Shown in pieces: positions 1-64,000 of a stretch of DNA of 64,000 bases. Within the stretch, counting starts at the first letter, position 1. Each line of letters begins with the position of its first letter. The stretch is from Solitalea canadensis DSM 3403 (lineage in GTDB: Bacteria; Bacteroidota; Bacteroidia; Sphingobacteriales; Sphingobacteriaceae), in NCBI RefSeq assembly GCF_000242635.2, contig NC_017770.1, forward strand, positions 1,624,669 through 1,688,668, read 5' to 3'. The translations under genes were made by a program, and so were the position numbers. The notes under the pieces are model-generated. The model saw only the letters and a program-made list of their open reading frames with translations. It ran no database searches and was not told the origin of the DNA.

Positions 1-2
1 CC

Positions 3-326
3 TATACCGAATTTATTCCTTACTTAAAGGAATTTTCAGTGCCTTTTATTTTTCATCATTTTAGCGGAAATCAATACGAAGCTGAACAGCTTTTAAAATA
101 TAATGCTTATTTATCTTTTGGGAAAACAGTACTATTAAGGCAAAAAAAAAGTATAGAAATACTGAAAAATATGCCTGCGGATCGTTTTTTTCTTGAGACG
201 GATACAATGAGTGCTTCGGTCTCAGCTATTTACCAACAGGTTGCTGAAATAAAGAATATGAAAGAGATAGACTTAAAAGAGAATGTTTTTCATAATTTTG
301 CGGCCGTTTTTGGAATAATTAGTTGA
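3..326 (+). CDS. TatD-family metal-dependent hydrolase, C-terminal fragment
   Basis: The reading frame is open from the left edge, so only the last ~108 residues are present. The visible part has the TatD pattern: a V-P-F-I-F-H-H-F-S-G stretch (metal-binding His region of the TIM barrel), then Y-L-S-F-G, then a D-R-F-F-L-E-T-D-T strand carrying the late catalytic Asp, and a C-terminal N-F-A-A-V-F-G helix typical of TatD proteins. Family members are metal-dependent hydrolases, often annotated as 3'-5' DNases. The GTG at 39 is an internal codon, not the start. It is followed 60 bp later by tcdA on the same strand. Confidence 0.85.
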   Translation, partial: YTEFIPYLKEFSVPFIFHHFSGNQYEAEQLLKYNAYLSFGKTVLLRQKKSIEILKNMPADRFFLETDTMSASVSAIYQQVAEIKNMKEIDLKENVFHNFAAVFGIIS

Positions 327-385
327 TCCTGATTAACTATCGGGTCGGTGTAATCATTCGATAATCATCGAAATCAAAAGAAAAA

Positions 386-1108
386 ATGGAAGTACCTTAT
401 TGGATGAGCCGCACCAATTTGTTGTTGGGCGAAGAAAAAATTGAAAAATTAGTTAACTCTCACGTTTTGGTTGTTGGCTTAGGAGGTGTTGGTGGTATTT
501 GTGCAGAAATGATTGCACGTGCCGGCGTAGGTAAAATGACCATTGTTGACGCTGATACTGTCGATCCAAGCAACAGAAATCGTCAGATTCCTGCTACCAA
601 AAGCACTGAAGGTAAATTAAAAGCCGAAGTGTTAGCTGATCGTATCAGGGATATTAATCCTGAAATCGATCTTACCGTTTTATGCGAATATTTGAGAGAT
701 GAACGGATGTTTGAAGTACTGGATAGTAATAACTTTGATTACGCAGTAGACTGTATTGATACACTCGCACCTAAATTGTTTTTCATTAAAGGATGCAAAG
801 AACGTGGTTTGCCATTAATCAGCTCAATGGGGGCAGGAGGAAAGGTTGATCCAACACGAGTGAGGGTTGTTGATCTTTTTGATACCTACAACTGTACACT
901 GTCAAAACATGTTCGTAAACGCCTGCGTCAAATGGGAGTTAAGGAAGATATAAAAGTAGTTTGGTCGCCGGAAGATATTGATCCAACTCGTGTAGTACCA
1001 ATGCAGGGAACAAATAAAAGTTCAATTATAGGTACTATTTCCTATATGCCAGCCGTTTTTGGTTGCACAGTAGCATCTGTAGTGATAAGAGATTTGTATA
1101 ACCGCTAA
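386..1108 (+). CDS. tcdA: tRNA threonylcarbamoyladenosine dehydratase (TcdA/CsdL, ThiF fold)
   Basis: A 240-residue E1-like protein. The nucleotide-binding loop G-L-G-G-V-G-G lies at residues 31-37, followed by A-R-A-G-V-G and V-D-A-D-T-V-D-P-S-N-R-N-R-Q, the usual E1/ThiF adenylation core; C-V-D-C-I-D-T-type residues follow near 125. Family knowledge: TcdA uses ATP to cyclise t6A37 of ANN-decoding tRNAs to ct6A. The length fits the TcdA branch rather than ThiF/MoeB. The stop codon lies inside the left arm of a CGCAAAG-type palindromic repeat (1101-1162), so the C-terminal end may have been set by that insertion. Start ATG at 386 follows an A-rich leader. Confidence 0.9.
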   Translation: MEVPYWMSRTNLLLGEEKIEKLVNSHVLVVGLGGVGGICAEMIARAGVGKMTIVDADTVDPSNRNRQIPATKSTEGKLKAEVLADRIRDINPEIDLTVLCEYLRDERMFEVLDSNNFDYAVDCIDTLAPKLFFIKGCKERGLPLISSMGAGGKVDPTRVRVVDLFDTYNCTLSKHVRKRLRQMGVKEDIKVVWSPEDIDPTRVVPMQGTNKSSIIGTISYMPAVFGCTVASVVIRDLYNR

Positions 1109-1162
1109 GTCGCCGAGACACAAAGTTTAACAATAACTTAGCTTCTCTGCGTCTTTGCAGCA
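1101..1162. repeat. CGCAAAG-type palindromic repeat, degenerate copy (A1)
   Basis: Left arm resembles CGCTAAGTCGCCGAGACACA and the right arm CTCTGCGTCTTTGCAGC. It is the most degenerate of six related elements in the first 15 kb. It contains the tcdA stop codon and ends 12 bp before the cupin start. Confidence 0.6.
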
Positions 1163-1174
1163 AAATTAGAAACT

Positions 1175-1537
1175 ATGCCTACACTTATTAAAAAACCTTC
1201 GGTAATAGAAGCCGCCGGAAATAAACCTAAGATCATTAAAGAGTTTATCGGCCGCGTTAATTCTGAAACTTCAGCGTTAAGCATTGCAAAGATGGAAAGT
1301 CCTTCAGGTTGGGTTGAGCCAGGACAAACGCCAGATTTTGATGAATATACGCTGGTATTAAAAGGGATGATTCGTATAACTACTAAAACAGAAGTTATTG
1401 ATCTGAATGAAGGAGAAGCGATCATTACTCATAAAGGTGAATGGGTACAATACAGCACTCCCGGACCTATCGGTGCAGAGTATATTGCTGTTTGTTTGCC
1501 TGCATTTTCAATAGATACTGTTCACAGAGACGAATAA
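1175..1537 (+). CDS. Small cupin-domain protein
   Basis: A 120-residue single-cupin protein. Residues 45-90 carry the cupin pattern: an E-P-G-Q-T-P-D-F-D-E-Y strand, then L-K-G-M-I-R-I (the conserved turn) and D-L-N-E-G-E-A-I-I-T before K-G-E-W-V-Q-Y. The classic two-His metal signature is mostly absent (one His, at H-K-G-E-W), so enzymatic activity is uncertain; it resembles EutQ-like or sugar-binding cupins. It follows tcdA on the same strand but is separated by a repeat, so co-transcription is not assured. No partner gene suggests a substrate. Confidence 0.75.
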   Translation: MPTLIKKPSVIEAAGNKPKIIKEFIGRVNSETSALSIAKMESPSGWVEPGQTPDFDEYTLVLKGMIRITTKTEVIDLNEGEAIITHKGEWVQYSTPGPIGAEYIAVCLPAFSIDTVHRDE

Positions 1538-1545
1538 TAACTCTC

Positions 1546-1604
1546 ACGCAAAGCCGTAAGACTGCTAAGATTTCTTAGCGACTTTGTGGCTTTACGGTTT
1601 TTTT
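1546..1604 (+). repeat. CGCAAAG-type palindrome doubling as terminator (A2)
   Basis: Left arm ACGCAAAGCCGTAAGACTGC and right arm CGACTTTGTGGCTTTACGG fold on each other around CTAAGATTTCTTAG, followed by seven T. It sits 9 bp after the cupin stop, so the repeat probably serves as the cupin gene's terminator. Confidence 0.65.
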
Positions 1605-1637
1605 GAGGTCTGTATCTACTTATACTCAAAATAAATT

Positions 1638-1660
1638 CTTAGCAACTTTGCGGCTTTGCG
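1638..1660. repeat. Half copy of the CGCAAAG repeat (A3)
   Basis: A single right arm, TAGCAACTTTGCGGCTTTGC, without its partner. It lies about 47 bp before the S9 peptidase start and just upstream of a TATATTCG box, so its TTTG could form part of the promoter. Confidence 0.55.
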
Positions 1661-1706
1661 AAAAATACAATTCTTATATTCGCCGTAAATCATTTTTTAA
1701 GGTCTT

Positions 1707-3737
1707 ATGAAGAAGATATTAATAGCTGTGGCACTGCTTGTTTCAACACAAGTGATGGCACAGACTCGTTTAACGCCTGAAACATTGATGAAGTTTGGGC
1801 GAGTTGCTGAGCCACGGGTTTCTCCTGATGGCAAAAAAGTGGTCTACAATGTCAGAAATATGGATATTGCTGCAAACAAAGGCAATTCAGATATTTTCAT
1901 TGTAGATATCAACGGTCAGAATGCTACTGCGATTGCTAATGAAGTAGGGGATGAGGCAAGCGCTAAATGGCGTCCTGATGGTAAAAAGATCGGTTATTTG
2001 AAAGACGGGCAGGTTTGGGAAATGAATCCTGATGGTACCGGAAAAGTTCAGGTAACAGATGTTAAAGATGGTATTTCAGGATTCGGATATTCTCCTAAAA
2101 TGAGTTATATCTGGTTCCTTGCTGATGTTAAATTAGATAAAAATCCTGCCGAAATCTACCCTGATCTTCCAAAAGTAGAAGGGGCACGTATCATTGATGG
2201 TTTATTTTACCGTCACTGGACTGCTTGGCATGATTATGCATACAGTCATGTTTTTATTGCGAACTATGCTGATGGTAAAGTAAGCAATATCAAAGACATT
2301 ATGTCAAATGAGCGTTTTGATGCTCCTTTGCAACCTAATGGCGGTGAAGAACAATTTGCATTTAGTCCGGATGATAAAAAGATCGCTTATACCTGCCGTA
2401 AGTTAAACGGTACTTCAGAGGCGGTTAGTACTAACTCAGATATTTATGTTTATGACGTTACTGCCGGTACTACCGAAAATATAAGTGAGTTTAACAAAGG
2501 CTATGATACTAATCCGCGTTTCGCTCCGGATGGAAAGAAAATGCTTTGGTTGAGTATGGAACGCGATGGTTACGAAGCCGACAAAAACCGTATTTTGGTT
2601 TATGACATTGCTGCAAAAACTCATAATGACGTTACCAAACATTTTGATAATAGCGTAGGTAAAGCAGAGTGGGATATGGACAGCCAGCGTATCTTTTTCT
2701 TAGCTGGTATTCAGGCTACGGAGCAGATCATGATGTTTGATCCAAAACTGCGTTCAATGAGTCAGGTAGTTCCTTTAACGGATGTGGTTGCTGATATTAC
2801 CGACTTCGATTTTACGTATGTAAACAAGAAACCTGTAATGGTTGCTGCTATGATGAATATCTCTTTACCTACCGAAGTATTTACGCTGGAAGTAGGGAAG
2901 AAGCAGTTAACTCAAATTACACAGGTAAACACACAGTTGCTTTCAACTTTAAAAATGGGTAAGGTGGAGAAACGTATGGTGAAAACCACCGACGGTAAAG
3001 ATATGTTGGTATGGGTTATTCTTCCTCCTGATTTTGACCCTAATAAAAAGTATCCGGTGTTATTGTATTGTCAGGGCGGTCCGCAAAGTACTGTTAGTCA
3101 GTTTTTCTCTTATCGTTGGAATTTTCAGTTGATGGCTGCTAATGATTATGTGATCGTTGCTCCTAACCGTCGCGGTTTACCATCATTTGGTCAGGCTTGG
3201 AATGAAGAAATCTCTGGTGATTGGGGTGGACAATGCATGCGCGATTATTTAAGTGCTATTGATGAGGTTTCAAAAGAGTCTTATGTAAATAAAGATCGTT
3301 TGGGTGCTGTTGGAGCAAGTTTTGGTGGTTATTCGGTTTATTGGTTAGCTGGCCACCATGAGAAACGCTTTAAAGCATTTATTTCGCATTGTGGTGTGTT
3401 TGACTTAGAGTCAATGTACGGAACTACGGAAGAAACATGGTTCCCTAATTTTGATTTAGGTGGGCCTTATTGGAAAAATCCTGATTCATACCAGAAGTTT
3501 TCTCCTCATAAGTTTGTTCAAAATTGGGATACTCCAATTCTGGTTATTCATAATGAGAAAGATTTTCGTGTTCCACTTGGACAAGGGATGGAGGCGTTTT
3601 CTGCTGCTCAGTTACAAAATATTCCGAGCCGTTTCTTGTACTTCCCTGACGAAGGTCACTGGATCACCAAACCGCAAAATAGCATTCTTTGGAATCGCAT
3701 TTTCTTCGATTGGTTAGATAAATACCTGAAAAAATAA
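1707..3737 (+). CDS. Secreted S9-family prolyl oligopeptidase (DPP5-like)
   Basis: A 676-residue exported serine peptidase. An N-terminal signal peptide (M-K-K-I-L-I-A-V-A-L-L, cleavage near A-Q at 18-19) is followed by a seven-bladed propeller with repeated S-P-D-G-K-K / R-P-D-G-K-K turns at about 39-345, then the alpha/beta hydrolase domain. The catalytic triad is visible: Ser538 in G-A-S-F-G-G-Y, Asp619 in N-E-K-D-F-R-V, His651 in D-E-G-H-W. Length and layout match dipeptidyl peptidase 5 of Bacteroidota, which removes dipeptides in the periplasm; substrate preference is inferred. It is monocistronic: an isolated promoter region precedes it and a strong hairpin follows. Confidence 0.92.
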   Translation: MKKILIAVALLVSTQVMAQTRLTPETLMKFGRVAEPRVSPDGKKVVYNVRNMDIAANKGNSDIFIVDINGQNATAIANEVGDEASAKWRPDGKKIGYLKDGQVWEMNPDGTGKVQVTDVKDGISGFGYSPKMSYIWFLADVKLDKNPAEIYPDLPKVEGARIIDGLFYRHWTAWHDYAYSHVFIANYADGKVSNIKDIMSNERFDAPLQPNGGEEQFAFSPDDKKIAYTCRKLNGTSEAVSTNSDIYVYDVTAGTTENISEFNKGYDTNPRFAPDGKKMLWLSMERDGYEADKNRILVYDIAAKTHNDVTKHFDNSVGKAEWDMDSQRIFFLAGIQATEQIMMFDPKLRSMSQVVPLTDVVADITDFDFTYVNKKPVMVAAMMNISLPTEVFTLEVGKKQLTQITQVNTQLLSTLKMGKVEKRMVKTTDGKDMLVWVILPPDFDPNKKYPVLLYCQGGPQSTVSQFFSYRWNFQLMAANDYVIVAPNRRGLPSFGQAWNEEISGDWGGQCMRDYLSAIDEVSKESYVNKDRLGAVGASFGGYSVYWLAGHHEKRFKAFISHCGVFDLESMYGTTEETWFPNFDLGGPYWKNPDSYQKFSPHKFVQNWDTPILVIHNEKDFRVPLGQGMEAFSAAQLQNIPSRFLYFPDEGHWITKPQNSILWNRIFFDWLDKYLKK

Positions 3738-3743
3738 TACAGA

Positions 3744-3777
3744 AAACTCCGGGCAGCACGTCCGGAGTTTTTCTTTT
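3744..3777 (+). terminator. Rho-independent terminator of the S9 peptidase gene
   Basis: AAACTCCGG and CCGGAGTTT form a perfect 9-bp stem around GCAGCACGT, followed by TTTCTTTT. It begins 6 bp after the stop codon. Confidence 0.9.
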
Positions 3778-3864
3778 ATTGAAACCTGATGTTTTAGATG
3801 CAATTGTTTTACTACCTATACAGTTAGTTGATTTTTTTTACCCCATTGTTTGAAGAGATTTTTT

Positions 3865-4034
3865 ACCCCTAACCCCTAAAGGGGAATTCTGACAGTGCTG
3901 GCGTTGTTGCTTTATAACTAATTCGGAACTTGTTGATTTAATGTTTTTCCGCTGTTTTTAATAAAGAGAGGAATCTTATCGACTACTATAATCCGATTTA
4001 CAGAGAAAATCCCCCTTTAGGGGGTAGGGGGTAT
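3865..4034. repeat. Pair of inverted CCCCTAAAGGGG repeats
   Basis: ACCCCTAACCCCTAAAGGGG at 3865-3884 and CCCCCTTTAGGGGGTAGGGGG at 4011-4031 are inverted copies of the same motif, ~125 bp apart, in the gap between the convergent S9 and DUF3307 genes. Each arm is itself partly palindromic. The right copy ends directly against the DUF3307 stop. The A/T-rich sequence between them shows no gene. Confidence 0.7.
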
Positions 4035-4035
4035 A

Positions 4036-4791
4036 TTACTTAGCAATCAAAATATTCACCCCTAAGCCTACAAGAATACATAATGAAAAACTGATTAAAG
4101 TGCCAATTAAAACATATTCAGTTTGTTTACGGGCTTTATTAGGATCAGGGTCTTTATCACTGAAACGAAGAATTGATTTTGCAGCTATTAAAAAACCGAT
4201 GCTGCCTAATTGTTGAGTTAATACGAATGTTAGTATCAGAATACGTTCAAAAATGCCAATCCATTTTCCTGCATTTTCCAGGCTTGTCGGATCTTCACCT
4301 AGTTTATCTCTCCAATATTTGGTAGCCATGCTAATAATAATTCCCATTGGCCAGATTACCAAAATATAAGCAGTAATGATCAATTGGATCTTAAGGTCGG
4401 TAAAGCTGTGGACGATGAAATTCCAAAAATTACCCCAGCTGTTAATAAGTGTAAGCCAGACGAACAATAAAACGATTAAATGGCTTACCTGATCGATTAT
4501 AAAAAGAAGGAGGGTTTGATTTAGTTGGCGGATTTTCCATAAGTCAATAAGAAGATGACTAAAGGCGATTAAGAGAGATAATCCAAAACCTGCAAATGAA
4601 AAGGAGCCAATTGCAATCCAAGAGGTTAAAAAGCAAATTCCGGTATGAAAATACAAGTACTTTGATTTTCCCTTATTTACTAGCTTATCGTCCACCCATT
4701 TTTTAGGTTGAAATATAAAGTCGGTCAACAGATGAGCAATGATCAGGCGGATGAGTATTACGCCTTCTGCAGATGTGAAAAATTCATGCAT
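4036..4791 (-). CDS. DUF3307 integral membrane protein
   Basis: A 251-residue membrane protein of unknown function. The N-terminal half has the DUF3307 pattern L-I-R-L-I-I-A-H-L-L-T-D-F-I-F-Q-P-K-K, then further hydrophobic spans (about 45-60, 65-85, 95-115, 135-155) and a C-terminal portion with two or three more. The charged loop K-D-P-D-P-N-K-A-R-K precedes the last helix. The start ATG overlaps the end of satD by 8 bp, indicating translational coupling and a functional link. I cannot assign a role beyond being the membrane partner of the SatD-like protein. Confidence 0.85.
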   Translation of the reverse strand: MHEFFTSAEGVILIRLIIAHLLTDFIFQPKKWVDDKLVNKGKSKYLYFHTGICFLTSWIAIGSFSFAGFGLSLLIAFSHLLIDLWKIRQLNQTLLLFIIDQVSHLIVLLFVWLTLINSWGNFWNFIVHSFTDLKIQLIITAYILVIWPMGIIISMATKYWRDKLGEDPTSLENAGKWIGIFERILILTFVLTQQLGSIGFLIAAKSILRFSDKDPDPNKARKQTEYVLIGTLISFSLCILVGLGVNILIAK

Positions 4792-5416
4792 TGTTTTTGA
4801 GCTTTAAATTTATGAGTTGTTGATAACGTTTAATAATCAATTGAAAATCGTCCCAATGAGCCAATTGGAGTCGCTTGTTAACAGATGCCTGACTAATGCC
4901 CAGTTTGTCAGCAGTTTCTGTTTGGTTTAAACCATTCATACGTTCCCATACTGCCTCTGATTGTTGTTGTGTCCAACCTTTTACCAGTAAATCCAACATT
5001 CGGCAATGTACCTCTAGTTCGTCATTTATTTGTTCCCATGGACCACGGAATAATAAATAATGAGTAGTTTTTTGTTCCAGTAGTTGCCCTGAGTTTCTAA
5101 ATGCTTCACCATCACATTCATCAATATTATCGGTTAATAAACTAACCTCCCCTAAACCAATTGCAACCCTTGCATCAACTTGTTTTTCAAACTTCATTTT
5201 AATTAATAACCGGATTAGAATAGCCGTTTCTAACGCTTTTTCTGGCACTGATGTAATTCCCTGAAAACTGTCTCCTCTCAAAATTTTATAGGCAGGCAGT
5301 GATTTATCAGTGAATAATTTACCAGCCTCCTTTAAAGTTGAAAGTAATAATTTTCGCTGCTCAACAGCTAAACTACTTGAATTTACAATGTCTCCTGTTA
5401 ATACTGAATAGATCAT
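4784..5416 (-). CDS. SatD-family protein: cyclase-like domain plus C-terminal helix-turn-helix
   Basis: A 210-residue protein of the SatD family, named from the Streptococcus mutans sat operon. By eye, residues 1-125 resemble a class III nucleotidyl cyclase domain: T-G-D-I-V-N-S-S with Asp9, R-G-D-S-F-Q with Asp49, A-L-E-T-A-I-L, D-A-R-V-A-I-G-L-G-E-V and G-E-A-F-R-N-S-G-Q-L-L-E. Both metal-type Asp residues and Asn108 are kept, but the Arg expected four residues after the Asn is Leu112, so a sensory or inactive domain is more likely than an active cyclase. Residues ~163-190 (N-Q-T-E-T-A-D-K-L-G-I-S-Q-A-S-V-N-K-R) form a helix-turn-helix. Its start codon adjoins four copies of a 20-bp operator, suggesting autoregulation. 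The cyclase comparison is my inference. Confidence 0.82.
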   Translation of the reverse strand: MIYSVLTGDIVNSSSLAVEQRKLLLSTLKEAGKLFTDKSLPAYKILRGDSFQGITSVPEKALETAILIRLLIKMKFEKQVDARVAIGLGEVSLLTDNIDECDGEAFRNSGQLLEQKTTHYLLFRGPWEQINDELEVHCRMLDLLVKGWTQQQSEAVWERMNGLNQTETADKLGISQASVNKRLQLAHWDDFQLIIKRYQQLINLKLKNNA

Positions 5417-5529
5417 TATAGATTATTTGTTCTATAAAACATAAATATAGAATAAATAGTTTATAATTCACAAATTAAATTATAGACCAATTGAACTATA
5501 AAATAAATATATAGATTATTTGTTCTATA
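5417..5529. promoter_or_regulatory. Four-site operator array upstream of satD
   Basis: Four 20-bp sites of form TATAGA-N8-TCTATA: 5417-5436 and 5510-5529 are identical (TATAGATTATTTGTTCTATA); 5446-5465 is TATAGAATAAATAGTTTATA; 5481-5500 is TATAGACCAATTGAACTATA. Start-to-start spacings are 29, 35 and 29 bp. The first site abuts the satD start codon. The helix-turn-helix of SatD is the obvious candidate binder. Confidence 0.75.
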
Positions 5530-5649
5530 ATTAGCATTTATTGAATTGATAATGAAATTAAACAAAACAAGTTGTTAGTTAATCGTTAGTAAGTAATGTT
5601 TGCATAAATGACAAAATAATTGAACTTTTATAACTATAAATAAGGTTAT

Positions 5650-7683
5650 ATGAAAAGAAATTATATTGTTTGCTCCGCACTGATTTTTACGGCTCTAACT
5701 ACAGGAGCACAGGCGCAAACACAAGAGAGAAAGTTCATAGATAAGGCCAACATGGACACTCTTACCAAACCAAGCGACAATTTTTATGAGTATGCAAATG
5801 GAGGTTGGCTCAAAAACAACCCGATTCCTTCCACAGAAACCCGTTGGGGTACTTTTAATCAGTTAATTAGAAACACCAATGATGTATTAAAAAAGCTATT
5901 GGAAGAAGCTGCTGCAAAAAATGCAGCGTATGGCAGTAACAGTCAGTTAGCAGGAGATTTTTATGCAAGTGGCATGGATACCCTTGAGATTGAAAGTCTG
6001 GGCATTTCTCCAATATCGAATGAGTTAGCTACCATTACGGCTATTTCCAGTCAGAAGGATTTGGTAAGTGCTATCACTGCTTTCCATAAAAGCGGATATG
6101 CTCCGGGTTATAATTTTGTTATTTATCAAGACGATAAAAATAGTTCACAGGTAATATCACAATTATCACAGGGCGGTTTAGGATTGCCCGACCGCGAGTA
6201 TTATTTCAATACGGATGAGCGCAGTGTAAAGATTCGTGCTGAATATGTAAAACACCTGGTAAATATGTTTAAAATACTAGGAGATGATAATAAAACAGCG
6301 AATAAAAATGCAGATGCGGTAATGAGGCTTGAGACTGCTTTGGCAGAGGTTTCAATGACTAAAGTAGAGCAACGTGATCCAAACAAGATCTATCGTAAAA
6401 TGACTGTTAAAGATCTAAATGCTTTAACACCGATGACCGATTGGAAGGAAATTCTTAAAGATTACACCGGTAAAGACATCACAGAAGTTTTGGTTCGTCA
6501 GCCTAATTTCCTTAAAGAATTAGACAAACAATTTATTGCAACTCCATTGAATGAATGGAAAGCCTATTTGCGTTGGAATATTATCCGAACTGCAGCCCCT
6601 TACTTAAGTAATAAGGCTGTAGTCGAAAACTTTAATTTCTACGGAAAAGTACTTACGGGTCAGAAAGTATTGAAGCCACGTGAAAACAGGGTTGCCATAG
6701 AAATAGATCAGAACTTAGGTGAGGTTTTAGGCCGAATTTATGTAAACAATCATTTTAGACCAGAAGCAAAAGCTCGTATGATCGAGTTGATCAATAATTT
6801 ATCAACCACCTACGAAGAGCGAATCAAACGTTTGGATTGGATGAGTGATGCTACCAAAGAAAAGGCACTGATTAAACTGCATGCCATTATACGGAAAATC
6901 GGTTATCCTGATAAATGGAGAGATTATTCACAGGTACATATCAGCCGCACTGCTTATTATGGTAATGTAGTTGAATGCCGGAAATTTGATTTCCAAACCA
7001 TGATCGACAAATTAGGAAAGCCTGTTGATAAAACTGAGTGGTTAATGACTACTCCAACTATTAATGCTTACTATAATCCAACAGTAAACGAGATTGTTTT
7101 CCCTGCAGGAATTTTGCAGTTCCCATTCTTTGATTTCAATGCTGATGATGCCGTAAATTATGGAGGAATAGGAGCAGCAATCGGTCATGAAATGACGCAT
7201 GGTTTTGACGATGAAGGTCGCCAGTATGATGCTGAAGGTAATTTAAAAGACTGGTGGACCAATGATGATGCAGAACGTTTTAAAGCACATGCTTTTAGAG
7301 TTGAAGAGCAGTATAGTGCTTATACAGTTTTAAATGGCACCATGCATGTAAATGGTAAACTTACTTTGGGTGAAAATCTTGCTGATTTAGGAGGACTTAA
7401 TATTGCCTATGAAGCCTTCAAGAAAACACCGCAAGGAAAAAATAATGAATTAATTGACGGATTTACACCGGATCAGCGTTTCTTCCTTTCATGGGCGCAA
7501 GTTTGGAGGGCCAATATCAGAGATGAAGCTCAAGCTCAGCGCATTGTTACAGACCCTCATTCACCTGGAAAATACCGTTGTAACGGTCCAGTAAGCAATA
7601 TGCCAGAGTTCTATAAGGCATTTAATGTGAAAGAAGGCGACCCAATGTGGAGAGCAACCGGCGACAGAGCTAAAGTTTGGTAG
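5650..7683 (+). CDS. Secreted M13 (neprilysin/PepO-like) metallopeptidase, copy 1
   Basis: A 677-residue zinc endopeptidase. A signal peptide (M-K-R-N-Y-I-V-C-S-A-L, cleavage after A-Q-A near 23) precedes the M13 N-terminal domain (K-P-S-D-N-F-Y-E-Y-A-N-G-G-W near 40-55) and C-terminal catalytic domain. The zinc site is intact: His513-Glu514-Met-Thr-His517 and Glu575 in G-E-N-L-A-D-L-G-G; the substrate-binding N-A-Y-Y motif is present upstream. It ends in K-V-W, as usual in the family. The next gene is a same-length paralogue with the same residue numbering, 173 bp downstream. Expected to cut peptides in the periplasm or outside the cell. Confidence 0.94.
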   Translation: MKRNYIVCSALIFTALTTGAQAQTQERKFIDKANMDTLTKPSDNFYEYANGGWLKNNPIPSTETRWGTFNQLIRNTNDVLKKLLEEAAAKNAAYGSNSQLAGDFYASGMDTLEIESLGISPISNELATITAISSQKDLVSAITAFHKSGYAPGYNFVIYQDDKNSSQVISQLSQGGLGLPDREYYFNTDERSVKIRAEYVKHLVNMFKILGDDNKTANKNADAVMRLETALAEVSMTKVEQRDPNKIYRKMTVKDLNALTPMTDWKEILKDYTGKDITEVLVRQPNFLKELDKQFIATPLNEWKAYLRWNIIRTAAPYLSNKAVVENFNFYGKVLTGQKVLKPRENRVAIEIDQNLGEVLGRIYVNNHFRPEAKARMIELINNLSTTYEERIKRLDWMSDATKEKALIKLHAIIRKIGYPDKWRDYSQVHISRTAYYGNVVECRKFDFQTMIDKLGKPVDKTEWLMTTPTINAYYNPTVNEIVFPAGILQFPFFDFNADDAVNYGGIGAAIGHEMTHGFDDEGRQYDAEGNLKDWWTNDDAERFKAHAFRVEEQYSAYTVLNGTMHVNGKLTLGENLADLGGLNIAYEAFKKTPQGKNNELIDGFTPDQRFFLSWAQVWRANIRDEAQAQRIVTDPHSPGKYRCNGPVSNMPEFYKAFNVKEGDPMWRATGDRAKVW

Positions 7684-7706
7684 GAAGTAAATAAAGAATA
7701 AATGCA

Positions 7707-7769
7707 ACGCAAAGCCGTAAAGACGCAAAGAGAATCCATAATTAACTTTGCGACTTTGCGGCTTTGCGT
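7707..7769. repeat. CGCAAAG-type palindromic repeat, best copy (A4)
   Basis: Arms CGCAAAGCCGTAAAGACGCA (left) and CTTTGCGACTTTGCGGCTTT (right) pair over 22 of 24 bp around an AT-rich loop. It lies between the two M13 peptidase genes and may terminate the first. Confidence 0.8.
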
Positions 7770-7856
7770 GCTTTTGACCTCTGTAATAGAACTTTTATTA
7801 CATTAGTTTCTAAATTAGAATGAGGTTTATAAATTAGTTTCCATAAAAAAAGTTAT

Positions 7857-9890
7857 ATGAAGAAAAGAACTGTTTTTATTAATGCATTTGTTTTAAGCAT
7901 ACTGGCCACAACAGTATCTGCTCAAAACAGAACCCAATTCCTGGATCCCAAAAATATGGATCTTTCAGTTAAACCTGGCGACAATTTTTATAAGTATGCC
8001 AATGGTACCTGGTTAAAAAATACACCAATACCTGCTTCTGAAACTCGTTGGGGCAGTTTTAACCAGTTGCAGGAGTTTAATTACAATGCACTTTACAAGT
8101 TGCTAACAGATGCAGCAGGAGCTAAGAATCCTGCAAAAGGAAGTAATGTCCAGAAGGTAGGCGATTTCTATCTCAGCGGTATGGATTCTGCTGCTATTGA
8201 AAAGAAAGGTTTCGATCCGATTAAAGCTGATCTAAAGCGCATCGATGCGCTTACGGATACTAAAAGTGTTATAAACGAAATCATTCATTTAGCTAATAAT
8301 GGCAGTGGAATGTTATTTGGCATTTTTGCATCACAGGATGCCAAAAAAAGCACCGACGTTGTTCCGCATTTGGGTAACAGCGGATTAGGATTGCCTGATC
8401 GTGATTATTACTTAAAAGAGGATGATCGTTCTAAAAAGATCCGGGAGGAGTATGTAAAGCATGTTAGTAATATGTTTCAGTTAATCGGCGACACTGAAAG
8501 TGGTGCCATTGCAAAGGCTGATAAAATTATGCAAATGGAAACCGCATTAGCAAAAGCTACGCTCTCACGTGTGGAAATGCGTGATCCTAACAAACGTTAT
8601 AATAAGCTTTCATATGCTGATTTAAATGCAATTTGCCCTGTAGTCAACTGGAAAGAAACCGCAACTTCAATGGGAATTACCGGTTATGATACCCTGATTG
8701 TTGCTCAACCTAATTTCTACAAAGAGGTTAATACTCAGCTTACCAATACATCTATTGATACATGGAAGGCTTACATGAAATGGAATATCGTTCGTAATGC
8801 TGCTCAATATTTAAGCAGCAAGTTTGTAAAAGAGAATTTTAACTTTTACAGCACTGTATTGCAAGGACAAAAATCACCTAAACCGCGTTGGAAAAATGTG
8901 TTGAATGTGATTGATGGAAATGTAGGGGAGTTACTAGGTCAAATGTATGTAGATCAATACTTCAAACCGGAAGCGAAAGCTCGCATGTTGAGTTTAATCG
9001 ATAATATGTCAAATACTTTTGCTGATCGTATTCAACGATTAGATTGGATGAGTGATGAGACTAAAAAACAAGCCTTGTTTAAACTAAGAGCATTTACCCG
9101 TAAGATTGGTTATCCGGATAAATGGAAAGACTACACGTCAATAACCATAACTCCTGATAATTACATGGCGAATGTTCGCGCTTGTGCAAAATGGGCTCGT
9201 CAGGAAAATCTGAAAAAATTAGGCAAACCTGTAGATAAAACAGAGTGGGGTATGACACCGCCGACTGTGAACGCTTATTACAGACCAACAAATAATGAAA
9301 TTGTATTCCCTGCTGGTATCCTTCAGTTTCCTTTCTTCGATTTTGGTGCCGATGATGCGATCAACTATGGTGGTATTGGTGCTGTAATTGGTCATGAAAT
9401 GACGCATGGATTTGATGACTCGGGAAGTAAGTTTGATGCGGAAGGAAACCTTAAAAACTGGTGGACTCCTCAAGATGCTGAACAATTTAAGAAACGTACG
9501 CAAATGGTAGTGGACCAATATAATGGGTATACTGTTATTAACGGAACCATGCATGTAAACGGTCAGCTTACCTTAGGTGAAAACCTTGCCGACCTTGGTG
9601 GTCTTAATATTGCTTACGAAGCCTTTAAGAAAACTCCGGAAGGGAAAAGCTCTACTAAAACTGACGGATTTACCCCAGATCAACGATTCTTCCTTTCATG
9701 GGCCCAGGTTTGGAGAGCGAATATTACTGATGAGGCACAAGCTCAACGTATCTTAACTGATCCGCATTCGCCTGGTGAATATCGTTGTAATGGACCAATC
9801 TCTAACATGCCTGAATTCTATGAAGCTTTTGATGTAAAAGAAGGCGATAAATTATGGAAACCTGAGGCAGACAGAGCTAAGGTTTGGTAA
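7857..9890 (+). CDS. Secreted M13 (neprilysin/PepO-like) metallopeptidase, copy 2
   Basis: Also 677 residues with signal peptide (M-K-K-R-T-V-F-I-N-A-F, cleavage after V-S-A). The zinc ligands sit at exactly the same positions as in copy 1: His513, Glu514, His517 and Glu575. The catalytic half is close to identical to copy 1, whereas the N-terminal domain (residues ~60-260) differs much more, as expected for a tandem duplication whose substrate-capping domain has diverged. An independent leader of ~170 bp containing a palindromic repeat separates the copies, so separate promoters are likely. Confidence 0.94.
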   Translation: MKKRTVFINAFVLSILATTVSAQNRTQFLDPKNMDLSVKPGDNFYKYANGTWLKNTPIPASETRWGSFNQLQEFNYNALYKLLTDAAGAKNPAKGSNVQKVGDFYLSGMDSAAIEKKGFDPIKADLKRIDALTDTKSVINEIIHLANNGSGMLFGIFASQDAKKSTDVVPHLGNSGLGLPDRDYYLKEDDRSKKIREEYVKHVSNMFQLIGDTESGAIAKADKIMQMETALAKATLSRVEMRDPNKRYNKLSYADLNAICPVVNWKETATSMGITGYDTLIVAQPNFYKEVNTQLTNTSIDTWKAYMKWNIVRNAAQYLSSKFVKENFNFYSTVLQGQKSPKPRWKNVLNVIDGNVGELLGQMYVDQYFKPEAKARMLSLIDNMSNTFADRIQRLDWMSDETKKQALFKLRAFTRKIGYPDKWKDYTSITITPDNYMANVRACAKWARQENLKKLGKPVDKTEWGMTPPTVNAYYRPTNNEIVFPAGILQFPFFDFGADDAINYGGIGAVIGHEMTHGFDDSGSKFDAEGNLKNWWTPQDAEQFKKRTQMVVDQYNGYTVINGTMHVNGQLTLGENLADLGGLNIAYEAFKKTPEGKSSTKTDGFTPDQRFFLSWAQVWRANITDEAQAQRILTDPHSPGEYRCNGPISNMPEFYEAFDVKEGDKLWKPEADRAKVW

Positions 9891-9905
9891 AAAGAAAATA
9901 AAGAG

Positions 9906-9970
9906 TCGCGCAAAATCGCAAGGACGCAAAGATTAATAAAACGAGCTTTGCATCTATGCGACTTTGCGTG
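9906..9970. repeat. CGCAAAG-type palindromic repeat (A5)
   Basis: Left arm CGCAAAATCGCAAGGACGCA, right arm CTTTGCATCTATGCGACTTT, pairing at about 20 of 25 positions. It lies 15 bp after the second M13 peptidase stop and is the likely 3' stem of that transcript. Confidence 0.7.
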
Positions 9971-10075
9971 ATTTATTACTATCTTTATTCTTGTATTACC
10001 TTTAGGTCGCACTCTCTTCTTGTGACTCATAGAAAGATATTAGTATCTTATTCAAAAATCAACATAAAAATAGTT

Positions 10076-10567
10076 ATGAAAACAAAAATGCTTCTTTTGG
10101 CAGCTTGTAGCTTCGTTTTAGCTTCATGTGGTGGTGGTAATAAACCACAAAATACAGAAAGTGCTGATACTGCGGCGCATGATCATATGCATGATACTAC
10201 AGTTGCTAAAACGGATACAACAGCAATAAAAGAAGGACAAGAAGTGTTCTTCGTTAATTTAAAAGACGGTCAAACGGTTAAAAATCCGGTTAAAGTAGAG
10301 ATGGGAGTAAAAGGGATGACCGTTGAACCAATTGGTGCTATAAACCCTGATAAAGGACACCACCACATTATTATTGATGGTAGTTTTGAGCCAGCCGGAA
10401 CTACCGTACCTGCAGACTCAACTCATATCCATTTTGGTAAGGGACAAACAGAGACTGAAGTAACCTTAACTCCAGGAAAACATACCTTAACATTGCAGTT
10501 TGCAGATGGTATGCACACGTCTTACGGTCAGCGAATGAGTAAAACGATCACGGTAGAAGTGAAGTAA
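10076..10567 (+). CDS. DUF4399 lipoprotein
   Basis: The ATG at 10076 is preferred over upstream in-frame starts because it gives a clean lipoprotein signal: M-K-T-K-M-L-L-L-A-A-C-S-F-V-L-A-S-C with Cys18 as lipidation site. The mature protein has a Gly/Thr/His-rich linker (H-D-H-M-H-D) and a DUF4399 domain from ~60 to the end: K-N-P-V-K-V-E-M-G-V-K-G-M, G-H-H-H-I-I-I-D-G, D-S-T-H-I-H-F-G-K-G-Q-T-E, and L-T-P-G-K-H-T-L-T-L-Q-F-A-D-G. The His clusters suggest metal or copper binding, but this is inference. 163 residues, likely monocistronic, with a strong terminator after it. Confidence 0.88.
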   Translation: MKTKMLLLAACSFVLASCGGGNKPQNTESADTAAHDHMHDTTVAKTDTTAIKEGQEVFFVNLKDGQTVKNPVKVEMGVKGMTVEPIGAINPDKGHHHIIIDGSFEPAGTTVPADSTHIHFGKGQTETEVTLTPGKHTLTLQFADGMHTSYGQRMSKTITVEVK

Positions 10568-10583
10568 AACGATAGTTTACATA

Positions 10584-10626
10584 AAAAGCCAGGGCTGATT
10601 TCACATAGAAATCAGCCCTGGCTTTT
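10584..10626. terminator. Bidirectional terminator
   Basis: AAAAGCCAGGGCTGATTT pairs perfectly with AAATCAGCCCTGGCTTTT around a short loop. It lies between the convergent DUF4399 (+) and actin-fold (-) genes and gives T-runs on both strands. Confidence 0.92.
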
Positions 10627-10642
10627 AAAATTTTATCGACGC

Positions 10643-11653
10643 TTAATAAGGTAAACCTAATAAGAAGCCAATTGTAAAGTTTGCATCCCAGTCGAATACA
10701 AAGGTATCACAACCTGTAGCATCTTCAATTGCCTTGTAAATGTTAATACCACATTTTACTTTTTGCTTATCTGAACTATAGGAAGCAGGAGCATTAAGTA
10801 CAGTATATCTTTCTTCACCCTGACGAATTTGTTTAGCCAATTCAAAAGGAACTCCACCGATAATAAAGCATACGTCTTTATTGCCTTTTGGAAGATTGCT
10901 TAATTTCTGTTTTACTTCTTGATAAACCGCATCATCCTTAAGGTCTTTCTCATAGTATTTTGCACCAGGAGCCTCTAATGATTTTAAATTAGATCCTTCA
11001 TACCATGAAATTTTAGTATTTCCTGAACCAATATCGGTTACAAATGAGTTGTTTTCATACGATGGTGGCTGAACAGATTTTAATGCCAACTGACCTTCTT
11101 GTTCTGCTGTTACCAGGTTAACAACATATCCCATTTTTTTCAATTCGGTTACAATAAGAGCCGTTTTAGGTTCTTTTTGTGCTCCTGAAGAAATTACAAA
11201 ATGCATGTTCTTGCTAGTAACACCACGATCAAACATGCTTGCTAAGTATTTCTTTAAGCCACCGCGTATATCTTCGGTAGTCGCCAAGCCTTCATAAGCT
11301 AATGATTGTCCGAAATCTTTGGTAACAATTTCCCAACGTTTTTCTTTATCGATATTGATGACAAAAGAGTTAAATCCTGTAGCTCCAACTTCAACCACAC
11401 CTTTTAACTTACCATTAACAGGTTTTTCCGGTTCGTAAGCAAAAGTACGGTGCTCAGCAGCAGTTGCATTTGATGGGTCACTTGCATTACCCTTAGCAGT
11501 TGTAGTTGCAACACTATCACTTGCAGCAGCGGAAGGAGAGGTTAAGACTCCTTTATTTGATGCAAACCAAATTATTGCGATAATTGGAATGGCAATTATA
11601 ATAGCTTTAATTGGCCAACGTAAGCGGCTCCAGGTTGATTCGTTTGTTGACAT
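10643..11653 (-). CDS. Membrane-anchored actin/Ppx-GppA-fold (ASKHA) protein
   Basis: A 336-residue protein with a short cytoplasmic N-terminus, one membrane helix (about 15-31), a Ser/Ala/Thr-rich linker (35-70) and a globular domain from 80. That domain has two actin-fold phosphate loops: V-E-V-G-A-T-G-F-N-S-F-V-I (88-100) and D-I-G-S-G-N-T-K-I-S-W (207-217), with A-E-Q-E-G-Q-L-A-L before the second, as in exopolyphosphatase/GppA proteins. Its actual substrate is unknown. It is last in a four-gene minus-strand run with a two-helix coiled-coil membrane protein, a coiled-coil protein and an NdpA-like protein. No published counterpart is known to me. Confidence 0.72.
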   Translation of the reverse strand: MSTNESTWSRLRWPIKAIIIAIPIIAIIWFASNKGVLTSPSAAASDSVATTTAKGNASDPSNATAAEHRTFAYEPEKPVNGKLKGVVEVGATGFNSFVINIDKEKRWEIVTKDFGQSLAYEGLATTEDIRGGLKKYLASMFDRGVTSKNMHFVISSGAQKEPKTALIVTELKKMGYVVNLVTAEQEGQLALKSVQPPSYENNSFVTDIGSGNTKISWYEGSNLKSLEAPGAKYYEKDLKDDAVYQEVKQKLSNLPKGNKDVCFIIGGVPFELAKQIRQGEERYTVLNAPASYSSDKQKVKCGINIYKAIEDATGCDTFVFDWDANFTIGFLLGLPY

Positions 11654-11687
11654 AGTCTTATTTTATAGAATGTTATGTTTGAATTTA

Positions 11688-12797
11688 TTAATCAAGGATA
11701 GAGAAACCTTTGTCTACTTTTTGTTCAGGTTTTAATTCATAATTCGCATCAGCAATATTGCTTACATTCAGCATTTTGAGGTTGCGCTCGTCCACTTTCT
11801 GAATGAAATTATTTAACTCCTCTTGTGTTGGAGTTCCGCCAACGGTAACAGAATTATTTTGATCCAGAAACTCTAAGTTAGAACGGATATCTGCAATGTT
11901 TTGGCTAATGGCCATAGTTGCGGCTCCCATTGCTTCCTGGAAAACCCAAGAGTCTTTAATGTTAAAAACTTCGGCAAGACCATCAGTGGCGTTTTTCATT
12001 TTATTGGTAGCCTCCATCTTCTTCTGAATAATGCTGATACTGCTATCTAATGTGCTTACATAAATGCGGGCAGCACTTTCATTATCCTTAAGAACTTCTA
12101 AAACCTTAGCAAACTGATTAGCATATTGCGCATAGCTTCTTGCGTTTAACTCTTCAGCTTCACCTTCTTTTCCTACCAAAAATGCCTTAGTGCGAGTTTC
12201 TTTTGCGTCGCGTTTAAAAGCATTTGATTTTTCCGTATCATGTGACGCATCAGCTTGTTGCGCTTTTTCATCTAATTCAGCAGATTGATTCGTAAAGCGT
12301 TTTGCCAGGTCATATTTTTGCTGAGCTGTTGTCTGCGCATTTTCACCACTTTGAATCATATCAATACGAACTCCATCAACAGAGGCAATTTTAGCTTTTA
12401 CACGTTTTAAGGTGTCTTTAGCATCAATTAACAACAACTGTAAAGATTCAATAGGATTGCCACGTACGATGGCTTTTTCTCCTTTAAACAATAAAACAGT
12501 TCCTAAGCGGTGAAGCACGCTGATAATGCGTGGCATTAACAACAAAAGAACAATCAGGATAATAGAGAAAATTACCAGTAAAATACTCATTTGAGCATAA
12601 TGCAACATCACAGGTAAATACTTTAAAAATGCTAAAGCCCCGCCAATAATTAGTGCCCAAAAGAAAATAGTGCTGATTGTTTTCTTAGCTTCCGGTGTTT
12701 TTAATTGAGCTGGTAGCTTATCGCCCAATACCTGAAAAATAGGTAATTGATTTTTGAGTTCTGCAGGAATAGTCTGCAGACTTGTAGGTGTGTTCAT
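11688..12797 (-). CDS. Two-helix membrane protein with long coiled-coil region
   Basis: A 369-residue protein I do not recognise as a named family. Residues 41-59 and 70-91 are hydrophobic helices forming a hairpin (A-L-I-I-G-G-A-L-A-F-L; S-I-L-L-V-I-F-S-I-I-L-I-V-L-L-L-L-M). From ~95 it is predicted helical and charged, with heptad-like stretches at 120-220 and 235-300 and a motif G-K-E-G-E-A-E-E-L-N-A-R. The arrangement (membrane hairpin plus long helical domain) recalls PspA-like or stator-type scaffolds, but no signature is clear. Gaps to neighbours are 14 and 34 bp, so it is operonic with the actin-fold gene. Confidence 0.68.
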   Translation of the reverse strand: MNTPTSLQTIPAELKNQLPIFQVLGDKLPAQLKTPEAKKTISTIFFWALIIGGALAFLKYLPVMLHYAQMSILLVIFSIILIVLLLLMPRIISVLHRLGTVLLFKGEKAIVRGNPIESLQLLLIDAKDTLKRVKAKIASVDGVRIDMIQSGENAQTTAQQKYDLAKRFTNQSAELDEKAQQADASHDTEKSNAFKRDAKETRTKAFLVGKEGEAEELNARSYAQYANQFAKVLEVLKDNESAARIYVSTLDSSISIIQKKMEATNKMKNATDGLAEVFNIKDSWVFQEAMGAATMAISQNIADIRSNLEFLDQNNSVTVGGTPTQEELNNFIQKVDERNLKMLNVSNIADANYELKPEQKVDKGFSILD

Positions 12798-12811
12798 AGT
12801 TGGTTATTAGC

Positions 12812-13474
12812 TTAAAATTCCTTTTCAACGATAGTTATAATAGATTGCATTTGCTGCAATATAGTATTAATGGTTGTTTTGCCGATAGCCATTTTTTGAT
12901 CTATATCTTTCAATTTCGGCTCATAATCAGCATCTATTTTGGATAACTCCTCTTTTGTTGACGCTAATTTTTCCTGTAAGTCTTTTAACTGAGCTTCTAT
13001 GTCGCTTACCTTAGCGGACAGATTTTGACGCTTAGTTTGTTTTTCCTCTTCTAGTTGCTGTTTTTCAGTTTGTTTACTATTCAACTCACTGTCAATGGCT
13101 TTTGCCAACTCATCTTTGTAATAATTACCGGAAGTAATTATTTTCTCTTTCGTAAGAGATTTATCGACGTATTTTAACGTGTTGAACGTTGCTTTAAGAG
13201 AAGATGCTGTGGGTTCCCCATTCTCCTTAGTTGCATTCCAAAGCTCTAAAAAATCGCAACCTGGTTGGTTAAGTGATTCGAGTAACTTGTACACTTTTTC
13301 CTTCATACGCTCATCTGGAGACAAGGATGAAGATTCCATAGTTGCTGGAATTGTAACAGCAGGAGAGTTGCTTTTAGGTTGTTCAGATGTACTAGAAGCA
13401 GTTGTTTCGCTTACACTCTCATCTTTAAACAGGATCTTTTTTATGCCACCAAAAAAGCCATCTGATTCGCTCAT
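12812..13474 (-). CDS. Coiled-coil protein of unknown function
   Basis: About 220 residues from the ATG at 13474; an upstream in-frame TTG at 13504 is less likely. The N-terminus is M-S-E-S-D-G-F-F-G-G-I-K-K-I-L-F, then a Ser/Thr/Pro-rich linker (20-50), a conserved-looking globular portion (55-120, E-K-V-Y-K-L-L-E-S-L-N-Q-P-G-C-D-F-L-E-L-W-N-A) and a coiled coil at ~130-190 (L-S-A-K-V-S-D-I-E-A-Q-L-K-D-L-Q). No membrane helix or signal is seen, so it is probably cytoplasmic. It is sandwiched in the four-gene run; the partner membrane coiled-coil protein starts 14 bp downstream. Confidence 0.65.
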   Translation of the reverse strand: MSESDGFFGGIKKILFKDESVSETTASSTSEQPKSNSPAVTIPATMESSSLSPDERMKEKVYKLLESLNQPGCDFLELWNATKENGEPTASSLKATFNTLKYVDKSLTKEKIITSGNYYKDELAKAIDSELNSKQTEKQQLEEEKQTKRQNLSAKVSDIEAQLKDLQEKLASTKEELSKIDADYEPKLKDIDQKMAIGKTTINTILQQMQSIITIVEKEF

Positions 13475-13542
13475 AAAATAGAAATTAGGTATTGACTGAA
13501 GCAAATATATAAATTTTATGCGCTCCTCAATTTATACACTTT

Positions 13543-14595
13543 TTATGCCTCTTCTTTAAAGAATAGTTTGTAGAAATTCAGGCCGGTGGCATCATCAAAA
13601 CCCTTCTCAATCATATCGGCTCTGCCATGAATGTACACATGGAAATTCTTATCCAGTTTTAAAATGCTCTTAAATATCTTGGCTTGTTTCTTAAAGGCCT
13701 GAGACGAAATATCAAAAGAATCTGGCAACGACATTTCATGGTTCGTTTCAAATTGTTGCTTAAATTCTTTGAACGATTCAATAACGGCGGGTTGTAAAAT
13801 TACTTCCTCCGTAAATTCATCAAAGTCAAATTTCTCTTTTTCTTTAAAATAATTCGCAGATTTATTCAACAGATCGATCTGGTCGGCACGACTAACATCA
13901 AAATCTTCAGTCAGTTTTTTATTGATAAATGCTGAACACAGATCAACATAGTTCTCCGTTTGCAGATAAGTATCCTCGCGACGTTTAACTTTTAAAAAAT
14001 CATCCTTCCAGTAAACTGCTTCGTTTTGTTTGCTCTGTGCATCAATAATACTAATCCGGTAGCCGTCTTCCTTTTCTATATTAAAGATCAGACAGCCTTT
14101 ATCAAGTTTACTGATATTGATACCGTCTTCGTAATTGACCTCATAATTTTCATTGTGCAAATAAACCTTCAGATAAGTTTCGCGGGTTTCAGATTTGAAG
14201 ATACCGATAGCTTCAACTTCTTCGCCATCAATCAAACACTTATCAAAATAAGCAAGGTATAACTCACCACCCTTTATTTTGGGATGCATGGAGTTATCAT
14301 ACAAATGCTGAGCAATATGGATGGATTGCTCCTGAAAAGTGCTTTTATCTTCAAAAATTCTGGATGCACAAACAAAGATTTCATTCAATGGCAATTCGAT
14401 TGAATGAAATAAATGGTAATACTCTGAGTTATTAGCAAACGGATGAATAAAATAATTAAGCAATAGCTTGCCTATCTCTTCATTGCTAAGATCAATAGGT
14501 GATTTTGAAAACACTAATGGCTCATCTTTACCTGCGTTTCCTACTTTATGAATGGTTAAATACTGAAGATCTTTAACATCAGCAACATGTATCAT
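13543..14595 (-). CDS. NdpA/YejK-like nucleoid-associated protein
   Basis: A 350-residue protein of the 37-kDa nucleoid-associated family. Family-like features include the opening beta strand with T-I-H-K-V-G-N, F-I-H-P-F near 50, a basic or acidic middle (K-G-G-E-L-Y-L-A-Y-F) and D-G-Y-R-I-S-I-I-D-A-Q-S-K-Q-N-E-A-V-Y-W-K-D-D-F-L. In E. coli YejK binds nucleoid DNA, and in phages NdpA-like proteins interact with topoisomerases. It is first in the transcribed order of a four-gene run whose other members are membrane or coiled-coil proteins, which is an unusual company for a DNA-binding protein. A repeat half-copy (14609-14633) sits in its leader. Confidence 0.75.
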   Translation of the reverse strand: MIHVADVKDLQYLTIHKVGNAGKDEPLVFSKSPIDLSNEEIGKLLLNYFIHPFANNSEYYHLFHSIELPLNEIFVCASRIFEDKSTFQEQSIHIAQHLYDNSMHPKIKGGELYLAYFDKCLIDGEEVEAIGIFKSETRETYLKVYLHNENYEVNYEDGINISKLDKGCLIFNIEKEDGYRISIIDAQSKQNEAVYWKDDFLKVKRREDTYLQTENYVDLCSAFINKKLTEDFDVSRADQIDLLNKSANYFKEKEKFDFDEFTEEVILQPAVIESFKEFKQQFETNHEMSLPDSFDISSQAFKKQAKIFKSILKLDKNFHVYIHGRADMIEKGFDDATGLNFYKLFFKEEA

Positions 14596-14608
14596 CTGGT
14601 AATTTTTT

Positions 14609-14633
14609 TACTGCGAGTTGCGAAGATGCAAAG
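14609..14633. repeat. Half copy of the CGCAAAG repeat (A6)
   Basis: TACTGCGAGTTGCGAAGATG followed by CAAAG matches one arm of the repeat found at 1.1-10 kb. It lies in the 5' leader of the NdpA-like gene. Confidence 0.5.
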
Positions 14634-14696
14634 AAAATTTAGGTTTACTGCAAGTAAATTAGAAAAGGAGTTCTGTTAATAACAGCTAATTATTAC

Positions 14697-15158
14697 TTAT
14701 GGATTTCTTGAAAAAACAATAAAATCTGTTATGGGTAATGGCTCAATAACACCTTTTAATGAATCAATTATTTGTCCGCGGTGATAACTTGAATGATTAA
14801 TTAAGTGAGTTAAAATATCGAACATCGGCGTATCATACTGCTCACCCTTAGATGTTTGATAATGAAAAGGAACATTTAGATCATCTTCCTGGATCGTTAG
14901 GAAGAAATGTCGCCATTCTTCACTGTTTTGATTATATAAACTCTCGCTTTGTTCAAGATCATATAATTCCCAGAATTTATTAGTAGTAGTTTTCTTTACA
15001 ATTCGGTGAAGCCATTCGCGCTGAGAAATTAATAAGTGGGCTAATAACAGTAAAGATCGTTCGGGAGGGTTGCTAATTTGTTTAAGAGTGTTGATTACAC
15101 GGCCATTGGCCCAGTTTTCATATTCATACAAACGCTGAAAATGTGATTTCATGAGCAT
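14697..15158 (-). CDS. DinB-family (four-helix bundle) protein
   Basis: A 153-residue DinB/YfiT-fold protein, typically a putative metal-dependent enzyme and not DNA polymerase IV. It has the metal-ligand pattern of the family: a first His in helix 2 (L-L-L-L-A-H-L-L-I-S-Q-R-E-W-L), then H-L-I-N-H-S-S-Y-H-R-G-Q-I (His at the end of helix 3/4). The opening Y-E-Y-E-N-W-A-N-G-R-V is typical. Known relatives are bacillithiol/mycothiol-dependent transferases, but the partner thiol here is unknown. Start ATG at 15158 or 15152; neither has a clear ribosome-binding site. Confidence 0.85.
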   Translation of the reverse strand: MLMKSHFQRLYEYENWANGRVINTLKQISNPPERSLLLLAHLLISQREWLHRIVKKTTTNKFWELYDLEQSESLYNQNSEEWRHFFLTIQEDDLNVPFHYQTSKGEQYDTPMFDILTHLINHSSYHRGQIIDSLKGVIEPLPITDFIVFSRNP

Positions 15159-15195
15159 TTTTGTTAAGGTGATGTAAAATTAACAAAGTATTAAA

Positions 15196-16608
15196 CTAAT
15201 ACAACCACCACTCCGCTTTTACACCAATATAGTGTCCCCAGCTTTTATTTCCAATTTGTTGTAAATAGGGAGAATACAAATTGTTTTTTGCGAACTCGTT
15301 GTATTTAGCAATTGTATAAACCAACCTGAAATGAGGGCGTGCCCAAGGATCACGTTTAGCGGTTGGAACTAATGTGGGTATAATGCCGAACTTTACCATT
15401 TGAGCCGCATCCTGATTACCATCTTTTCTGGATGCAAAGGCAACTTCATTCATCAGGTGGAACCAGTCTGTTAAATAGACAAATGTGCGTACACCAACTG
15501 CAAAATCAGTTTTACGGTTAAAAACTTGTCGTCCGAGATAATCTGGAGAAGTATTTAAGCTATCAGATGCCCCTCTGCTTTTCGTATAAATGCCATAGCC
15601 ATTAATACTAAACTTATTACTCATGTTCAGCAGAAAATGCTCAACAAACGTTATTGAATTAGCTTCACTAAATTTATTCGTTACGAGATTAGGAGCGCCA
15701 TAAGTTAACCATGTTTTAGTTCCTCCACCATCACCGCCATTGGCGATTCCTTGCCCATATCTTACCGAAAACTGGTTAAAAGATCCCGGTAAAGTAGTAT
15801 TCAAATCGATAATATGCTTAGCGCCCAAAACCCAACCATTATCGGCGGGATAATTAAAAGGAGTTGTTTGATCATCTAAAGTTGCATCAGCTAGTTGGTG
15901 ATATTCAGCCAAGATTTTGAGCATGTTTTTATCGTTTAGCTTAAACTGTTGTTCACCAATTAACAATGTTCGTTGCCGCAATCCGAGGGTTGGGGTTCCA
16001 TTAACAATATTTAAATAGAAATAGGGAGGAAGGGAACTTGTTGTGTCTACAGAACCTGGAAAAAGGACAGTGAAAGATGTTTTTTTCCATGTGACCCCAA
16101 ATCCGGTCGAAGAATGATCATCGAAATAAAAGTAATCAGCAATGTGTATATCATTAGAACGCCATAATCTGGCTCCAATCCAAGCCGACCAGTTGCTGCC
16201 CATAATATTGGTGACTTCGGCATAAATTTCTGGTAGAGAAAATGTTATGCCGCCAAAGCTTTTACTGGTTACATTGCCAAGAAATTGCCCTTGAGTAGTG
16301 TACAAAGCTAAGCGGGTTTGAATGTTTATATTGGTCTTCTTTTCATCAATTGCAGGAGTAAAATGCAATGCAGCAATCATTTCTAAATAATCTTGTTCCT
16401 CCATCCGCCCTCCAATACTTCCCATCCCGTTCAAGTTCAGCGAGCGACCTAGGCTACCTTTTATAGCGGGAGCAAACCCAACGCCAACTCTGCCATAACC
16501 ACCAAATGAAAATAATTTATTATTAACAGTTTGTGATAAACCTGTTTGTATAAAGTAGAAAAATATAAAGAGGGAGCAGATAAAGTGTTTATGCATTGTA
16601 GAGAGCAT
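15196..16608 (-). CDS. LamB/maltoporin-like outer-membrane carbohydrate porin
   Basis: A 470-residue beta-barrel protein with signal peptide (M-H-K-H-F-I-C-S-L-F-I-F-F, cleavage after L-S-Q; M at 16596 is an alternative start). Features recall LamB: S-F-G-G-Y-G-R-V-G at the mature N-terminus, L-N-G-M-G-S-I-G-G-R-M-E-E-Q-D-Y-L-E, then R-L-W-R-S-N-D-I-H-I-A-D-Y-F-Y-F-D-D-H-S-S-T-G-F-G-V, and an aromatic C-terminal strand ending K-A-E-W-W-L-Y as outer-membrane proteins do. It stands alone, without the sugar transporter genes seen next to enteric lamB, so its substrate is open. Confidence 0.8.
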   Translation of the reverse strand: MLSTMHKHFICSLFIFFYFIQTGLSQTVNNKLFSFGGYGRVGVGFAPAIKGSLGRSLNLNGMGSIGGRMEEQDYLEMIAALHFTPAIDEKKTNINIQTRLALYTTQGQFLGNVTSKSFGGITFSLPEIYAEVTNIMGSNWSAWIGARLWRSNDIHIADYFYFDDHSSTGFGVTWKKTSFTVLFPGSVDTTSSLPPYFYLNIVNGTPTLGLRQRTLLIGEQQFKLNDKNMLKILAEYHQLADATLDDQTTPFNYPADNGWVLGAKHIIDLNTTLPGSFNQFSVRYGQGIANGGDGGGTKTWLTYGAPNLVTNKFSEANSITFVEHFLLNMSNKFSINGYGIYTKSRGASDSLNTSPDYLGRQVFNRKTDFAVGVRTFVYLTDWFHLMNEVAFASRKDGNQDAAQMVKFGIIPTLVPTAKRDPWARPHFRLVYTIAKYNEFAKNNLYSPYLQQIGNKSWGHYIGVKAEWWLY

Positions 16609-16685
16609 TTACTTTAAATATAACTATTTGTAAAACAGGATAAAAGAGTTTTGGAGAAGAAAAATATGTAAATGACTGGAAAATA

Positions 16686-16717
16686 AAAACGGTATTTCTG
16701 TGCAGAAATACCGTTTT
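16686..16717 (-). terminator. Terminator of the M20 peptidase gene
   Basis: AAAACGGTATTTCTG and CAGAAATACCGTTTT pair perfectly around two bases. It follows the M20 gene end on the minus strand and has flanking T residues. Confidence 0.88.
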
Positions 16718-16735
16718 ACTAAAGTGAATAGAAAA

Positions 16736-18184
16736 TTATTTTATTTCATTCAGGTTTTTGATCATCTGATAGTAAAAAGCGATTGCTCCTTTATAATCTT
16801 TAACCGCAATCCGCTCATTCACATCATGGTAACCTACTAATTTTGACGGTACATACCGATAGATATTATCAGTAATATCAGCATAGTATCTTGAATCGGT
16901 AACAGCGATCAATAAAAACGGACTAACTGGAATATCCGGATTTAACTGTTTATTGGTTTTTGCAATGGCAAGAAATCCTTTGGCTTGCGACGAAGATATT
17001 TTAGAAGGATTTGCCTGCGATTCTGTACGAGGAGTAATTTTTACTCTTGGATCATTCACCGCTTTTTTTACATGCTCTAAAACTGTTTCAGGTGTTTCTC
17101 CCGGTAATATCCTGAAGTTTATGGTAGCGGTGGCTACAGTCGGTAAAACGTTGTCTTTAAAACCACTCTTTAAAATAGTAGGGGCAATAGTTGTATGGAA
17201 CTGGGCCGCTCCGCGGTCGGTTTTTTCATATTCTTTCTGGATCAATGGTTTAGTGATCCATTTGTTTGCAAAGACAGCTTTTAAAAATCCCGGCATTTCC
17301 GGACCTAAGTATTCAACTAATTCTAATGTAGGAGTGGTAAATGAGCTCTTAAACGGATTAGTTCTGATTTTGGTAATGGTGGATGTTAAAATATCGATTG
17401 CTGTTTCTTTTCCCGGAGCAGAAGAGTGGCCTCCGCTTGCGTTAACTTCCAAATCAATAGTTAAATAGCCTTTTTCAGCCGTTCCAACAAGGGCGATTGA
17501 TTTGTCAGGAATAATACCATCAATAATTAAACCTCCTTCGTCCATTACAAATTCGGCCTTAACACCACGACTTTTCAATAAAGCAGCAATCTTAGAGGCA
17601 CCTTCCTTTCCACTGATTTCCTCATCATGTCCGAAAGCTAAATAAATCGTTTGTTCCGGTTGAAATCCTTCTGAAACCAATTTCTCAATAGCCTCCATAA
17701 CGGTGATTACGGTAATTTTATCATCTACAGAACCGCGTCCCCAAATTGTATCTTGCTTAATTTCTCCGCCAAAAGGATCTGCTTTCCATTTTCCCAATGA
17801 AGCTTCTTCCACAGGAACCACATCCATGTGTCCCATTAATACAACCGGCTTTAGCGAGGGGTTTTTGCCAGGCCAGGTATAAAGCAGGCTATATTTACTG
17901 ATAACCTCGCGTTTGAGCGTTTTATTGAGGTTAGGATAGGTAGTTTCCATGAATTTCAGGTTGGCACTAAACTGAGTAGTATCTACTTGAGACGTATCTT
18001 CAAACGATACTGTTTTAATGCGAATGGCATTTTGGAAATTAATAACAGATTGCTGTCCAATTTCAATAGGTTTAATTGCTGCTACCTGTGGTTGTTTTGA
18101 TTTAAAAGTAAGCGTGTTAAATACAAATATGCCAATGAATACTACTAGCAAGAGCAATACAAAGAATAGAATTTTTTTTATCAT
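16736..18184 (-). CDS. Membrane-anchored M20 metallopeptidase (PM20D1-like)
   Basis: A 482-residue exported peptidase. One N-terminal membrane helix (residues 4-24) is followed by the M20 fold. The di-zinc ligand set is visible: His119 in M-G-H-M-D-V-V-P, Asp154 in R-G-S-V-D-D-K, Glu188/189 in G-H-D-E-E-I (base and ligand), Asp215-Glu216 in M-D-E-G-G, and a late His in G-Y-H-D-V-N-E-R. The dimerisation lid domain lies between. The long N-terminal extension is like that of PM20D1/carboxypeptidase S proteins. Substrate is an N-acylated amino acid or dipeptide by family knowledge. It shares strand with the oxidase 26 bp upstream but has its own terminator. Confidence 0.9.
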   Translation of the reverse strand: MIKKILFFVLLLLVVFIGIFVFNTLTFKSKQPQVAAIKPIEIGQQSVINFQNAIRIKTVSFEDTSQVDTTQFSANLKFMETTYPNLNKTLKREVISKYSLLYTWPGKNPSLKPVVLMGHMDVVPVEEASLGKWKADPFGGEIKQDTIWGRGSVDDKITVITVMEAIEKLVSEGFQPEQTIYLAFGHDEEISGKEGASKIAALLKSRGVKAEFVMDEGGLIIDGIIPDKSIALVGTAEKGYLTIDLEVNASGGHSSAPGKETAIDILTSTITKIRTNPFKSSFTTPTLELVEYLGPEMPGFLKAVFANKWITKPLIQKEYEKTDRGAAQFHTTIAPTILKSGFKDNVLPTVATATINFRILPGETPETVLEHVKKAVNDPRVKITPRTESQANPSKISSSQAKGFLAIAKTNKQLNPDIPVSPFLLIAVTDSRYYADITDNIYRYVPSKLVGYHDVNERIAVKDYKGAIAFYYQMIKNLNEIK

Positions 18185-18210
18185 GGATTAAGTTAATTAC
18201 TGAGTTGTTG

Positions 18211-19524
18211 TTATTGGTAAATTGTTGATGTTTCACAGATACGCTCCATATAGCTGGTCATAAAAATGCCATTTGGGTCCATTTGAGCTCTAATTTTATG
18301 AAAATCATTCCATTTAGGATAAAGGTGCTCAAAATCTTTGCTTGTACGCGTATGCATTTTGCCCCAATGCGGCCTTCCTCCAGCTGCTGTGCAGATATCC
18401 TCCATTACTTTAAAATAGTCCTTGTAAGGATTTAGTTTATAAACATGAAAAGCAATATAAGCTGAATCTCGTTCATACGCCGGACTTAACCAGATGTCGT
18501 CTCCTTTTACGAAGCGATTTTCTGTTGGGAAGTGAACATCAAACTTATTTTTTTCAAAAGCTTTTTGTACATCTCTTTTCACTTCTTTAAATGCTTCGAT
18601 AGGGATATTATATTCCATTTCATGGAATTTTACCAATCTCGGTAGTGCGTACACTTTATGGCTCCAATTTATTTTATGACTTGTTGAAACAGCTTTCGCG
18701 GAGATCTGGGCTATGGTTTTACTGGATTTTGGAAACCAATTAGTCAATTTTGACAAAGCACCAAAGGCATGGTTTTCCAACAGCATGTCGGTCATGTAAT
18801 TGGCTGTTCCATAATCTTTAGCAGGAAGATCGGTTACATTGCTGAATTTAGTTTGAACAATGTTAGTATGCGGAAACCAATAAAACTCAAAATTTCGATG
18901 CGCTCTATTGTAGCGATTATAGTTTTCTAAAACATCATCCAGCGATTCTTTAGCAGAAGTGAACTCCAGTTTGTAAGCGGGTAAAGCCTTAAATGTTAAC
19001 TCTGTAATGATTCCTAGCGTTCCTAGTCCAATCTGAGCAGCTTTAAAAATGTCAGCATTTTCTGTTGCTGAACAGGTAATAATATCACCCTTGCCATTGA
19101 TAAAACGAATAGCGGTTAATTGAGTTGATAAATTGCCAAAAGCAGTACCTGTTCCATGAGTACCTGTTGAAATCGCTCCAGCTAATGACTGCACATCAAT
19201 ATCACCTAAATTTTCTTGAGCTAAACCCTGCTCAAAAAGTAGAGCACCAAACTCCTTGATCTTCGTTCCGGCTTTAACACGAACCCGCATATTGACTTTG
19301 TCAACCTCAATTAGGCCTCTAAACTTATCCAGACTTAAAATATAATCATTGGTTTCAATCAAGTGCGAAAATGAATGACCAGAACCTACAACTCTTATCT
19401 TTTTGCCCTGTTCATTGGCCATATGCACAATGCTGATGATTTCATCTTCATTTTCCGGAAATAAAACTTCAATAGGAGAGCACTGTACACTTCCACTCCA
19501 GTTACTCCAGTTAACGGTTTTCAT
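18211..19524 (-). CDS. FAD-binding sugar-lactone oxidase (ALO family)
   Basis: The ATG at 19524 (M-K-T-V-N-W-S-N-W) is preferred over 19551; about 437 residues. The N-terminal FAD-binding domain has R-V-V-G-S-G-H-S-F-S-H, with the His in the position that is covalently flavinylated in aldonolactone oxidases, then D-I-D-V-Q-S-L-A-G-A-I-S-T-G-T-H-G-T-G. The C-terminal ALO domain ends H-W-G-K-M-H-T-R and D-P-N-G-I-F-M-T-S-Y. Family: D-arabinono-1,4-lactone or L-gulono-lactone oxidase-like; physiological substrate unknown. It is preceded, 80 bp away, by an aldolase/racemase-fold gene, and in other genomes such pairs recur. Confidence 0.85.
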   Translation of the reverse strand: MKTVNWSNWSGSVQCSPIEVLFPENEDEIISIVHMANEQGKKIRVVGSGHSFSHLIETNDYILSLDKFRGLIEVDKVNMRVRVKAGTKIKEFGALLFEQGLAQENLGDIDVQSLAGAISTGTHGTGTAFGNLSTQLTAIRFINGKGDIITCSATENADIFKAAQIGLGTLGIITELTFKALPAYKLEFTSAKESLDDVLENYNRYNRAHRNFEFYWFPHTNIVQTKFSNVTDLPAKDYGTANYMTDMLLENHAFGALSKLTNWFPKSSKTIAQISAKAVSTSHKINWSHKVYALPRLVKFHEMEYNIPIEAFKEVKRDVQKAFEKNKFDVHFPTENRFVKGDDIWLSPAYERDSAYIAFHVYKLNPYKDYFKVMEDICTAAGGRPHWGKMHTRTSKDFEHLYPKWNDFHKIRAQMDPNGIFMTSYMERICETSTIYQ

Positions 19525-19604
19525 ATGATATTTTGGTTTTAGGTTGATCAAGTCTATTTATCTCGAACTAAATCTCACGTACCACATCTCAAATCCCATA
19601 TCTA

Positions 19605-20822
19605 TTATAAGAAACACATTCCTTCACCTCTATAAGTCTTCTCAACGCTTACAATTTCTCCATTCGAAATCAGGTAAAGCTCGTTAAATCGTTCACATAA
19701 TTCACCTGCTTTGCTATGTCTGAAAAACACAGGATCACCAATTGATAATTCTTCTTTCAAATCAATCAAAGGAGTTTGAACTTCGCCTGCACCTTCATTT
19801 TGTGTAAGTTTTAATCCTTCAGGAAGATAGGGTAGCGGTTGTTTTTCATTTCCTGTTCCACCTGAAGCAATATAACCACCTCCCAAGCAAGTTGCCAATC
19901 CCTTTTTGGGAATTCGTACTACTTCAACCGCAAAACATGCTGCGGGCTTATGTTTAAAGAGGGTGTAATTATCGAAAAGATGAGAATTGAAAAATCCGGA
20001 GCCAATGGTTACTTCAGTAACTGCATTTTCTTCGCGTGTACTTTCCAAACTTCCGGTGCCACCTCCATTTACCAGCTTTAGCTCAATTCCAAGATTTTTT
20101 ATTTTTTCGATGCTTTCTTTCCTTCGTTTGCATAATTCATGAATGGACGACTTTTTTAGTTGACGGACAAAAAAACTTTTTAGTTTTTGTTCCTTTTGTG
20201 CATCAACTAATCCTGCAATTTGAGCCTCATAACCCATTAAACCAATAATAGATATGTATTCATAATTGAATGATTGCTTTACAATGTTTTCAACCGCTAA
20301 TGAGGTCCTTAAGTTAGAGCGCCAAACGCCAAAATGTAAACCGGGAAAATCAGACGACATGTCAACATCAATACAAACTGGCATCTTAACGGAGAGCTTT
20401 AGTCCAATTGCATTAATCCTTTTCAAATGCTCTTCATCATCGATCATTAGGTAAATAATCTTACCATTTTTGATCTCATTACCTAACGCTTCAATTTGTT
20501 GGATGTCTGAAGTAGGGTAACCAATTAATAAATTGTCATAACCTAAGTCACTTAACCATAGCGCCTCTTCTGCAGAATAGCACATGACTCCTTCAAATTG
20601 TTTATCAGTTTCAAAGATCCTGTCAATGATTGTCCGGCACCTGATCGATTTAGAAGCTATTCTTATTTTCTTACTTCCAGCTCTGTTTTTCAAGTCCCTG
20701 ATGTTCTCATCCAAAAGATCAAGGTCGACAAAGGCAAATGGCTTTGTGGTGTTTTTAAAGATTTCCTTGTAATAGTTGTAACTATATTTGTTATGCATAC
20801 ATTGCAATTGGTTGCCTAACAT
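19605..20822 (-). CDS. PLP-dependent D-threonine aldolase/alanine-racemase-like protein
   Basis: A 405-residue fold-III PLP enzyme. The opening F-A-F-V-D-L-D-L-L-D-E-N-I and R-I-A-S-K-S-I-R contain the Schiff-base Lys58. Further on come V-N-G-G-G-T-G-S-L-E-S and E-V-T-I-G-S-G-F-F, the phosphate-binding strands, and F-F-R-H-S-K-A-G-E-L-C-E-R-F-N near the C-terminus, which matches the D-serine/D-threonine metal-ligand region (H-x-K/C). Thus likely an amino acid deaminase/aldolase of the DSD1 family. An alternative start at 20798 (M-H-N-K-Y-S-Y) is possible. It is divergent from arsR and precedes the ALO oxidase. Confidence 0.82.
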   Translation of the reverse strand: MLGNQLQCMHNKYSYNYYKEIFKNTTKPFAFVDLDLLDENIRDLKNRAGSKKIRIASKSIRCRTIIDRIFETDKQFEGVMCYSAEEALWLSDLGYDNLLIGYPTSDIQQIEALGNEIKNGKIIYLMIDDEEHLKRINAIGLKLSVKMPVCIDVDMSSDFPGLHFGVWRSNLRTSLAVENIVKQSFNYEYISIIGLMGYEAQIAGLVDAQKEQKLKSFFVRQLKKSSIHELCKRRKESIEKIKNLGIELKLVNGGGTGSLESTREENAVTEVTIGSGFFNSHLFDNYTLFKHKPAACFAVEVVRIPKKGLATCLGGGYIASGGTGNEKQPLPYLPEGLKLTQNEGAGEVQTPLIDLKEELSIGDPVFFRHSKAGELCERFNELYLISNGEIVSVEKTYRGEGMCFL

Positions 20823-20894
20823 AAGAAATTGTTTTTAGAAAAATATTATCCTGTCTAACTGTATCTCTTTCATCTTCATTTATAAAAAAAATAG

Positions 20895-20908
20895 GTAACC
20901 GTTTGGTT
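20895..20908. promoter_or_regulatory. Putative ArsR operator, site 1
   Basis: GTAACCGTTTGGTT, with inverted AACC/GGTT. It contains the TTTG (20902-20905) that acts as -33 element for the arsR promoter; a second copy (20936-20949) follows 41 bp downstream. The TATATTTA at 20927-20934 is the -7 candidate. Confidence 0.6.
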
Positions 20909-20935
20909 TTGTATTTTAAAATTCGTTATATTTAT

Positions 20936-20949
20936 GTAATCGAATGGTT
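20936..20949. promoter_or_regulatory. Putative ArsR operator, site 2
   Basis: GTAATCGAATGGTT, the same pattern as site 1 with the W-rich centre changed. It starts just after the -7 box and sits inside an 18-bp imperfect palindrome (TGTAATCGAATGGTTACA, 20935-20952). The regulator's start codon is 20 bp away. Confidence 0.6.
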
Positions 20950-20968
20950 ACATATTAAAATTACTGTT

Positions 20969-21289
20969 ATGCGAAGAGATGTTTTTCAGGCAATAGCTGA
21001 TCCCACAAGACGAGAGATTGTTAATTTACTCGCCGAACAAACATTAAATCTTAATGCCATCGTTGAAAATTTTAAGGTGAGTCGCCCGGCGATCTCTAAG
21101 CATATCAAAATTTTAGCAGAGTGTGGTTTGGTTGAAATAAAGCAGCAGGGGAGAGAACGTTTTTGCATGGTTAATTTGCAAAAGCTCCAGGAGGTTGCCG
21201 AATGGACTGAAAGATATAAATCATTCTGGATTGATAAATTAAATCGTTTGGACGATCTTTTTCCAAATGAAAAAACTAATAAACTATAA
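20969..21289 (+). CDS. ArsR-family transcriptional regulator
   Basis: About 106 residues from the ATG at 20969 (M-R-R-D-V-F-Q-A-I-A-D-P-T-R-R-E-I); an in-frame upstream start at 20903 would run through both operators and is rejected. The winged helix shows L-N-A-I-V-E-N-F-K-V-S-R-P-A-I-S-K-H-I-K-I-L as recognition region. No Cys pair for metal sensing is present, so it belongs to the SdpR/Aha1-associated branch. It is followed after 24 bp by a two-domain SRPBCC protein, a very common pairing in which the regulator represses both genes. Confidence 0.92.
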   Translation: MRRDVFQAIADPTRREIVNLLAEQTLNLNAIVENFKVSRPAISKHIKILAECGLVEIKQQGRERFCMVNLQKLQEVAEWTERYKSFWIDKLNRLDDLFPNEKTNKL

Positions 21290-21313
21290 TCCTAACTATT
21301 AAAAAGTATTGTT

Positions 21314-22168
21314 ATGAAACCAGCACCTATTGTTTTAGAAAAGGTTTATGATGCTCCTGTTTCAAAAGTATGGGAAGCGATAACCGATAAAGACAAAATG
21401 AAGCTTTGGTATTTTGATTTGGAGGAGTTTAAACCTGAAGTGGGATTTGAATTTCAATTTTATGGTGGGACCGAGGAGAAAAGATACCTTCATTTATGTA
21501 AAGTAAAAGAGGTGATTACCGGAAAGAAGATTGCTTATTCATGGAGGTATGATGGGTATGAAGGTGATTCGTTGGTTTCTTTTGAGTTATTCGATGAAAA
21601 CAGTAAAACAAGATTAAAGCTTACTCATGAAGGTTTGGAAACGTTCCCTGTTGCCAAAGATCCAAATTTGGCCAGAGAAAATTTTATGGGAGGTTGGACT
21701 TATTTTGTGGAGACAGGTTTGAAAGATTACCTGGAGAAAGATTTATACTTTATCGATACCTCCTTCAAAATTGCTGCGCCTGAGTCAAAAGTTTGGGATG
21801 TGCTTTTGAAACCCGAGTATGCAAAACAATGGGGTAATGAATTTTCGGAAGGTGCGTATGTTGAATCTGAATATAAATTGAATGACCTGGTTGTTTGGTA
21901 CGATAAAACCGGAACGCCAGGAACAAAAGGGATTGTTACATCTGTATCTCCTCAAAAACACATTAAAATTGAATTTTACGACGATATAAATAGTAGACCG
22001 GACGATAAACCCGGGCAGTATTATGAGGATTATAAACTCTATCCCGAAAATGGACAAACGGTGTTTGCATTCAGAGCAGGAGCATTACCGAAAAAAGATT
22101 ATGAAATGATTGCTCCACTTTGGGAAAAAGCAGCTAAAAAGATTAAGGAGTTGGCAGAGAGTAATTAA
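21314..22168 (+). CDS. Tandem SRPBCC (AHSA1-like START-fold) protein
   Basis: 284 residues made of two AHSA1-type domains: 1-140 (V-Y-D-A-P-V-S-K-V-W-E-A-I-T-D, then Y-F-D-L-E-E-F-K-P) and 150-284 (F-K-I-A-A-P-E-S-K-V-W-D-V-L-L-K-P). Both keep the helix-grip ligand-cavity pattern, L-W-Y/Q-W-G included. Family role: binding of a small hydrophobic ligand or an Hsp90-cochaperone-like fold; no ligand is evident. Single-domain versions are more usual behind ArsR, so the internal duplication stands out. Operonic with arsR. No clear terminator follows within 60 bp. Confidence 0.88.
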   Translation: MKPAPIVLEKVYDAPVSKVWEAITDKDKMKLWYFDLEEFKPEVGFEFQFYGGTEEKRYLHLCKVKEVITGKKIAYSWRYDGYEGDSLVSFELFDENSKTRLKLTHEGLETFPVAKDPNLARENFMGGWTYFVETGLKDYLEKDLYFIDTSFKIAAPESKVWDVLLKPEYAKQWGNEFSEGAYVESEYKLNDLVVWYDKTGTPGTKGIVTSVSPQKHIKIEFYDDINSRPDDKPGQYYEDYKLYPENGQTVFAFRAGALPKKDYEMIAPLWEKAAKKIKELAESN

Positions 22169-22732
22169 AAAACAAATCTCTTTAAGGGTAAAGGTCTAAA
22201 ATTAGAATAGATCATATTAACTGGTGTTTTCGGATATCGATCCTTTTGTCCATCAAGTGAACTTGGAGCTAGGCAGTCCTATTGAATTGACCATTTGTGC
22301 GATTTGATTTTACATTTGTAAATGTAAAGCATAAATTATCATATAAACAAAAATCGCCTTGTACAGTTCGGAAGAGATGATTTAAGTATTGGCACCAACC
22401 GCAGGAGAACTGTACGAAGTCTCGGCTCAGCCGAGAGCATTTTTTGCTTACTTTTTTTGCTGAAGAAAAACATGCAAGGCATTCTTGAGTACCATTAAAG
22501 TAAAACACTGCATGAAAAAAGTAAGTCCCGCTGAAGGCGACGGTAGAAAATAATTTACCAAATCGTGTTTTTTGCGCTATTAGGTCTTTTTAGAGCCCAA
22601 TTGAATCAGTCAACAATTATACTAAGCAAAAGTCCCGGATAAACCGGGACGTTGCTAGTAAGCTATGAGAAAATTGGTTGATGAATGATTGTACGCAGCA
22701 CTTTCAGTTCATCAACTTATAATATCTCATTT
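22169..22732. other. 564-bp gap with several perfect inverted repeats, no convincing gene
   Basis: Between the SRPBCC gene and gltD. Visible structure: a 20-bp palindrome TTTACATTTGTAAATGTAAA (22309-22328); GTACAGTTC/GAACTGTAC (22361-22369 and 22407-22415); CTCGGCTCAGCCGAG (22421-22435); CTTACTTTTTT/AAAAAAGTAAG around 22448-22525. These resemble a dispersed noncoding repeat or a structured RNA. A 79-codon minus-strand frame (22269-22508) crosses the stems and has Cys-rich low-complexity sequence; I do not believe it is a gene. Confidence 0.6.
22627..22650 (-). terminator. Terminator of gltD
   Basis: GTCCCGG and CCGGGAC form a 7-bp GC stem around ATAAA; read on the minus strand it is followed by TTTT. 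It lies ~80 bp beyond the gltD stop. Confidence 0.78.
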
Positions 22733-24169
22733 TTATATAGCCGATTGTTGTGCCTTGATGAATTTTTTCAAAGTACTCGCCATCTGACGACCGCTGTTTA
22801 TTGCAGTTACAATCAGGTTTGCACCTTCAACCATGTCTCCGGCAGCCCATATCTGAGCATCTGAAGTACGGTAGTTTTCAATTTTTACGTTTCCGCGTTT
22901 ATCTTTCTCTAAGCCTAAGTATTCAACTAAACCTTCGTGAATAGTATGCTCAAAACCCAAAGAAATCAGCAGTAGATCGCATGGGATATCATATTTATCA
23001 CCCGAAATCTCATAATTACGCTGACCCGATTTAATTTCACCTTCCGGCCAAAGAATATTTTGTAGTTCTAGCGCTTCGATTTTATCACCACCTTTCACAG
23101 CAGTTGTTAATGCAGAGAAAATTCGTTCACAACCTTCTGCTTGAGAAGAAGAGGTAGCGAAAGTTTTTGGCCAAAGTGGCCAAGGGTTAGTTTCGTAACG
23201 CTCTTCAGGCAATGCCTTGTGAATTTGAATTTGCGTAACACTTTTAGCTCCCTGACGAATCGATGTTCCGATACAGTCTGAACCGGTATCACCTCCACCT
23301 AATATTACCACGTGTTTATCTTTTGCGCTGATCTTAACTTCAGGATGTAGTTGATCACCGTGGTTTTCTTTATTCTGTTGAGAAAGGAACTCCATCGCAA
23401 AGTAAATCCCTTTTTTGTCGGCTCCTTCGATATTACCTAAACCGCGAGGTTTTTCAGCGCCGCAACATAAACAGATATAATCAAACTCTGCCTTAAGTTC
23501 ATCGATGGAAATAGTTACGCCCACATGTGCATTCGTCTTGAAGGTAATACCTTCTTCTTCCATTAATGCAACACGACGATCGATTACCCATTTCTCCAGT
23601 TTGAAGTCAGGAATCCCGTAACGTAGCAGTCCGCCTAAGCGATCATTTTTTTCAAAAACAGTTACAGAGTGACCAACCAAATTTAACTGCTGTGCGGCTG
23701 ATAATCCGGCTGGGCCAGAACCTATAACGGCAATTTTTACACCTGTACGGTAAGGAACATTGTTAGGCTTAACCCAACCTTCAGCAAACGCTTTTTCGAT
23801 AATCGAAAGCTCAATTTGCTTAATACTGATTGGCTTTTCAACAAGCGATGCGGTACAAGCAGGTTCACAAGGGGCCGGACAAACTCTTCCTGTAAACTCA
23901 GGAAAGTTATTAGTGCTCATTAATGTTCCGTAAGCATTTTTCCACTGACCTTTGTACACGAAATCGTTAAACTCTGGTATCAGGTTTGAAACCGGACATC
24001 CCCAGTTACAAAACGGAATACCGCATCCCATACAGCGGGCAGCCTGAGTTTTTACTCGTTGTTCACTTTGTGGCTTCTCAAATTCATTATAGTGTTGAAC
24101 GCGCTCGGTAACCGGCGCCTTCTGCATATCTTCTCTTGGATATTCAATAAATCCTGTAGGTTTTCCCAT
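22733..24169 (-). CDS. gltD: Glutamate synthase, small subunit (GltD)
   Basis: A ~478-residue NADPH-dependent subunit. The N-terminal ferredoxin-like portion has C-M-G-C-G-I-P-F-C-N-W-G-C-P and C-P-A-P-C-E-P-A-C for the [4Fe-4S] clusters. FAD binding: G-S-G-P-A-G-L-S-A-A; NADPH binding: G-G-G-D-T-G-S-D-C, and a late A-A-G-D-M-V-E-G-A-N-L. It passes electrons to GltB for glutamate formation from glutamine and 2-oxoglutarate. The start M-G-K-P-T-G-F (24169) is chosen, since the longer start (24190) lies inside a dispersed palindrome. gltB precedes it in the transcript by 91 bp. Confidence 0.95.
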   Translation of the reverse strand: MGKPTGFIEYPREDMQKAPVTERVQHYNEFEKPQSEQRVKTQAARCMGCGIPFCNWGCPVSNLIPEFNDFVYKGQWKNAYGTLMSTNNFPEFTGRVCPAPCEPACTASLVEKPISIKQIELSIIEKAFAEGWVKPNNVPYRTGVKIAVIGSGPAGLSAAQQLNLVGHSVTVFEKNDRLGGLLRYGIPDFKLEKWVIDRRVALMEEEGITFKTNAHVGVTISIDELKAEFDYICLCCGAEKPRGLGNIEGADKKGIYFAMEFLSQQNKENHGDQLHPEVKISAKDKHVVILGGGDTGSDCIGTSIRQGAKSVTQIQIHKALPEERYETNPWPLWPKTFATSSSQAEGCERIFSALTTAVKGGDKIEALELQNILWPEGEIKSGQRNYEISGDKYDIPCDLLLISLGFEHTIHEGLVEYLGLEKDKRGNVKIENYRTSDAQIWAAGDMVEGANLIVTAINSGRQMASTLKKFIKAQQSAI

Positions 24170-24184
24170 GTCTTTAGTGTTCTG

Positions 24185-24258
24185 TGTCATCCTGAGGCAC
24201 GAAGGATCTGTTTGTTTTTTGCATTGTTGTTACAGATGCTTCCTGCGTCAGCATGACA
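24185..24258. repeat. Dispersed palindromic repeat inside the gltB-gltD junction
   Basis: TGTCATCCTGAGGCACGAAG (from 24185) pairs with CTTCCTGCGTCAGCATGACA (to 24258) over ~27-bp arms with few mismatches, around a T-rich loop. It matches a repeat type that is widespread in Bacteroidota genomes. It begins at the distal gltD ATG and ends 24 bp before the gltB stop. Confidence 0.85.
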
Positions 24259-24281
24259 AGTTTTGGATTACTTCTTCTCAA

Positions 24282-27200
24282 TTATGCTTGCGGTGTAAAC
24301 ACTGCAGCTGCCTGACTGAAAATTGCCGCTTGGTTCTTTGTCCTGTCTAGTTGTACCTGTATTTTGCGGTATTCGAATGGAATAACCATCACAAAGTCTT
24401 CCACACGACGAGCCCAGTTATTCAGTATAACTTTTGCTTTAGGGCTTCCGGTATACTCGTAATGCTCTTTGATCAGGTCATAAAGCTCCTGTTGACGGGC
24501 TTCATCCGTAACTTTTTCAACGGCAACCATACTTAGGTTACAATTTTTCTTAAAGGTTTTATCCTGATCAAAAACATAAGCGATACCACCGCTCATTCCT
24601 GCCGCAAAGTTTTTACCTGTAGAACCTAGCACGGTTACAATTCCTCCGGTCATGTATTCACAACCGTGGTCTCCTAAACCTTCAACAACAGCTTTAGCTC
24701 CTGAGTTACGAACCGCAAAACGCTGGCCGGCCATACCCGAGAAGAATGCCTTACCTGAAGTAGCACCGTATAAACAAGTGTTTCCAACAATTACATTCTT
24801 GTGAGGTTCTAATGATGATTTTTGAGGAGGACTAACAATGATTTTGCCTCCCGACAACCCTTTACCAACGTAATCGTTCGCGTCGCCTCTAAGATTTAGC
24901 GTTAATCCACTTGGAATAAAGGCACCGAAACTTTGTCCTGCTGTTCCTGTTAAATTCAGCACAACGTGATCTTCCGGTAAACCTTTCGAACCATGACGAA
25001 GGGTAATTTCACTACCCAGCATAGTTCCGAAAGTCCGGTATACATTATAGATCTTTTTCTGAATTGTTATAGATTCTTTGCCGTCTAATGCTGATCTTAC
25101 TTCTTCAATCAGTTCATTGTCAATAGCTTCGCCAATTGCATGGACTTGTTTTTTAACGTTTCTGTAAACGTTATCTGCCGAAGCAGGTTTTACAAACAAC
25201 GGACTGAAGTCTAATCCTTGTGCTTTATAATGATTTACGGCTTTATGAGTTTTTAAGCGTTGAACCTGTCCGATCATTTCTTCAAACTTACGGTATCCGA
25301 GTTTTGCCATGATCTGACGAACTTCTTCGGCTACAAACAATAAGTAATTCTGAACATATTCAGGTTTGCCATGATATTTACTGCGTAAGTATTTATCCTG
25401 AGTTGCAATACCAACCGGACATGTATTCATGTGACATTTACGCATCATAATACAACCTGTGGCAATTAATACTGAAGTAGCGAAACCAAATTCTTCAGCA
25501 CCAAGTAAAGCACCAATTACCACGTCGCGACCAGTTTTTAATTGTCCATCAACTTGTAAGCGTACTTGTCCGCGAAGTTTGTTTAACACTAAGGTCTGTT
25601 GTGCTTCCGCTAAACCAAGTTCCCAAGGCATACCTGCGTGTTTAATAGAGGTAGCCGGAGATGCTCCTGTACCACCATCATAACCCGCAATGGTAATAGA
25701 ATCAGCCAAAGCTTTTGCCACACCCGCAGCTACGGTACCTACACCTGTTGATGAAACCAGCTTAACACTGATGTCGGCCCAACGATTAGCATTTTTAAGG
25801 TCGAAGATCAATTGTGATAAATCTTCGATTGAATAAATATCGTGGTGCGGAGGAGGAGAGATCAACGATACTCCGGGAATTGTATGACGAAGTTTGGCAA
25901 TATAATTATCTACCTTATAACCTGGTAATTGTCCGCCTTCGCCTGGTTTTGCACCCTGAGCCATTTTAATCTGTAACTCATCTGCATTTACCAGGTAATT
26001 TGAAGTTACCCCAAAACGACCAGAAGCAACTTGTTTAATAGCTGAGCGGCGCAAGTTTCCGTTTGCGTCTGGCTTAAAGCGGACTTCATCTTCACCACCT
26101 TCGCCTGTATTACTTTTTCCACCAATATTATTCATCGCGATCGCCAATGTTTCGTGCGCCTCACGTGAAATAGAACCAATAGACATTGCTCCGGTGGTAA
26201 AGCGCTTTACAATATCTTTTGCCGGCTCAACTTCATCTATCGAAACCGGAGGTAATTCGCTTTCGTCAATATCAAATAAGCCACGTAGGAAACTTAATTC
26301 CTCGGTACGGTCATTTACAAGCTTAGAAAACTTTGAATAGGTTTCCGGGTCGTTTTTCCATGCAGCCTGTTGCAGTAAGTGAACAGTTTCAGGGTTGTAA
26401 GCATGGTATTCGCCTTGTTGGCGCCAGTGATACTCTCCACCTGTAGAGAGCTTGTCAAAATAGTGCTTTTCAACTTTGTATGCATTTTCGTGACGGGTTT
26501 TTAATTCTTGCTCTAATTGTTCGATTCCCACACCCCCGATTACAGAGAAGGTGCCCTCAAAATAATTATCAATTACATTTTGATTAATACCGATAGCTTC
26601 AAAGATCTGCCCGCCCTGGTAACTCACTAATGTAGAGATACCCATTTTAGCCATGATCTTTAATAAGCCTTTTTTGAGAGCGCTTATATAGTTTTTATGG
26701 GCTTTACTTTCGTTGATACCTTTTTCTAACTGGCCGCTCATTTCCATGTCGGTCAATGATTCAAAAGCCAGGTAAGGGTTAACTCCACCTGCACCAAATG
26801 CAAGCAGAAGCGCTAAATGATGTACCTCACGAACCTCACCACTTTCAACAACGATCCCTATTTTACCGCGTTTGTTCGTACGGATAAGGTAATGGTGAAC
26901 AGCTGAAACTGCCAACAAAGTTGGAATAGGAGCATTCTGACGTGAATGACATCTGTCGGAAAGGATAACTAAACGATATCCCTGGTCAACAATATTTTCT
27001 ACTTTTTTGCATAGTTCCTCAAGAGCTTGCGCTAATGATTGCTCATAGATTGGGTAGCAAACATTTAAAACTTTAGAGCGGAAGCCTGCAGTTTTTAACT
27101 GTTTTAATTGCTCTAATTCGTCATTGGTAAATACCGGTTGACTAATTTCAAGCATTTTACAGTTAATCGGGCTGTCTTCCAGAATGTTGTTAGCGCCACC

Positions 27201-28838
27201 AATTTCAATACGAAGTGACATTACCAAATCCTCGCGAATAGAATCGATAGGAGGGTTGGTAACCTGTGCAAAACGTTGTTTAAAGTAGTTATACAATAAC
27301 TTCGGACGTTCAGAGAGAACGGCTAACGGAGTATCATTACCCATGGAGTAAGTAGCTTCCTGACCCTCATCGGCCATTGGCTTCATCAGCATGTGTAATT
27401 CTTCGTACGTATAACCAAATACACGTTGCGCCAAACGTAAATTCTCATGATTAGGCTGGTTTACGTGTGCAGGTGCAGGAAGGTCTTTCAAGCGAATACG
27501 ATGCTCATCGATCCATTGTTTATACGGAGCTTTTTCAGAAACGCGTTTTTTGATCGCCTTATCATCAAAGATATCACCTGTTGTCGTATCGATCAATAAC
27601 ATACGGCCCGAACCCAAATTGCCTTTGCGTTTGATCTTATCTTCAGGAATTGGTAATACGCCACTTTCTGAAGCCATGATGAAATAACCATCATACGTTT
27701 CAGTAAAACGAACCGGACGTAAACCGTTTCTGTCTAAACAAGCACCTACTTGTAAACCATTGGTAAACATCATCGCTGCCGGTCCATCCCAAGGTTCAAG
27801 GATGGAATTGGCATATTCATAAAAACCTCTTAAGTCAGGATGAAGTTGGTCATCATTTTCCCAGGCTTGAGGCATCATCAACATCATGGCATGATCCATA
27901 TCACGACCACATTGAATTAATAACTCCAAATAGTTATCAAAAGATGCCGAGTCTGAATTGCCTTTTTGTATGGTAGGGAACAATCGATCAAGGTCGTTTC
28001 CGAATAAACTTGATTCAAGATTTTTCTCACGTGATTTCGCCCAGTTAACATTTCCCTGCAGTGTATTAATCTCACCATTATGCGCAACATAGCGGAACGG
28101 CTGAGCTAAACTCCATGTAGGGAAGGTATTGGTTGAATAGCGCTGGTGCACCAATGCCAATGAACTTTCAAAAGCTTCATCTTGGAAATCGGGGAAATAA
28201 TCTTCAAGCTGCCATGCATTGAACATACCTTTGTAAACAATAACACGAGAAGAAAGACTTGTTATATAAAAGAATTTCTTTTGTTCTATAGAGCTGTCGA
28301 TGATCTTTTTCTCAATCTGACGACGGATCAGGTAAAGCTTACGTTCAAAAGCATCAGAGTCTGCTTCGTTACGTTGAACAAAAAACTGGAAAATTGTCGG
28401 TTCTAAATGCAGCAGATTTTTAGATAAGCAGGAGTTTAAACAAGGAACCAGTCGCCAACCTAAGAAAACTTCTTTTTCTTCAGCAACGGTTTCCTCAATA
28501 ATTTTTTTGCAAGCGGCGGCATCTTGCTCATCGCGAGGAAGAAAAGTCATACCTACAGCATACTCTTCTTCATCAGGAATAGCGAAATCGGCACCTGCTA
28601 AAATCTTTTTAAAGAAAGCGTGAGGTAATTGAGTTAAAATACCAGCACCATCACCTGCATATGGATCTTCACCTGAAGCTCCGCGATGCTGAAGGTTTTT
28701 TAAAATCTGTAAACCGTTGTATACAATTTCATGAGAACGCTCTCCGTTCTTTTGCACAATACATCCAACTCCGCAAGCATCCTTCTCATGAGCCGGGTCG
28801 TATAATCCCTGCTTCTCTGGTAATCCGTGGTTGATCAT
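24282..28838 (-). CDS. gltB: Glutamate synthase, large subunit (GltB)
   Basis: 1518 residues. The glutaminase domain starts after a 21-residue propeptide: Cys22 in D-A-C-G-V-G-C is the nucleophile exposed by processing. Then come the central domain, the FMN-binding TIM barrel (G-A-M-S-I-G-S-I-S, Y-D-G-G-T-G-A-S-P), the [3Fe-4S] cluster motif C-I-M-M-R-K-C-H-M-N-T-C, and the C-terminal beta-helix (residues ~1250-1500, G-G-x repeats). Ammonia released from glutamine travels to the FMN site to make glutamate. Length is normal for the family. First gene of the gltBD operon; its 450-bp AT-rich leader contains a large inverted repeat. Confidence 0.97.
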   Translation of the reverse strand: MINHGLPEKQGLYDPAHEKDACGVGCIVQKNGERSHEIVYNGLQILKNLQHRGASGEDPYAGDGAGILTQLPHAFFKKILAGADFAIPDEEEYAVGMTFLPRDEQDAAACKKIIEETVAEEKEVFLGWRLVPCLNSCLSKNLLHLEPTIFQFFVQRNEADSDAFERKLYLIRRQIEKKIIDSSIEQKKFFYITSLSSRVIVYKGMFNAWQLEDYFPDFQDEAFESSLALVHQRYSTNTFPTWSLAQPFRYVAHNGEINTLQGNVNWAKSREKNLESSLFGNDLDRLFPTIQKGNSDSASFDNYLELLIQCGRDMDHAMMLMMPQAWENDDQLHPDLRGFYEYANSILEPWDGPAAMMFTNGLQVGACLDRNGLRPVRFTETYDGYFIMASESGVLPIPEDKIKRKGNLGSGRMLLIDTTTGDIFDDKAIKKRVSEKAPYKQWIDEHRIRLKDLPAPAHVNQPNHENLRLAQRVFGYTYEELHMLMKPMADEGQEATYSMGNDTPLAVLSERPKLLYNYFKQRFAQVTNPPIDSIREDLVMSLRIEIGGANNILEDSPINCKMLEISQPVFTNDELEQLKQLKTAGFRSKVLNVCYPIYEQSLAQALEELCKKVENIVDQGYRLVILSDRCHSRQNAPIPTLLAVSAVHHYLIRTNKRGKIGIVVESGEVREVHHLALLLAFGAGGVNPYLAFESLTDMEMSGQLEKGINESKAHKNYISALKKGLLKIMAKMGISTLVSYQGGQIFEAIGINQNVIDNYFEGTFSVIGGVGIEQLEQELKTRHENAYKVEKHYFDKLSTGGEYHWRQQGEYHAYNPETVHLLQQAAWKNDPETYSKFSKLVNDRTEELSFLRGLFDIDESELPPVSIDEVEPAKDIVKRFTTGAMSIGSISREAHETLAIAMNNIGGKSNTGEGGEDEVRFKPDANGNLRRSAIKQVASGRFGVTSNYLVNADELQIKMAQGAKPGEGGQLPGYKVDNYIAKLRHTIPGVSLISPPPHHDIYSIEDLSQLIFDLKNANRWADISVKLVSSTGVGTVAAGVAKALADSITIAGYDGGTGASPATSIKHAGMPWELGLAEAQQTLVLNKLRGQVRLQVDGQLKTGRDVVIGALLGAEEFGFATSVLIATGCIMMRKCHMNTCPVGIATQDKYLRSKYHGKPEYVQNYLLFVAEEVRQIMAKLGYRKFEEMIGQVQRLKTHKAVNHYKAQGLDFSPLFVKPASADNVYRNVKKQVHAIGEAIDNELIEEVRSALDGKESITIQKKIYNVYRTFGTMLGSEITLRHGSKGLPEDHVVLNLTGTAGQSFGAFIPSGLTLNLRGDANDYVGKGLSGGKIIVSPPQKSSLEPHKNVIVGNTCLYGATSGKAFFSGMAGQRFAVRNSGAKAVVEGLGDHGCEYMTGGIVTVLGSTGKNFAAGMSGGIAYVFDQDKTFKKNCNLSMVAVEKVTDEARQQELYDLIKEHYEYTGSPKAKVILNNWARRVEDFVMVIPFEYRKIQVQLDRTKNQAAIFSQAAAVFTPQA

Positions 28839-29288
28839 TATGGGTTCTCCTAACTTACTTTTCTAAATCTTGTCCGAGAACTCCAAAAGGTTATTGTAAA
28901 ATTGGTTTCTAAAAATAGCAATGATTGTTATTATTTCAAAATAATATCTTAAAAATTATTTAATTTTCAAATTATACTATCAAAATAAGAGTATTTATTA
29001 ATTGATACCAAGTAAAATAGCATTTGTATTGATAAAATTAAAATTTTAGAATTAAGTTCTGAAATATAAAACTAATTCAAAATAAATGGTTGAGTTTTAT
29101 ATTTCAGAAGAATTAAATTTTATTTAATATTTATTATTCTGAAATTTCAGTGTGTAAAATATACACTATTGGTTAAAAATCAAAATTTGAAATAATACTA
29201 AATGAATAAAAAAATGATATTTTTCATGAAAACATAACCGAAGTATCTTTTATGATTAATAATAAAAAACAATAATTTTCATTGATTA
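28839..29288. other. 450-bp AT-rich gap with a perfect 17-bp inverted repeat
   Basis: Leader of gltB and tail of the carbonic anhydrase gene (both minus strand). TTCTGAAATATAAAACT (29057-29073) and AGTTTTATATTTCAGAA (29093-29109) are perfect inverted copies with a 19-base spacer; partial extension continues outward. A second small palindrome, CTGAAATTTCAG, lies near 29141. No open reading frame of note. The stem could be the carbonic anhydrase terminator or a control hairpin for gltB. Confidence 0.7.
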
Positions 29289-29966
29289 TCAGTTTGTTAA
29301 TTGTTTTATTTTACCGTTTTCAAGATTATATATGCCTCCAAAAATCTGAGTTTCCTTTTTATTAAACTTTTCCTTTAGTATTGGTTCTGATGTCCTAATT
29401 TGATTAATAGCAAATTTTACATTAGCCTCCACTGCATCTTCTGTAATATTTTTTGATTGTGCCTTATTTTTTATAGCAGCCTGTATTTCCGGTTCATTCT
29501 TTAATCCTTCTATAATTGAATGTATATGACCTGGAACTGGATGTCCATTATCTTCACCAAGCATAGCTTTAACTGCTCCACAGTTTGTATGTCCCATTAC
29601 ATAAATTGTTTTTACATTAAGGTGTTCAACAGCATATTCAATACTCCCTAATTCATAGTCATGCAATACATTACCAGCAGTTCTGATAATAAATAAATCT
29701 CCAAGTCCCTGATCAAAAACAATTTCAGGTGAAACACGGGAATCGGAACATGAAACGATAATGGCAAACGGTTTTTGTGTGTCTTTGATTTCTTTTACTC
29801 TCAAAAGTGTCTGATTTTTATGAATGCTCTTTCCGTTAATAAATCGTTCATTACCTGATATTAAACGCTCAATATCCGTCTGTTGATCATTGTTTGAAAG
29901 TGTGCCTTTGGTGCAACTGGCTAATAATAAGCACAATAAAAAAAGTTTGATGATTTTTGATTTCAT
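29289..29966 (-). CDS. Lipoprotein beta-class carbonic anhydrase
   Basis: 225 residues with a lipoprotein signal (M-K-S-K-I-I-K-L-F-L-L-C, lipobox L-A-S-C, Cys18), so it is predicted to be membrane-anchored outside the cytoplasm. The zinc site is complete: Cys73 and Asp75-Arg77 in C-S-D-S-R-V-S, His126 and Cys129 in G-H-T-N-C-G-A-V. The Asp-Arg dyad is kept. It catalyses CO2/bicarbonate interconversion. Most beta-class enzymes are cytosolic, and a lipidated version is less common. No partner transporter is adjacent. Confidence 0.9.
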   Translation of the reverse strand: MKSKIIKLFLLCLLLASCTKGTLSNNDQQTDIERLISGNERFINGKSIHKNQTLLRVKEIKDTQKPFAIIVSCSDSRVSPEIVFDQGLGDLFIIRTAGNVLHDYELGSIEYAVEHLNVKTIYVMGHTNCGAVKAMLGEDNGHPVPGHIHSIIEGLKNEPEIQAAIKNKAQSKNITEDAVEANVKFAINQIRTSEPILKEKFNKKETQIFGGIYNLENGKIKQLTN

Positions 29967-30162
29967 GTTATAATAATTGATGAGGGACTACTTATACCCT
30001 GATTAATGGAATATTTCGGGCAGAGTTATTCTATTATTAATTGAAGTCAAATGATAAAGATCAGGATTTTGCCTGACAGTAGCTAATGTTTTAACTGAGG
30101 GCCTATTAGATCGAAATGGTTTTTCGAAAGATGCAGAGGGAGAGAGAAAATAGATTAAATAC

Positions 30163-30194
30163 AGTACGGTTATCCACTGGGCGATAACCGTACT
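30163..30194 (-). terminator. Stem-loop after the hydroxyacyl-CoA dehydrogenase gene
   Basis: AGTACGGTTATC and GATAACCGTACT pair perfectly (12 bp) around CACTGGGC, 8 bp past the stop on the minus strand. The following sequence is AT-rich but lacks a strong T-run. Confidence 0.7.
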
Positions 30195-30201
30195 AATGCT
30201 A

Positions 30202-31101
30202 TTATTTTTTGAATTTGGCAGAAACAACCAAGTCTTTGCTTCCAGCTGTATATTTATAAAATCCTTCGCCAGATTTTGCTCCCTTGTAACCGGCAGTTAC
30301 CATGTTAACTAATAATGGACACGGAGCATATTTAGGATTGCCAAAGCCATCATACAACACATTCAAGATCGATAGGCATACATCTAAACCAATAAAGTCG
30401 GCTAGTTGTAACGGTCCCATTGGATGTGCCATACCTAATTTCATCACTGTATCAATTTCTTCAACGCCTGCAACTCCTTCATATAGTGAATAAATGGCTT
30501 CATTGATCATTGGCATTAAAATGCGGTTAGCTACAAACCCCGGATAATCGTTTACCTCTGTAGGTGTTTTTCCGAGTTTTTTAGAAAGTTCCATTGTTAG
30601 TGCAGCAACCTCATCACTGGTAGCATATCCTCTGATTACTTCAACCAATTTCATAATAGGAACCGGATTCATAAAATGCATACCGATAACTTTATCAGCT
30701 TTGCTGGTAACAGCAGCTATTTTAGTAATAGATATAGAAGAGGTATTGGTTGCAAGAATGGTTTCGGGTGAAGTGAATGCATCAAGATCTTTAAAGATTT
30801 TCAACTTAAGATCTACATTTTCTGTAGCAGCCTCAACTACTAAATCTACATTTGCAACACCTGTTTTCATGTCTGTGAAACTGGTAATGTTTGTTAGTGT
30901 ATTTTGCTTATCGCTTTCGGTTATTGAGCCTTTTGCAACCTGGCGATCTAAGTTTTTAGTAATGGTGGCAATACCGCGGTCAAGTGCTTCCTGAGAGATA
31001 TCAACCAAAGCCACTTTAAAGCCAAATTGAGCAAAAGTGTGCGCAATACCATTTCCCATGGTTCCGGAACCAATTATTGCAACGTTTTGAATATTAGTCA
31101 T
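30202..31101 (-). CDS. 3-hydroxyacyl-CoA (3-hydroxybutyryl-CoA) dehydrogenase
   Basis: 299 residues, the usual size for single-function Hbd/PaaH/FadB2 proteins. The NAD-binding Rossmann loop is I-I-G-S-G-T-M-G-N-G-I-A-H. The catalytic region has M-H-F-M-N-P-V-P-I-M-K-L-V-E (His-Glu dyad) and the C-terminal domain includes G-F-V-A-N-R-I-L-M-P-M-I-N-E and D-x-x-M-K-L-G-M-A-H-P-M-G-P. Oxidises 3-hydroxyacyl-CoA with NAD+. Stands alone, divergent from ferritin; no thiolase or crotonase neighbour is in view, so pathway placement is open. Confidence 0.93.
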   Translation of the reverse strand: MTNIQNVAIIGSGTMGNGIAHTFAQFGFKVALVDISQEALDRGIATITKNLDRQVAKGSITESDKQNTLTNITSFTDMKTGVANVDLVVEAATENVDLKLKIFKDLDAFTSPETILATNTSSISITKIAAVTSKADKVIGMHFMNPVPIMKLVEVIRGYATSDEVAALTMELSKKLGKTPTEVNDYPGFVANRILMPMINEAIYSLYEGVAGVEEIDTVMKLGMAHPMGPLQLADFIGLDVCLSILNVLYDGFGNPKYAPCPLLVNMVTAGYKGAKSGEGFYKYTAGSKDLVVSAKFKK

Positions 31102-31197
31102 ATAGGTTATTGATTGTTTTAGAAATATATTCTAAATGATTGTTGAAATAGGATAAATAAAAATCAGAAGGTAAATTTGGTAAAATTTAAGGAAATT

Positions 31198-31704
31198 ATG
31201 ATTAGTAAAAACATGGAAAACATGCTCAATGAGCAAATTAATAAAGAACTTTTTTCTGCCAATTTATACCTTTCTATTTGTTCTTATTTCCAGGATCAGG
31301 ATCTTGATGGTTTTGCTAACTTCTTCCGTATTCAATCTAAAGAAGAATTGTTTCATGCCAGCAAGCAATTTGATTATGTGCATGATGTTGGTGGCAAAGT
31401 AACCATAAAGGCTGTTGATGCTCCAGAAACGGAGTTTAACTCTACCATTCATGCATTTGAAGTAACATTGGCGCATGAGAAAAAGGTTACTGCTAGTATT
31501 AATGAGCTGGTAAAACAAGCTTTGGCAGAAAGCGATTACGCTACTCACAACTTTTTACAATGGTTTATTGCCGAGCAAGTGGAGGAAGAATCGTTGGTAA
31601 ATAATCTCTTGAGTAAACTTCGTATGATCGGTGACAATAGCTCAGCATTATATCTTTTAAATGCAGAACTAGCTCAACGTACATTTGTTGAACCTGCTAA
31701 ATAA
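31198..31704 (+). CDS. Ferritin (FtnA type)
   Basis: The ATG at 31198 with an AAGGAA Shine-Dalgarno just upstream is chosen over a GTG at 31177; 168 residues. The four-helix bundle has L-N-E-Q-I-N-K-E-L-F-S-A-N-L-Y-L (Glu of the ferroxidase centre), R-I-Q-S-K-E-E-L-F-H-A (Glu/His), E-K-K-V-T-A and Q-W-F-I-A-E-Q-V-E-E-E, the full set of ferroxidase ligands. Stores iron as a 24-mer in the cytoplasm. A TAAATTTG box lies at 31172-31179, suggesting a promoter, but no clear -33 partner is seen. A perfect hairpin follows the gene. Confidence 0.94.
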   Translation: MISKNMENMLNEQINKELFSANLYLSICSYFQDQDLDGFANFFRIQSKEELFHASKQFDYVHDVGGKVTIKAVDAPETEFNSTIHAFEVTLAHEKKVTASINELVKQALAESDYATHNFLQWFIAEQVEEESLVNNLLSKLRMIGDNSSALYLLNAELAQRTFVEPAK

Positions 31705-31724
31705 ATAGCCTAATTATATTCGTT

Positions 31725-31752
31725 CATGCTGACAAATGGGTTTGTCAGCATG
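31725..31752 (+). terminator. Terminator of the ferritin gene
   Basis: CATGCTGACAAA and TTTGTCAGCATG form a perfect 12-bp stem with a TGGG loop, followed by ATAATTTTTCT. It begins 20 bp past the stop. Confidence 0.86.
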
Positions 31753-31924
31753 ATAATTTTTCTGAAATTATTCCTTTCCTTTTTTTCTTATTATTTTCAA
31801 ATAATCTATTTTACTAACTTCATTATTAGTAACTTAGATTTTAGTTTTGCCATATACCATACCAAACGTAAACTTTTCATTATTCCTCTTCTGATAATTT
31901 CAATGCAATTTCAATTAACCTAAA

Positions 31925-31932
31925 AAAGGAGG
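31925..31932 (+). promoter_or_regulatory. Strong Shine-Dalgarno before the BBE oxidase
   Basis: AAAGGAGG ends 5 bases before the ATG at 31938. Such a canonical site is rare in this AT-rich genome. Confidence 0.8.
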
Positions 31933-31937
31933 TTGTT

Positions 31938-33341
31938 ATGATTTCTGAAACTGTTATTCAGGACTTTAAGCAAGGCTTGAGAGGAGCGCTTATTGCTCCG
32001 TCAGATCCCACTTATGATACTGCCAGAAAAGTATATAACGGAATGATTGATAAGAAGCCTGCTTTGATTGTTAAATGCGCTGATGTGTCGGATGTAATGA
32101 GTGCTGTTAATTTTGCCAGGGAACATAATTTATTGTTGGCAGTTAGGGGAGGAGGTCATAATGGTGGAGGTTTAGGTATTTGTGATGGGGGGATGGTCAT
32201 CGATCTGTCAATGATAAAATATACCAGGGTTGACCCTGTAAAGAAAATTGCTGTTGTTGGTGGTGGATGTACATGGGGGGATGTGGATCACGCGACTCAT
32301 GCATTTGGTATGGCTACGCCAAGCGGCATTATTTCAACAACTGGAGTTGGAGGTCTTACGTTAGGAGGCGGGTTAGGTCACCTTACCCGTAAATACGGAC
32401 TTTCAATTGATAATTTGTTGGCGGTAGATGTGGTTTTAGCTGATGGAGAATTTGTTACTGCTGATAAGGATAATAATAGTGAGTTATTTTGGGCCATTAG
32501 AGGTGGTGGTGGCAATTTTGGTGTGGTAACTTCATTTACCTTTAAGTTGCACCCAGTAGATATGGTTTATGCCGGTCCAATCTTATGGGAAATGGAAAAG
32601 GCGGAGAAAGTGATGAAATGGTACAGAGAGTTTATTACCTCTGCTCCGGATGATATTAATGGCTTTTTTGCTTTTCTGACGGTTCCACCGGGACCTCCAT
32701 TCCCTGCGCATCTGCATATGAAGAAAATGTGTGGCGTTGTGTGGGCCTATACAGGTCCGTTAGATATGGCCGAGAATGTTTTTAAACCTATTAGAGCATT
32801 TGAAAAACCCGCATTAGATTTAGTAGGTTCGCTTCCGCAACCTGTTTTACAAAGTATGTTTGATGCTTTATATGTGCCTGGTTACCAATGGTACTGGCGG
32901 GCAGATTTCGTTAAAGAATTAAGTGATGCAGCTATAGAACAGCATCTTAAATTCGGACCTGAAATGCCTACTATGCATTCGACTATGCACCTGTATCCAA
33001 TTAACGGAGCTGCTAGCCGAATTGGAAATTCGGATACTGCATGGAGTTATAGAGATTCCGTTTGGGCAGAAGTTATTGTTGGTGTAGATCCCGATCCTGC
33101 AAATAAGGATAAAATAACGGAATGGACGAAAAAATATTGGGAGGCGCTGCATCCATTCTCTGCTGGTGGTGCTTATGTTAATTTTTTAATGGATGAAGGA
33201 GAAGAACGGGTAAAGGCAACTTATAAGGAAAATTATGAACGATTGGTTGCAGTTAAGAATAAATACGATCCTGAAAACCTGTTCAGGGTAAATCAAAATA
33301 TAAAACCCAGTGTCAAAGAGCGAAAACCCATCGCTTTATAA
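31938..33341 (+). CDS. Berberine-bridge-type FAD-linked oxidase
   Basis: 467 residues. The PP-loop FAD domain begins with S-D-P-T-Y-D-T-A-R; V-R-G-G-G-H-N-G-G-G carries His74, the residue to which FAD is attached covalently in BBE enzymes. Further signatures: G-V-G-G-L-T-L-G-G-G-L-G-H-L-T-R-K-Y-G-L and A-I-R-G-G-G-G-N-F-G-V-V-T. The C-terminus ends with the BBE motif D-P-E-N-L-F-R-V-N-Q-N-I. Most BBE enzymes add a second (Cys) linkage; I see no Cys in the usual loop, so mono-covalent flavin is likely. Substrate unknown. It has an unusually strong ribosome-binding site and its own hairpin terminator. Confidence 0.88.
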   Translation: MISETVIQDFKQGLRGALIAPSDPTYDTARKVYNGMIDKKPALIVKCADVSDVMSAVNFAREHNLLLAVRGGGHNGGGLGICDGGMVIDLSMIKYTRVDPVKKIAVVGGGCTWGDVDHATHAFGMATPSGIISTTGVGGLTLGGGLGHLTRKYGLSIDNLLAVDVVLADGEFVTADKDNNSELFWAIRGGGGNFGVVTSFTFKLHPVDMVYAGPILWEMEKAEKVMKWYREFITSAPDDINGFFAFLTVPPGPPFPAHLHMKKMCGVVWAYTGPLDMAENVFKPIRAFEKPALDLVGSLPQPVLQSMFDALYVPGYQWYWRADFVKELSDAAIEQHLKFGPEMPTMHSTMHLYPINGAASRIGNSDTAWSYRDSVWAEVIVGVDPDPANKDKITEWTKKYWEALHPFSAGGAYVNFLMDEGEERVKATYKENYERLVAVKNKYDPENLFRVNQNIKPSVKERKPIAL

Positions 33342-33342
33342 C

Positions 33343-33373
33343 TTAAAGGGCTCCAGAATCTGGAGCCCTTTAA
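33343..33373. terminator. Bidirectional terminator
   Basis: TTAAAGGGCTCCAG and CTGGAGCCCTTTAA are perfect complements around AAT. It separates the convergent BBE oxidase and DPP IV genes. Confidence 0.92.
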
Positions 33374-33376
33374 ATT

Positions 33377-35563
33377 TTATCTGTTTTCTGCTTTTGCTGT
33401 ATTAGCAGGTTTGTTTAACTTCTCGTCAATGTATTCAATCACTTTGTTATATAAGTGAATTCTGTCTTTACCATTAACATTGTGTTCATGACCCGGGTAA
33501 ACAAAGTAATCTACCGGAACACCGTTTTCAATACATTTTTTAATAAAATCCTGGCTATGTTGCCAAACAACTACCGGATCCATTGTGCCATGAATCAATA
33601 GCAAATCGCCTTTCAGGTTTTTAGCTTTATCCAATAATGAAGTTTGTGCAAATCCTTCGGCATTAGTTTGGGGAGTATCCATATATCTCTCTGTGTACAT
33701 GATCTCATAATAACTCCAATCGATAACCGGACCACCGGCAACACCCACTTTAAATACATCAGGATATTGAGTCATTAAACTGGTTGTCATAAAACCACCA
33801 TAACTCCATCCATGTACAGCCATTTTATCAGCATTTACATAAGGCAACGATTTCAGGTAGTTAACACCAACCAATTGGTCTTTCATTTCATTTTGCCCTA
33901 AGTGACGGAATGTTGCCTGCTCAAATGCTTGTCCACGATTTTTACTTCCACGACCATCAACAGTAAATACAATGTAGCCTTTGTTCGCAAGGTAATACAT
34001 CCAATAAGATGCACCTGTAGTCCAAGTGTTAGTCACCATCTGTACATTCGGGCCGTTATAAACATACACAACAACCGGGTATTTTTTACTGGCATCAAAA
34101 TCGAAAGGTTTAATCATTCTTCCATATAATAAGGAGCCATCGTCTGCTTTTAAACGAACTAATTCATTAGATCCGAATTTATATTCAGTTAACGGATTTT
34201 TAGCGTTCAGCAATGTTGTTGAAGTCTTTCCGTCTATTGAGAACAAATTAACTTTTTGAGGAATAATAGGACTGCTGAATGGATCAAGAATGAATTTTGC
34301 ATCCGATGATAAAATTGCCTGATCATGGAAACCGTTTTCTTTACTTAATTTAATGGCATCAAACTCACCTTTTTTATTGGCTTTTTTTGTCAAATCAACC
34401 ATATAAACCTGCATGTCGATGCTATCCGCATTGTTTCCGGTGAAGAATAGTTTGCTTTCTGTAGCATCAACACCTAAATACTTGCGAACAATGACTTTGC
34501 CCGTATTGATGTGTTTGATAAGCTTACCATTAAAGTCATATTGATAAAATTGGTTATATCCTTTGTTTTCACTTCGCCACAAAAATGAGTTTTTCAGGTT
34601 GATGGCTTCGTGTTCAGGGTGTACGTATTTAGGATGCGTTTCAGTAAATAGTGTTTTTACAAATTTTCCGGAAACAGCGTCATATTCATTGTATTTCAGT
34701 TCATTCTGATCGCGGTTTACTACAGCGATATAGATTGATTTTTCATCATTGCTCCAATGAATATTTGTTAAGTATTGTTCTTTGGGTTCGCCGGTTTGCA
34801 AGTAAATAGTTTTTCCAGTTGAAGGACTATAAACACCAAGTGTTACCTCATGGCTTTTCATTCCGGCCATTGGATATTTTATATTCTCTAATTTTGCAGG
34901 ACGAACATCTGTATTTACCAGTGGGTAATCCGTTACCATTGTAGCATCTTCGCGATAAAATGCTAATAAACTTCCTTTTGGCGACCAGAAGGTACCTTTA
35001 GAAATACCAAACTCCTCACGGTGGGTACTTTTTCCATTTTTAATACCCCATTGTGTATCGTTGGTAACTTGCGTTTCCTTACCATCTATACTAACAAAAA
35101 GGTTGTCGCCTTTAGTGTAGGCAACTTTGTTTGTTGTTGGCTCAATATCAAGGTTTTCGCCCTCTTTGTTAAATGTAGTTAATGTTTTGGCAGATTTTGA
35201 TTGTATGTCAAACAGGAATAATTTGCCTTCTGCTGAAAAACGGATATGGTTTGCATCAACCCAAGTAAATTGAGGCCAACCTCTTAATTGAGTACTTGTT
35301 GCAGCAGAAACATCCTCAATTGATAATGCGGTGTTAACTGTTGTATTGGTAACAGAACCAATCATCAGGCTTTTACCATTAATGTAAGAATAACTGTTGG
35401 TTCCGGTTATCCATTGCAGACCACGTAAACGCTCTTCTCCAAATTTGCTGAAACGCCCTAAAATGGCATCCTGCAAAGTGACTTCCTTTGTTTGTGCAAA
35501 ACTTACCGATGTCCCTGTTGTAAATAACAAGGCGATGGCAATAAATCTGTGCTTAATATTCAT
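33377..35563 (-). CDS. Dipeptidyl peptidase IV (S9B)
   Basis: About 728 residues from the ATG at 35563 (M-N-I-K-H-R-F-I-A-I-A-L-L); an upstream start at 35590 would add nine residues before the signal peptide. The propeller domain has the H-R-E-E-F-G motif, whose paired Glu residues hold the substrate N-terminus in DPP IV. The hydrolase domain carries Ser587 in G-W-S-Y-G-G-F, Asp in H-G-T-M-D-P-V-V, and His in P-G-H-E-H-N-V. It removes N-terminal X-Pro or X-Ala dipeptides in the periplasm. This is the second S9 enzyme of the window, the other being DPP5-like (1707). Confidence 0.94.
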   Translation of the reverse strand: MNIKHRFIAIALLFTTGTSVSFAQTKEVTLQDAILGRFSKFGEERLRGLQWITGTNSYSYINGKSLMIGSVTNTTVNTALSIEDVSAATSTQLRGWPQFTWVDANHIRFSAEGKLFLFDIQSKSAKTLTTFNKEGENLDIEPTTNKVAYTKGDNLFVSIDGKETQVTNDTQWGIKNGKSTHREEFGISKGTFWSPKGSLLAFYREDATMVTDYPLVNTDVRPAKLENIKYPMAGMKSHEVTLGVYSPSTGKTIYLQTGEPKEQYLTNIHWSNDEKSIYIAVVNRDQNELKYNEYDAVSGKFVKTLFTETHPKYVHPEHEAINLKNSFLWRSENKGYNQFYQYDFNGKLIKHINTGKVIVRKYLGVDATESKLFFTGNNADSIDMQVYMVDLTKKANKKGEFDAIKLSKENGFHDQAILSSDAKFILDPFSSPIIPQKVNLFSIDGKTSTTLLNAKNPLTEYKFGSNELVRLKADDGSLLYGRMIKPFDFDASKKYPVVVYVYNGPNVQMVTNTWTTGASYWMYYLANKGYIVFTVDGRGSKNRGQAFEQATFRHLGQNEMKDQLVGVNYLKSLPYVNADKMAVHGWSYGGFMTTSLMTQYPDVFKVGVAGGPVIDWSYYEIMYTERYMDTPQTNAEGFAQTSLLDKAKNLKGDLLLIHGTMDPVVVWQHSQDFIKKCIENGVPVDYFVYPGHEHNVNGKDRIHLYNKVIEYIDEKLNKPANTAKAENR

Positions 35564-35689
35564 TAATAAAGTGATTATGCTTTGGGCCAAAAATATTCAT
35601 TATCTGAACTTTACAGCAGGTAATTGAAGTTTAAGCCTGTATTTTTTTTGTGACGGAATAAATACCTGATTCTAAAATGAATAGGTGCG

Positions 35690-36301
35690 TTAAATGGAGA
35701 GAAAATTTCCTATACCAATTATAATCGATCGGTCAATTTCGGGAATATCAGGTATTCTGCCAAGACACGCTAATTTAGAATGATTCAGTATGTAGTCTTC
35801 TGAATCATGATCTTCGTTTCCATTAAAGATCAGTCCTTTAATTGGTATATTTCTGTTTTTTAAACTCTCAATGGATAGAAGTGTATGATTAATACTACCT
35901 AAATAATTCCTTGAAACAAGAATAACTTCAGCCTCAAGTTTTTCAATCAAATCTATTATTAATGCTTTATCATTTAATGGTACCATCAAACCTCCGGCGC
36001 CTTCAATAATCAATTGATTGTTAGTTTCAGGAAGGATGAATTTTTCAAGTTGAATAGTCACATTATCGATTCTGGCTGATTTATGAGGAGAAAACGGCTG
36101 ACTTAGTCGATACGTTTCAGGATGAAAAACAGTTTTTGAATTACTGATCAGCGATTGAATAGTAATCGTGTCAGACTGGTGCAAATCTCCCGACTGGATC
36201 GGCTTCCAGTAGTCTGCATTTAATTTTTCTACAATAATCGCTGAAATAAGAGTTTTACCAACCCCGGTTCCAATTCCGGTTATAAAGAGAGGTTTCTTCA
36301 T
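35690..36301 (-). CDS. bioD: Dethiobiotin synthetase (BioD)
   Basis: 203 residues. The P-loop G-I-G-T-G-V-G-K-T is at residues 9-17, followed by the switch region Y-W-K-P-I-Q-S-G-D and the magnesium-binding E-G-A-G-G-L-M-V-P. It closes the ureido ring of dethiobiotin using ATP and CO2. It lies last in the bioF-nagA-bioD run, 82 bp after nagA; a possible attenuator hairpin sits in that gap. Other bio genes (bioA, bioB, bioC) are not in the window. Confidence 0.94.
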   Translation of the reverse strand: MKKPLFITGIGTGVGKTLISAIIVEKLNADYWKPIQSGDLHQSDTITIQSLISNSKTVFHPETYRLSQPFSPHKSARIDNVTIQLEKFILPETNNQLIIEGAGGLMVPLNDKALIIDLIEKLEAEVILVSRNYLGSINHTLLSIESLKNRNIPIKGLIFNGNEDHDSEDYILNHSKLACLGRIPDIPEIDRSIIIGIGNFLSI

Positions 36302-36310
36302 CTATCCAAT

Positions 36311-36352
36311 TATTAATTTAAACAGAAACCCCACGCCAAAAAGCGCAGGGTT
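36311..36352 (-). terminator. Weak stem-loop between nagA and bioD
   Basis: On the minus strand AACCCTGCGC pairs imperfectly with GGCGTGGGGTT around TTTTT, followed by TCTGTTT. It may end nagA or attenuate bioD. Confidence 0.5.
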
Positions 36353-36383
36353 CTTAATTTTTTGAGAGATGTAATGTATAAGT

Positions 36384-37520
36384 TTATTCAATAACTTCTT
36401 CCTTTATTTCAATTATTTTACCATCATAAATAACATTTATTACGTTGTAATCATCGTCGAATACAACAAAGTCGGCAGCAAAACCAGCTGATATTTGTCC
36501 CAGGTGATGCTCCATAGCAATCACTTTAGCAGGATAAGCTGTGGCCATTTTTAATGCCTCTGCTACATCAATATCTGCCTTTTCAACGCAATTTTTTACA
36601 GCCCTCATCATGGTTAATGATGATCCGGCTAATGTACCACCTGGATTAACAAATTTTCCGGTATCCGCCTGGTAAATGTAATCACCTTCCAGGTTCTCAA
36701 CCACGGCATCCGTAATGATAAATAGACGGTCCTGCAATATTTTTTTACTAATTCTGATAGCCGCATAGTCGCAATGAAAACCATCCGGAATAATGCTCGA
36801 ATATACATCACTAGCATCATAAATGGCTCCAACCATGCCCGGAGATCTGTGCTGAAATGTCGACATAGCATTGAAAAGATGAGTGCAGGCCTTTACTCCT
36901 TTATTAAACACATCTTTAGCTTGCTCATAAGTAGCATTACTATGCCCTGCAGAAATAACAATGCCCAGGTCATTCAGCAAGTCGATACACTCTTCAGTGA
37001 GTTGCTCAGGAGCGATGGTGATCATTTTCACAACGCCTTCAGCATCCTTCAATAACTCTTTAAGCTTATCTAAGGTAAGTTCCTGAACATACTGCTCAAG
37101 ATGAGCCCCTTTCTTTTCCGCATTAATAAAAGGTCCTTCTAAATGAAGACCCAATAATCCGGATCCTCCTGCTTCAAGATACTCTTTGGTTGCTTTAATA
37201 CATTTTTTAACAGTTTCGGGTGAACTCGTAGGAATTGTGATCATAAACCGGGTAGTTCCAACCCGTTGAAAACTCTCGTTGATCTTATACAGCGCTTCAA
37301 CTGTTGATTCAACTGAAAATAAAGTGTTTCCGCCTCCGTAAACCTGCAGATCAATAAATCCGGGGGCCACGTTAAATCCGTTTAGATCGATGCATTTAAT
37401 TTCAGCAGGCAGATCATTTTCGTCGATAATATCAACTATTGTACTTTCATCAATTAAAATAGCCTTGCGATGCTCAATGCTTTTTCCTGTGTAAATGGTA
37501 GAATTTGTTAACGCATACAT
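36384..37520 (-). CDS. nagA: N-acetylglucosamine-6-phosphate deacetylase (NagA)
   Basis: 378 residues, the full family length. Amidohydrolase features: V-A-P-G-F-I-D-L-Q-V-Y-G-G-G, L-H-L-E-G-P-F-I-N (metal-binding Glu), S-A-G-H-S-N-A-T-Y (metal His), C-T-H-L-F-N-A-M (metal His) and I-T-D-A-V (catalytic Asp). It deacetylates GlcNAc-6-P to GlcN-6-P in amino-sugar catabolism and cell-wall recycling. It sits unexpectedly between bioF and bioD, with gaps of 76 and 82 bp, all on the minus strand. Confidence 0.93.
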   Translation of the reverse strand: MYALTNSTIYTGKSIEHRKAILIDESTIVDIIDENDLPAEIKCIDLNGFNVAPGFIDLQVYGGGNTLFSVESTVEALYKINESFQRVGTTRFMITIPTSSPETVKKCIKATKEYLEAGGSGLLGLHLEGPFINAEKKGAHLEQYVQELTLDKLKELLKDAEGVVKMITIAPEQLTEECIDLLNDLGIVISAGHSNATYEQAKDVFNKGVKACTHLFNAMSTFQHRSPGMVGAIYDASDVYSSIIPDGFHCDYAAIRISKKILQDRLFIITDAVVENLEGDYIYQADTGKFVNPGGTLAGSSLTMMRAVKNCVEKADIDVAEALKMATAYPAKVIAMEHHLGQISAGFAADFVVFDDDYNVINVIYDGKIIEIKEEVIE

Positions 37521-37596
37521 ACTAAAAGGTTTGGTTTATTTATTGGGATAAATAGAGCAAATAGAATTCTGATTACCAACTACCAATAGTTATATT

Positions 37597-38748
37597 TTAT
37601 AAATATTGATTGATTTCTTTAGCCAATTCATTAATTTCTTCGACCGAATTATATAAATGTAAACAAACTCGTAATCGTTCGGCTCCTTCAGCCACGGCAG
37701 GAGAGCGTACAGCACCCAAACTAAAGCCTTTATTCTTTAAATAGGCGCCTGCTCGCATTACTTCTTCGTTACCTGTTATTACAATGGATTGGATAGATGT
37801 ATTGCTCCTGATTAAATTGATGTCTTTCCGTAAGCGGTATTTAAATAGATCGATTTTATGGATCAAATGCTTTTGCAATTCGGGGTGTTGATTCAGGTAA
37901 TCATAAGCAACTTTGATGCTTGCTAAAGTATGAAAAGGAGCCGCTGTGGTAAAAATGAAACTTCTTGAAGTATTAATTAAATAATCTCTTAGGTTTTTTG
38001 ATCCTAATATTACAGCCCCATGTGAACCTATGGCTTTGCCAAAGGTGTGGATACGTGCAAATATTTTATCCTCAAGTCCTAATGAAGAGACTAAACCTTT
38101 ACCATTTTCTCCTAAAACGCCAGCACTGTGTGCTTCATCAATTATAATATTGGCATTATACTTCTCTGCCAAAGTAACAATTCCTAACAAATCAGGAGAG
38201 TCGCCATCCATTGAGTAAACGCTTTCAATGCCTATAAAAATTCTTCCTTTAGCAACTTTTAATTTCTTCTCCAGGCTATCAAGGTCATTATGCCTGAACT
38301 TAAAACGGTTTGCATAGCTCAATCTAGATCCATCAATTATACATGCATGAATTTTTTCATCCAGAATGATAGTATCACCTTTTTGGGGTATGCTTGAAAA
38401 GAAACCGAGATTGGCATCATAACCCGAGTTATATAATAATCCGGCTTCTGCCTTATGAAATTGGGCAAGTCGATCTTCCAATGCTTCAGCATAGGCTGTA
38501 TTTCCGGAGATAAGACGAGATCCGGTAGAACCAATAAGGGAATGTGGGTGGTTGTCAAGTTCAGTAGCAAGTAGGTGTTTGAGTTCTGTTGAGCGCGATA
38601 AACCTAAATAATCATTGGATGAAAAATCAATCAGGTTATCCTCAGTTTTTAATTGTCTGAACGCATGAGTTTCTTTTAAATGACCGATACGATCATCTAA
38701 ATATTTTTCAATAGAAGGCATGTGTGTGTTTGGTTTTGTGGATGACAA
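37597..38748 (-). CDS. bioF: 8-amino-7-oxononanoate synthase (BioF) or close alpha-oxoamine synthase
   Basis: 383 residues (an alternative start at 38721, M-P-S-I-E-K, is possible). PLP enzyme of the alpha-oxoamine synthase family: D-F-S-S-N-D-Y-L-G-L at 41-50, D-E-A-H-S-A-G near 204-210, H-T-F-G-K-A with the PLP Lys238. BioF joins pimeloyl-ACP/CoA to alanine; 2-amino-3-ketobutyrate ligase is the main alternative. bioD two genes away supports BioF. It begins the bioF-nagA-bioD run. Confidence 0.86.
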   Translation of the reverse strand: MSSTKPNTHMPSIEKYLDDRIGHLKETHAFRQLKTEDNLIDFSSNDYLGLSRSTELKHLLATELDNHPHSLIGSTGSRLISGNTAYAEALEDRLAQFHKAEAGLLYNSGYDANLGFFSSIPQKGDTIILDEKIHACIIDGSRLSYANRFKFRHNDLDSLEKKLKVAKGRIFIGIESVYSMDGDSPDLLGIVTLAEKYNANIIIDEAHSAGVLGENGKGLVSSLGLEDKIFARIHTFGKAIGSHGAVILGSKNLRDYLINTSRSFIFTTAAPFHTLASIKVAYDYLNQHPELQKHLIHKIDLFKYRLRKDINLIRSNTSIQSIVITGNEEVMRAGAYLKNKGFSLGAVRSPAVAEGAERLRVCLHLYNSVEEINELAKEINQYL

Positions 38749-38785
38749 ATATAAAGCTTTGGGATATATCCTTTCAATAAATCAG

Positions 38786-38828
38786 AAAAAAGAAAAGCAT
38801 CTGATTGATACCAGATGCTTTTCTTTTT
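38786..38828 (-). terminator. Terminator of the small Spy-like gene
   Basis: AGAAAAGCATCTG and CAGATGCTTTTCT pair perfectly around ATTGATAC, with A/T-runs on both flanks. On the minus strand it follows the gene ending at 38859. Confidence 0.9.
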
Positions 38829-38858
38829 CAGCATTAATAATTAATGGCTATATTATAA

Positions 38859-39266
38859 TTATATTGAATCTTTCTTACTCTTATCCCAGCCACCTTTTCG
38901 CTGCTGCATGCGTTCTTTCATTTTCTTTTCGCGTTCAGCTTTTAAAGTCATATAATCAGCCATTTGTTTTTCTGTTAACACTCCTTTATAAGCAGTTTCT
39001 TTATCTTCTTCAATTTTTTTTGCTCCTTTAAAAGCTTCGGCTCTATCGCCTTCACTTTGAGCACGCAATTCATCCATGTTCTTAGCAGAGGTCAAATTGA
39101 TCTCTTGGATCTTCTTTTGCTGGTCTTCCGATAAACTTAGCTTTTTAGATAATTGTTGTGTTTGCATTGAAGCACGCTCTTCAGCTGTGCGTTGAACCCT
39201 CTGTTGTGCATTGGCTGCTACAGACGATATTACTGTGGCTGCCATTATAAGAATCAGTTTTTTCAT
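38859..39266 (-). CDS. Small secreted Spy/CpxP-like protein
   Basis: 135 residues from the ATG at 39266 (M-K-K-L-I-L-I-M-A-A), giving a clean signal peptide ending A-N-A-Q. The mature protein is highly charged and helical: R-T-A-E-E-R-A-S-M-Q-T-Q-Q-L, L-S-L-S-E-D-Q-Q-K-K-I-Q-E-I-N, L-T-E-K-Q-M-A-D-Y-M. This L-T-x-x-Q pattern is like LTXXQ (Spy/CpxP) or DUF4890 periplasmic proteins. Suggests a periplasmic chaperone or stress sensor; partner unknown. It ends with a Lys-rich basic tail. Confidence 0.82.
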   Translation of the reverse strand: MKKLILIMAATVISSVAANAQQRVQRTAEERASMQTQQLSKKLSLSEDQQKKIQEINLTSAKNMDELRAQSEGDRAEAFKGAKKIEEDKETAYKGVLTEKQMADYMTLKAEREKKMKERMQQRKGGWDKSKKDSI

Positions 39267-39331
39267 GTTATTTGCTGTTTTCTTACTTTGAATAAAAGAA
39301 AGCAAAATGGTTTAAACAGTAAAAACAATTC

Positions 39332-39898
39332 TTACAAAGACGAATGGTAAGGGTTTATAAGTGAATAGATCTCCGTATCGTAAAATTTACCTTCAAAATA
39401 GAAGTTGTCCTTGTGAAAAGCCTCCTTTGTAAACCCAGTTTTCTCTAAAAGCTTTCCAGAAGCAATATTTTCAGGGTCAATATGGGCTTCAATCGAATGG
39501 AAGTTAAGTTGCTTGAAACCATATTCAATTGTGGCCTCTGTGGCTTCCTTTATAATTCCTTTACCCCAATAATCAGCATGTAGCATATAACCGATTTCTG
39601 CGCGATGATGTTCCTTGATGATGCGCCAAAAACCTACAGAACCTATAAAAATATCGGGTGCATCTTTTAGAGTAATAGCCCAAGTGATACCTTCATTATT
39701 CTTAAAAGAATTAAGAATCGTATCAATCCATGTTTTTGCATCATTAACAGTTTTAGCACGCGGTCTTTTGATGAATCGCATAATAGCCTCGTTGCTTCTG
39801 AGCTCAAAAACTTTATCAGCATCTGTATGGCTAAATTGTCGCAAAATTAATTGAGTAGTATTAATAACAGGAAATTCCTGAAAGTTTATGTCCAACAT
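39332..39898 (-). CDS. GNAT-family N-acetyltransferase (RimJ-like)
   Basis: 188 residues. GNAT features: T-Q-L-I-L-R-Q-F opening, I-F-I-G-S-V-G-F-W, then A-E-I-G-Y-M-L-H-A-D-Y-W-G-K-G-I-I-K-E-A (acetyl-CoA loop) and N-I-A-S-G-K-L-L-E-K-T-G-F near the end. This is the RimJ/RimL branch, which acetylates protein N-termini or small amines. Acceptor unknown. It follows the S24 repressor gene by 26 bp on the minus strand, so it may be co-transcribed with it. Confidence 0.88.
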   Translation of the reverse strand: MLDINFQEFPVINTTQLILRQFSHTDADKVFELRSNEAIMRFIKRPRAKTVNDAKTWIDTILNSFKNNEGITWAITLKDAPDIFIGSVGFWRIIKEHHRAEIGYMLHADYWGKGIIKEATEATIEYGFKQLNFHSIEAHIDPENIASGKLLEKTGFTKEAFHKDNFYFEGKFYDTEIYSLINPYHSSL

Positions 39899-39924
39899 TC
39901 TAACGGTAGATATTAAAATTAGGG

Positions 39925-40722
39925 TTAATCGTTTGTCTTTAATTTGATAACGGTTTTTTGTAGTTGTTCCACCATTTCAGTCAATTTTTCTAATGAAGGT
40001 TCAACCGAAGGGGTAGGAAAGGAGGTACTTATAAATGCCTTAGCTTTCCAAACTTCAAGAACATCTTCCGCCTGAATGCTGTATGTTTCGTAAATCTTAT
40101 TATCAGAGGCAAGCATCAGTCGTTTGTTTTCTTTTATTTTATTGGTAACTCTCTTATAAACAATACCCTCGTCTTTACTCAGAACTACGTATGTTTCGCC
40201 TGATTTAATATCGTTGAAATTTTCCACATACTCACCCACTACAATAGTTCCAGGTTCAAGCGGTAACATAGAATCACCTTTTAGCTCAAATGCCCTGAAT
40301 GTACCACCTTTTAAAAAAGGAAGATGAAATTTTGGAAGTTCAGCGACGTATTGAGGATCTGCGTAACCATTCATATATCCTGCACTTGCTTTTGCCGGTA
40401 CAAGCTCAATGTTTTCATTGGAATCACTATCGACCGTAATACTTAATATGCGTAATCCTCCCGTCGGATTATTCTTTTCTTCTTCTGATGCTTTTTCTTT
40501 TTTAGCGAACCATTTATCATTTATACGTTCCCCGATAAATTCATCTACAGAAATGCTAAATAAGTTAGCCATTTTGATGAGTAGTTCAGTTTTCGGTTCT
40601 GCACGGTCTTCTTCATAAGCACCTATAACTGCGCGTTTAACATTAAGATTATCAGCTAATTGTTGTTGTGTAAGGTTTTGTTTCTTACGTAAGTATTTTA
40701 GATTTTGAGAAATGATACCCAT
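39925..40722 (-). CDS. XRE-HTH plus S24 peptidase repressor (LexA/UmuD-like)
   Basis: 265 residues. The N-terminal HTH_3 domain is Y-L-R-K-K-Q-N-L-T-Q-Q-Q-L-A-D-N-L (1-60). The S24 peptidase domain holds the LexA-like self-cleavage set: scissile Ala114-Gly115 in A-K-A-S-A-G-Y, nucleophile Ser151 in K-G-D-S-M-L-P and Lys190 in I-V-Y-K-R-V. The residues look complete, so autocleavage on a RecA signal is plausible. It is divergent from polymerase IV, with only 100 bp between them; that region carries a palindrome that may be its operator. Confidence 0.9.
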   Translation of the reverse strand: MGIISQNLKYLRKKQNLTQQQLADNLNVKRAVIGAYEEDRAEPKTELLIKMANLFSISVDEFIGERINDKWFAKKEKASEEEKNNPTGGLRILSITVDSDSNENIELVPAKASAGYMNGYADPQYVAELPKFHLPFLKGGTFRAFELKGDSMLPLEPGTIVVGEYVENFNDIKSGETYVVLSKDEGIVYKRVTNKIKENKRLMLASDNKIYETYSIQAEDVLEVWKAKAFISTSFPTPSVEPSLEKLTEMVEQLQKTVIKLKTND

Positions 40723-40760
40723 AAAATATTTTGCGAAAAATTTTATAATACTAAATATAA

Positions 40761-40776
40761 TAGCATATATTTGCTA
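40761..40776. promoter_or_regulatory. Palindrome between the S24 repressor and polymerase IV genes
   Basis: TAGCATATATTTGCTA: arms TAGCA and TGCTA, six-base centre. It is midway between the two divergent starts and could let the repressor control both genes. Confidence 0.55.
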
Positions 40777-40822
40777 ATAAAGTTAGTGACTATTTTTGAA
40801 ATAGCAAGAATAAAATTTAAAA

Positions 40823-41968
40823 ATGCACCGAGCAATCTTACATATGGACCTTGATACGTTCTTCGTTTCGGTAGAACGATTAAAAAATCCACAGTTAGTG
40901 GGGAAGCCGGTTATTGTTGGAGGCCGGGAGAGAGGAGTTGTTGCAGCCTGTAGTTATGAAGCCAGAAAATTCGGCGTTCATTCTGCAATGGCATCTGTTA
41001 AGGCCCGTAAACTTTGTCCGCAGGCCATTTGGTTAAAAGGGGATGGGGCTTCTTATAGCTATTATTCTAATAAAGTTACGCAAATCATTGCGGATGCAGT
41101 TCCTGTATTCGAAAAGGCCTCTGTGGATGAATTTTATATCGACCTCACAGGCATGGATCGTTTTTTCGATGTATATGAGTACGCAACCAAATTGCGATCG
41201 AAAATAATTAATGAAACTGGCCTTCCTATTTCAATGGCGCTTTCTACTAGTAAAACCGTATCTAAAATCGCTACCGATGAAGCAAAGCCGTGTGGGCAAT
41301 TATTTATTGAAGAAGGAAAAGAAAAAGAATTTCTTGCTCCTTTAGCTATAAATAAATTGCCCATGGTGGGTGATAATACCTACGCCTTTCTTGTTAAAAG
41401 AGGAATAAAGACAGTTGGAGATTTGGCTGCTGTTCCTGTGGAGATATTGGAAAATTTGCTGGGCAAACACGGGACTTCATTATGGGAAAAAGCTAACGGT
41501 ATCTGTAATCGCCAGGTTGAGTCATCATATAGTCGTAAATCTATTTCACAGGAAACAACATTTTTTGATGACGTTAGCGACAAGGAGCATCTTTTAGGTG
41601 TTTTGTCTGCTATGACGGAAAAATTATGTTATAAAATCCGAAGTACTAACATGGTAAGTTCATGCGTTGCCATTAAATTTCGTTATCCAGATTTTACTAC
41701 ACATACTCAACAACTCGCAATAGACCCGACTAACTCCGATACAATTATTTCAGAAGCTGTTAGAAAGCTTTTTTATTTGATTCATAGAAATGAGAAACTG
41801 CGCTTGATAGGCGTTCGTCTGGGCAATCTTTCTAATGAAAAATCGCAGCTAAATTTATTTGGCAATGCTGAAAAAGAACTTCAGAAGTTAAAGGCAATTG
41901 ATTCGATAAGAAATAAATACGGATGGAAATCGGTGGTAAACGCCTCTTCAGCAACTGATTTCCGATAA
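40823..41968 (+). CDS. dinB: DNA polymerase IV (DinB, Y family)
   Basis: 381 residues. Catalytic residues: Asp9 in H-M-D-L-D-T-F-F, Asp102-Glu103 in S-V-D-E-F-Y. The thumb has L-P-M-V-G-D-N-T-Y-A-F-L, and the little-finger domain fills 230-340. A beta-clamp motif Q-L-N-L-F at 342-346 lies near the C-terminus, as in other Y-family polymerases. Error-prone bypass of damaged DNA. The divergent LexA/UmuD-like repressor suggests DNA damage control of this gene. Confidence 0.95.
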   Translation: MHRAILHMDLDTFFVSVERLKNPQLVGKPVIVGGRERGVVAACSYEARKFGVHSAMASVKARKLCPQAIWLKGDGASYSYYSNKVTQIIADAVPVFEKASVDEFYIDLTGMDRFFDVYEYATKLRSKIINETGLPISMALSTSKTVSKIATDEAKPCGQLFIEEGKEKEFLAPLAINKLPMVGDNTYAFLVKRGIKTVGDLAAVPVEILENLLGKHGTSLWEKANGICNRQVESSYSRKSISQETTFFDDVSDKEHLLGVLSAMTEKLCYKIRSTNMVSSCVAIKFRYPDFTTHTQQLAIDPTNSDTIISEAVRKLFYLIHRNEKLRLIGVRLGNLSNEKSQLNLFGNAEKELQKLKAIDSIRNKYGWKSVVNASSATDFR

Positions 41969-41999
41969 AAAGATTTTAGAATAATTAAACTTTATAATC

Positions 42000-42386
42000 A
42001 TGGCAACATTCAACCGCTCAAATGTTCATCAATTAGTTGAAAAGCGTTACATCTATTTTATGACTGACAGAAACCGTTCTGCTATAACAATTGGTATTTC
42101 CAATGATTTAATACATACAATAAATGCTTATCGCAATTCTCCATCTATGTTTTTTGATTATTCAACCAGTCATATGCGGTTGGTGTATTTTGAAGAATTT
42201 ACCAATGAAACACTATTACATAAGCGTTACGAATTTTTAAAGATGCTCACAAAAGCACAGAAAGAGAAGCTGATAAGGTCAGTTAATGCGGATTGGGTTG
42301 ATCTGTCAATAGGGGTAGATTTTGAGGAAATCTTAGATATTAATTATTCGTTAAGAAAAATAAAAATTAATATAGCTGCATGTTAA
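42000..42386 (+). CDS. Degenerate GIY-YIG-like protein
   Basis: 128 residues. By eye it follows the GIY-YIG/UPF0213 layout: Y-I-Y-F-M-T-D-R-N, T-I-G-I-S-N-D-L-I-H-T-I, L-V-Y-F-E-E-F-T-N-E-T-L-L-H-K-R-Y-E-F-L-K-M-L, and K-L-I-R-S-V-N-A-D-W-V-D-L-S. The defining residues are changed: the first motif is Y-I-Y rather than G-I-Y, the second T-I-G instead of Y-I-G, and the catalytic Arg after N-D-L is replaced by His/Thr. So nuclease activity is doubtful. It follows dinB by 31 bp and is likely in the same transcript. Confidence 0.7.
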   Translation: MATFNRSNVHQLVEKRYIYFMTDRNRSAITIGISNDLIHTINAYRNSPSMFFDYSTSHMRLVYFEEFTNETLLHKRYEFLKMLTKAQKEKLIRSVNADWVDLSIGVDFEEILDINYSLRKIKINIAAC

Positions 42387-42448
42387 TAGCTTGCTTTTTA
42401 GAGCTGTATGGGCATTAATTGATGAAGAACGACAATATTGTATGCTTT

Positions 42449-42462
42449 TTGATACTAATCAA
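42449..42462 (+). promoter_or_regulatory. FNR-type box upstream of fnr
   Basis: TTGATACTAATCAA, a perfect palindrome matching the enterobacterial FNR consensus TTGAT-N4-ATCAA. A TTG (42463-42465) and TATTTTTG (42487-42494, TANNTTTG type) follow, 21 bp apart. Confidence 0.82.
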
Positions 42463-42486
42463 TTGGCTTTGTATTAATATTAATCA

Positions 42487-42494
42487 TATTTTTG
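42487..42494 (+). promoter_or_regulatory. Bacteroidota -7 element for fnr
   Basis: TATTTTTG fits TANNTTTG; TTG at 42463-42465 is 21 bp upstream. Its distance from the FNR box centre (31.5 bp) almost matches that at the ccoI and ccoS promoters (29.5 bp). Confidence 0.7.
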
Positions 42495-42545
42495 CAGAAT
42501 TCTGTTAGTGTTTCATTACTTGACAACGTAAAAGCGTCTCTAATT

Positions 42546-43259
42546 ATGGCTAAAAAGCACACCGACCATTTCAGCTGCATCACCTGTCAGTATCGTAAGG
42601 ATTCTGTTTTTTGTGGGTTACGGGAAAACGAACTGGCTAAAATTGACTCACATAAAGGTCATATTACTTATAACAAAGGTGAAGAGATTTTTATTGAAGG
42701 AGACCGTCCACACGGTATCTACTGTATTCATGGTGGCAAAGTAAAACTATCTAAACATGGTGAATTTGGGAAGGAACAAATTGTTCGTTTCGCAAAAGAA
42801 AGTGATGTTATAGGCTACAGGGCGTTGCTTGGTAATGAAATGTATGATTGTTCAGCGGTTGCACTTGAGCAAACAGAAGTTTGTTTTGTTCCTAAGTCTG
42901 ACTTCTTCGAAATATTTGATAATAGTGCATCGTTATCAGGTAACATGGTTAAGCTTCTTACGCTTGATTTAAAACGAGCTGAGAACAAACTTACCGATAT
43001 TGCACAGAAACCGGTTCGCGAACGTATTGCAGAAACTATCTTGGTTTTGAAAGAAACGTTTGGAGAAGATATAGAAACCGGTTGTATTAAAGTTGTTTTA
43101 AGTAGAGAGGAAATTGCTAATATGGCAGGTACTGCTACCGAAACAGCTATTCGATTATTATCTGAACTCAAAACTGACGCGTTAATTGAGTTCGTTGGCA
43201 AAAAAATTAAAATCGTTAATAAAAAAGAACTGCTTCGAAGAGCAAATCTTTATAATTAA
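42546..43259 (+). CDS. Fnr/Crp-family oxygen-type regulator
   Basis: About 237 residues from the ATG at 42546; the upstream in-frame TTG lies inside the promoter. N-terminal Cys: Cys11, Cys14 and Cys23 (C-I-T-C-x8-C), plus Cys102 in Y-D-C-S-A-V. This is the arrangement that holds an iron-sulfur cluster in Fnr, though the third spacing differs (x8, not x5). The cNMP-like beta-roll follows (residues 35-140) and the HTH has L-S-R-E-E-I-A-N-M-A-G-T-A-T-E-T-A-I-R-L. A perfect FNR box lies before its own gene, and similar boxes precede ccoI and ccoS directly downstream. Confidence 0.9.
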   Translation: MAKKHTDHFSCITCQYRKDSVFCGLRENELAKIDSHKGHITYNKGEEIFIEGDRPHGIYCIHGGKVKLSKHGEFGKEQIVRFAKESDVIGYRALLGNEMYDCSAVALEQTEVCFVPKSDFFEIFDNSASLSGNMVKLLTLDLKRAENKLTDIAQKPVRERIAETILVLKETFGEDIETGCIKVVLSREEIANMAGTATETAIRLLSELKTDALIEFVGKKIKIVNKKELLRRANLYN

Positions 43260-43265
43260 TAATGC

Positions 43266-43279
43266 ATGACTTTTGTCAT
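43266..43279 (+). promoter_or_regulatory. Fnr/Crp-type box upstream of ccoI
   Basis: ATGACTTTTGTCAT, within CATGAC-TTTT-GTCATG (43265-43280). Its half sites TGAC/GTCA correspond to the TTGAT/ATCAA pattern with the outer base changed. TAATTTTG at 43302-43309 is the -7 element; centre-to-box distance is 29.5 bp. Confidence 0.72.
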
Positions 43280-43301
43280 GTTTTTCTTAAATTTTCGGGA
43301 T

Positions 43302-43309
43302 TAATTTTG
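43302..43309 (+). promoter_or_regulatory. Bacteroidota -7 element for ccoI
   Basis: TAATTTTG fits TANNTTTG. No good TTTG -33 is present, as expected for an activated promoter. Confidence 0.65.
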
Positions 43310-43351
43310 TCCTGACCTGGACTGTGTTCCGGGTTCTAATTAACCGGGCAC

Positions 43352-45751
43352 ATGCAATTAACCGATATTAATACTACTTGCTTTCACTGCGGACTTGAGT
43401 GTGAAGAGGAAACCGTCCTTTTTCAACAGAAAACTTTTTGCTGTAATGGCTGTAAAGTTGTGTACGAGATCTTATCAGAAAATGAATTGTGTGATTATTA
43501 TGATATTTCTCAAACACCAGGGGTTTCACAGCGTTTAAAAAGTTCAGCTTCCCAAAAGTTTTCTGTTCTTGACACACCTGATATTAAGCATAAATTAATC
43601 CGCTTTACCGATGGAGAACAGACGCATATTGTATTTTTCCTCCCTCAAATTCATTGTAGCTCATGTATTTGGTTATTAGAAAATTTAAATAGAATCAATC
43701 CCGCAGTAATTAGTTCACGAGTTGACTTTACTACAAAGGAAATTACCGTTGTTTATAAGGAAGAAAAGATAACCCTTAAAGAAATAGCCGAGATTCTTAC
43801 CAGTGTAGGCTATGAACCTTATCTCAACCTAAATGATGTTACTAATAAAAAGCCTGAATCAACTGACAGGGGATTGATTTATAAACTTGGAATTGCAGGT
43901 TTTTGCTTTGGTAATATTATGATGCTCAGTTTTCCTGAGTATTTTTCAGATGGGACTGTTGATATTCAGCTTCAGAAATTATTCAGTACCCTTAATCTGA
44001 TCTTAGCACTACCTGTATTTTTTTATAGCGCATCTGTGTTTTATAAATCAGCATGGGCAGGTTTGAAAAAGAAATTCCTCAATATTGATGCTCCGATTGT
44101 ACTAGCAATCTGGATTACCTTTGCTCGTAGTGTTTATGAGATTTTGAGTGGCACTGGTGCCGGATACCTTGATTCAATGGCAGGAATTGTATTTTTCATG
44201 CTCATTGGTCGTTATCTTCAGGACAGAACTTATAAGAAGTTATCTTTTGAACGCGATTACAGATCCTATTTTCCAATTGCTGTAACAGTAAAAAGAGATA
44301 AAGACAAAGAGGTAAATATCCCTGTAACCGATTTAAAAGTAGGAGACAGGATGATTGTCAGAAATAATGAATTAATCCCTGCCGATTCAATACTATTTTA
44401 TGGCGATGCTAATATCGATTACAGTTTTGTTACCGGTGAGTCTGCTCCAATAAAAAAATCAACTGGTGAAATTATCTATGCCGGTGGAAAGCAAAAGGGA
44501 AGCTCAATTGAAATGGAAGTAGTTAAGGAAGTTTCCAATAGTTATTTAACTGAACTATGGAACAAGGATGTTTTCAGAAGTTATGAAGATAAAAAGCTTT
44601 CATTTATTCATAAATTAAGCCAGTATTTTACATTAATATTATTCTCCATTGCAGCAATCACTGCAGTCTATTGGGGCTTCAATGATCAATCACGAATTTT
44701 AAATGCAGTATCAGCTATATTGATCATTGCTTGTCCGTGTGCATTGCTGTTATCTGCCACATTTACCAACGGAAATGTTTTGCGCATTTTTGGTCAGAAC
44801 GGACTTTACCTGAAGAATGCAACCGTCATAGAAATGATTGCGGAAGCAGATTCTATAGTTTTTGATAAAACTGGAACCATAACCCAAAATGGGGCAATGA
44901 AAGTTAGTTTCAGTGGAAATCCATTGTCGGATGAACAAGAAGTAATTATTCGTTCATTATCGGTTCAGTCTACACATCCCTATAGCAAAGCTATTACTTA
45001 TTACCTTCCAAAATCAAAGTTGTTGAAGGTTCATAATTTAAAGGAAACTGCAGGATTAGGCCTTGAGGGTGATATAGATGGGAATTTGGTAAAACTTGGA
45101 TCTGCCTTATTTACAGGAGCCATTGACACTTCTGGCATTAATACGGGTAAGGTGTACGTAACAATCAATGAACAAGTGGTTGGTTGTTTTACCATTACTA
45201 ATAAGTATCGCGAAGGAATGGAAAAATTAATCCATAATTTGGATAAAAGCTATGAGCTTTCAGTTATTTCCGGCGATAATGATGCTGAGCAACCATATCT
45301 CGAAAAGCTGTTTATAGGTGAAAGCACATTGCTATTTAATCAAACACCTGAAGGCAAATTAAAATACATAAATGATTTACGAACCAAGCATAAAAAGGTG
45401 ATGATGGTAGGGGATGGATTGAATGATGCGGGAGCGTTAAGGCAAAGTAATATTGGCATTGCTGTTTCCGATGAAGTCAATAATTTTTCTCCTGCTTGTG
45501 ATGCGATCTTAGATGGAACTCAGTTAAATAGACTGGGAACATTTATAAGATATGCAAAAGCTGGAAAAGCAATTGTGGTTGCTAGCTTTATCATATCAAT
45601 TTTATACAATTTCGTAGGATTATCTTTTGCTGTTCAGGGAATCTTATCACCTGTTATTGCTGCTATTCTAATGCCTGCAAGTTCCCTCACTATCATCTTG
45701 TTTACAATGGGCACCAGTAGTTTTATTGCCAAGTTATGGGGAATGCGATAA
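43352..45751 (+). CDS. ccoI: Copper-transporting P1B-type ATPase (CcoI/FixI type)
   Basis: 799 residues. An N-terminal Cys-rich zinc-ribbon-like head (Cys10, 13, 17, 30, 31, 34) is followed by an HMA domain with Cys102-x2-Cys105, then transmembrane helices. P-type signatures: F-V-T-G-E-S (actuator), Cys461-Pro-Cys463 in the transport helix, the phosphorylated Asp505 in D-K-T-G-T-I-T, and G-D-G-L-N-D-A in the hinge. The head and the cbb3 genes downstream point to CcoI, which delivers copper for the oxidase CuB site, rather than a resistance pump. Preceded by its own Fnr-type box. Confidence 0.93.
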   Translation: MQLTDINTTCFHCGLECEEETVLFQQKTFCCNGCKVVYEILSENELCDYYDISQTPGVSQRLKSSASQKFSVLDTPDIKHKLIRFTDGEQTHIVFFLPQIHCSSCIWLLENLNRINPAVISSRVDFTTKEITVVYKEEKITLKEIAEILTSVGYEPYLNLNDVTNKKPESTDRGLIYKLGIAGFCFGNIMMLSFPEYFSDGTVDIQLQKLFSTLNLILALPVFFYSASVFYKSAWAGLKKKFLNIDAPIVLAIWITFARSVYEILSGTGAGYLDSMAGIVFFMLIGRYLQDRTYKKLSFERDYRSYFPIAVTVKRDKDKEVNIPVTDLKVGDRMIVRNNELIPADSILFYGDANIDYSFVTGESAPIKKSTGEIIYAGGKQKGSSIEMEVVKEVSNSYLTELWNKDVFRSYEDKKLSFIHKLSQYFTLILFSIAAITAVYWGFNDQSRILNAVSAILIIACPCALLLSATFTNGNVLRIFGQNGLYLKNATVIEMIAEADSIVFDKTGTITQNGAMKVSFSGNPLSDEQEVIIRSLSVQSTHPYSKAITYYLPKSKLLKVHNLKETAGLGLEGDIDGNLVKLGSALFTGAIDTSGINTGKVYVTINEQVVGCFTITNKYREGMEKLIHNLDKSYELSVISGDNDAEQPYLEKLFIGESTLLFNQTPEGKLKYINDLRTKHKKVMMVGDGLNDAGALRQSNIGIAVSDEVNNFSPACDAILDGTQLNRLGTFIRYAKAGKAIVVASFIISILYNFVGLSFAVQGILSPVIAAILMPASSLTIILFTMGTSSFIAKLWGMR

Positions 45752-45880
45752 GTGAAAAATAAAGTTATTATTAACTATTTATTTGGTAAATTAAGTGGTT
45801 AATGGTAACGCGATAATGTATTTATTGAAATGCATTAGTTGTGCTTTTAAATACTTTAAAAGCCAATTTATTGTTTTTTA

Positions 45881-45920
45881 TGTCTAAAAAAACATGACGG
45901 ATATCATGTTTTTTTAGACA
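45881..45920. promoter_or_regulatory. 40-bp perfect palindrome between ccoI and ccoS
   Basis: TGTCTAAAAAAACATGA (45881-45897) and TCATGTTTTTTTAGACA (45904-45920) are perfect 17-bp inverted copies around CGGATA. It can act as terminator for ccoI and, at its centre, holds the Fnr-type box of the cco promoter. Confidence 0.85.
45894..45907 (+). promoter_or_regulatory. Fnr/Crp-type box upstream of ccoS
   Basis: ATGACGGATATCAT at the centre of a 40-bp palindrome. TACTTTTG (45930-45937) is the -7 element, 29.5 bp from the box centre, exactly as at ccoI. Confidence 0.74.
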
Positions 45921-45929
45921 TATCAATGG

Positions 45930-45937
45930 TACTTTTG
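45930..45937 (+). promoter_or_regulatory. Bacteroidota -7 element for the ccoS-ccoNO operon
   Basis: TACTTTTG fits TANNTTTG. The start of ccoS is 19 bp downstream. Confidence 0.68.
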
Positions 45938-45955
45938 TGACTTTCAATTGACAAT

Positions 45956-46120
45956 ATGAGTGCAATAATAATACTCCTGATCATAAGCCTCTTTGTTGCA
46001 GGCGGTTTTCTGTTTGCTTTTATATGGTCTGTAAAAAGTGGTCAGTTTGACGATGACTACACACCCTCTGTCCGAATTCTTTTTGATTCCAAAGAATCTT
46101 CTGAAGAAGAAAATAACTAA
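45956..46120 (+). CDS. ccoS: cbb3 oxidase maturation protein CcoS
   Basis: A 54-residue protein, short enough to be missed in routine gene calls. One membrane helix (residues 3-24, I-I-I-L-L-I-I-S-L-F-V-A-G-G-F-L-F-A-F) is followed by W-S-V-K-S-G-Q-F-D-D-D-Y-T-P-S-V-R-I-L-F, the conserved CcoS signature, and an acidic tail. CcoS is needed for cofactor insertion into cbb3 oxidase. First gene of the operon, directly after the palindromic promoter; ccoNO starts 39 bp downstream. Confidence 0.95.
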   Translation: MSAIIILLIISLFVAGGFLFAFIWSVKSGQFDDDYTPSVRILFDSKESSEEENN

Positions 46121-46159
46121 TAAAAACTATACGAAACATTAACTACTTACTTAATTTAT

Positions 46160-48295
46160 ATGGAAATTGAAAAGTTCTCCTATGACAACCGGATAGTTAA
46201 GCAATTTGCAAATGCTACTATTTTTTGGGGAATAGTAGGAATGACCGCTGGTCTGTATGCTGCTTTACAATTAGTATTTCCGGTACTTAATCTCGGGCAA
46301 TACTTTGAGTATGCAACTTTCGGCCGTTTACGTCCGGTACATACAAATGCTGTTATTTTTGCATTTGTTGGTAACGGTATCTTCATGGGCGTTTATTACT
46401 CGTTGCAACGACTTTGTAAAGCCCGCATGTTTAGCGATACGCTAAGTAAAATTCATTTTTGGGTTTGGCAATTAATCATTGTTGCTGCGGCAGTTACCCT
46501 TCTTCTTGGATACACTACAGGAAAAGAGTACGCAGAGCTTGAATGGCCTATCGACATTGCAATTACTTTGATCTGGGTTGTATTTGGTATCAACATGTTT
46601 GGAACCATTATTAAACGCAGAGAAAAGCATATTTATGTGGCGATTTGGTTCTACATCGCAACTTTGGTAACGGTTGCAGTTCTGCACATCGTTAACTCTG
46701 TTGAGATTCCAGTATCTGCATTTAAAAGTTATTCATGGTATGCAGGGGTACAGGATGCTTTAGTTCAGTGGTGGTACGGACATAATGCTGTTGCATTTTT
46801 CCTTACAACACCATATTTAGGTTTGATGTATTATTTCTTACCTAAAGCGGCTAACAGACCTGTTTACTCTTACAAACTATCTATTGTACACTTTTGGGCC
46901 CTTATTTTTATCTATATCTGGGCTGGCCCTCACCACTTATTATATACGGCTTTGCCTGACTGGGCTCAATCATTAGGCGTAGTATTCTCCGTTATGCTGA
47001 TTGCTCCATCATGGGGTGGTATGTTAAACGGTTTATTAACATTACGTGGTGCTTGGGATAAAGTACGTGAAGAACCTGTTCTTAAGTTCATGGTTGTTGC
47101 TTTAACTGCTTACGGTATGGCAACTTTTGAAGGTCCGATGCTTTCTCTTAAAAACGTAAATGCAATCAGTCACTTTACAGATTGGACAGTTGCTCACGTT
47201 CACGTTGGGGCATTAGGTTGGAATGGCTTTTTAACATTCTCTGTATTATACTGGTTATTCCCTAAGTTGTTCAAAACTCAACTATACTCTAAAAAATTAG
47301 CGAACTGGCACTTCTGGATTGGTACTTTAGGTATTATCTTCTATGCGGTTCCATTATATTGGGCTGGGTTCTTACAGGCTTCAATGTGGAAAGAGTTTAC
47401 TGCAGAGGGTGTATTGAAATATGCTAACTTCTTAGAAACGGTAAAAGAGATCATTCCAATGTACGCTACTCGTGCATTAGGCGGTGTGCTATATTTAGCA
47501 GGTGTTATAATAATGACTTATAACCTTATTAAAACAGCAAAATCCGGTTCTTTTGTAGCCGAGGAAGCAGCAGAAGCGCCTGCATTAGCTAAACATGAGG
47601 CACATGAGCATGAGCACTGGCACCGTGTACTTGAACGTAAACCTATGTTAATGTTGGTAGGTAGCCTTGTTGTAATTCTTATCGGAGGTTTAGTTGAAAT
47701 GATTCCTACCTTCCTGATTAAATCAAATGTGCCTACAATTTCAAGTGTAAAACCTTATACACCACTTGAGCTTCAAGGTCGTGATATTTATTTGCGCGAA
47801 GGTTGTTATAACTGTCACTCGCAAATGATTCGTCCTTTCCGTGATGAAACGGTGCGATATGGTGAGTACTCAAAAGCAGGTGAGTTTGTGTATGACCATC
47901 CATTCCAATGGGGATCAAAACGTACCGGACCAGATTTACATCGTATTGGTGGTAAATATCCTGATTCATGGCACTATAATCACATGATGGATCCTTCATC
48001 AATGGCTCCAGGTTCAATTATGCCTCAATATCCTTCGTTACTTGACAAGCAGTTAGATATTTCATCAACACCTGCTAAGATCAGAGCAATGCAGACATTA
48101 GGAGTTCCTTATCCTGCAGGTTATGATCAAAAAGCAAATGATGATTTACATAAACAAGCTGGCGAAATAACAGAACGATTGAAAAAGGATGGTATTGAAA
48201 CCAAGAGTGATCGTGAAATTATTGCCCTTATTGCTTATCTGCAACGCATGGGAACAGATATTAAAGCTGAAGGTAAAGTAGCTGAAACTAAATAA
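46160..48295 (+). CDS. ccoN: cbb3-type oxidase, fused subunits I and II (CcoN-CcoO)
   Basis: 711 residues. Residues 1-465 are CcoN: His61 (low-spin heme b), His208 in Y-G-H-N (CuB), His258-His259 in G-P-H-H (CuB), and A-H-V-H-V-G with His346/His348 as heme ligands. A His-rich linker (K-H-E-A-H-E-H-E-H-W-H, 478-488) leads to a membrane helix (496-516) and a CcoO domain with heme c in Cys549-Y-N-C-His553 and the Met ligand in S-I-M-P-Q-Y. The fusion is known in Bacteroidota. Reduces O2 to water at high affinity. Second gene of the operon. Confidence 0.96.
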   Translation: MEIEKFSYDNRIVKQFANATIFWGIVGMTAGLYAALQLVFPVLNLGQYFEYATFGRLRPVHTNAVIFAFVGNGIFMGVYYSLQRLCKARMFSDTLSKIHFWVWQLIIVAAAVTLLLGYTTGKEYAELEWPIDIAITLIWVVFGINMFGTIIKRREKHIYVAIWFYIATLVTVAVLHIVNSVEIPVSAFKSYSWYAGVQDALVQWWYGHNAVAFFLTTPYLGLMYYFLPKAANRPVYSYKLSIVHFWALIFIYIWAGPHHLLYTALPDWAQSLGVVFSVMLIAPSWGGMLNGLLTLRGAWDKVREEPVLKFMVVALTAYGMATFEGPMLSLKNVNAISHFTDWTVAHVHVGALGWNGFLTFSVLYWLFPKLFKTQLYSKKLANWHFWIGTLGIIFYAVPLYWAGFLQASMWKEFTAEGVLKYANFLETVKEIIPMYATRALGGVLYLAGVIIMTYNLIKTAKSGSFVAEEAAEAPALAKHEAHEHEHWHRVLERKPMLMLVGSLVVILIGGLVEMIPTFLIKSNVPTISSVKPYTPLELQGRDIYLREGCYNCHSQMIRPFRDETVRYGEYSKAGEFVYDHPFQWGSKRTGPDLHRIGGKYPDSWHYNHMMDPSSMAPGSIMPQYPSLLDKQLDISSTPAKIRAMQTLGVPYPAGYDQKANDDLHKQAGEITERLKKDGIETKSDREIIALIAYLQRMGTDIKAEGKVAETK

Positions 48296-48303
48296 TAACA
48301 AAG

Positions 48304-48477
48304 ATGAAATTTATCAACTATCTCGAATCTATATCGGGTGTGGGTGTTTACCCAATGATTTCATTCATGATCTTCTTCATATTTTTTATCGGTTTGGGAG
48401 TATATGTTTTTAAAACTCCCAAACGATATATAGATGAAGTGAGCAATATCCCTCTAGATGGGACAGACATCAATTAA
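48304..48477 (+). CDS. ccoQ: CcoQ-like small subunit
   Basis: A 57-residue single-pass protein found by reading the gap: start ATG at 48304. It has a membrane helix at ~17-36 (P-M-I-S-F-M-I-F-F-I-F-F-I-G-L-G-V-Y-V) followed by T-P-K-R-Y-I-D-E-V-S-N-I-P-L. Position between ccoNO and ccoP, 8 bp after ccoNO, and the fold match CcoQ, which stabilises CcoP in the complex; similarity to proteobacterial CcoQ at sequence level is weak. Confidence 0.85.
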   Translation: MKFINYLESISGVGVYPMISFMIFFIFFIGLGVYVFKTPKRYIDEVSNIPLDGTDIN

Positions 48478-48503
48478 TTAGAAACACTTAAAACAGTTTG
48501 AGA

Positions 48504-49511
48504 ATGAGATTCCGAACTTTTAACATACATTCAAAAATTAAACCAATTCTGGTTTTATTACTTTTCTTGTTTGCAAGTAATGCTGTATTTGCAACACAAG
48601 AATTAGGGCAGTTTGGATCAGGAGCTGGAACTCCTGCACCAAGTACCTCTGGTGGTACAGGTTCTTCAGATTTAATGTTCTACTCATTGGTAGCAGCTAT
48701 TGTAGTAGAGTTATTGGCTATTTTAATTCTTGCCTTTGCAGTCTTAAGACTAATAAAAGTATTCTATGGAATAAGTAGCAAACAACTTAAAGCTGCAGGG
48801 GTTGAAGTTGAAGCAGAAGCGAAACCAAAAGCAAAATGGTTCTCTTTTGAACGATTAAATAAATCAGTTCCTATTGAGAGAGAAGGTGACTTGTTGATGG
48901 ACCATGATTACGATGGTATCCATGAACTGGATAACAAAATGCCACCTTGGTTTTTATGGTTATTCAGAGTTACAATTTTCTTTGCTATTGTATATCTGGG
49001 TGTATATCATATTTTCAAATCAAGTCCATTACAATTAGATGAATACAAGAATGAACTTGCTGTAGCAGATAAGCAATTAGAAGCGGTTCGTAAAAATGCA
49101 GCTAATCAGATAGATGAAAATAGTGTTACAGTAATTTCTGACGGTGCTCAAATTAAAGCTGGTGAAACAATCTTTACATCTAACTGTGTTGCTTGTCATG
49201 GTGCAAAAGGAGAAGGAGGAGTAGGCCCTAATTTAACGGATGATTATTGGTTGCATGGCGGTGGTGTAAAACACATTTTCAAGACAATTAAGTATGGTGT
49301 TCCAGAAAAAGGTATGAAAGCGTGGGAACAGGATTTGTCACCATCTCAAATTCAAGAAGTGGCAAGCTATATCCTGACACTGCATGGTACGAATCCTCCT
49401 AATGCAAAGGAAAAACAAGGAGAGTTGTACAAGGATGAAGCAGCCGCTAAACCAGCAGACTCAGTACAGTCAACTGCAAAAACTGATTCATTGAAAACCA
49501 CCAAAATGTAA
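48504..49511 (+). CDS. ccoP: cbb3 oxidase diheme-type subunit III homologue with one heme c (CcoP)
   Basis: The ATG at 48504 is chosen over a TTG at 48498; 335 residues. It has a signal or membrane segment (13-30), a Gly/Ser/Pro-rich stretch, a membrane helix (59-84), the CcoP N-terminal motif D-H-D-Y-D-G-I-H-E-L-D-N-K-M-P-P-W (133-149), another helix (150-170), and one cytochrome c domain with Cys228-V-A-C-His232. Only a single C-x2-C-H is present; the second heme of proteobacterial CcoP is missing. It carries electrons from cytochrome c to CcoN. Confidence 0.92.
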   Translation: MRFRTFNIHSKIKPILVLLLFLFASNAVFATQELGQFGSGAGTPAPSTSGGTGSSDLMFYSLVAAIVVELLAILILAFAVLRLIKVFYGISSKQLKAAGVEVEAEAKPKAKWFSFERLNKSVPIEREGDLLMDHDYDGIHELDNKMPPWFLWLFRVTIFFAIVYLGVYHIFKSSPLQLDEYKNELAVADKQLEAVRKNAANQIDENSVTVISDGAQIKAGETIFTSNCVACHGAKGEGGVGPNLTDDYWLHGGGVKHIFKTIKYGVPEKGMKAWEQDLSPSQIQEVASYILTLHGTNPPNAKEKQGELYKDEAAAKPADSVQSTAKTDSLKTTKM

Positions 49512-49529
49512 TAACATAAAAAATAAATA

Positions 49530-50939
49530 ATGTCGATAGAAAACAATCAGAATGAAGAGGCCGAAAGTTTTAGGGATCATTTAGCAACTGTAGATGAAAC
49601 CGGCAAGCGAAAGTGGATATATGTTCAGGAACCTAAAGGGAAACTGTATAACTATCGAACTATTCTGAGTGTTTTCTATTTGATTGTACTTTTTGCCCTT
49701 CCATTTCTTAAGGTCAATGGGCACCCGCTTTTTCTATTCAATGTTCTTGAACGTAAGTTCATCCTATTTGGTGTTACATTCTGGCCACAGGATTTTTTCA
49801 TCTTTGGCGTTGGAATGATTACCTTTTTGGTCTTTATTGTATTATTCACAGTTATTTTTGGCCGTGTTTTTTGTGGTTGGGCTTGTCCGCAAACCATTTT
49901 TATGGAAATGGTATTTCGTAGAATTGAGTATTGGATTGAGGGTAATAATAATCAACAAAGAGTACTGAATAACGGGCCATGGACTAACAAGAAGATTTTC
50001 AAAAAGACACTTAAGCATACTATCTTTTTTGCAATTTCCTTTTTAATTGCCAATATATTTCTTTCCTACATTATTGGTATAGACGAGCTGATAAAGATTA
50101 TCAGTGAACCGGTAAATTTGCACATGACCGGCTTTATCGCTATCCTGGCATTCTCCTTTGTTTTTTATGGTGTATTCGCCTATATGCGTGAGCAAGTTTG
50201 TATTGCCATTTGTCCATATGGACGTTTGCAAGGAGTTTTGTTAGACAAAGATTCTGTTGTGGTTGCCTATGATAGAGTGAGAGGTGAAGATCGCGGGAAA
50301 TTTAGGAAAAATGAAACGAGAACTATTGGCGATTGTATTGATTGTTACCAATGTGTGAAAGTTTGTCCAACTGGAATAGATATCAGAAATGGTACCCAGT
50401 TAGAATGTGTTAACTGTACAGCGTGTATAGATGCTTGTGACCATATGATGGACAATGTCGGGTTACCTCGTGGATTAATTCGTTTTGCATCTGAAAACAA
50501 TATCACCAAAAAAGAGAAATTTTCGATAACACCACGTATAAAAGCTTACTCCGCTGTTTTGGTGCTGTTGATTGGCGCAATGGTGTTTATGCTCGTAACA
50601 CGTAAGGATTTAAATGCTACTGTTACAAGGGTAGGCGGAATGCTTTATCAAAAGCAGGATAACAATAGGGTAAGTAATCTATATAATATCAAGTTACTGA
50701 ATAAAACTCAGCATAATTTGCCAATTGTATTAAAAGTAGAAAATGCAAATGCTGAAGTTAGGGTTGTTGGTAAAGAGTTGTTAGCAATAAGTGAAAATAC
50801 GGCTAACGGTACATTTTTTATTATTTTACCTAAAAAAGAGATAAACGCACGAAAAACCGAACTTCAGATCGGCGTTTATAGTGGTGAAAAGAAAATTGAA
50901 ACGGTTAAAACCTCATTTATGGGGCCATTAAGTGAGTAA
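49530..50939 (+). CDS. ccoG: CcoG/FixG copper-reducing ferredoxin-like membrane protein
   Basis: 469 residues. Membrane helices near 45-65, 90-115, 160-180 and 195-215 alternate with Cys motifs: V-F-C-G-W-A-C-P, C-I-A-I-C-P-Y-G, and the two 4Fe-4S motifs C-I-D-C-Y-Q-C-V-K-V-C-P and C-V-N-C-T-A-C-I-D-A-C. A C-terminal periplasmic beta domain follows a further helix. CcoG reduces Cu(II) for assembly of cbb3 oxidase. Starts 18 bp after ccoP. Confidence 0.94.
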   Translation: MSIENNQNEEAESFRDHLATVDETGKRKWIYVQEPKGKLYNYRTILSVFYLIVLFALPFLKVNGHPLFLFNVLERKFILFGVTFWPQDFFIFGVGMITFLVFIVLFTVIFGRVFCGWACPQTIFMEMVFRRIEYWIEGNNNQQRVLNNGPWTNKKIFKKTLKHTIFFAISFLIANIFLSYIIGIDELIKIISEPVNLHMTGFIAILAFSFVFYGVFAYMREQVCIAICPYGRLQGVLLDKDSVVVAYDRVRGEDRGKFRKNETRTIGDCIDCYQCVKVCPTGIDIRNGTQLECVNCTACIDACDHMMDNVGLPRGLIRFASENNITKKEKFSITPRIKAYSAVLVLLIGAMVFMLVTRKDLNATVTRVGGMLYQKQDNNRVSNLYNIKLLNKTQHNLPIVLKVENANAEVRVVGKELLAISENTANGTFFIILPKKEINARKTELQIGVYSGEKKIETVKTSFMGPLSE

Positions 50940-50951
50940 AATAATTATATC

Positions 50952-51395
50952 ATGAAACTAGGTTGGGGAACAATTACCGCTTTATTCTACTGTTCATTTG
51001 TAGTGTTTATGTTAGGTTTGGTATACCTGGCAATGCGGGAGAAATTTGAATTGGTAACGCCTAACTACTATGCTGAAGAATTAAAGTATCAGCATAAGAT
51101 TGATGCTGCAAAAAATGCCAATCAGCTAAGCGAAATGACTGATATTCAAATTGTCAATAAATCCGTTACAATTAATTTACCAAAGGAGTTTGATGGAAAG
51201 GTTGTTACCGGGCAAATTTATTTTTTCCGTCCTTCAGACGGAACCAAAGATTTAAAAGTTGAACTTAAGCCTGATGATTCAGGCAAACAAGTGATTACCA
51301 ATAGCTCATTTATTAAGGGCTTATACAAAATAAAATTGGATTGGAAATGTGATGGGAAGGATTATTTTCTTGAACAGAATATATTTTTTCAATAG
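50952..51395 (+). CDS. ccoH: CcoH/FixH-family assembly protein
   Basis: 147 residues. An N-terminal membrane helix (residues 6-26) is followed by K-F-E-L-V-T-P-N-Y-Y-A-E-E-L-K-Y-Q, the FixH motif, and a periplasmic beta domain. CcoH is needed for stable assembly of cbb3 oxidase. Separated from ccoG by 12 bp; the C-terminal half is divergent, as usual in this family. Confidence 0.9.
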   Translation: MKLGWGTITALFYCSFVVFMLGLVYLAMREKFELVTPNYYAEELKYQHKIDAAKNANQLSEMTDIQIVNKSVTINLPKEFDGKVVTGQIYFFRPSDGTKDLKVELKPDDSGKQVITNSSFIKGLYKIKLDWKCDGKDYFLEQNIFFQ

Positions 51396-51416
51396 AAAGT
51401 ATCTTTAATCTGACTA

Positions 51417-52115
51417 ATGTTAGAAGCGTTCATATTTGGATTTATAGGAAGTTTTCATTGCATAGGAATGTGCGGACCTATTGCTATGGCCTTACCCATC
51501 AGCTCCAATTCATTACCGAAACGTATTGCCTCAATCTTTGTATATAATTTCGGACGAGTAATTACCTATGCAGTTATCGGATTGGTCTTTGGGCTAATTG
51601 GCTTAGGATTTAAGCTTGCCGGCTTTCAACAAAGTTTATCCATTGCGTTAGGTTGTCTGATACTTTTAATTGCACTTGCACCTCATTTAAAGATCAACCG
51701 TTTCTCAACGGATAGTTTCTTGTCAAAACCAATCTCATTTATACGAAGATCTATTTCGAAATTATTTAATCAGCATAGCCTTGGTGCATTATTAACGATA
51801 GGGTTGCTAAATGGACTATTACCTTGTGGTTTTGTTTATTTAGGCATCATTTGGACCACCTCTTTAGGCAGCTCAATTGATGGGATGTTATTTATGGTAT
51901 TCTTTGGATTGGGCACAATTCCTGCAATGTTAGGCATAAGCTTAATGACAGGTTTCATAAGCATTAATTTTAGAAATAAAATCAAAAAAGCAATTCCTGT
52001 ATTAATGGTTTTAATGGGAATTTTACTGATTGTTCGCGGCATGGATCTTGGAATTCCTTATTTAAGTCCACATATTCAAAATCTACAGGCAGAAATGCCT
52101 TCTGATTGTCATTAA
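51417..52115 (+). CDS. SafE-type copper-handling membrane protein (labelled TauE/SafE family)
   Basis: 232 residues, six or seven hydrophobic helices. The first helix has F-I-G-S-F-H-C-I-G-M-C-G-P, a Cys/His/Met motif like that of copper chaperones such as CcoS/H-linked SafE (UPF sulfite exporter-like) proteins found at the end of cbb3 operons. Later G-L-L-N-G-L-L-P-C-G-F-V-Y carries another Cys. Because it is the last gene of the cbb3 operon, copper delivery is more likely than sulfite export. A strong hairpin follows. Confidence 0.85.
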   Translation: MLEAFIFGFIGSFHCIGMCGPIAMALPISSNSLPKRIASIFVYNFGRVITYAVIGLVFGLIGLGFKLAGFQQSLSIALGCLILLIALAPHLKINRFSTDSFLSKPISFIRRSISKLFNQHSLGALLTIGLLNGLLPCGFVYLGIIWTTSLGSSIDGMLFMVFFGLGTIPAMLGISLMTGFISINFRNKIKKAIPVLMVLMGILLIVRGMDLGIPYLSPHIQNLQAEMPSDCH

Positions 52116-52150
52116 AACAAAAAGCTCCGAATGTTCGGAGCTTTTTTGTT
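52116..52150. terminator. Bidirectional terminator at the end of the cbb3 operon
   Basis: AAAGCTCCGA and TCGGAGCTTT pair around ATGT, flanked by A-runs and T-runs extending the stem to AACAAAA/TTTTGTT. It separates the operon from the convergent fasciclin gene. Confidence 0.92.
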
Positions 52151-52157
52151 TTAATGC

Positions 52158-52709
52158 TTACTTGGGCAATAGAACTGTATCTATTACATGTATGACTCCA
52201 TTTTTTTGGAAAACATCTGCTTGAGTAACCCATGACACATCACCCTTTTCATCTTTTAACTCAATTCTTTTCATATCGTTGCTCATCATAGCTGTTAATG
52301 TTTCACCATTTACAGTTTTCAAGGTGGTTTTTCCTCCACCTGTTTTTATAGCTTGCATTAATGCATTTGAATCCATTTTACCTGGCACAACATGATAAGT
52401 TAATACTTTGGTCAAAGTTTCTTTGTTTTCAGGTTTTAATAGATTGTCGACTGTGCCCATTGGCAACTTTTCGAAAGCTTCATTGGTAGGAGCAAAGACG
52501 GTAAAAGGTCCTTTTCCCTTTATGGTCTCAACCAAGCCAGCAGCTTTTACAGCAGCAACTAAAGTAGTGTGATCTTTAGATTTCATGGCATTATCTACAA
52601 TATCCTTTGTTGGATACATTGCAGCACCACCAACCATCGGGTAATTTTGAGCTTTAGACATTACAACACTTCCTATTGTTAATGCTAATACAAGAATCAT
52701 TTTTTTCAT
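52158..52709 (-). CDS. Secreted fasciclin (FAS1) domain protein
   Basis: 183 residues with a signal peptide (M-K-K-M-I-L-V-L-A-L-T, cleavage after S-K-A-Q). A single FAS1 domain from ~45: F-T-V-F-A-P-T-N-E-A-F-E-K-L-P (H1 motif), T-Y-H-V-V-P-G-K, and the C-terminal G-V-I-H-V-I-D-T-V-L-L-P (H2 motif). FAS1 proteins mediate adhesion or protein-protein contact outside the cytoplasm. No lipobox Cys is present. Confidence 0.92.
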   Translation of the reverse strand: MKKMILVLALTIGSVVMSKAQNYPMVGGAAMYPTKDIVDNAMKSKDHTTLVAAVKAAGLVETIKGKGPFTVFAPTNEAFEKLPMGTVDNLLKPENKETLTKVLTYHVVPGKMDSNALMQAIKTGGGKTTLKTVNGETLTAMMSNDMKRIELKDEKGDVSWVTQADVFQKNGVIHVIDTVLLPK

Positions 52710-52830
52710 TTTGAGTTGATTATAAGTTTCATGATTCCGATTAATGGGCCCGTAGTTAACCGAATTCTACCTTAATTACGAAACTTATTCAACGCTGGAT
52801 TTTTAATTTTTCAAAAATAATTAAGTACTA

Positions 52831-52862
52831 AAAAAGGCGTTAATTTCAATTAACGCCTTTTA
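52831..52862 (-). terminator. Terminator of the PafA-like gene
   Basis: AAAGGCGTTAA and TTAACGCCTTT pair around TTTCAA, with A/T flanks. It lies 24 bp after the phosphatase stop on the minus strand. Confidence 0.88.
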
Positions 52863-52884
52863 AGTTTTTATTTTTCAAGTGAAA

Positions 52885-54516
52885 TTATTCTTTAACCATT
52901 CCTTGTATTGGTAAACCAACACAACCGTTTGGTTCCTGAATATCCAATAATGCGGCCAATGTTGCCGAAATATCTACAATTTCAGTACGTTGCGTGGTAT
53001 ATTTTGGTTGAATCTTCCAGCCATACCATAACAATGGAACATGTGTATCATTTGTATATATACTTCCATGAGTTGTTCCCATCATTGAGCTACCTGACAT
53101 CCAGTTTGGCTTTTTCATGACGTAAACATCGCCTGATCGTTTAACGTTCATACCATTTTTTATTTTTCCAAGTTGATAGTCAGGAACAAGGTTAGCACTC
53201 AAGTTATGCAGATCAACAACATTTGCAACTCCTTCCAATTGCATGATGAAAGCCTTCGTAAGTTCAAATACTGTTTCATATTTAACGCCTTTGCTTGCTA
53301 ATAAATCATTGTTGAAATAGATTTGATCGTTAATTGCATACTCAATCCATTTACCCTCACCTAATTTCTCTTTTAAGTGAGTATCCAAGGCTTTACCAAT
53401 TTTTCTATCGTCTTGCATACCGGCCGGAATATTAACACTTTGATTGAATGCAGCAATGTTAGCAACTCCATGATCTGCAGTTAAGAAAACCAGCACATTG
53501 TCTTTTCCTAAATAACTGTCTAAATAAGTTAAAAGCTGTTCAATGTCTCGGTCTAAACGAATGTAAGTGTCTTCAGCTTCAATTGAGTTAGGACCGAATG
53601 AATGCCCAACGTAATCAGTTGATGAAAAACTTACGGCAAGGAAATCAGTGAATTTACCTTTTCCTAATTGTTCGTTTTTAAGGGCATCTATTGCGAAATC
53701 TTTAGTAATGGTATTACCTCCTGGACTGGTTCTTAAAACCTCGTAATTGGCTATTTTATGAGGAAAAACCGGAGCTTCTTCTCCAGGTAATGAACGTTCA
53801 TAGGGTTGATTATCCGAAGTACTTTCAGTGTAGTCTGAAAGAGGCAATAGGGGAGTCCATGGTTGTTTTAAATATTGATCTGCCGGGCGTTTATCGTTTA
53901 CTGTTTTAACCCAACTTGGAAGCTCTTTCATATAATAGGTACTGGTAATCCAATTTCCGCTTGCTGAATCAAACCAATAAGATGCATTAGCTGTATGTCC
54001 TGCAGGCAAAATTGAACCGCGATCTTTTTGTGATATACCGATTACTCTTGAACCAAAATTTGTTGCCAGACGCAATTGATCAGTAATAGTTGTTACTAAC
54101 AAATTACGTGGTGACATCAAACCTGCTTTTGAGGTACTGCCAACAGTGGAAACTGTTGTGTCTTCAGCGCAATACATAGACTTTTTTGAGTCACGGTCAT
54201 ACCAATCGTTTCCTGCAATTCCATTAATTGCCGGAACACTCCCTGTATAAATAGAAGCATGCCCCGGGCCTGTGTAAGTTGGAACATAACTATAATGGTT
54301 ATTTTTGCAGTTATAACCTTCTTGCATTAATCGTTTAAATCCACCTTTTGAATATTTGTCGTAATAGCGATATAAATAATCAAAACGCATTTGGTCAACT
54401 ACTATTCCTACAATAAGTTTAGGTTTTTCAGGAGTTTGTTTTACATTTTTTTGCGCAAATGAAGTAAAACTGGAAGCCACAAACAGAATCATGGCTATAG
54501 GGAAGTACTTATTCAT
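52885..54516 (-). CDS. PafA-type alkaline phosphatase (phosphodiesterase/NPP superfamily)
   Basis: 543 residues with a signal peptide cleaved near A-Q (residues 20-22). Motif Y-V-P-T-Y-T-G-P-G-H-A-S contains the probable nucleophile Thr82, the position of Thr79 in Elizabethkingia PafA. Metal ligands are in D-Q-M-R-F-D-Y (start) and later H-x-x-A-D-H-G-V-A-N and G-T-T-H-G. It is a periplasmic, calcium/zinc phosphate monoesterase that supplies phosphate. PafA is often encoded close to envelope genes in this phylum; here between fasciclin and the propeller-barrel protein. Confidence 0.93.
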   Translation of the reverse strand: MNKYFPIAMILFVASSFTSFAQKNVKQTPEKPKLIVGIVVDQMRFDYLYRYYDKYSKGGFKRLMQEGYNCKNNHYSYVPTYTGPGHASIYTGSVPAINGIAGNDWYDRDSKKSMYCAEDTTVSTVGSTSKAGLMSPRNLLVTTITDQLRLATNFGSRVIGISQKDRGSILPAGHTANASYWFDSASGNWITSTYYMKELPSWVKTVNDKRPADQYLKQPWTPLLPLSDYTESTSDNQPYERSLPGEEAPVFPHKIANYEVLRTSPGGNTITKDFAIDALKNEQLGKGKFTDFLAVSFSSTDYVGHSFGPNSIEAEDTYIRLDRDIEQLLTYLDSYLGKDNVLVFLTADHGVANIAAFNQSVNIPAGMQDDRKIGKALDTHLKEKLGEGKWIEYAINDQIYFNNDLLASKGVKYETVFELTKAFIMQLEGVANVVDLHNLSANLVPDYQLGKIKNGMNVKRSGDVYVMKKPNWMSGSSMMGTTHGSIYTNDTHVPLLWYGWKIQPKYTTQRTEIVDISATLAALLDIQEPNGCVGLPIQGMVKE

Positions 54517-54583
54517 TAATTAAGTTGTGTTGTTAAAGATTAATGAGCTGGTAACTCTTAAATAACTGTTTCTTTCAAAAATA

Positions 54584-54616
54584 GAAAAGATCGCCTCTTT
54601 AAAGGCAATCTTTTCC
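54584..54616 (-). terminator. Stem-loop after the propeller-barrel gene
   Basis: GAAAAGAT-C-GCCT pairs with AGGC-A-ATCTTTTC with one mismatch; T-rich on the minus-strand exit side. Confidence 0.72.
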
Positions 54617-54688
54617 ATTAAATATTCTTTAACAATGTAAAAATATTAGTAAGCTTAACTAGCTGCTCTAATTATCATCACACTATTA

Positions 54689-57600
54689 TTACCAGCCACC
54701 GCCAGAAATAAACAATCCGAAATAAGGTTTAGGATTGTAACGTTGAAATGGAATTGCATAATAAGGTTCAATTACAGCATAACCAAATAAGTTGATACGA
54801 AGCGTAATACCCGAACTAACGATTGGCGAAGCAGTTCCAGGAACATGTTGCCAAGAAAATTGAACATCCTGTCCTTTAGACCATGCTAAACCTCCATCAA
54901 CAAAGAAGGCAAGATCTGAAAATAGAAATCCTGATTTTATTTTTGATAACTTTTCAGGGCCTGTTAATGGGAAGCGAACCTCAAAATTGGCTACTGCCAT
55001 ATGATCACCCAATAAGTCGTTTGGATCAACACCTGTTTTACCATCCGGACTAAAGTTATCATATAATGAATTGCTGTTGTAGCCTCTAATTAATTGGTCA
55101 TAACCCAGGTATACCGGATATAATGCTCTTAAATCTTCTGTTTTGCCGTAACGACCGTAATACATTCCGCGGAATGCTACTGTCCATGGTTTAAAATATA
55201 AATACCTTCTATAATCAACGGTTGCTGAAGTGAAGTTATAGGTACCCATTGTTTGGCCAATCTGGAATCTGAAACGCTGCCCTTTAACAGGAGCTGTTAA
55301 TCCAAATTGCGAATTATCGCCAACATATGCACCTTGTACTGTTACCAGGTCAAACGGTGTAAAGCCTAGGGCTTTTGAATCCATTTTGGTTCTGTTCTGA
55401 CCTAAATAGTATCCCGTTGCAGCATCATAATAATCACTGAATTTATCTATTCGATAACTGTAGTGGTTAAAACTTGTATTTAATTCCCAGCGCAAAGTTT
55501 GAGAAATAGGGTAGTAGGTATATAAGGCTAACTCTTCAACAAAAGTGCGTTGCTTATAGAAAGGATATTCAACTATTGTTTCAGAAGCATCCGTGTAACT
55601 CGGATTACCGTAGTATGCACTAAAATATGGTGTGTGCGAAACCCCTACACCCCAGTTTACTCTTCCTGCACGATTAAGGTAAGTTACTCCACCACCAATA
55701 TCATAAATTTCACCGTTTACCTGAGCAACTGCATATAACTGGTTCCTATCCAAGATATCACCAAATAAGAAACCAATACCTCCTGCCACACCCGTTCCAT
55801 ATTGCGAATTATAGCCAACACCAACACCGCTTTGAGCAACAGTTACCAAGCTAAATTTAGGACGGTACGGTGCTTTTAAATAATCGGCGTCTTTATAAGG
55901 AATACTAATGTTTTCCAGGTTTTTAGATAAAACGCTTTCCTTCGGTAAGTCGAAAGGAGGGAGTAAGGAGGCTGTAAAATCGGTTACCTGAGGGTCTACC
56001 TTAAATTTAGGGAATTCATCTGCGGCAGCTTTATATAAGTTATAGTCACCGTGACGGAAAAGACAATAAGCAATTAAATCATTTTTACCACTTACACTAA
56101 ATGCAGGAGCATCTTCAGTAATACCACTGATACCTGTAAAGTATTTAGTAAGCTTATTAATTTCTTTTGTATCTATATTGTACTCGTATAAGTTTCTTAA
56201 ACCATCAGCATTAGAAAGGAAGAACACCTTTTTATCATTTGCTGAAAATTGGGCATTGAAATTATTAGCACCAGGGAAAAAGTTTAACACTTCAACGATT
56301 CCTGTTTCTACATTTAATAAACAAATTTTATAAGAGCCGAATTTAAGTTTAGCCAACTCTGTATCAGAACCTCTGTCTGATGAGAAAACGATAGTTTTTC
56401 CATCGTGAGACCAGCTTCCATGGAACTCAGAATAATAATCGTTGGTTAATCGTCTGACTTTTTTGTTTTGAATATTATAAATGAAAAGATCTGATTTACC
56501 CTCGATCATAGCGGTAATCAGCATTTTCTGTCCATCAGGAGACCATGAAGGGTTTGAGAAATAAGGCAATGAATGAATCTTGATCTCTTCGAGCGTTCTT
56601 CCTGAACGAACATCAACAATAACAAGGACGCTCTTTCCTTTAATCATAACAATGTAGGCATATTTAGTGCCGTCAGGCGACCATGTTCCGGCATCCTGAA
56701 TGTAGTTATAATCATCTACGTGTAGTTTTTCCGCTTGTGATGATAATTTTCTAATTACACGACCGGTTCTAACATCAGCAAGAAAAAGATCAATTGAAAA
56801 AAGGTTTTTTTCACTGAAGAAGGTTACAAAATTACCATCAGGGCTTAAAACAGGGGAGATGTTCATTTCCCCTAAATCTTCCTGACGTATAAGTTTTTTA
56901 CCCACCAATGCAATTGTATCTTGCATAAATGGCTTATAATTTTCTATTGTTCGTGTTTTCCACATGTTCGACATTACCTTTTCTTCGTATCCTAAGGTAC
57001 TGTCGACCGCCATTTGATAACCAAACTTGGCGGTGTTAACAAATAATGGTTTTACAACGGTGTCGCCCCAAACACCCGCAACATACGCCCAAAATGCTTG
57101 TCCGTAACGGTATGGGAAATATTTATTAGTGGTTGTTAAATCTCGTAGGCTAGGAAAATCTTTACTTACTACCGCATCCCGCATCCACATTGCTGTATGT
57201 GAATCCTTTCTTCCTAAAGAAAGGTACTCCGCCATACCCTCAACCATCCATAACGGTAAATTTTGGATATTATAAAGACTTAATGAGTCGGCAGTTTTTA
57301 AGATATCATATTGAAAAGCATGCACCAACTCATGGCCTAATACGTGGTCTGTTTGGGAGTTTGCTTCAAAGAAAGGCATGAACACACGGCCACGATAACC
57401 TTCAGTAACACCACCTGTTCCCTGACCAATGTTTTCACTTGAAAGCGTGGTTTGAGAAAAATCCGAGTGATTGTTATAGATCATGATCGGATTTTTATTA
57501 TCAAATCGATGTTCCAATACATTACGATGACGGTAATACCAACGTTCACTTAAATCAGCGAACTTGCGAATCACGGTGTCATTTTCCATGTAGTTATAAA

Positions 57601-57754
57601 TGTCGAAATGGGGAGTCTTTAAAAGTTTGAATTTAAACTTTTCATACTGCACCTTGTTTCTTCCAAAATATTGAGCTTTTGATGTATAGCCGGTAGAGAG
57701 TAGAATTAACGAAACTATTAGCGTTAATAACCGTTGAGTGTAGCGACGATGCAT
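54689..57754 (-). CDS. Metallopeptidase - TolB propeller - outer-membrane barrel fusion
   Basis: About 1021 residues from the ATG at 57754 (alternative 57778). N-terminal signal (M-H-R-R-Y-T-Q-R-L-L-T-L), then a gluzincin-like domain with H-E-L-V-H (His149, Glu150, His153 counted from 57778) and W-M-V-E-G-M-A-E-Y. Next comes a TolB-type propeller with W-S-P-D-G repeats (residues ~310-560). From ~640 a beta-barrel with many aromatic strands and a G-G-G-W ending, like BamA/Omp85-type C-terminal domains. Annotated elsewhere as TolB; the combination looks like a surface or periplasmic protease tied to an outer-membrane pore. Function unknown. Confidence 0.84.
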   Translation of the reverse strand: MHRRYTQRLLTLIVSLILLSTGYTSKAQYFGRNKVQYEKFKFKLLKTPHFDIYNYMENDTVIRKFADLSERWYYRHRNVLEHRFDNKNPIMIYNNHSDFSQTTLSSENIGQGTGGVTEGYRGRVFMPFFEANSQTDHVLGHELVHAFQYDILKTADSLSLYNIQNLPLWMVEGMAEYLSLGRKDSHTAMWMRDAVVSKDFPSLRDLTTTNKYFPYRYGQAFWAYVAGVWGDTVVKPLFVNTAKFGYQMAVDSTLGYEEKVMSNMWKTRTIENYKPFMQDTIALVGKKLIRQEDLGEMNISPVLSPDGNFVTFFSEKNLFSIDLFLADVRTGRVIRKLSSQAEKLHVDDYNYIQDAGTWSPDGTKYAYIVMIKGKSVLVIVDVRSGRTLEEIKIHSLPYFSNPSWSPDGQKMLITAMIEGKSDLFIYNIQNKKVRRLTNDYYSEFHGSWSHDGKTIVFSSDRGSDTELAKLKFGSYKICLLNVETGIVEVLNFFPGANNFNAQFSANDKKVFFLSNADGLRNLYEYNIDTKEINKLTKYFTGISGITEDAPAFSVSGKNDLIAYCLFRHGDYNLYKAAADEFPKFKVDPQVTDFTASLLPPFDLPKESVLSKNLENISIPYKDADYLKAPYRPKFSLVTVAQSGVGVGYNSQYGTGVAGGIGFLFGDILDRNQLYAVAQVNGEIYDIGGGVTYLNRAGRVNWGVGVSHTPYFSAYYGNPSYTDASETIVEYPFYKQRTFVEELALYTYYPISQTLRWELNTSFNHYSYRIDKFSDYYDAATGYYLGQNRTKMDSKALGFTPFDLVTVQGAYVGDNSQFGLTAPVKGQRFRFQIGQTMGTYNFTSATVDYRRYLYFKPWTVAFRGMYYGRYGKTEDLRALYPVYLGYDQLIRGYNSNSLYDNFSPDGKTGVDPNDLLGDHMAVANFEVRFPLTGPEKLSKIKSGFLFSDLAFFVDGGLAWSKGQDVQFSWQHVPGTASPIVSSGITLRINLFGYAVIEPYYAIPFQRYNPKPYFGLFISGGGW

Positions 57755-57784
57755 GTTTGGAACGTTAAATATTATCACAAAAAA

Positions 57785-57840
57785 GTTTAAACTGTGAGTT
57801 AAGTTGTTATTAGATAAATCTTTTGACTCACGGTTTAAAC
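57785..57840. repeat. Long imperfect inverted repeat between the propeller-barrel and PBP genes
   Basis: GTTTAAACTGTGAGT (57785-57799) and ACTCACGGTTTAAAC (57826-57840) pair at 14 of 15 positions. It follows the PBP1A stop, so it may be its terminator. Confidence 0.72.
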
Positions 57841-57871
57841 ATATATACGAAAAAAAAAGCTAAAATGAAAC

Positions 57872-60211
57872 TTAAAAGCCTGTAATAATACTGTCTGGTA
57901 ATGTTTCATAGTCAGTATCAACACTATCTGTGCCAGATGTGGTGTCTCTTCTTGGTACTGAAGTTGGACAATAGTATTTTGTAGCTATTTTAACGGTTGG
58001 TTTTGGAAATTTACCCATAGTTATACCTAGGGAAGGATCGCCATATATTTTCTCCATGTATTTTCCGAAAATTGGAAGCGCTGTTTTTGAGCCTTCACCA
58101 TAGGCACTTGACATAAAGTGTATATTTCTGTCTTCACATCCAACCCATGTTCCGGTAATTAAATCTTTTGTCACACCCATGTACCAACCATCTGAATAAT
58201 TAGAGGTGGTTCCGGTTTTGCCGCCAATTTCATTGCCTTTTTTAAACAGGTCATATTCCCATAAAGCCTGAGATGTTCCTCCAGGCTCTTGAATACCACC
58301 TTGAAGCATGTAAATCATTAACCAGGCAGTTTCTTCGCTTAAAACACGTTTCAACTCAGGTTTAAATTCTTTAATCAGCTTTCCTTCTTTGTTATATATT
58401 TTGGTGACTAATAGCGGTTTAGCATACATACCTTTATTTAGAAATACTCCATATGCTGTAATCATCTCAAATAATGAAACATCATTAGATCCTAATCCAA
58501 CGGAAGGGACTGATTTTAACGGGCTTTCAATCCCGCATTTATGGGCATATTTTACAACATTGTCCCATCCGACTTTTTCGGTTAGCTGAGCGGTTACTGA
58601 ATTGCAAGAGCGACCCATTGCCCATCGTAAAGTCATATCATAACCAGTAAAATGCCAGTCTGCATTTTTTGGTGACCAACTTTTCTTTTCACCGTTTTCG
58701 ACATAATTAATGGTAACAGATTGATCCTTAATTTTATCACAAGGAGACCAACCATTATCCAAAGCCGTTAAGTAAACAAATGGTTTGAATGTTGAACCTG
58801 CTTGACGTTTAGCTTGAATTACGTGATCAAATTTGAAATGATCAAAATCAATACCTCCAACCCATGCTCTAATGTGCGAAGTTGAAGGCTCAAAAGTCAT
58901 TAAGCCAGTTTGTAAGATCTGCGAGTAGTAACGCATAGAGTCCACTGTAGAGAAAGTAGTATCACGATCACCTTTCCAGGTGAATACGGTCATTCTTTTT
59001 TTCTGGTTAATAGCCTCATTGATCGAATCGATATTTCCTTTATATTTTTTGGTTAAGGCTTTATATACAGGCAATCGTTCTACCATGGTTTCCAGGTAAT
59101 TCGGAATTTCGTTTCCTTCTTCATCAGTCCATGGGTTCTGACTTTGCCAGTAACCATAAAATCTGCGTTGCAGATAAGCCATTCGGTCAGACACCGCTTC
59201 TTCTGCATATTTTTGCATGCGTGAATCAATGGTGGTATAGATTTTTAAACCATCAGCATAAATATCATAATCGTTTTCTTTTGCCCAATCTTTGATCCAG
59301 TTAGCTACAGCGTTCCGGATATAGGAATCTTTCTCTTGCTTATTATCTTCTTTATAGCTTAAATCCAAGAAAATAGGTTGAGTTGACAATCTCAAATACT
59401 CATCCTTCGGCAAATGATTGTATTTATTCATTTGAGAAAGAACAACATTTCTTCTTTCTTTTGATTTTTCAGCATTGGTTATCGGATTATAAGTTGACGT
59501 AGCTTTTAACATACCAACTAATACCGCAGACTCTTCTGTAGTTAGCTCATTAACTTGTTTGTTAAAATATTTATTAGCCGCCACTTTAATTCCGAATGAA
59601 TTATTACCGAAAGGGACTGTATTCAAGTACAAGGTTAATATTTCATCCTTTGAGTAAACCATTTCCAGTTTAACTGCTGTTAACCACTCTTTTGTTTTGT
59701 AAATAACAGTCTTTATAAAAGGTATATGGGTTAGCAAACCAAAAGAACGCTCTCTTCGGGTTTGATAAAGGTTTTTAGATAATTGTTGCGTGATGGTACT
59801 GGCTCCGCGTTTGTCTCCGCTTAAAGTTGAAAATATACTTGAGAATAAAGAACGGATGTCAATGCCGGAATGCTGGTAGAACCGCGCATCTTCTGTATCA
59901 ATAAGGGCGTTTTTTAAGTTTGGTGGTAAGTCTTTAAACTCTACAGGTGTGCGATTTTCGGTGTAATAACGACCAATTAACACACTGTCGGCCGTATATA
60001 ATTCTGAAGCTGTTGCTAATGGCGGATTCTTTAAATCGCTGAAACCAGGTGAATATCCAAACAACCACAGAAAATTAAGATCAACTGCTGCAAAGAATAA
60101 AATAATGAAGGTAAATAAATATATGAGAGCTTTGATAAACTTATTTTTGGGTAGAAAACTGTTAATTTTCTTAAAGAAATTCCTGATTGAAGATATAATC
60201 TTGTTGAACAT
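57872..60211 (-). CDS. mrcA: Class A penicillin-binding protein (PBP1A)
   Basis: 779 residues. N-terminal cytoplasmic part, membrane helix 27-45, glycosyltransferase domain (GT51) with catalytic Glu107 in T-E-D-A-R-F-Y, and R-G-A-S-T-I-T-Q-Q-L. Transpeptidase domain: Ser473 in G-S-T-F-K, S-C-N-S motif, and K-T-G-T-T-S-N. Polymerises and crosslinks peptidoglycan. Length and motif order are normal. The next upstream gene is on the opposite strand, so it is transcribed alone. Confidence 0.95.
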   Translation of the reverse strand: MFNKIISSIRNFFKKINSFLPKNKFIKALIYLFTFIILFFAAVDLNFLWLFGYSPGFSDLKNPPLATASELYTADSVLIGRYYTENRTPVEFKDLPPNLKNALIDTEDARFYQHSGIDIRSLFSSIFSTLSGDKRGASTITQQLSKNLYQTRRERSFGLLTHIPFIKTVIYKTKEWLTAVKLEMVYSKDEILTLYLNTVPFGNNSFGIKVAANKYFNKQVNELTTEESAVLVGMLKATSTYNPITNAEKSKERRNVVLSQMNKYNHLPKDEYLRLSTQPIFLDLSYKEDNKQEKDSYIRNAVANWIKDWAKENDYDIYADGLKIYTTIDSRMQKYAEEAVSDRMAYLQRRFYGYWQSQNPWTDEEGNEIPNYLETMVERLPVYKALTKKYKGNIDSINEAINQKKRMTVFTWKGDRDTTFSTVDSMRYYSQILQTGLMTFEPSTSHIRAWVGGIDFDHFKFDHVIQAKRQAGSTFKPFVYLTALDNGWSPCDKIKDQSVTINYVENGEKKSWSPKNADWHFTGYDMTLRWAMGRSCNSVTAQLTEKVGWDNVVKYAHKCGIESPLKSVPSVGLGSNDVSLFEMITAYGVFLNKGMYAKPLLVTKIYNKEGKLIKEFKPELKRVLSEETAWLMIYMLQGGIQEPGGTSQALWEYDLFKKGNEIGGKTGTTSNYSDGWYMGVTKDLITGTWVGCEDRNIHFMSSAYGEGSKTALPIFGKYMEKIYGDPSLGITMGKFPKPTVKIATKYYCPTSVPRRDTTSGTDSVDTDYETLPDSIITGF

Positions 60212-60518
60212 CAGATGGTTAAATTTAATTGATTTGTCTTACAAAGTAAGGCTTTCTTTTTTTTTACAAAAATTAATTTTTAATACTAAAATGAGGTATT
60301 AATGCCCTACAAGTAATCAGTTAATTTACTAAAAAGTCTTCTATTTATCAGCGTGTATTTTCAGGATAGCTGTTCCTTTGAGTAGTAACTGTCTTAACCC
60401 GAATGGTTCGGATTGTTCTACTAATAATTATTCTATTGTTTCTGGGATTGTTTATAAATAGTGACCAGTTGTTAATGTATTTTTACGTTTCAAACAGTAA
60501 ATAGAAAACATCATTTTC
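60212..60518. other. 307-bp divergent intergenic region
   Basis: Between PBP1A (-) and DUF72 (+). It is AT-rich with no repeat, hairpin or open frame that I could support; it presumably holds both promoters. Confidence 0.5.
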
Positions 60519-61433
60519 ATGGATTTTGGTCGCGTTGATAATATTGATAGTATAGATTTTACACTTCCTCCTGATCATTTAATGACAACGGAAGTTTTGC
60601 AGAAATCTGATAAGAGAACTCCAAAAATTTTTGTTGGTTGCGCGAAATGGGGACGACCGGATTGGGTAGGTAAGATCTATCCGAAGGGAACTAAGGAGGC
60701 TTCTTTTCTAAAAGAATATGTTAAGCACTTTAATTCCATTGAATTAAACGCGACTTTTTATCGAATATTTGATAAGAATGTTGTAGAAAAATGGCAGGAA
60801 ACAGCGCCGGATGGCTTTAAATTTTCTCCGAAATTTTTTCAAACGATAAGTCATATAAAACGACTAAAGGACGTAGACGAGCTAACAAAGGCTTATTACG
60901 AAAGTATTGAGATATTGGGTGATAAGCTTGGAAGTTGTTTTTTGCAGTTGCCCGAAAATTTTGGACCTAAACATTATGCATCCATAGAATTTTACCTTAA
61001 AAACCTAAGAAAGGATGTTCCTGTGTTTTTAGAACTGCGAAGCAAGGATTGGTTCAAATCGTCGACAGAAAGTAACGAAGCTTTTGAATTCTTCAGGGAA
61101 CAAAGAATAGGAATGGTGATTACGGATGCAGCGGGTAGGAGAGATTGTGTTCATCAGCATCTTACAACTCCTGAGGCTTTTATTCGTTTTGTTGGAAATA
61201 GTTTGCATCCAACCGATTATCAACGTATTGATGAATGGGTTCAACGAATTAAAAGGTGGTTGGATCAGGGCTTACAGACGCTCCATTTTTTCATGCATCA
61301 ACATGAAGAATTCTACTCACCAGAGTTATGTGTATACTTAATTAAGGCATTAAATAAAGAATGTGGTTTAACGTTAACGGTTCCGGTTTTAGCGTATGAA
61401 AAACAAAAAGACATTTCTAGTACTTTATTCTAA
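60519..61433 (+). CDS. DUF72 family protein
   Basis: 304 residues, a TIM-barrel-like protein of unknown biochemical function. Family features: V-G-C-A-K-W-G near residue 40, F-N-S-I-E-L-N-A-T-F-Y-R, F-K-F-S-P-K-F, L-G-S-C-F-L-Q-L-P-E-N-F, and a C-terminal V-R-F-V/F-I-R-F-V-G-N region. It has an N-terminal extension of about 35 residues. Solitary gene, no operon partner. Confidence 0.9.
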   Translation: MDFGRVDNIDSIDFTLPPDHLMTTEVLQKSDKRTPKIFVGCAKWGRPDWVGKIYPKGTKEASFLKEYVKHFNSIELNATFYRIFDKNVVEKWQETAPDGFKFSPKFFQTISHIKRLKDVDELTKAYYESIEILGDKLGSCFLQLPENFGPKHYASIEFYLKNLRKDVPVFLELRSKDWFKSSTESNEAFEFFREQRIGMVITDAAGRRDCVHQHLTTPEAFIRFVGNSLHPTDYQRIDEWVQRIKRWLDQGLQTLHFFMHQHEEFYSPELCVYLIKALNKECGLTLTVPVLAYEKQKDISSTLF

Positions 61434-61504
61434 GAAATGTAACAGTTTTATGCTATAAAATCCGGTGTTGACTTAAATACGTTCATTAACTCAAAATATA
61501 TGTT

Positions 61505-62197
61505 ATGAATTATTCATTTTCTAGTTTTCGAAAAGTAAGTCTTTTGAGTTTATGTACGCTGTTATTTAGTCTAAGTGCATGTGCGCAAAAGCAAGAGACA
61601 AAAAAAGTTAAACCTTTAGCCTCAAATAATGTTTCAAATAGTATGAATGATAATCCAAATAAAACAATCGATACCGTAATCTTTGGTGCTGGTTGCTTTT
61701 GGTGTGTTGAAGCTGTGTTCCAGCAATTAAAAGGTGTTAAATCGGTTACATCTGGATATATGGGAGGACAAACACAAGATCCTACTTACAAGCAAGTTTG
61801 TACCGGAATGACAGGACATGCTGAAGTTGCTCAAATTGTTTATGATCCACAAATAATTTCTTACACGGAACTGCTGGAAGCGTTTTGGAGCAGTCATGAC
61901 CCAACCACTTTAAACCGTCAGGGAGCGGACAGAGGAACACAATATCGATCGGTTATTTTCTATGAAAATGATTATCAGAAAGATTTAGCTGAGAAATACA
62001 AAAAAGAATTAGATGCATCGGGTGCTTTTCAGAATCCAATTGTGACTGAGATTAGTCCTATTTCTACCTTCTACAAAGCTGAAAATTATCACCAAAATTA
62101 TTACAATCAGAATAGTGAGGAACCTTATTGTCAGATTGTAATTGCTCCTAAATTGGAGAAGTTTAAGAAAGTGTTTCAGGATAAGTTGAAGCAGTAG
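61505..62197 (+). CDS. msrA: Lipoprotein peptide-methionine (S)-S-oxide reductase MsrA
   Basis: 230 residues. A lipoprotein signal (L-S-A-C, Cys26) precedes the MsrA domain: G-A-G-C-F-W-C with catalytic Cys64 and Cys67, E-A-V-F-Q-Q-L-K-G-V, G-H-A-E-V-A-Q-I-V-Y-D, H-D-P-T-T-L-N-R-Q-G-A-D-R-G-T-Q-Y-R-S and a Cys near the end (Y-C-Q-I-V-I). It repairs oxidised Met in periplasmic or surface proteins. The lipidated form suggests envelope repair. A thioredoxin partner is not encoded next to it. Confidence 0.94.
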   Translation: MNYSFSSFRKVSLLSLCTLLFSLSACAQKQETKKVKPLASNNVSNSMNDNPNKTIDTVIFGAGCFWCVEAVFQQLKGVKSVTSGYMGGQTQDPTYKQVCTGMTGHAEVAQIVYDPQIISYTELLEAFWSSHDPTTLNRQGADRGTQYRSVIFYENDYQKDLAEKYKKELDASGAFQNPIVTEISPISTFYKAENYHQNYYNQNSEEPYCQIVIAPKLEKFKKVFQDKLKQ

Positions 62198-62249
62198 TAT
62201 AGTTGATGGTTCATAGTGCTATACCATGAACTATGATCTATGATCCATT

Positions 62250-63428
62250 TCACTTCACCAACTCAAAAACAAGAAATTGCGTTTTTTGATAGGTGGCAAA
62301 GTTGTTATCAGATACCAATACAATAGTTTTGTGTCCGTTTGGAAGTTTAGGGCCAAAGGTGATGCCTTCTACATTATCGATGCTTGTGGGTAATGAGGCC
62401 AGATCATATGTTAGCTTCTTGGTTACTGGGGTAAATTGTTTGTTCGTTAACGCATTTATGTCTTTTACATTTGTTGCATTGTTTAAATCTACCTCATAAA
62501 TACGCACTGAATTTGAAGGGATTGCACCAACTGCAAACGAGCGTTCCATCACATACAACTTAGTTTCACTGATTGCTAAAATCTCGTCAACGCCATTTAC
62601 CTTAAAATCAGTAGATATTAATGGAGCCGCATGTACTTTGTCAAGTTTATAAGCATATTGTGCCACAACCTCTTTTGTAGCCCTGTTGATTTTAGTAATT
62701 CGGATCCATGACTGAGTTTCTTTTACATCAGCTCTTGGCCCATCCTGGTATAAAGGCTCTTCATTAGTTATGAAAATGAATTTTTCGTCCTGACTTAAAG
62801 TTACTCCCTCTAATGAACCATTTTGGCGCATTCCATAATCTGTTTTATACATTTTATAGATGGTTGGGATCGGATAATCTTTAATAAAAGACCCATCTTT
62901 ATTCATTTCCATTAAGAATGGATCAATATAAATAGAATCACCTTTAGCAGTAACTTTTCGCTCACCTTCGCTTGTCCAAAGTAATGTTTGGGTTGAATTA
63001 ACATAACGAATAGCTTCCGGATCAGGAACCTTCGTTTCATCCTGGGTTTTATTTGGGAACAATGTGCCGTCTTCCTGTTTTAAATAATTAACAGCATTAA
63101 TACGGACACTATCAAATGAATTTGGTTGAAAATAAAGTTTAGCTGAATAAAATCGAGCAGGTTCTTTATCAGAACGATCGTCACAAATAATATAATACAG
63201 ATCATTTGTGGCATCGTAATCAATACCGGATAAGCCACCAACAGTTGTGTTATTAAACTCCAGATCATTAGGGAGAATATATTCACCAATAAACCGCCAA
63301 CTTTTTGCCAATGTAGTGTCCTTAAGAGTCTGATCGTTAACGTACATACTTTTGCGGCAAGAAACGATTATAAAAGATAGAGTGATCAGAACAAAGGATA
63401 GAACGTTAGTTTTGGATATTTTCATCAC
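62250..63428 (-). CDS. Esterase-like/phytase-family lipoprotein
   Basis: 392 residues with lipoprotein signal (I-V-S-C, Cys24). The propeller-like domain has G-G-L-S-G-I-D-Y, D-D-R-S-D, G-S-L-E-G-V-T-L-S-Q-D-E, and N-V-E-G-I-T-F-G-P, which match the esterase-like activity of phytase family (PF13449-like). Substrate unknown. Convergent with msrA; the short gap carries a weak inverted repeat (GGTTCATAG/ACCATGAAC type). Confidence 0.87.
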   Translation of the reverse strand: MMKISKTNVLSFVLITLSFIIVSCRKSMYVNDQTLKDTTLAKSWRFIGEYILPNDLEFNNTTVGGLSGIDYDATNDLYYIICDDRSDKEPARFYSAKLYFQPNSFDSVRINAVNYLKQEDGTLFPNKTQDETKVPDPEAIRYVNSTQTLLWTSEGERKVTAKGDSIYIDPFLMEMNKDGSFIKDYPIPTIYKMYKTDYGMRQNGSLEGVTLSQDEKFIFITNEEPLYQDGPRADVKETQSWIRITKINRATKEVVAQYAYKLDKVHAAPLISTDFKVNGVDEILAISETKLYVMERSFAVGAIPSNSVRIYEVDLNNATNVKDINALTNKQFTPVTKKLTYDLASLPTSIDNVEGITFGPKLPNGHKTIVLVSDNNFATYQKTQFLVFELVK

Positions 63429-63520
63429 AAGAAAAATGTAGCACTAATAATTGGAATCAAAGGTACAAAGAGGAACTGATTACTTTAGTTATTGAAGTAA
63501 TAAAACAAAAAAGCTATTAA

Positions 63521-63538
63521 AATGAACAACGGTTCATT
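63521..63538. promoter_or_regulatory. TetR-like palindrome upstream of the thioesterase
   Basis: AATGAAC-AACG-GTTCATT: 7-bp arms, 4-bp centre, 47 bp before the start codon. Shape typical of TetR-family operators. Confidence 0.6.
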
Positions 63539-63585
63539 TGTTGAAAAGAAACATTATTTTAGCTGTCACTAATGAAGCAATATTT

Positions 63586-64000
63586 ATGACAGAATATTCA
63601 AAACCGATAACAATCCGCTGGGCTGATCTAGATCCTAATTTCCACGTTCGACATTCAGTTTATTATGATTTTGGGGCACAGATCCGTGTCGATTTTTTGG
63701 CCGATAATGGTGTGACTCCAAAATTGATGATTGAAAAACATTTCGGACCTGTTTTATTTAGGGAAGAAGCTGTTTTTAGGAAGGAAATAAGATCAGGTGA
63801 TAAGCTTACTATTAACGTAAAACTACAAAAACTTAGGGAAGACCATTCTCGGTTTACAATGATCCATGAGATAAAGAGAGAAGATGGAACCTTGTGTGCT
63901 AAAATTACTGTAGACGGTGCCTGGATGGATACCCATCTTCGCAAGTTAACTGCACCTCCTGAAGAAGTTGTTCAAATGACGGATGCCATGCCTAAGGCAG
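63586..64000 (+). CDS. Hotdog-fold acyl-CoA thioesterase, 5' part
   Basis: Open to the window end; about 138 residues visible. Start ATG at 63586. Features: I-R-W-A-D-L-D-P-N-F-H-V-R-H-S-V-Y-Y-D (the 4HBT catalytic Asp and His region), F-G-P-V-L-F-R-E-E-A, and D-G-A-W-M-D. It fits the 4-hydroxybenzoyl-CoA thioesterase/FadM group. A palindrome upstream suggests fatty acid-linked regulation. Confidence 0.85.
   Translation, partial: MTEYSKPITIRWADLDPNFHVRHSVYYDFGAQIRVDFLADNGVTPKLMIEKHFGPVLFREEAVFRKEIRSGDKLTINVKLQKLREDHSRFTMIHEIKREDGTLCAKITVDGAWMDTHLRKLTAPPEEVVQMTDAMPKA

Follow-up and report, generated by a model that had tools for sequence, protein, structure and literature searches.

The cbb3 oxidase genes of Proteobacteria are under FNR-type control (FnrL/FixK/FnrN). 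Among E. coli promoters activated by FNR and with known starts, 19 of 23 have sites at -41.5 ± 4 (PMC3688515). In Bacteroidota, mapped sigma-A promoters of Flavobacterium psychrophilum carry the element TAnnTTTG at -12 to -5, and cbb3 is strongly induced in this organism under oxygen limitation (PMC9723704); the text of that paper makes no mention of FNR or Crp. The HcpR regulators of Bacteroides and other genera also belong to the Crp/Fnr family, with HcpR2 carrying Pro (or Ser/Gln) at the equivalent of CRP Glu181 and binding GTAAC-N4-GTTAC in most species (PMC1274295). Our search of the open-access literature for Bacteroidetes promoters with FNR or Crp at -41.5 returned nothing relevant, and the activator geometry considered below is not described in the papers searched.

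The locus studied here lies within a 64-kb stretch (hereafter the window) of the Solitalea canadensis genome, which consists of a single contig of 5.2 Mb. All of its genes are read on the plus strand. An fnr-like gene (42546 to 43259, 237 amino acids) is followed by ccoI (43352 to 45751; open reading frame plus domain and family matches), encoding the copper P-type ATPase for cbb3 oxidase maturation, then by ccoS (45956 to 46120; Pfam FixS, TIGR00847), encoding a cbb3 assembly protein, and by a ccoNO fusion for the catalytic subunits of the oxidase (46160 to 48295; NF011053, TIGR00780, TIGR00781). ccoP, ccoG, ccoH and a membrane protein gene, named by resemblance, occupy the 3' side of ccoNO (open reading frames, 48498 to 52115) in an order kept in relatives. 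Family and domain profile matches bear out the gene calls for the Crp/Fnr protein, the CcoI-type ATPase, CcoS and the CcoN-CcoO fusion. Among 160 annotated fnr or cco loci, the order fnr-ccoI-ccoS-ccoNO-ccoP-ccoG-ccoH is repeated in relatives, above all in Chitinophaga, and many genera have a gene for a C-x2-C-x8-C protein next to ccoI. The fnr and cco sequences are the same in a same-genus genome (G003) and in Solitalea longa.

Upstream of ccoI, the candidate FNR box ATGACTTTTGTCAT (43266 to 43279, no strand assigned) is followed on the plus strand by the -7 element TAATTTTG (43302 to 43309, predicted start 43314). The same arrangement recurs before ccoS-ccoNO, with the candidate box ATGACGGATATCAT (45894 to 45907, no strand) and the plus-strand -7 element TACTTTTG (45930 to 45937, predicted start 45942). 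In both cases the box centre lies 29.5 bp from the -7 element. A weaker FNR-like palindrome, TTGATACTAATCAA (42449 to 42462, no strand), stands before fnr, 31.5 bp from the TAnnTTTG-type sequence TATTTTTG (42487 to 42494, plus strand, predicted start 42499). The sequences and positions of all three palindromes and all three TAnnTTTG-like elements are exactly those of the original prediction, and its distances of 31.5, 29.5 and 29.5 bp are right when taken to the first T of the -7 element, not to the centre of that element. The ccoS box is embedded in a perfect inverted repeat with 19-bp arms and a 6-bp centre (45879 to 45922, no strand), whose conservation in congeners is limited to the core plus a few bases next to it. 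A sigma-70 promoter scan gave matches at chance level only.

When a matrix trained without Solitalea was applied to the whole window, the ccoS box ranked 1st, the ccoI box 2nd and the fnr box 16th. Furthermore, the ccoI box is kept at 29.5 bp in three congeneric genomes and the ccoS box in two, namely those whose fetched stretch covers it. A fixed box-promoter distance had been claimed for three promoters; it holds for ccoI and ccoS, but is not supported for fnr, with its 31.5-bp spacing, low rank and lack of a counterpart in congeners.

The spacing is more informative than the palindrome itself. The 14-mer WTGAYNNNNRTCAW occurs at 209 places in the Solitalea genome against 115 for a reversed control, so a lone palindrome proves little and it is the spacing that counts. 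Searching the genome for this palindrome followed by TAnnTTTG with 8 to 38 bases between them, we found 30 pairs, 11 of which have 23 bases in between, the equivalent of the 29.5-bp spacing. Against these 11 exact composites, the remaining 30 spacings average 0.63 each, for a Poisson P of about 1e-10. The two spacings that differ by a single base have 3 composites apiece. Allowing up to one mismatch raises the count to 46 against 15 in the control, so part of the one-mismatch places must be due to chance.

This spacing is conserved well beyond the genus. We assembled 139 boxes upstream of ccoI, ccoS or fnr in relatives, with near-duplicates removed. An exact TAnnTTTG lies at 29.5 bp in 47 of them, and in 81 with up to one mismatch; other distances yield 0 to 2 exact matches, except for 51.5 bp (10) and 6.5 bp (6). 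Anchoring the search on TAnnTTTG upstream of ccoI or ccoS, with near-duplicates kept, gives 56 boxes at 29.5 bp, 40 at 51.5 bp and at most 2 elsewhere. The motif scan in related genomes suggested with the original prediction produced a sharp 29.5-bp peak. The exact composite of box, 29.5 bp and TAnnTTTG is found 984 times, in 236 of 295 Bacteroidia genomes, and its reversed control 25 times, in 25 of the 295. Composites average 5.9 per genome where the best Fnr match has E < 1e-100, and 0.6 where there is no listed match, a comparison that takes only the two extremes of Fnr match and is uncorrected for kinship between genomes. Some box-bearing genomes have only weaker Fnr relatives, and roughly two in every five of the ccoI regions scanned lack a box at the cut-off used. 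The box consensus in relatives is ATGAY-N4-RTCAT; the TGA and TCA bases are 98-100% fixed in 77 sites, partly through a selection rule requiring GA and TC.

The position of the box relative to the predicted start is that of a class II activator site. Relative to mapped flavobacterial starts, TAnnTTTG spans -12 to -5, so adding 12 to the 29.5 bp that separate its first T from the box centre puts this centre at -41.5 for both ccoI and ccoS, the Solitalea starts being predicted from another genus, Flavobacterium. The proposal that the regulator covers the -33 region is therefore right for these two promoters, with a predicted centre coinciding with that of E. coli FNR at class II promoters, and the wider idea of an FNR-type site at a fixed distance on cbb3 promoters is supported by its conservation across Bacteroidia. 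The likeness to E. coli extends to the inverted-repeat box with its TGA...TCA core and to the four-cysteine pattern of the protein. There are differences as well: the box reads ATGAY-N4-RTCAT in Bacteroidota and TTGAT-N4-ATCAA in E. coli, and the Bacteroidota promoter consists of TAnnTTTG without a -33 match, a conserved TTTG at the -33 region not being seen in the aligned sites of relatives. Relative to the flavobacterial sigma-A promoters, which share TAnnTTTG at -12 to -5 (PMC9723704), the regulator site and its spacing are additions of the present analysis.

The protein encoded beside these boxes matches Pfam cNMP_binding, HTH_Crp_2 and Crp (PF00027, PF13545 and PF00325, above cut-off), and the PDB entries most related to it belong to the Crp/Fnr family, FNR 5cvr among them. 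Its cysteines had been proposed to form a cluster site of C-x2-C-x8-C plus Cys102. The tripartite motif is correct (C11, C14, C23), with x2/x8 spacing compared with x2/x5 in E. coli FNR. Cys102, in contrast, is Cys in only 8 of 91 orthologs and was rejected as a ligand in favour of Cys113, which is present in all 91 and aligns with Cys122 of E. coli FNR. C11, C14, C23 and this Cys122 equivalent complete a four-cysteine Fe-S pattern in which Cys113 is the probable fourth member. A cysteine stands at each of positions 11, 14 and 113 in 90-91 of the 91 orthologs, and at position 60 in 86. No more than 61 have one aligned with Cys23, so some members of the group may hold the cluster differently. 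Oxygen sensing by this protein would be consistent with these cysteines and with the content of the regulon.

Glu199 and Arg203 of the recognition helix TATETAIR are invariant in the 91 orthologs, which fits the reading of TGA. This separates the protein from HcpR2, a fellow Crp/Fnr-family regulator of Bacteroidetes in which the Glu181 equivalent is replaced: the Solitalea protein keeps Glu, and its boxes read TGA...TCA. Scores fall below the NCBIfam cut-offs for NF008365 (86 bits against 228) and NF045989 (76 against 300), which we take to be models of proteobacterial Fnr/FnrL. These values would bear on membership of those proteobacterial subfamilies and not on mechanism; because the cut-offs are not reached, the most fitting name for the product is FNR-type regulator of Bacteroidota. 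Its predicted control of cbb3 resembles that by FnrL/FixK/FnrN of Proteobacteria, with a different phylum, sigma factor and promoter type.

In the Solitalea genome, exact composites lie upstream of, among others, ccoI, ccoS, aspartate ammonia-lyase (aspA) and pyruvate formate-lyase (pflB), as well as genes for a bacterial globin, a CBS-domain protein and a YceI protein. One-mismatch composites precede hemN, nrfH, narK and its divergent neighbour, a universal stress protein gene (Usp), and genes for transporters of the AspT/YidE and lactate/formate types. Within the window, a pattern and matrix match on the minus strand (30047 to 30068), with a box 29.5 bp from TAACTCTG, marks a carbonic anhydrase gene as a possible further target. 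The predicted targets overlap those of E. coli FNR class II promoters in pflB, nrf, narK, hemN and aspA; hemN and aspA are oxygen-regulated genes, and the predicted set has the make-up of a regulon for anaerobic or microaerobic life. The E. coli FNR targets include pflB, nrf and narK (PMC3688515).

We consider it quite probable that an FNR-type regulator activates ccoI and ccoS-ccoNO from class II promoters. The adjoining Fnr is the most likely candidate; it would be active at low oxygen and would replace the -33 element. At low oxygen the regulator would carry an Fe-S cluster on Cys11, Cys14, Cys23 and Cys113 and would bind the ATGAY-N4-RTCAT palindrome centred at -41.5. It would then cover the -33 region, standing in for the missing element through contact with RNA polymerase, which would open the DNA at TAnnTTTG, with TA at -12/-11. 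The boxes and their exact spacing are conserved in Bacteroidia and are associated with anaerobic or microaerobic genes. Gene neighbourhood, the cysteines and co-occurrence point to the adjoining Fnr, and not a paralogue, as the main user.

Use of the boxes mainly by another Crp/Fnr protein, for instance a nitric-oxide or phosphorelay-linked paralogue, with the adjoining Fnr as one of several users, appears decidedly improbable. The genome does contain seven Crp/Fnr-type matches, and two receiver-domain Crp fusions have a similar recognition helix, TATESLIR, that keeps the TGA-reading Glu and Arg and might serve the same boxes; predicted targets such as nrfH and narK would also fit nitrogen-oxide signals. 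However, only the adjoining Fnr has the N-terminal C-x2-C-x8-C among the home-genome Crp/Fnr proteins compared. A protein of this type is encoded next to the boxes here and next to ccoI in many genera, composite counts track its presence, and oxygen typically regulates such targets as hemN, pflB, aspA and cco. It is very unlikely that the palindromes act instead as transcription terminators of fnr and ccoI. The ccoI palindrome does form a 7-pair stem followed by T-rich sequence, and the one at ccoS belongs to the perfect inverted repeat with 19-bp arms. Against this reading stand a distance to the -7 box fixed to the base, the near-invariant TGA/TCA (in part a product of the selection rule), and sites that lie between genes transcribed divergently, for example narK and the gene next to it. 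Terminator-like matches in the region are also no more frequent than in shuffles (3 against 1.9).

The fnr box is a separate case. Self-regulation of fnr formed part of the original prediction and is rejected here as unsupported, because the box is absent from the three congeneric genomes that keep the ccoI box and ranks low in the window, with a matrix score like background; the -7 element TATTTTTG is present in these congeners without it. The palindrome probably does not represent a conserved site. That it is a genuine autoregulatory site, centred at -43.5 and recently acquired in this species, seems unlikely to us: the box matches the canonical E. coli FNR palindrome TTGAT-N4-ATCAA exactly, and its 31.5-bp spacing is found in one other composite of the genome, but its outer bases depart from the consensus in relatives, and both the congeners and the ranking speak against it. 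Some Flavobacteriales have fnr and ccoI in divergent orientation, with a box directly before the fnr -7 element, an arrangement that would suit repression of fnr.

Many Bacteroidota relatives carry tandem boxes 22 bp apart, a further departure from E. coli FNR class II promoters. A second matrix match lies exactly 22 bp upstream, at -63.5, in 41 of 77 class II boxes of relatives, with counts of 0 or 1 at all other offsets from 10 to 40; this second box explains the 51.5-bp peak. Of 295 genomes, 110 contain tandem boxes followed by TAnnTTTG and none contains the reversed control; many of the fetched examples lie upstream of ccoS-ccoNO. A search of the Solitalea genome for the tandem composite gave no match; the boxes there have the single form. 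We find it plausible, with doubt of equal weight, that Bacteroidota have an FNR promoter design of their own, in which one or two dimers on ATGAY-N4-RTCAT at exactly -41.5/-63.5, a separation of roughly two helical turns, take the place of the -33 element, the tandem form acting cooperatively as a steeper oxygen switch.

Overall, in Solitalea and hundreds of its relatives, a probable oxygen-sensing regulator has its site at low-oxygen respiration genes exactly 41.5 bases upstream of the predicted start. The site position is the same as in E. coli despite the different kind of promoter in Bacteroidota. The base-exact -41.5 rule suggests that a sigma factor of the -7/-33 type supports class II activation, and it would offer a simple prediction of oxygen-regulated genes across a large phylum with gut, soil and marine members.

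In roughly half of the relatives' class II promoters, the predicted FNR box centred at -41.5 is accompanied by a second one at -63.5, giving pairs spaced by exactly 22 bp (for example in the ccoI/ccoS promoters of the relatives' loci L189, L193, L207 and L213). A pattern search for the exact tandem composite, comprising both boxes and the -7 element, returned no match in the Solitalea home genome. The tandem arrangement is also found outside the Bacteroidia, with a 22-bp box pair upstream of ccoI in an Ignavibacteria MAG (L156).

Upstream of fnr in three relatives' loci (L187, L113 and L141), the predicted box ATGAATTTTATCAT adjoins the -7 element at a distance of 6.5 bp, a position that would favour blocking over activation. 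The predicted ccoS box of the window lies within a perfect inverted repeat with 19-bp arms (window 45879-45922), whose outer arms are not kept in congeners.

Fnr cysteines were compared across 91 orthologs, drawn from the fnr-search and cco loci. Cys60 is a cysteine in 86 of these, while the third N-terminal cysteine is missing from its aligned position in about one third.

Elsewhere in the home genome (L366, G000:C1:2362562-2362635), a single predicted box is common to two divergent genes, one for a NarK-type transporter and the other for a membrane protein without a Pfam family, with a one-mismatch -7 element 29.5 bp away on either side. Finally, a carbonic anhydrase gene is a candidate member of the regulon: it is preceded by a predicted box whose -7 element has one mismatch (window 30047-30068, minus strand).
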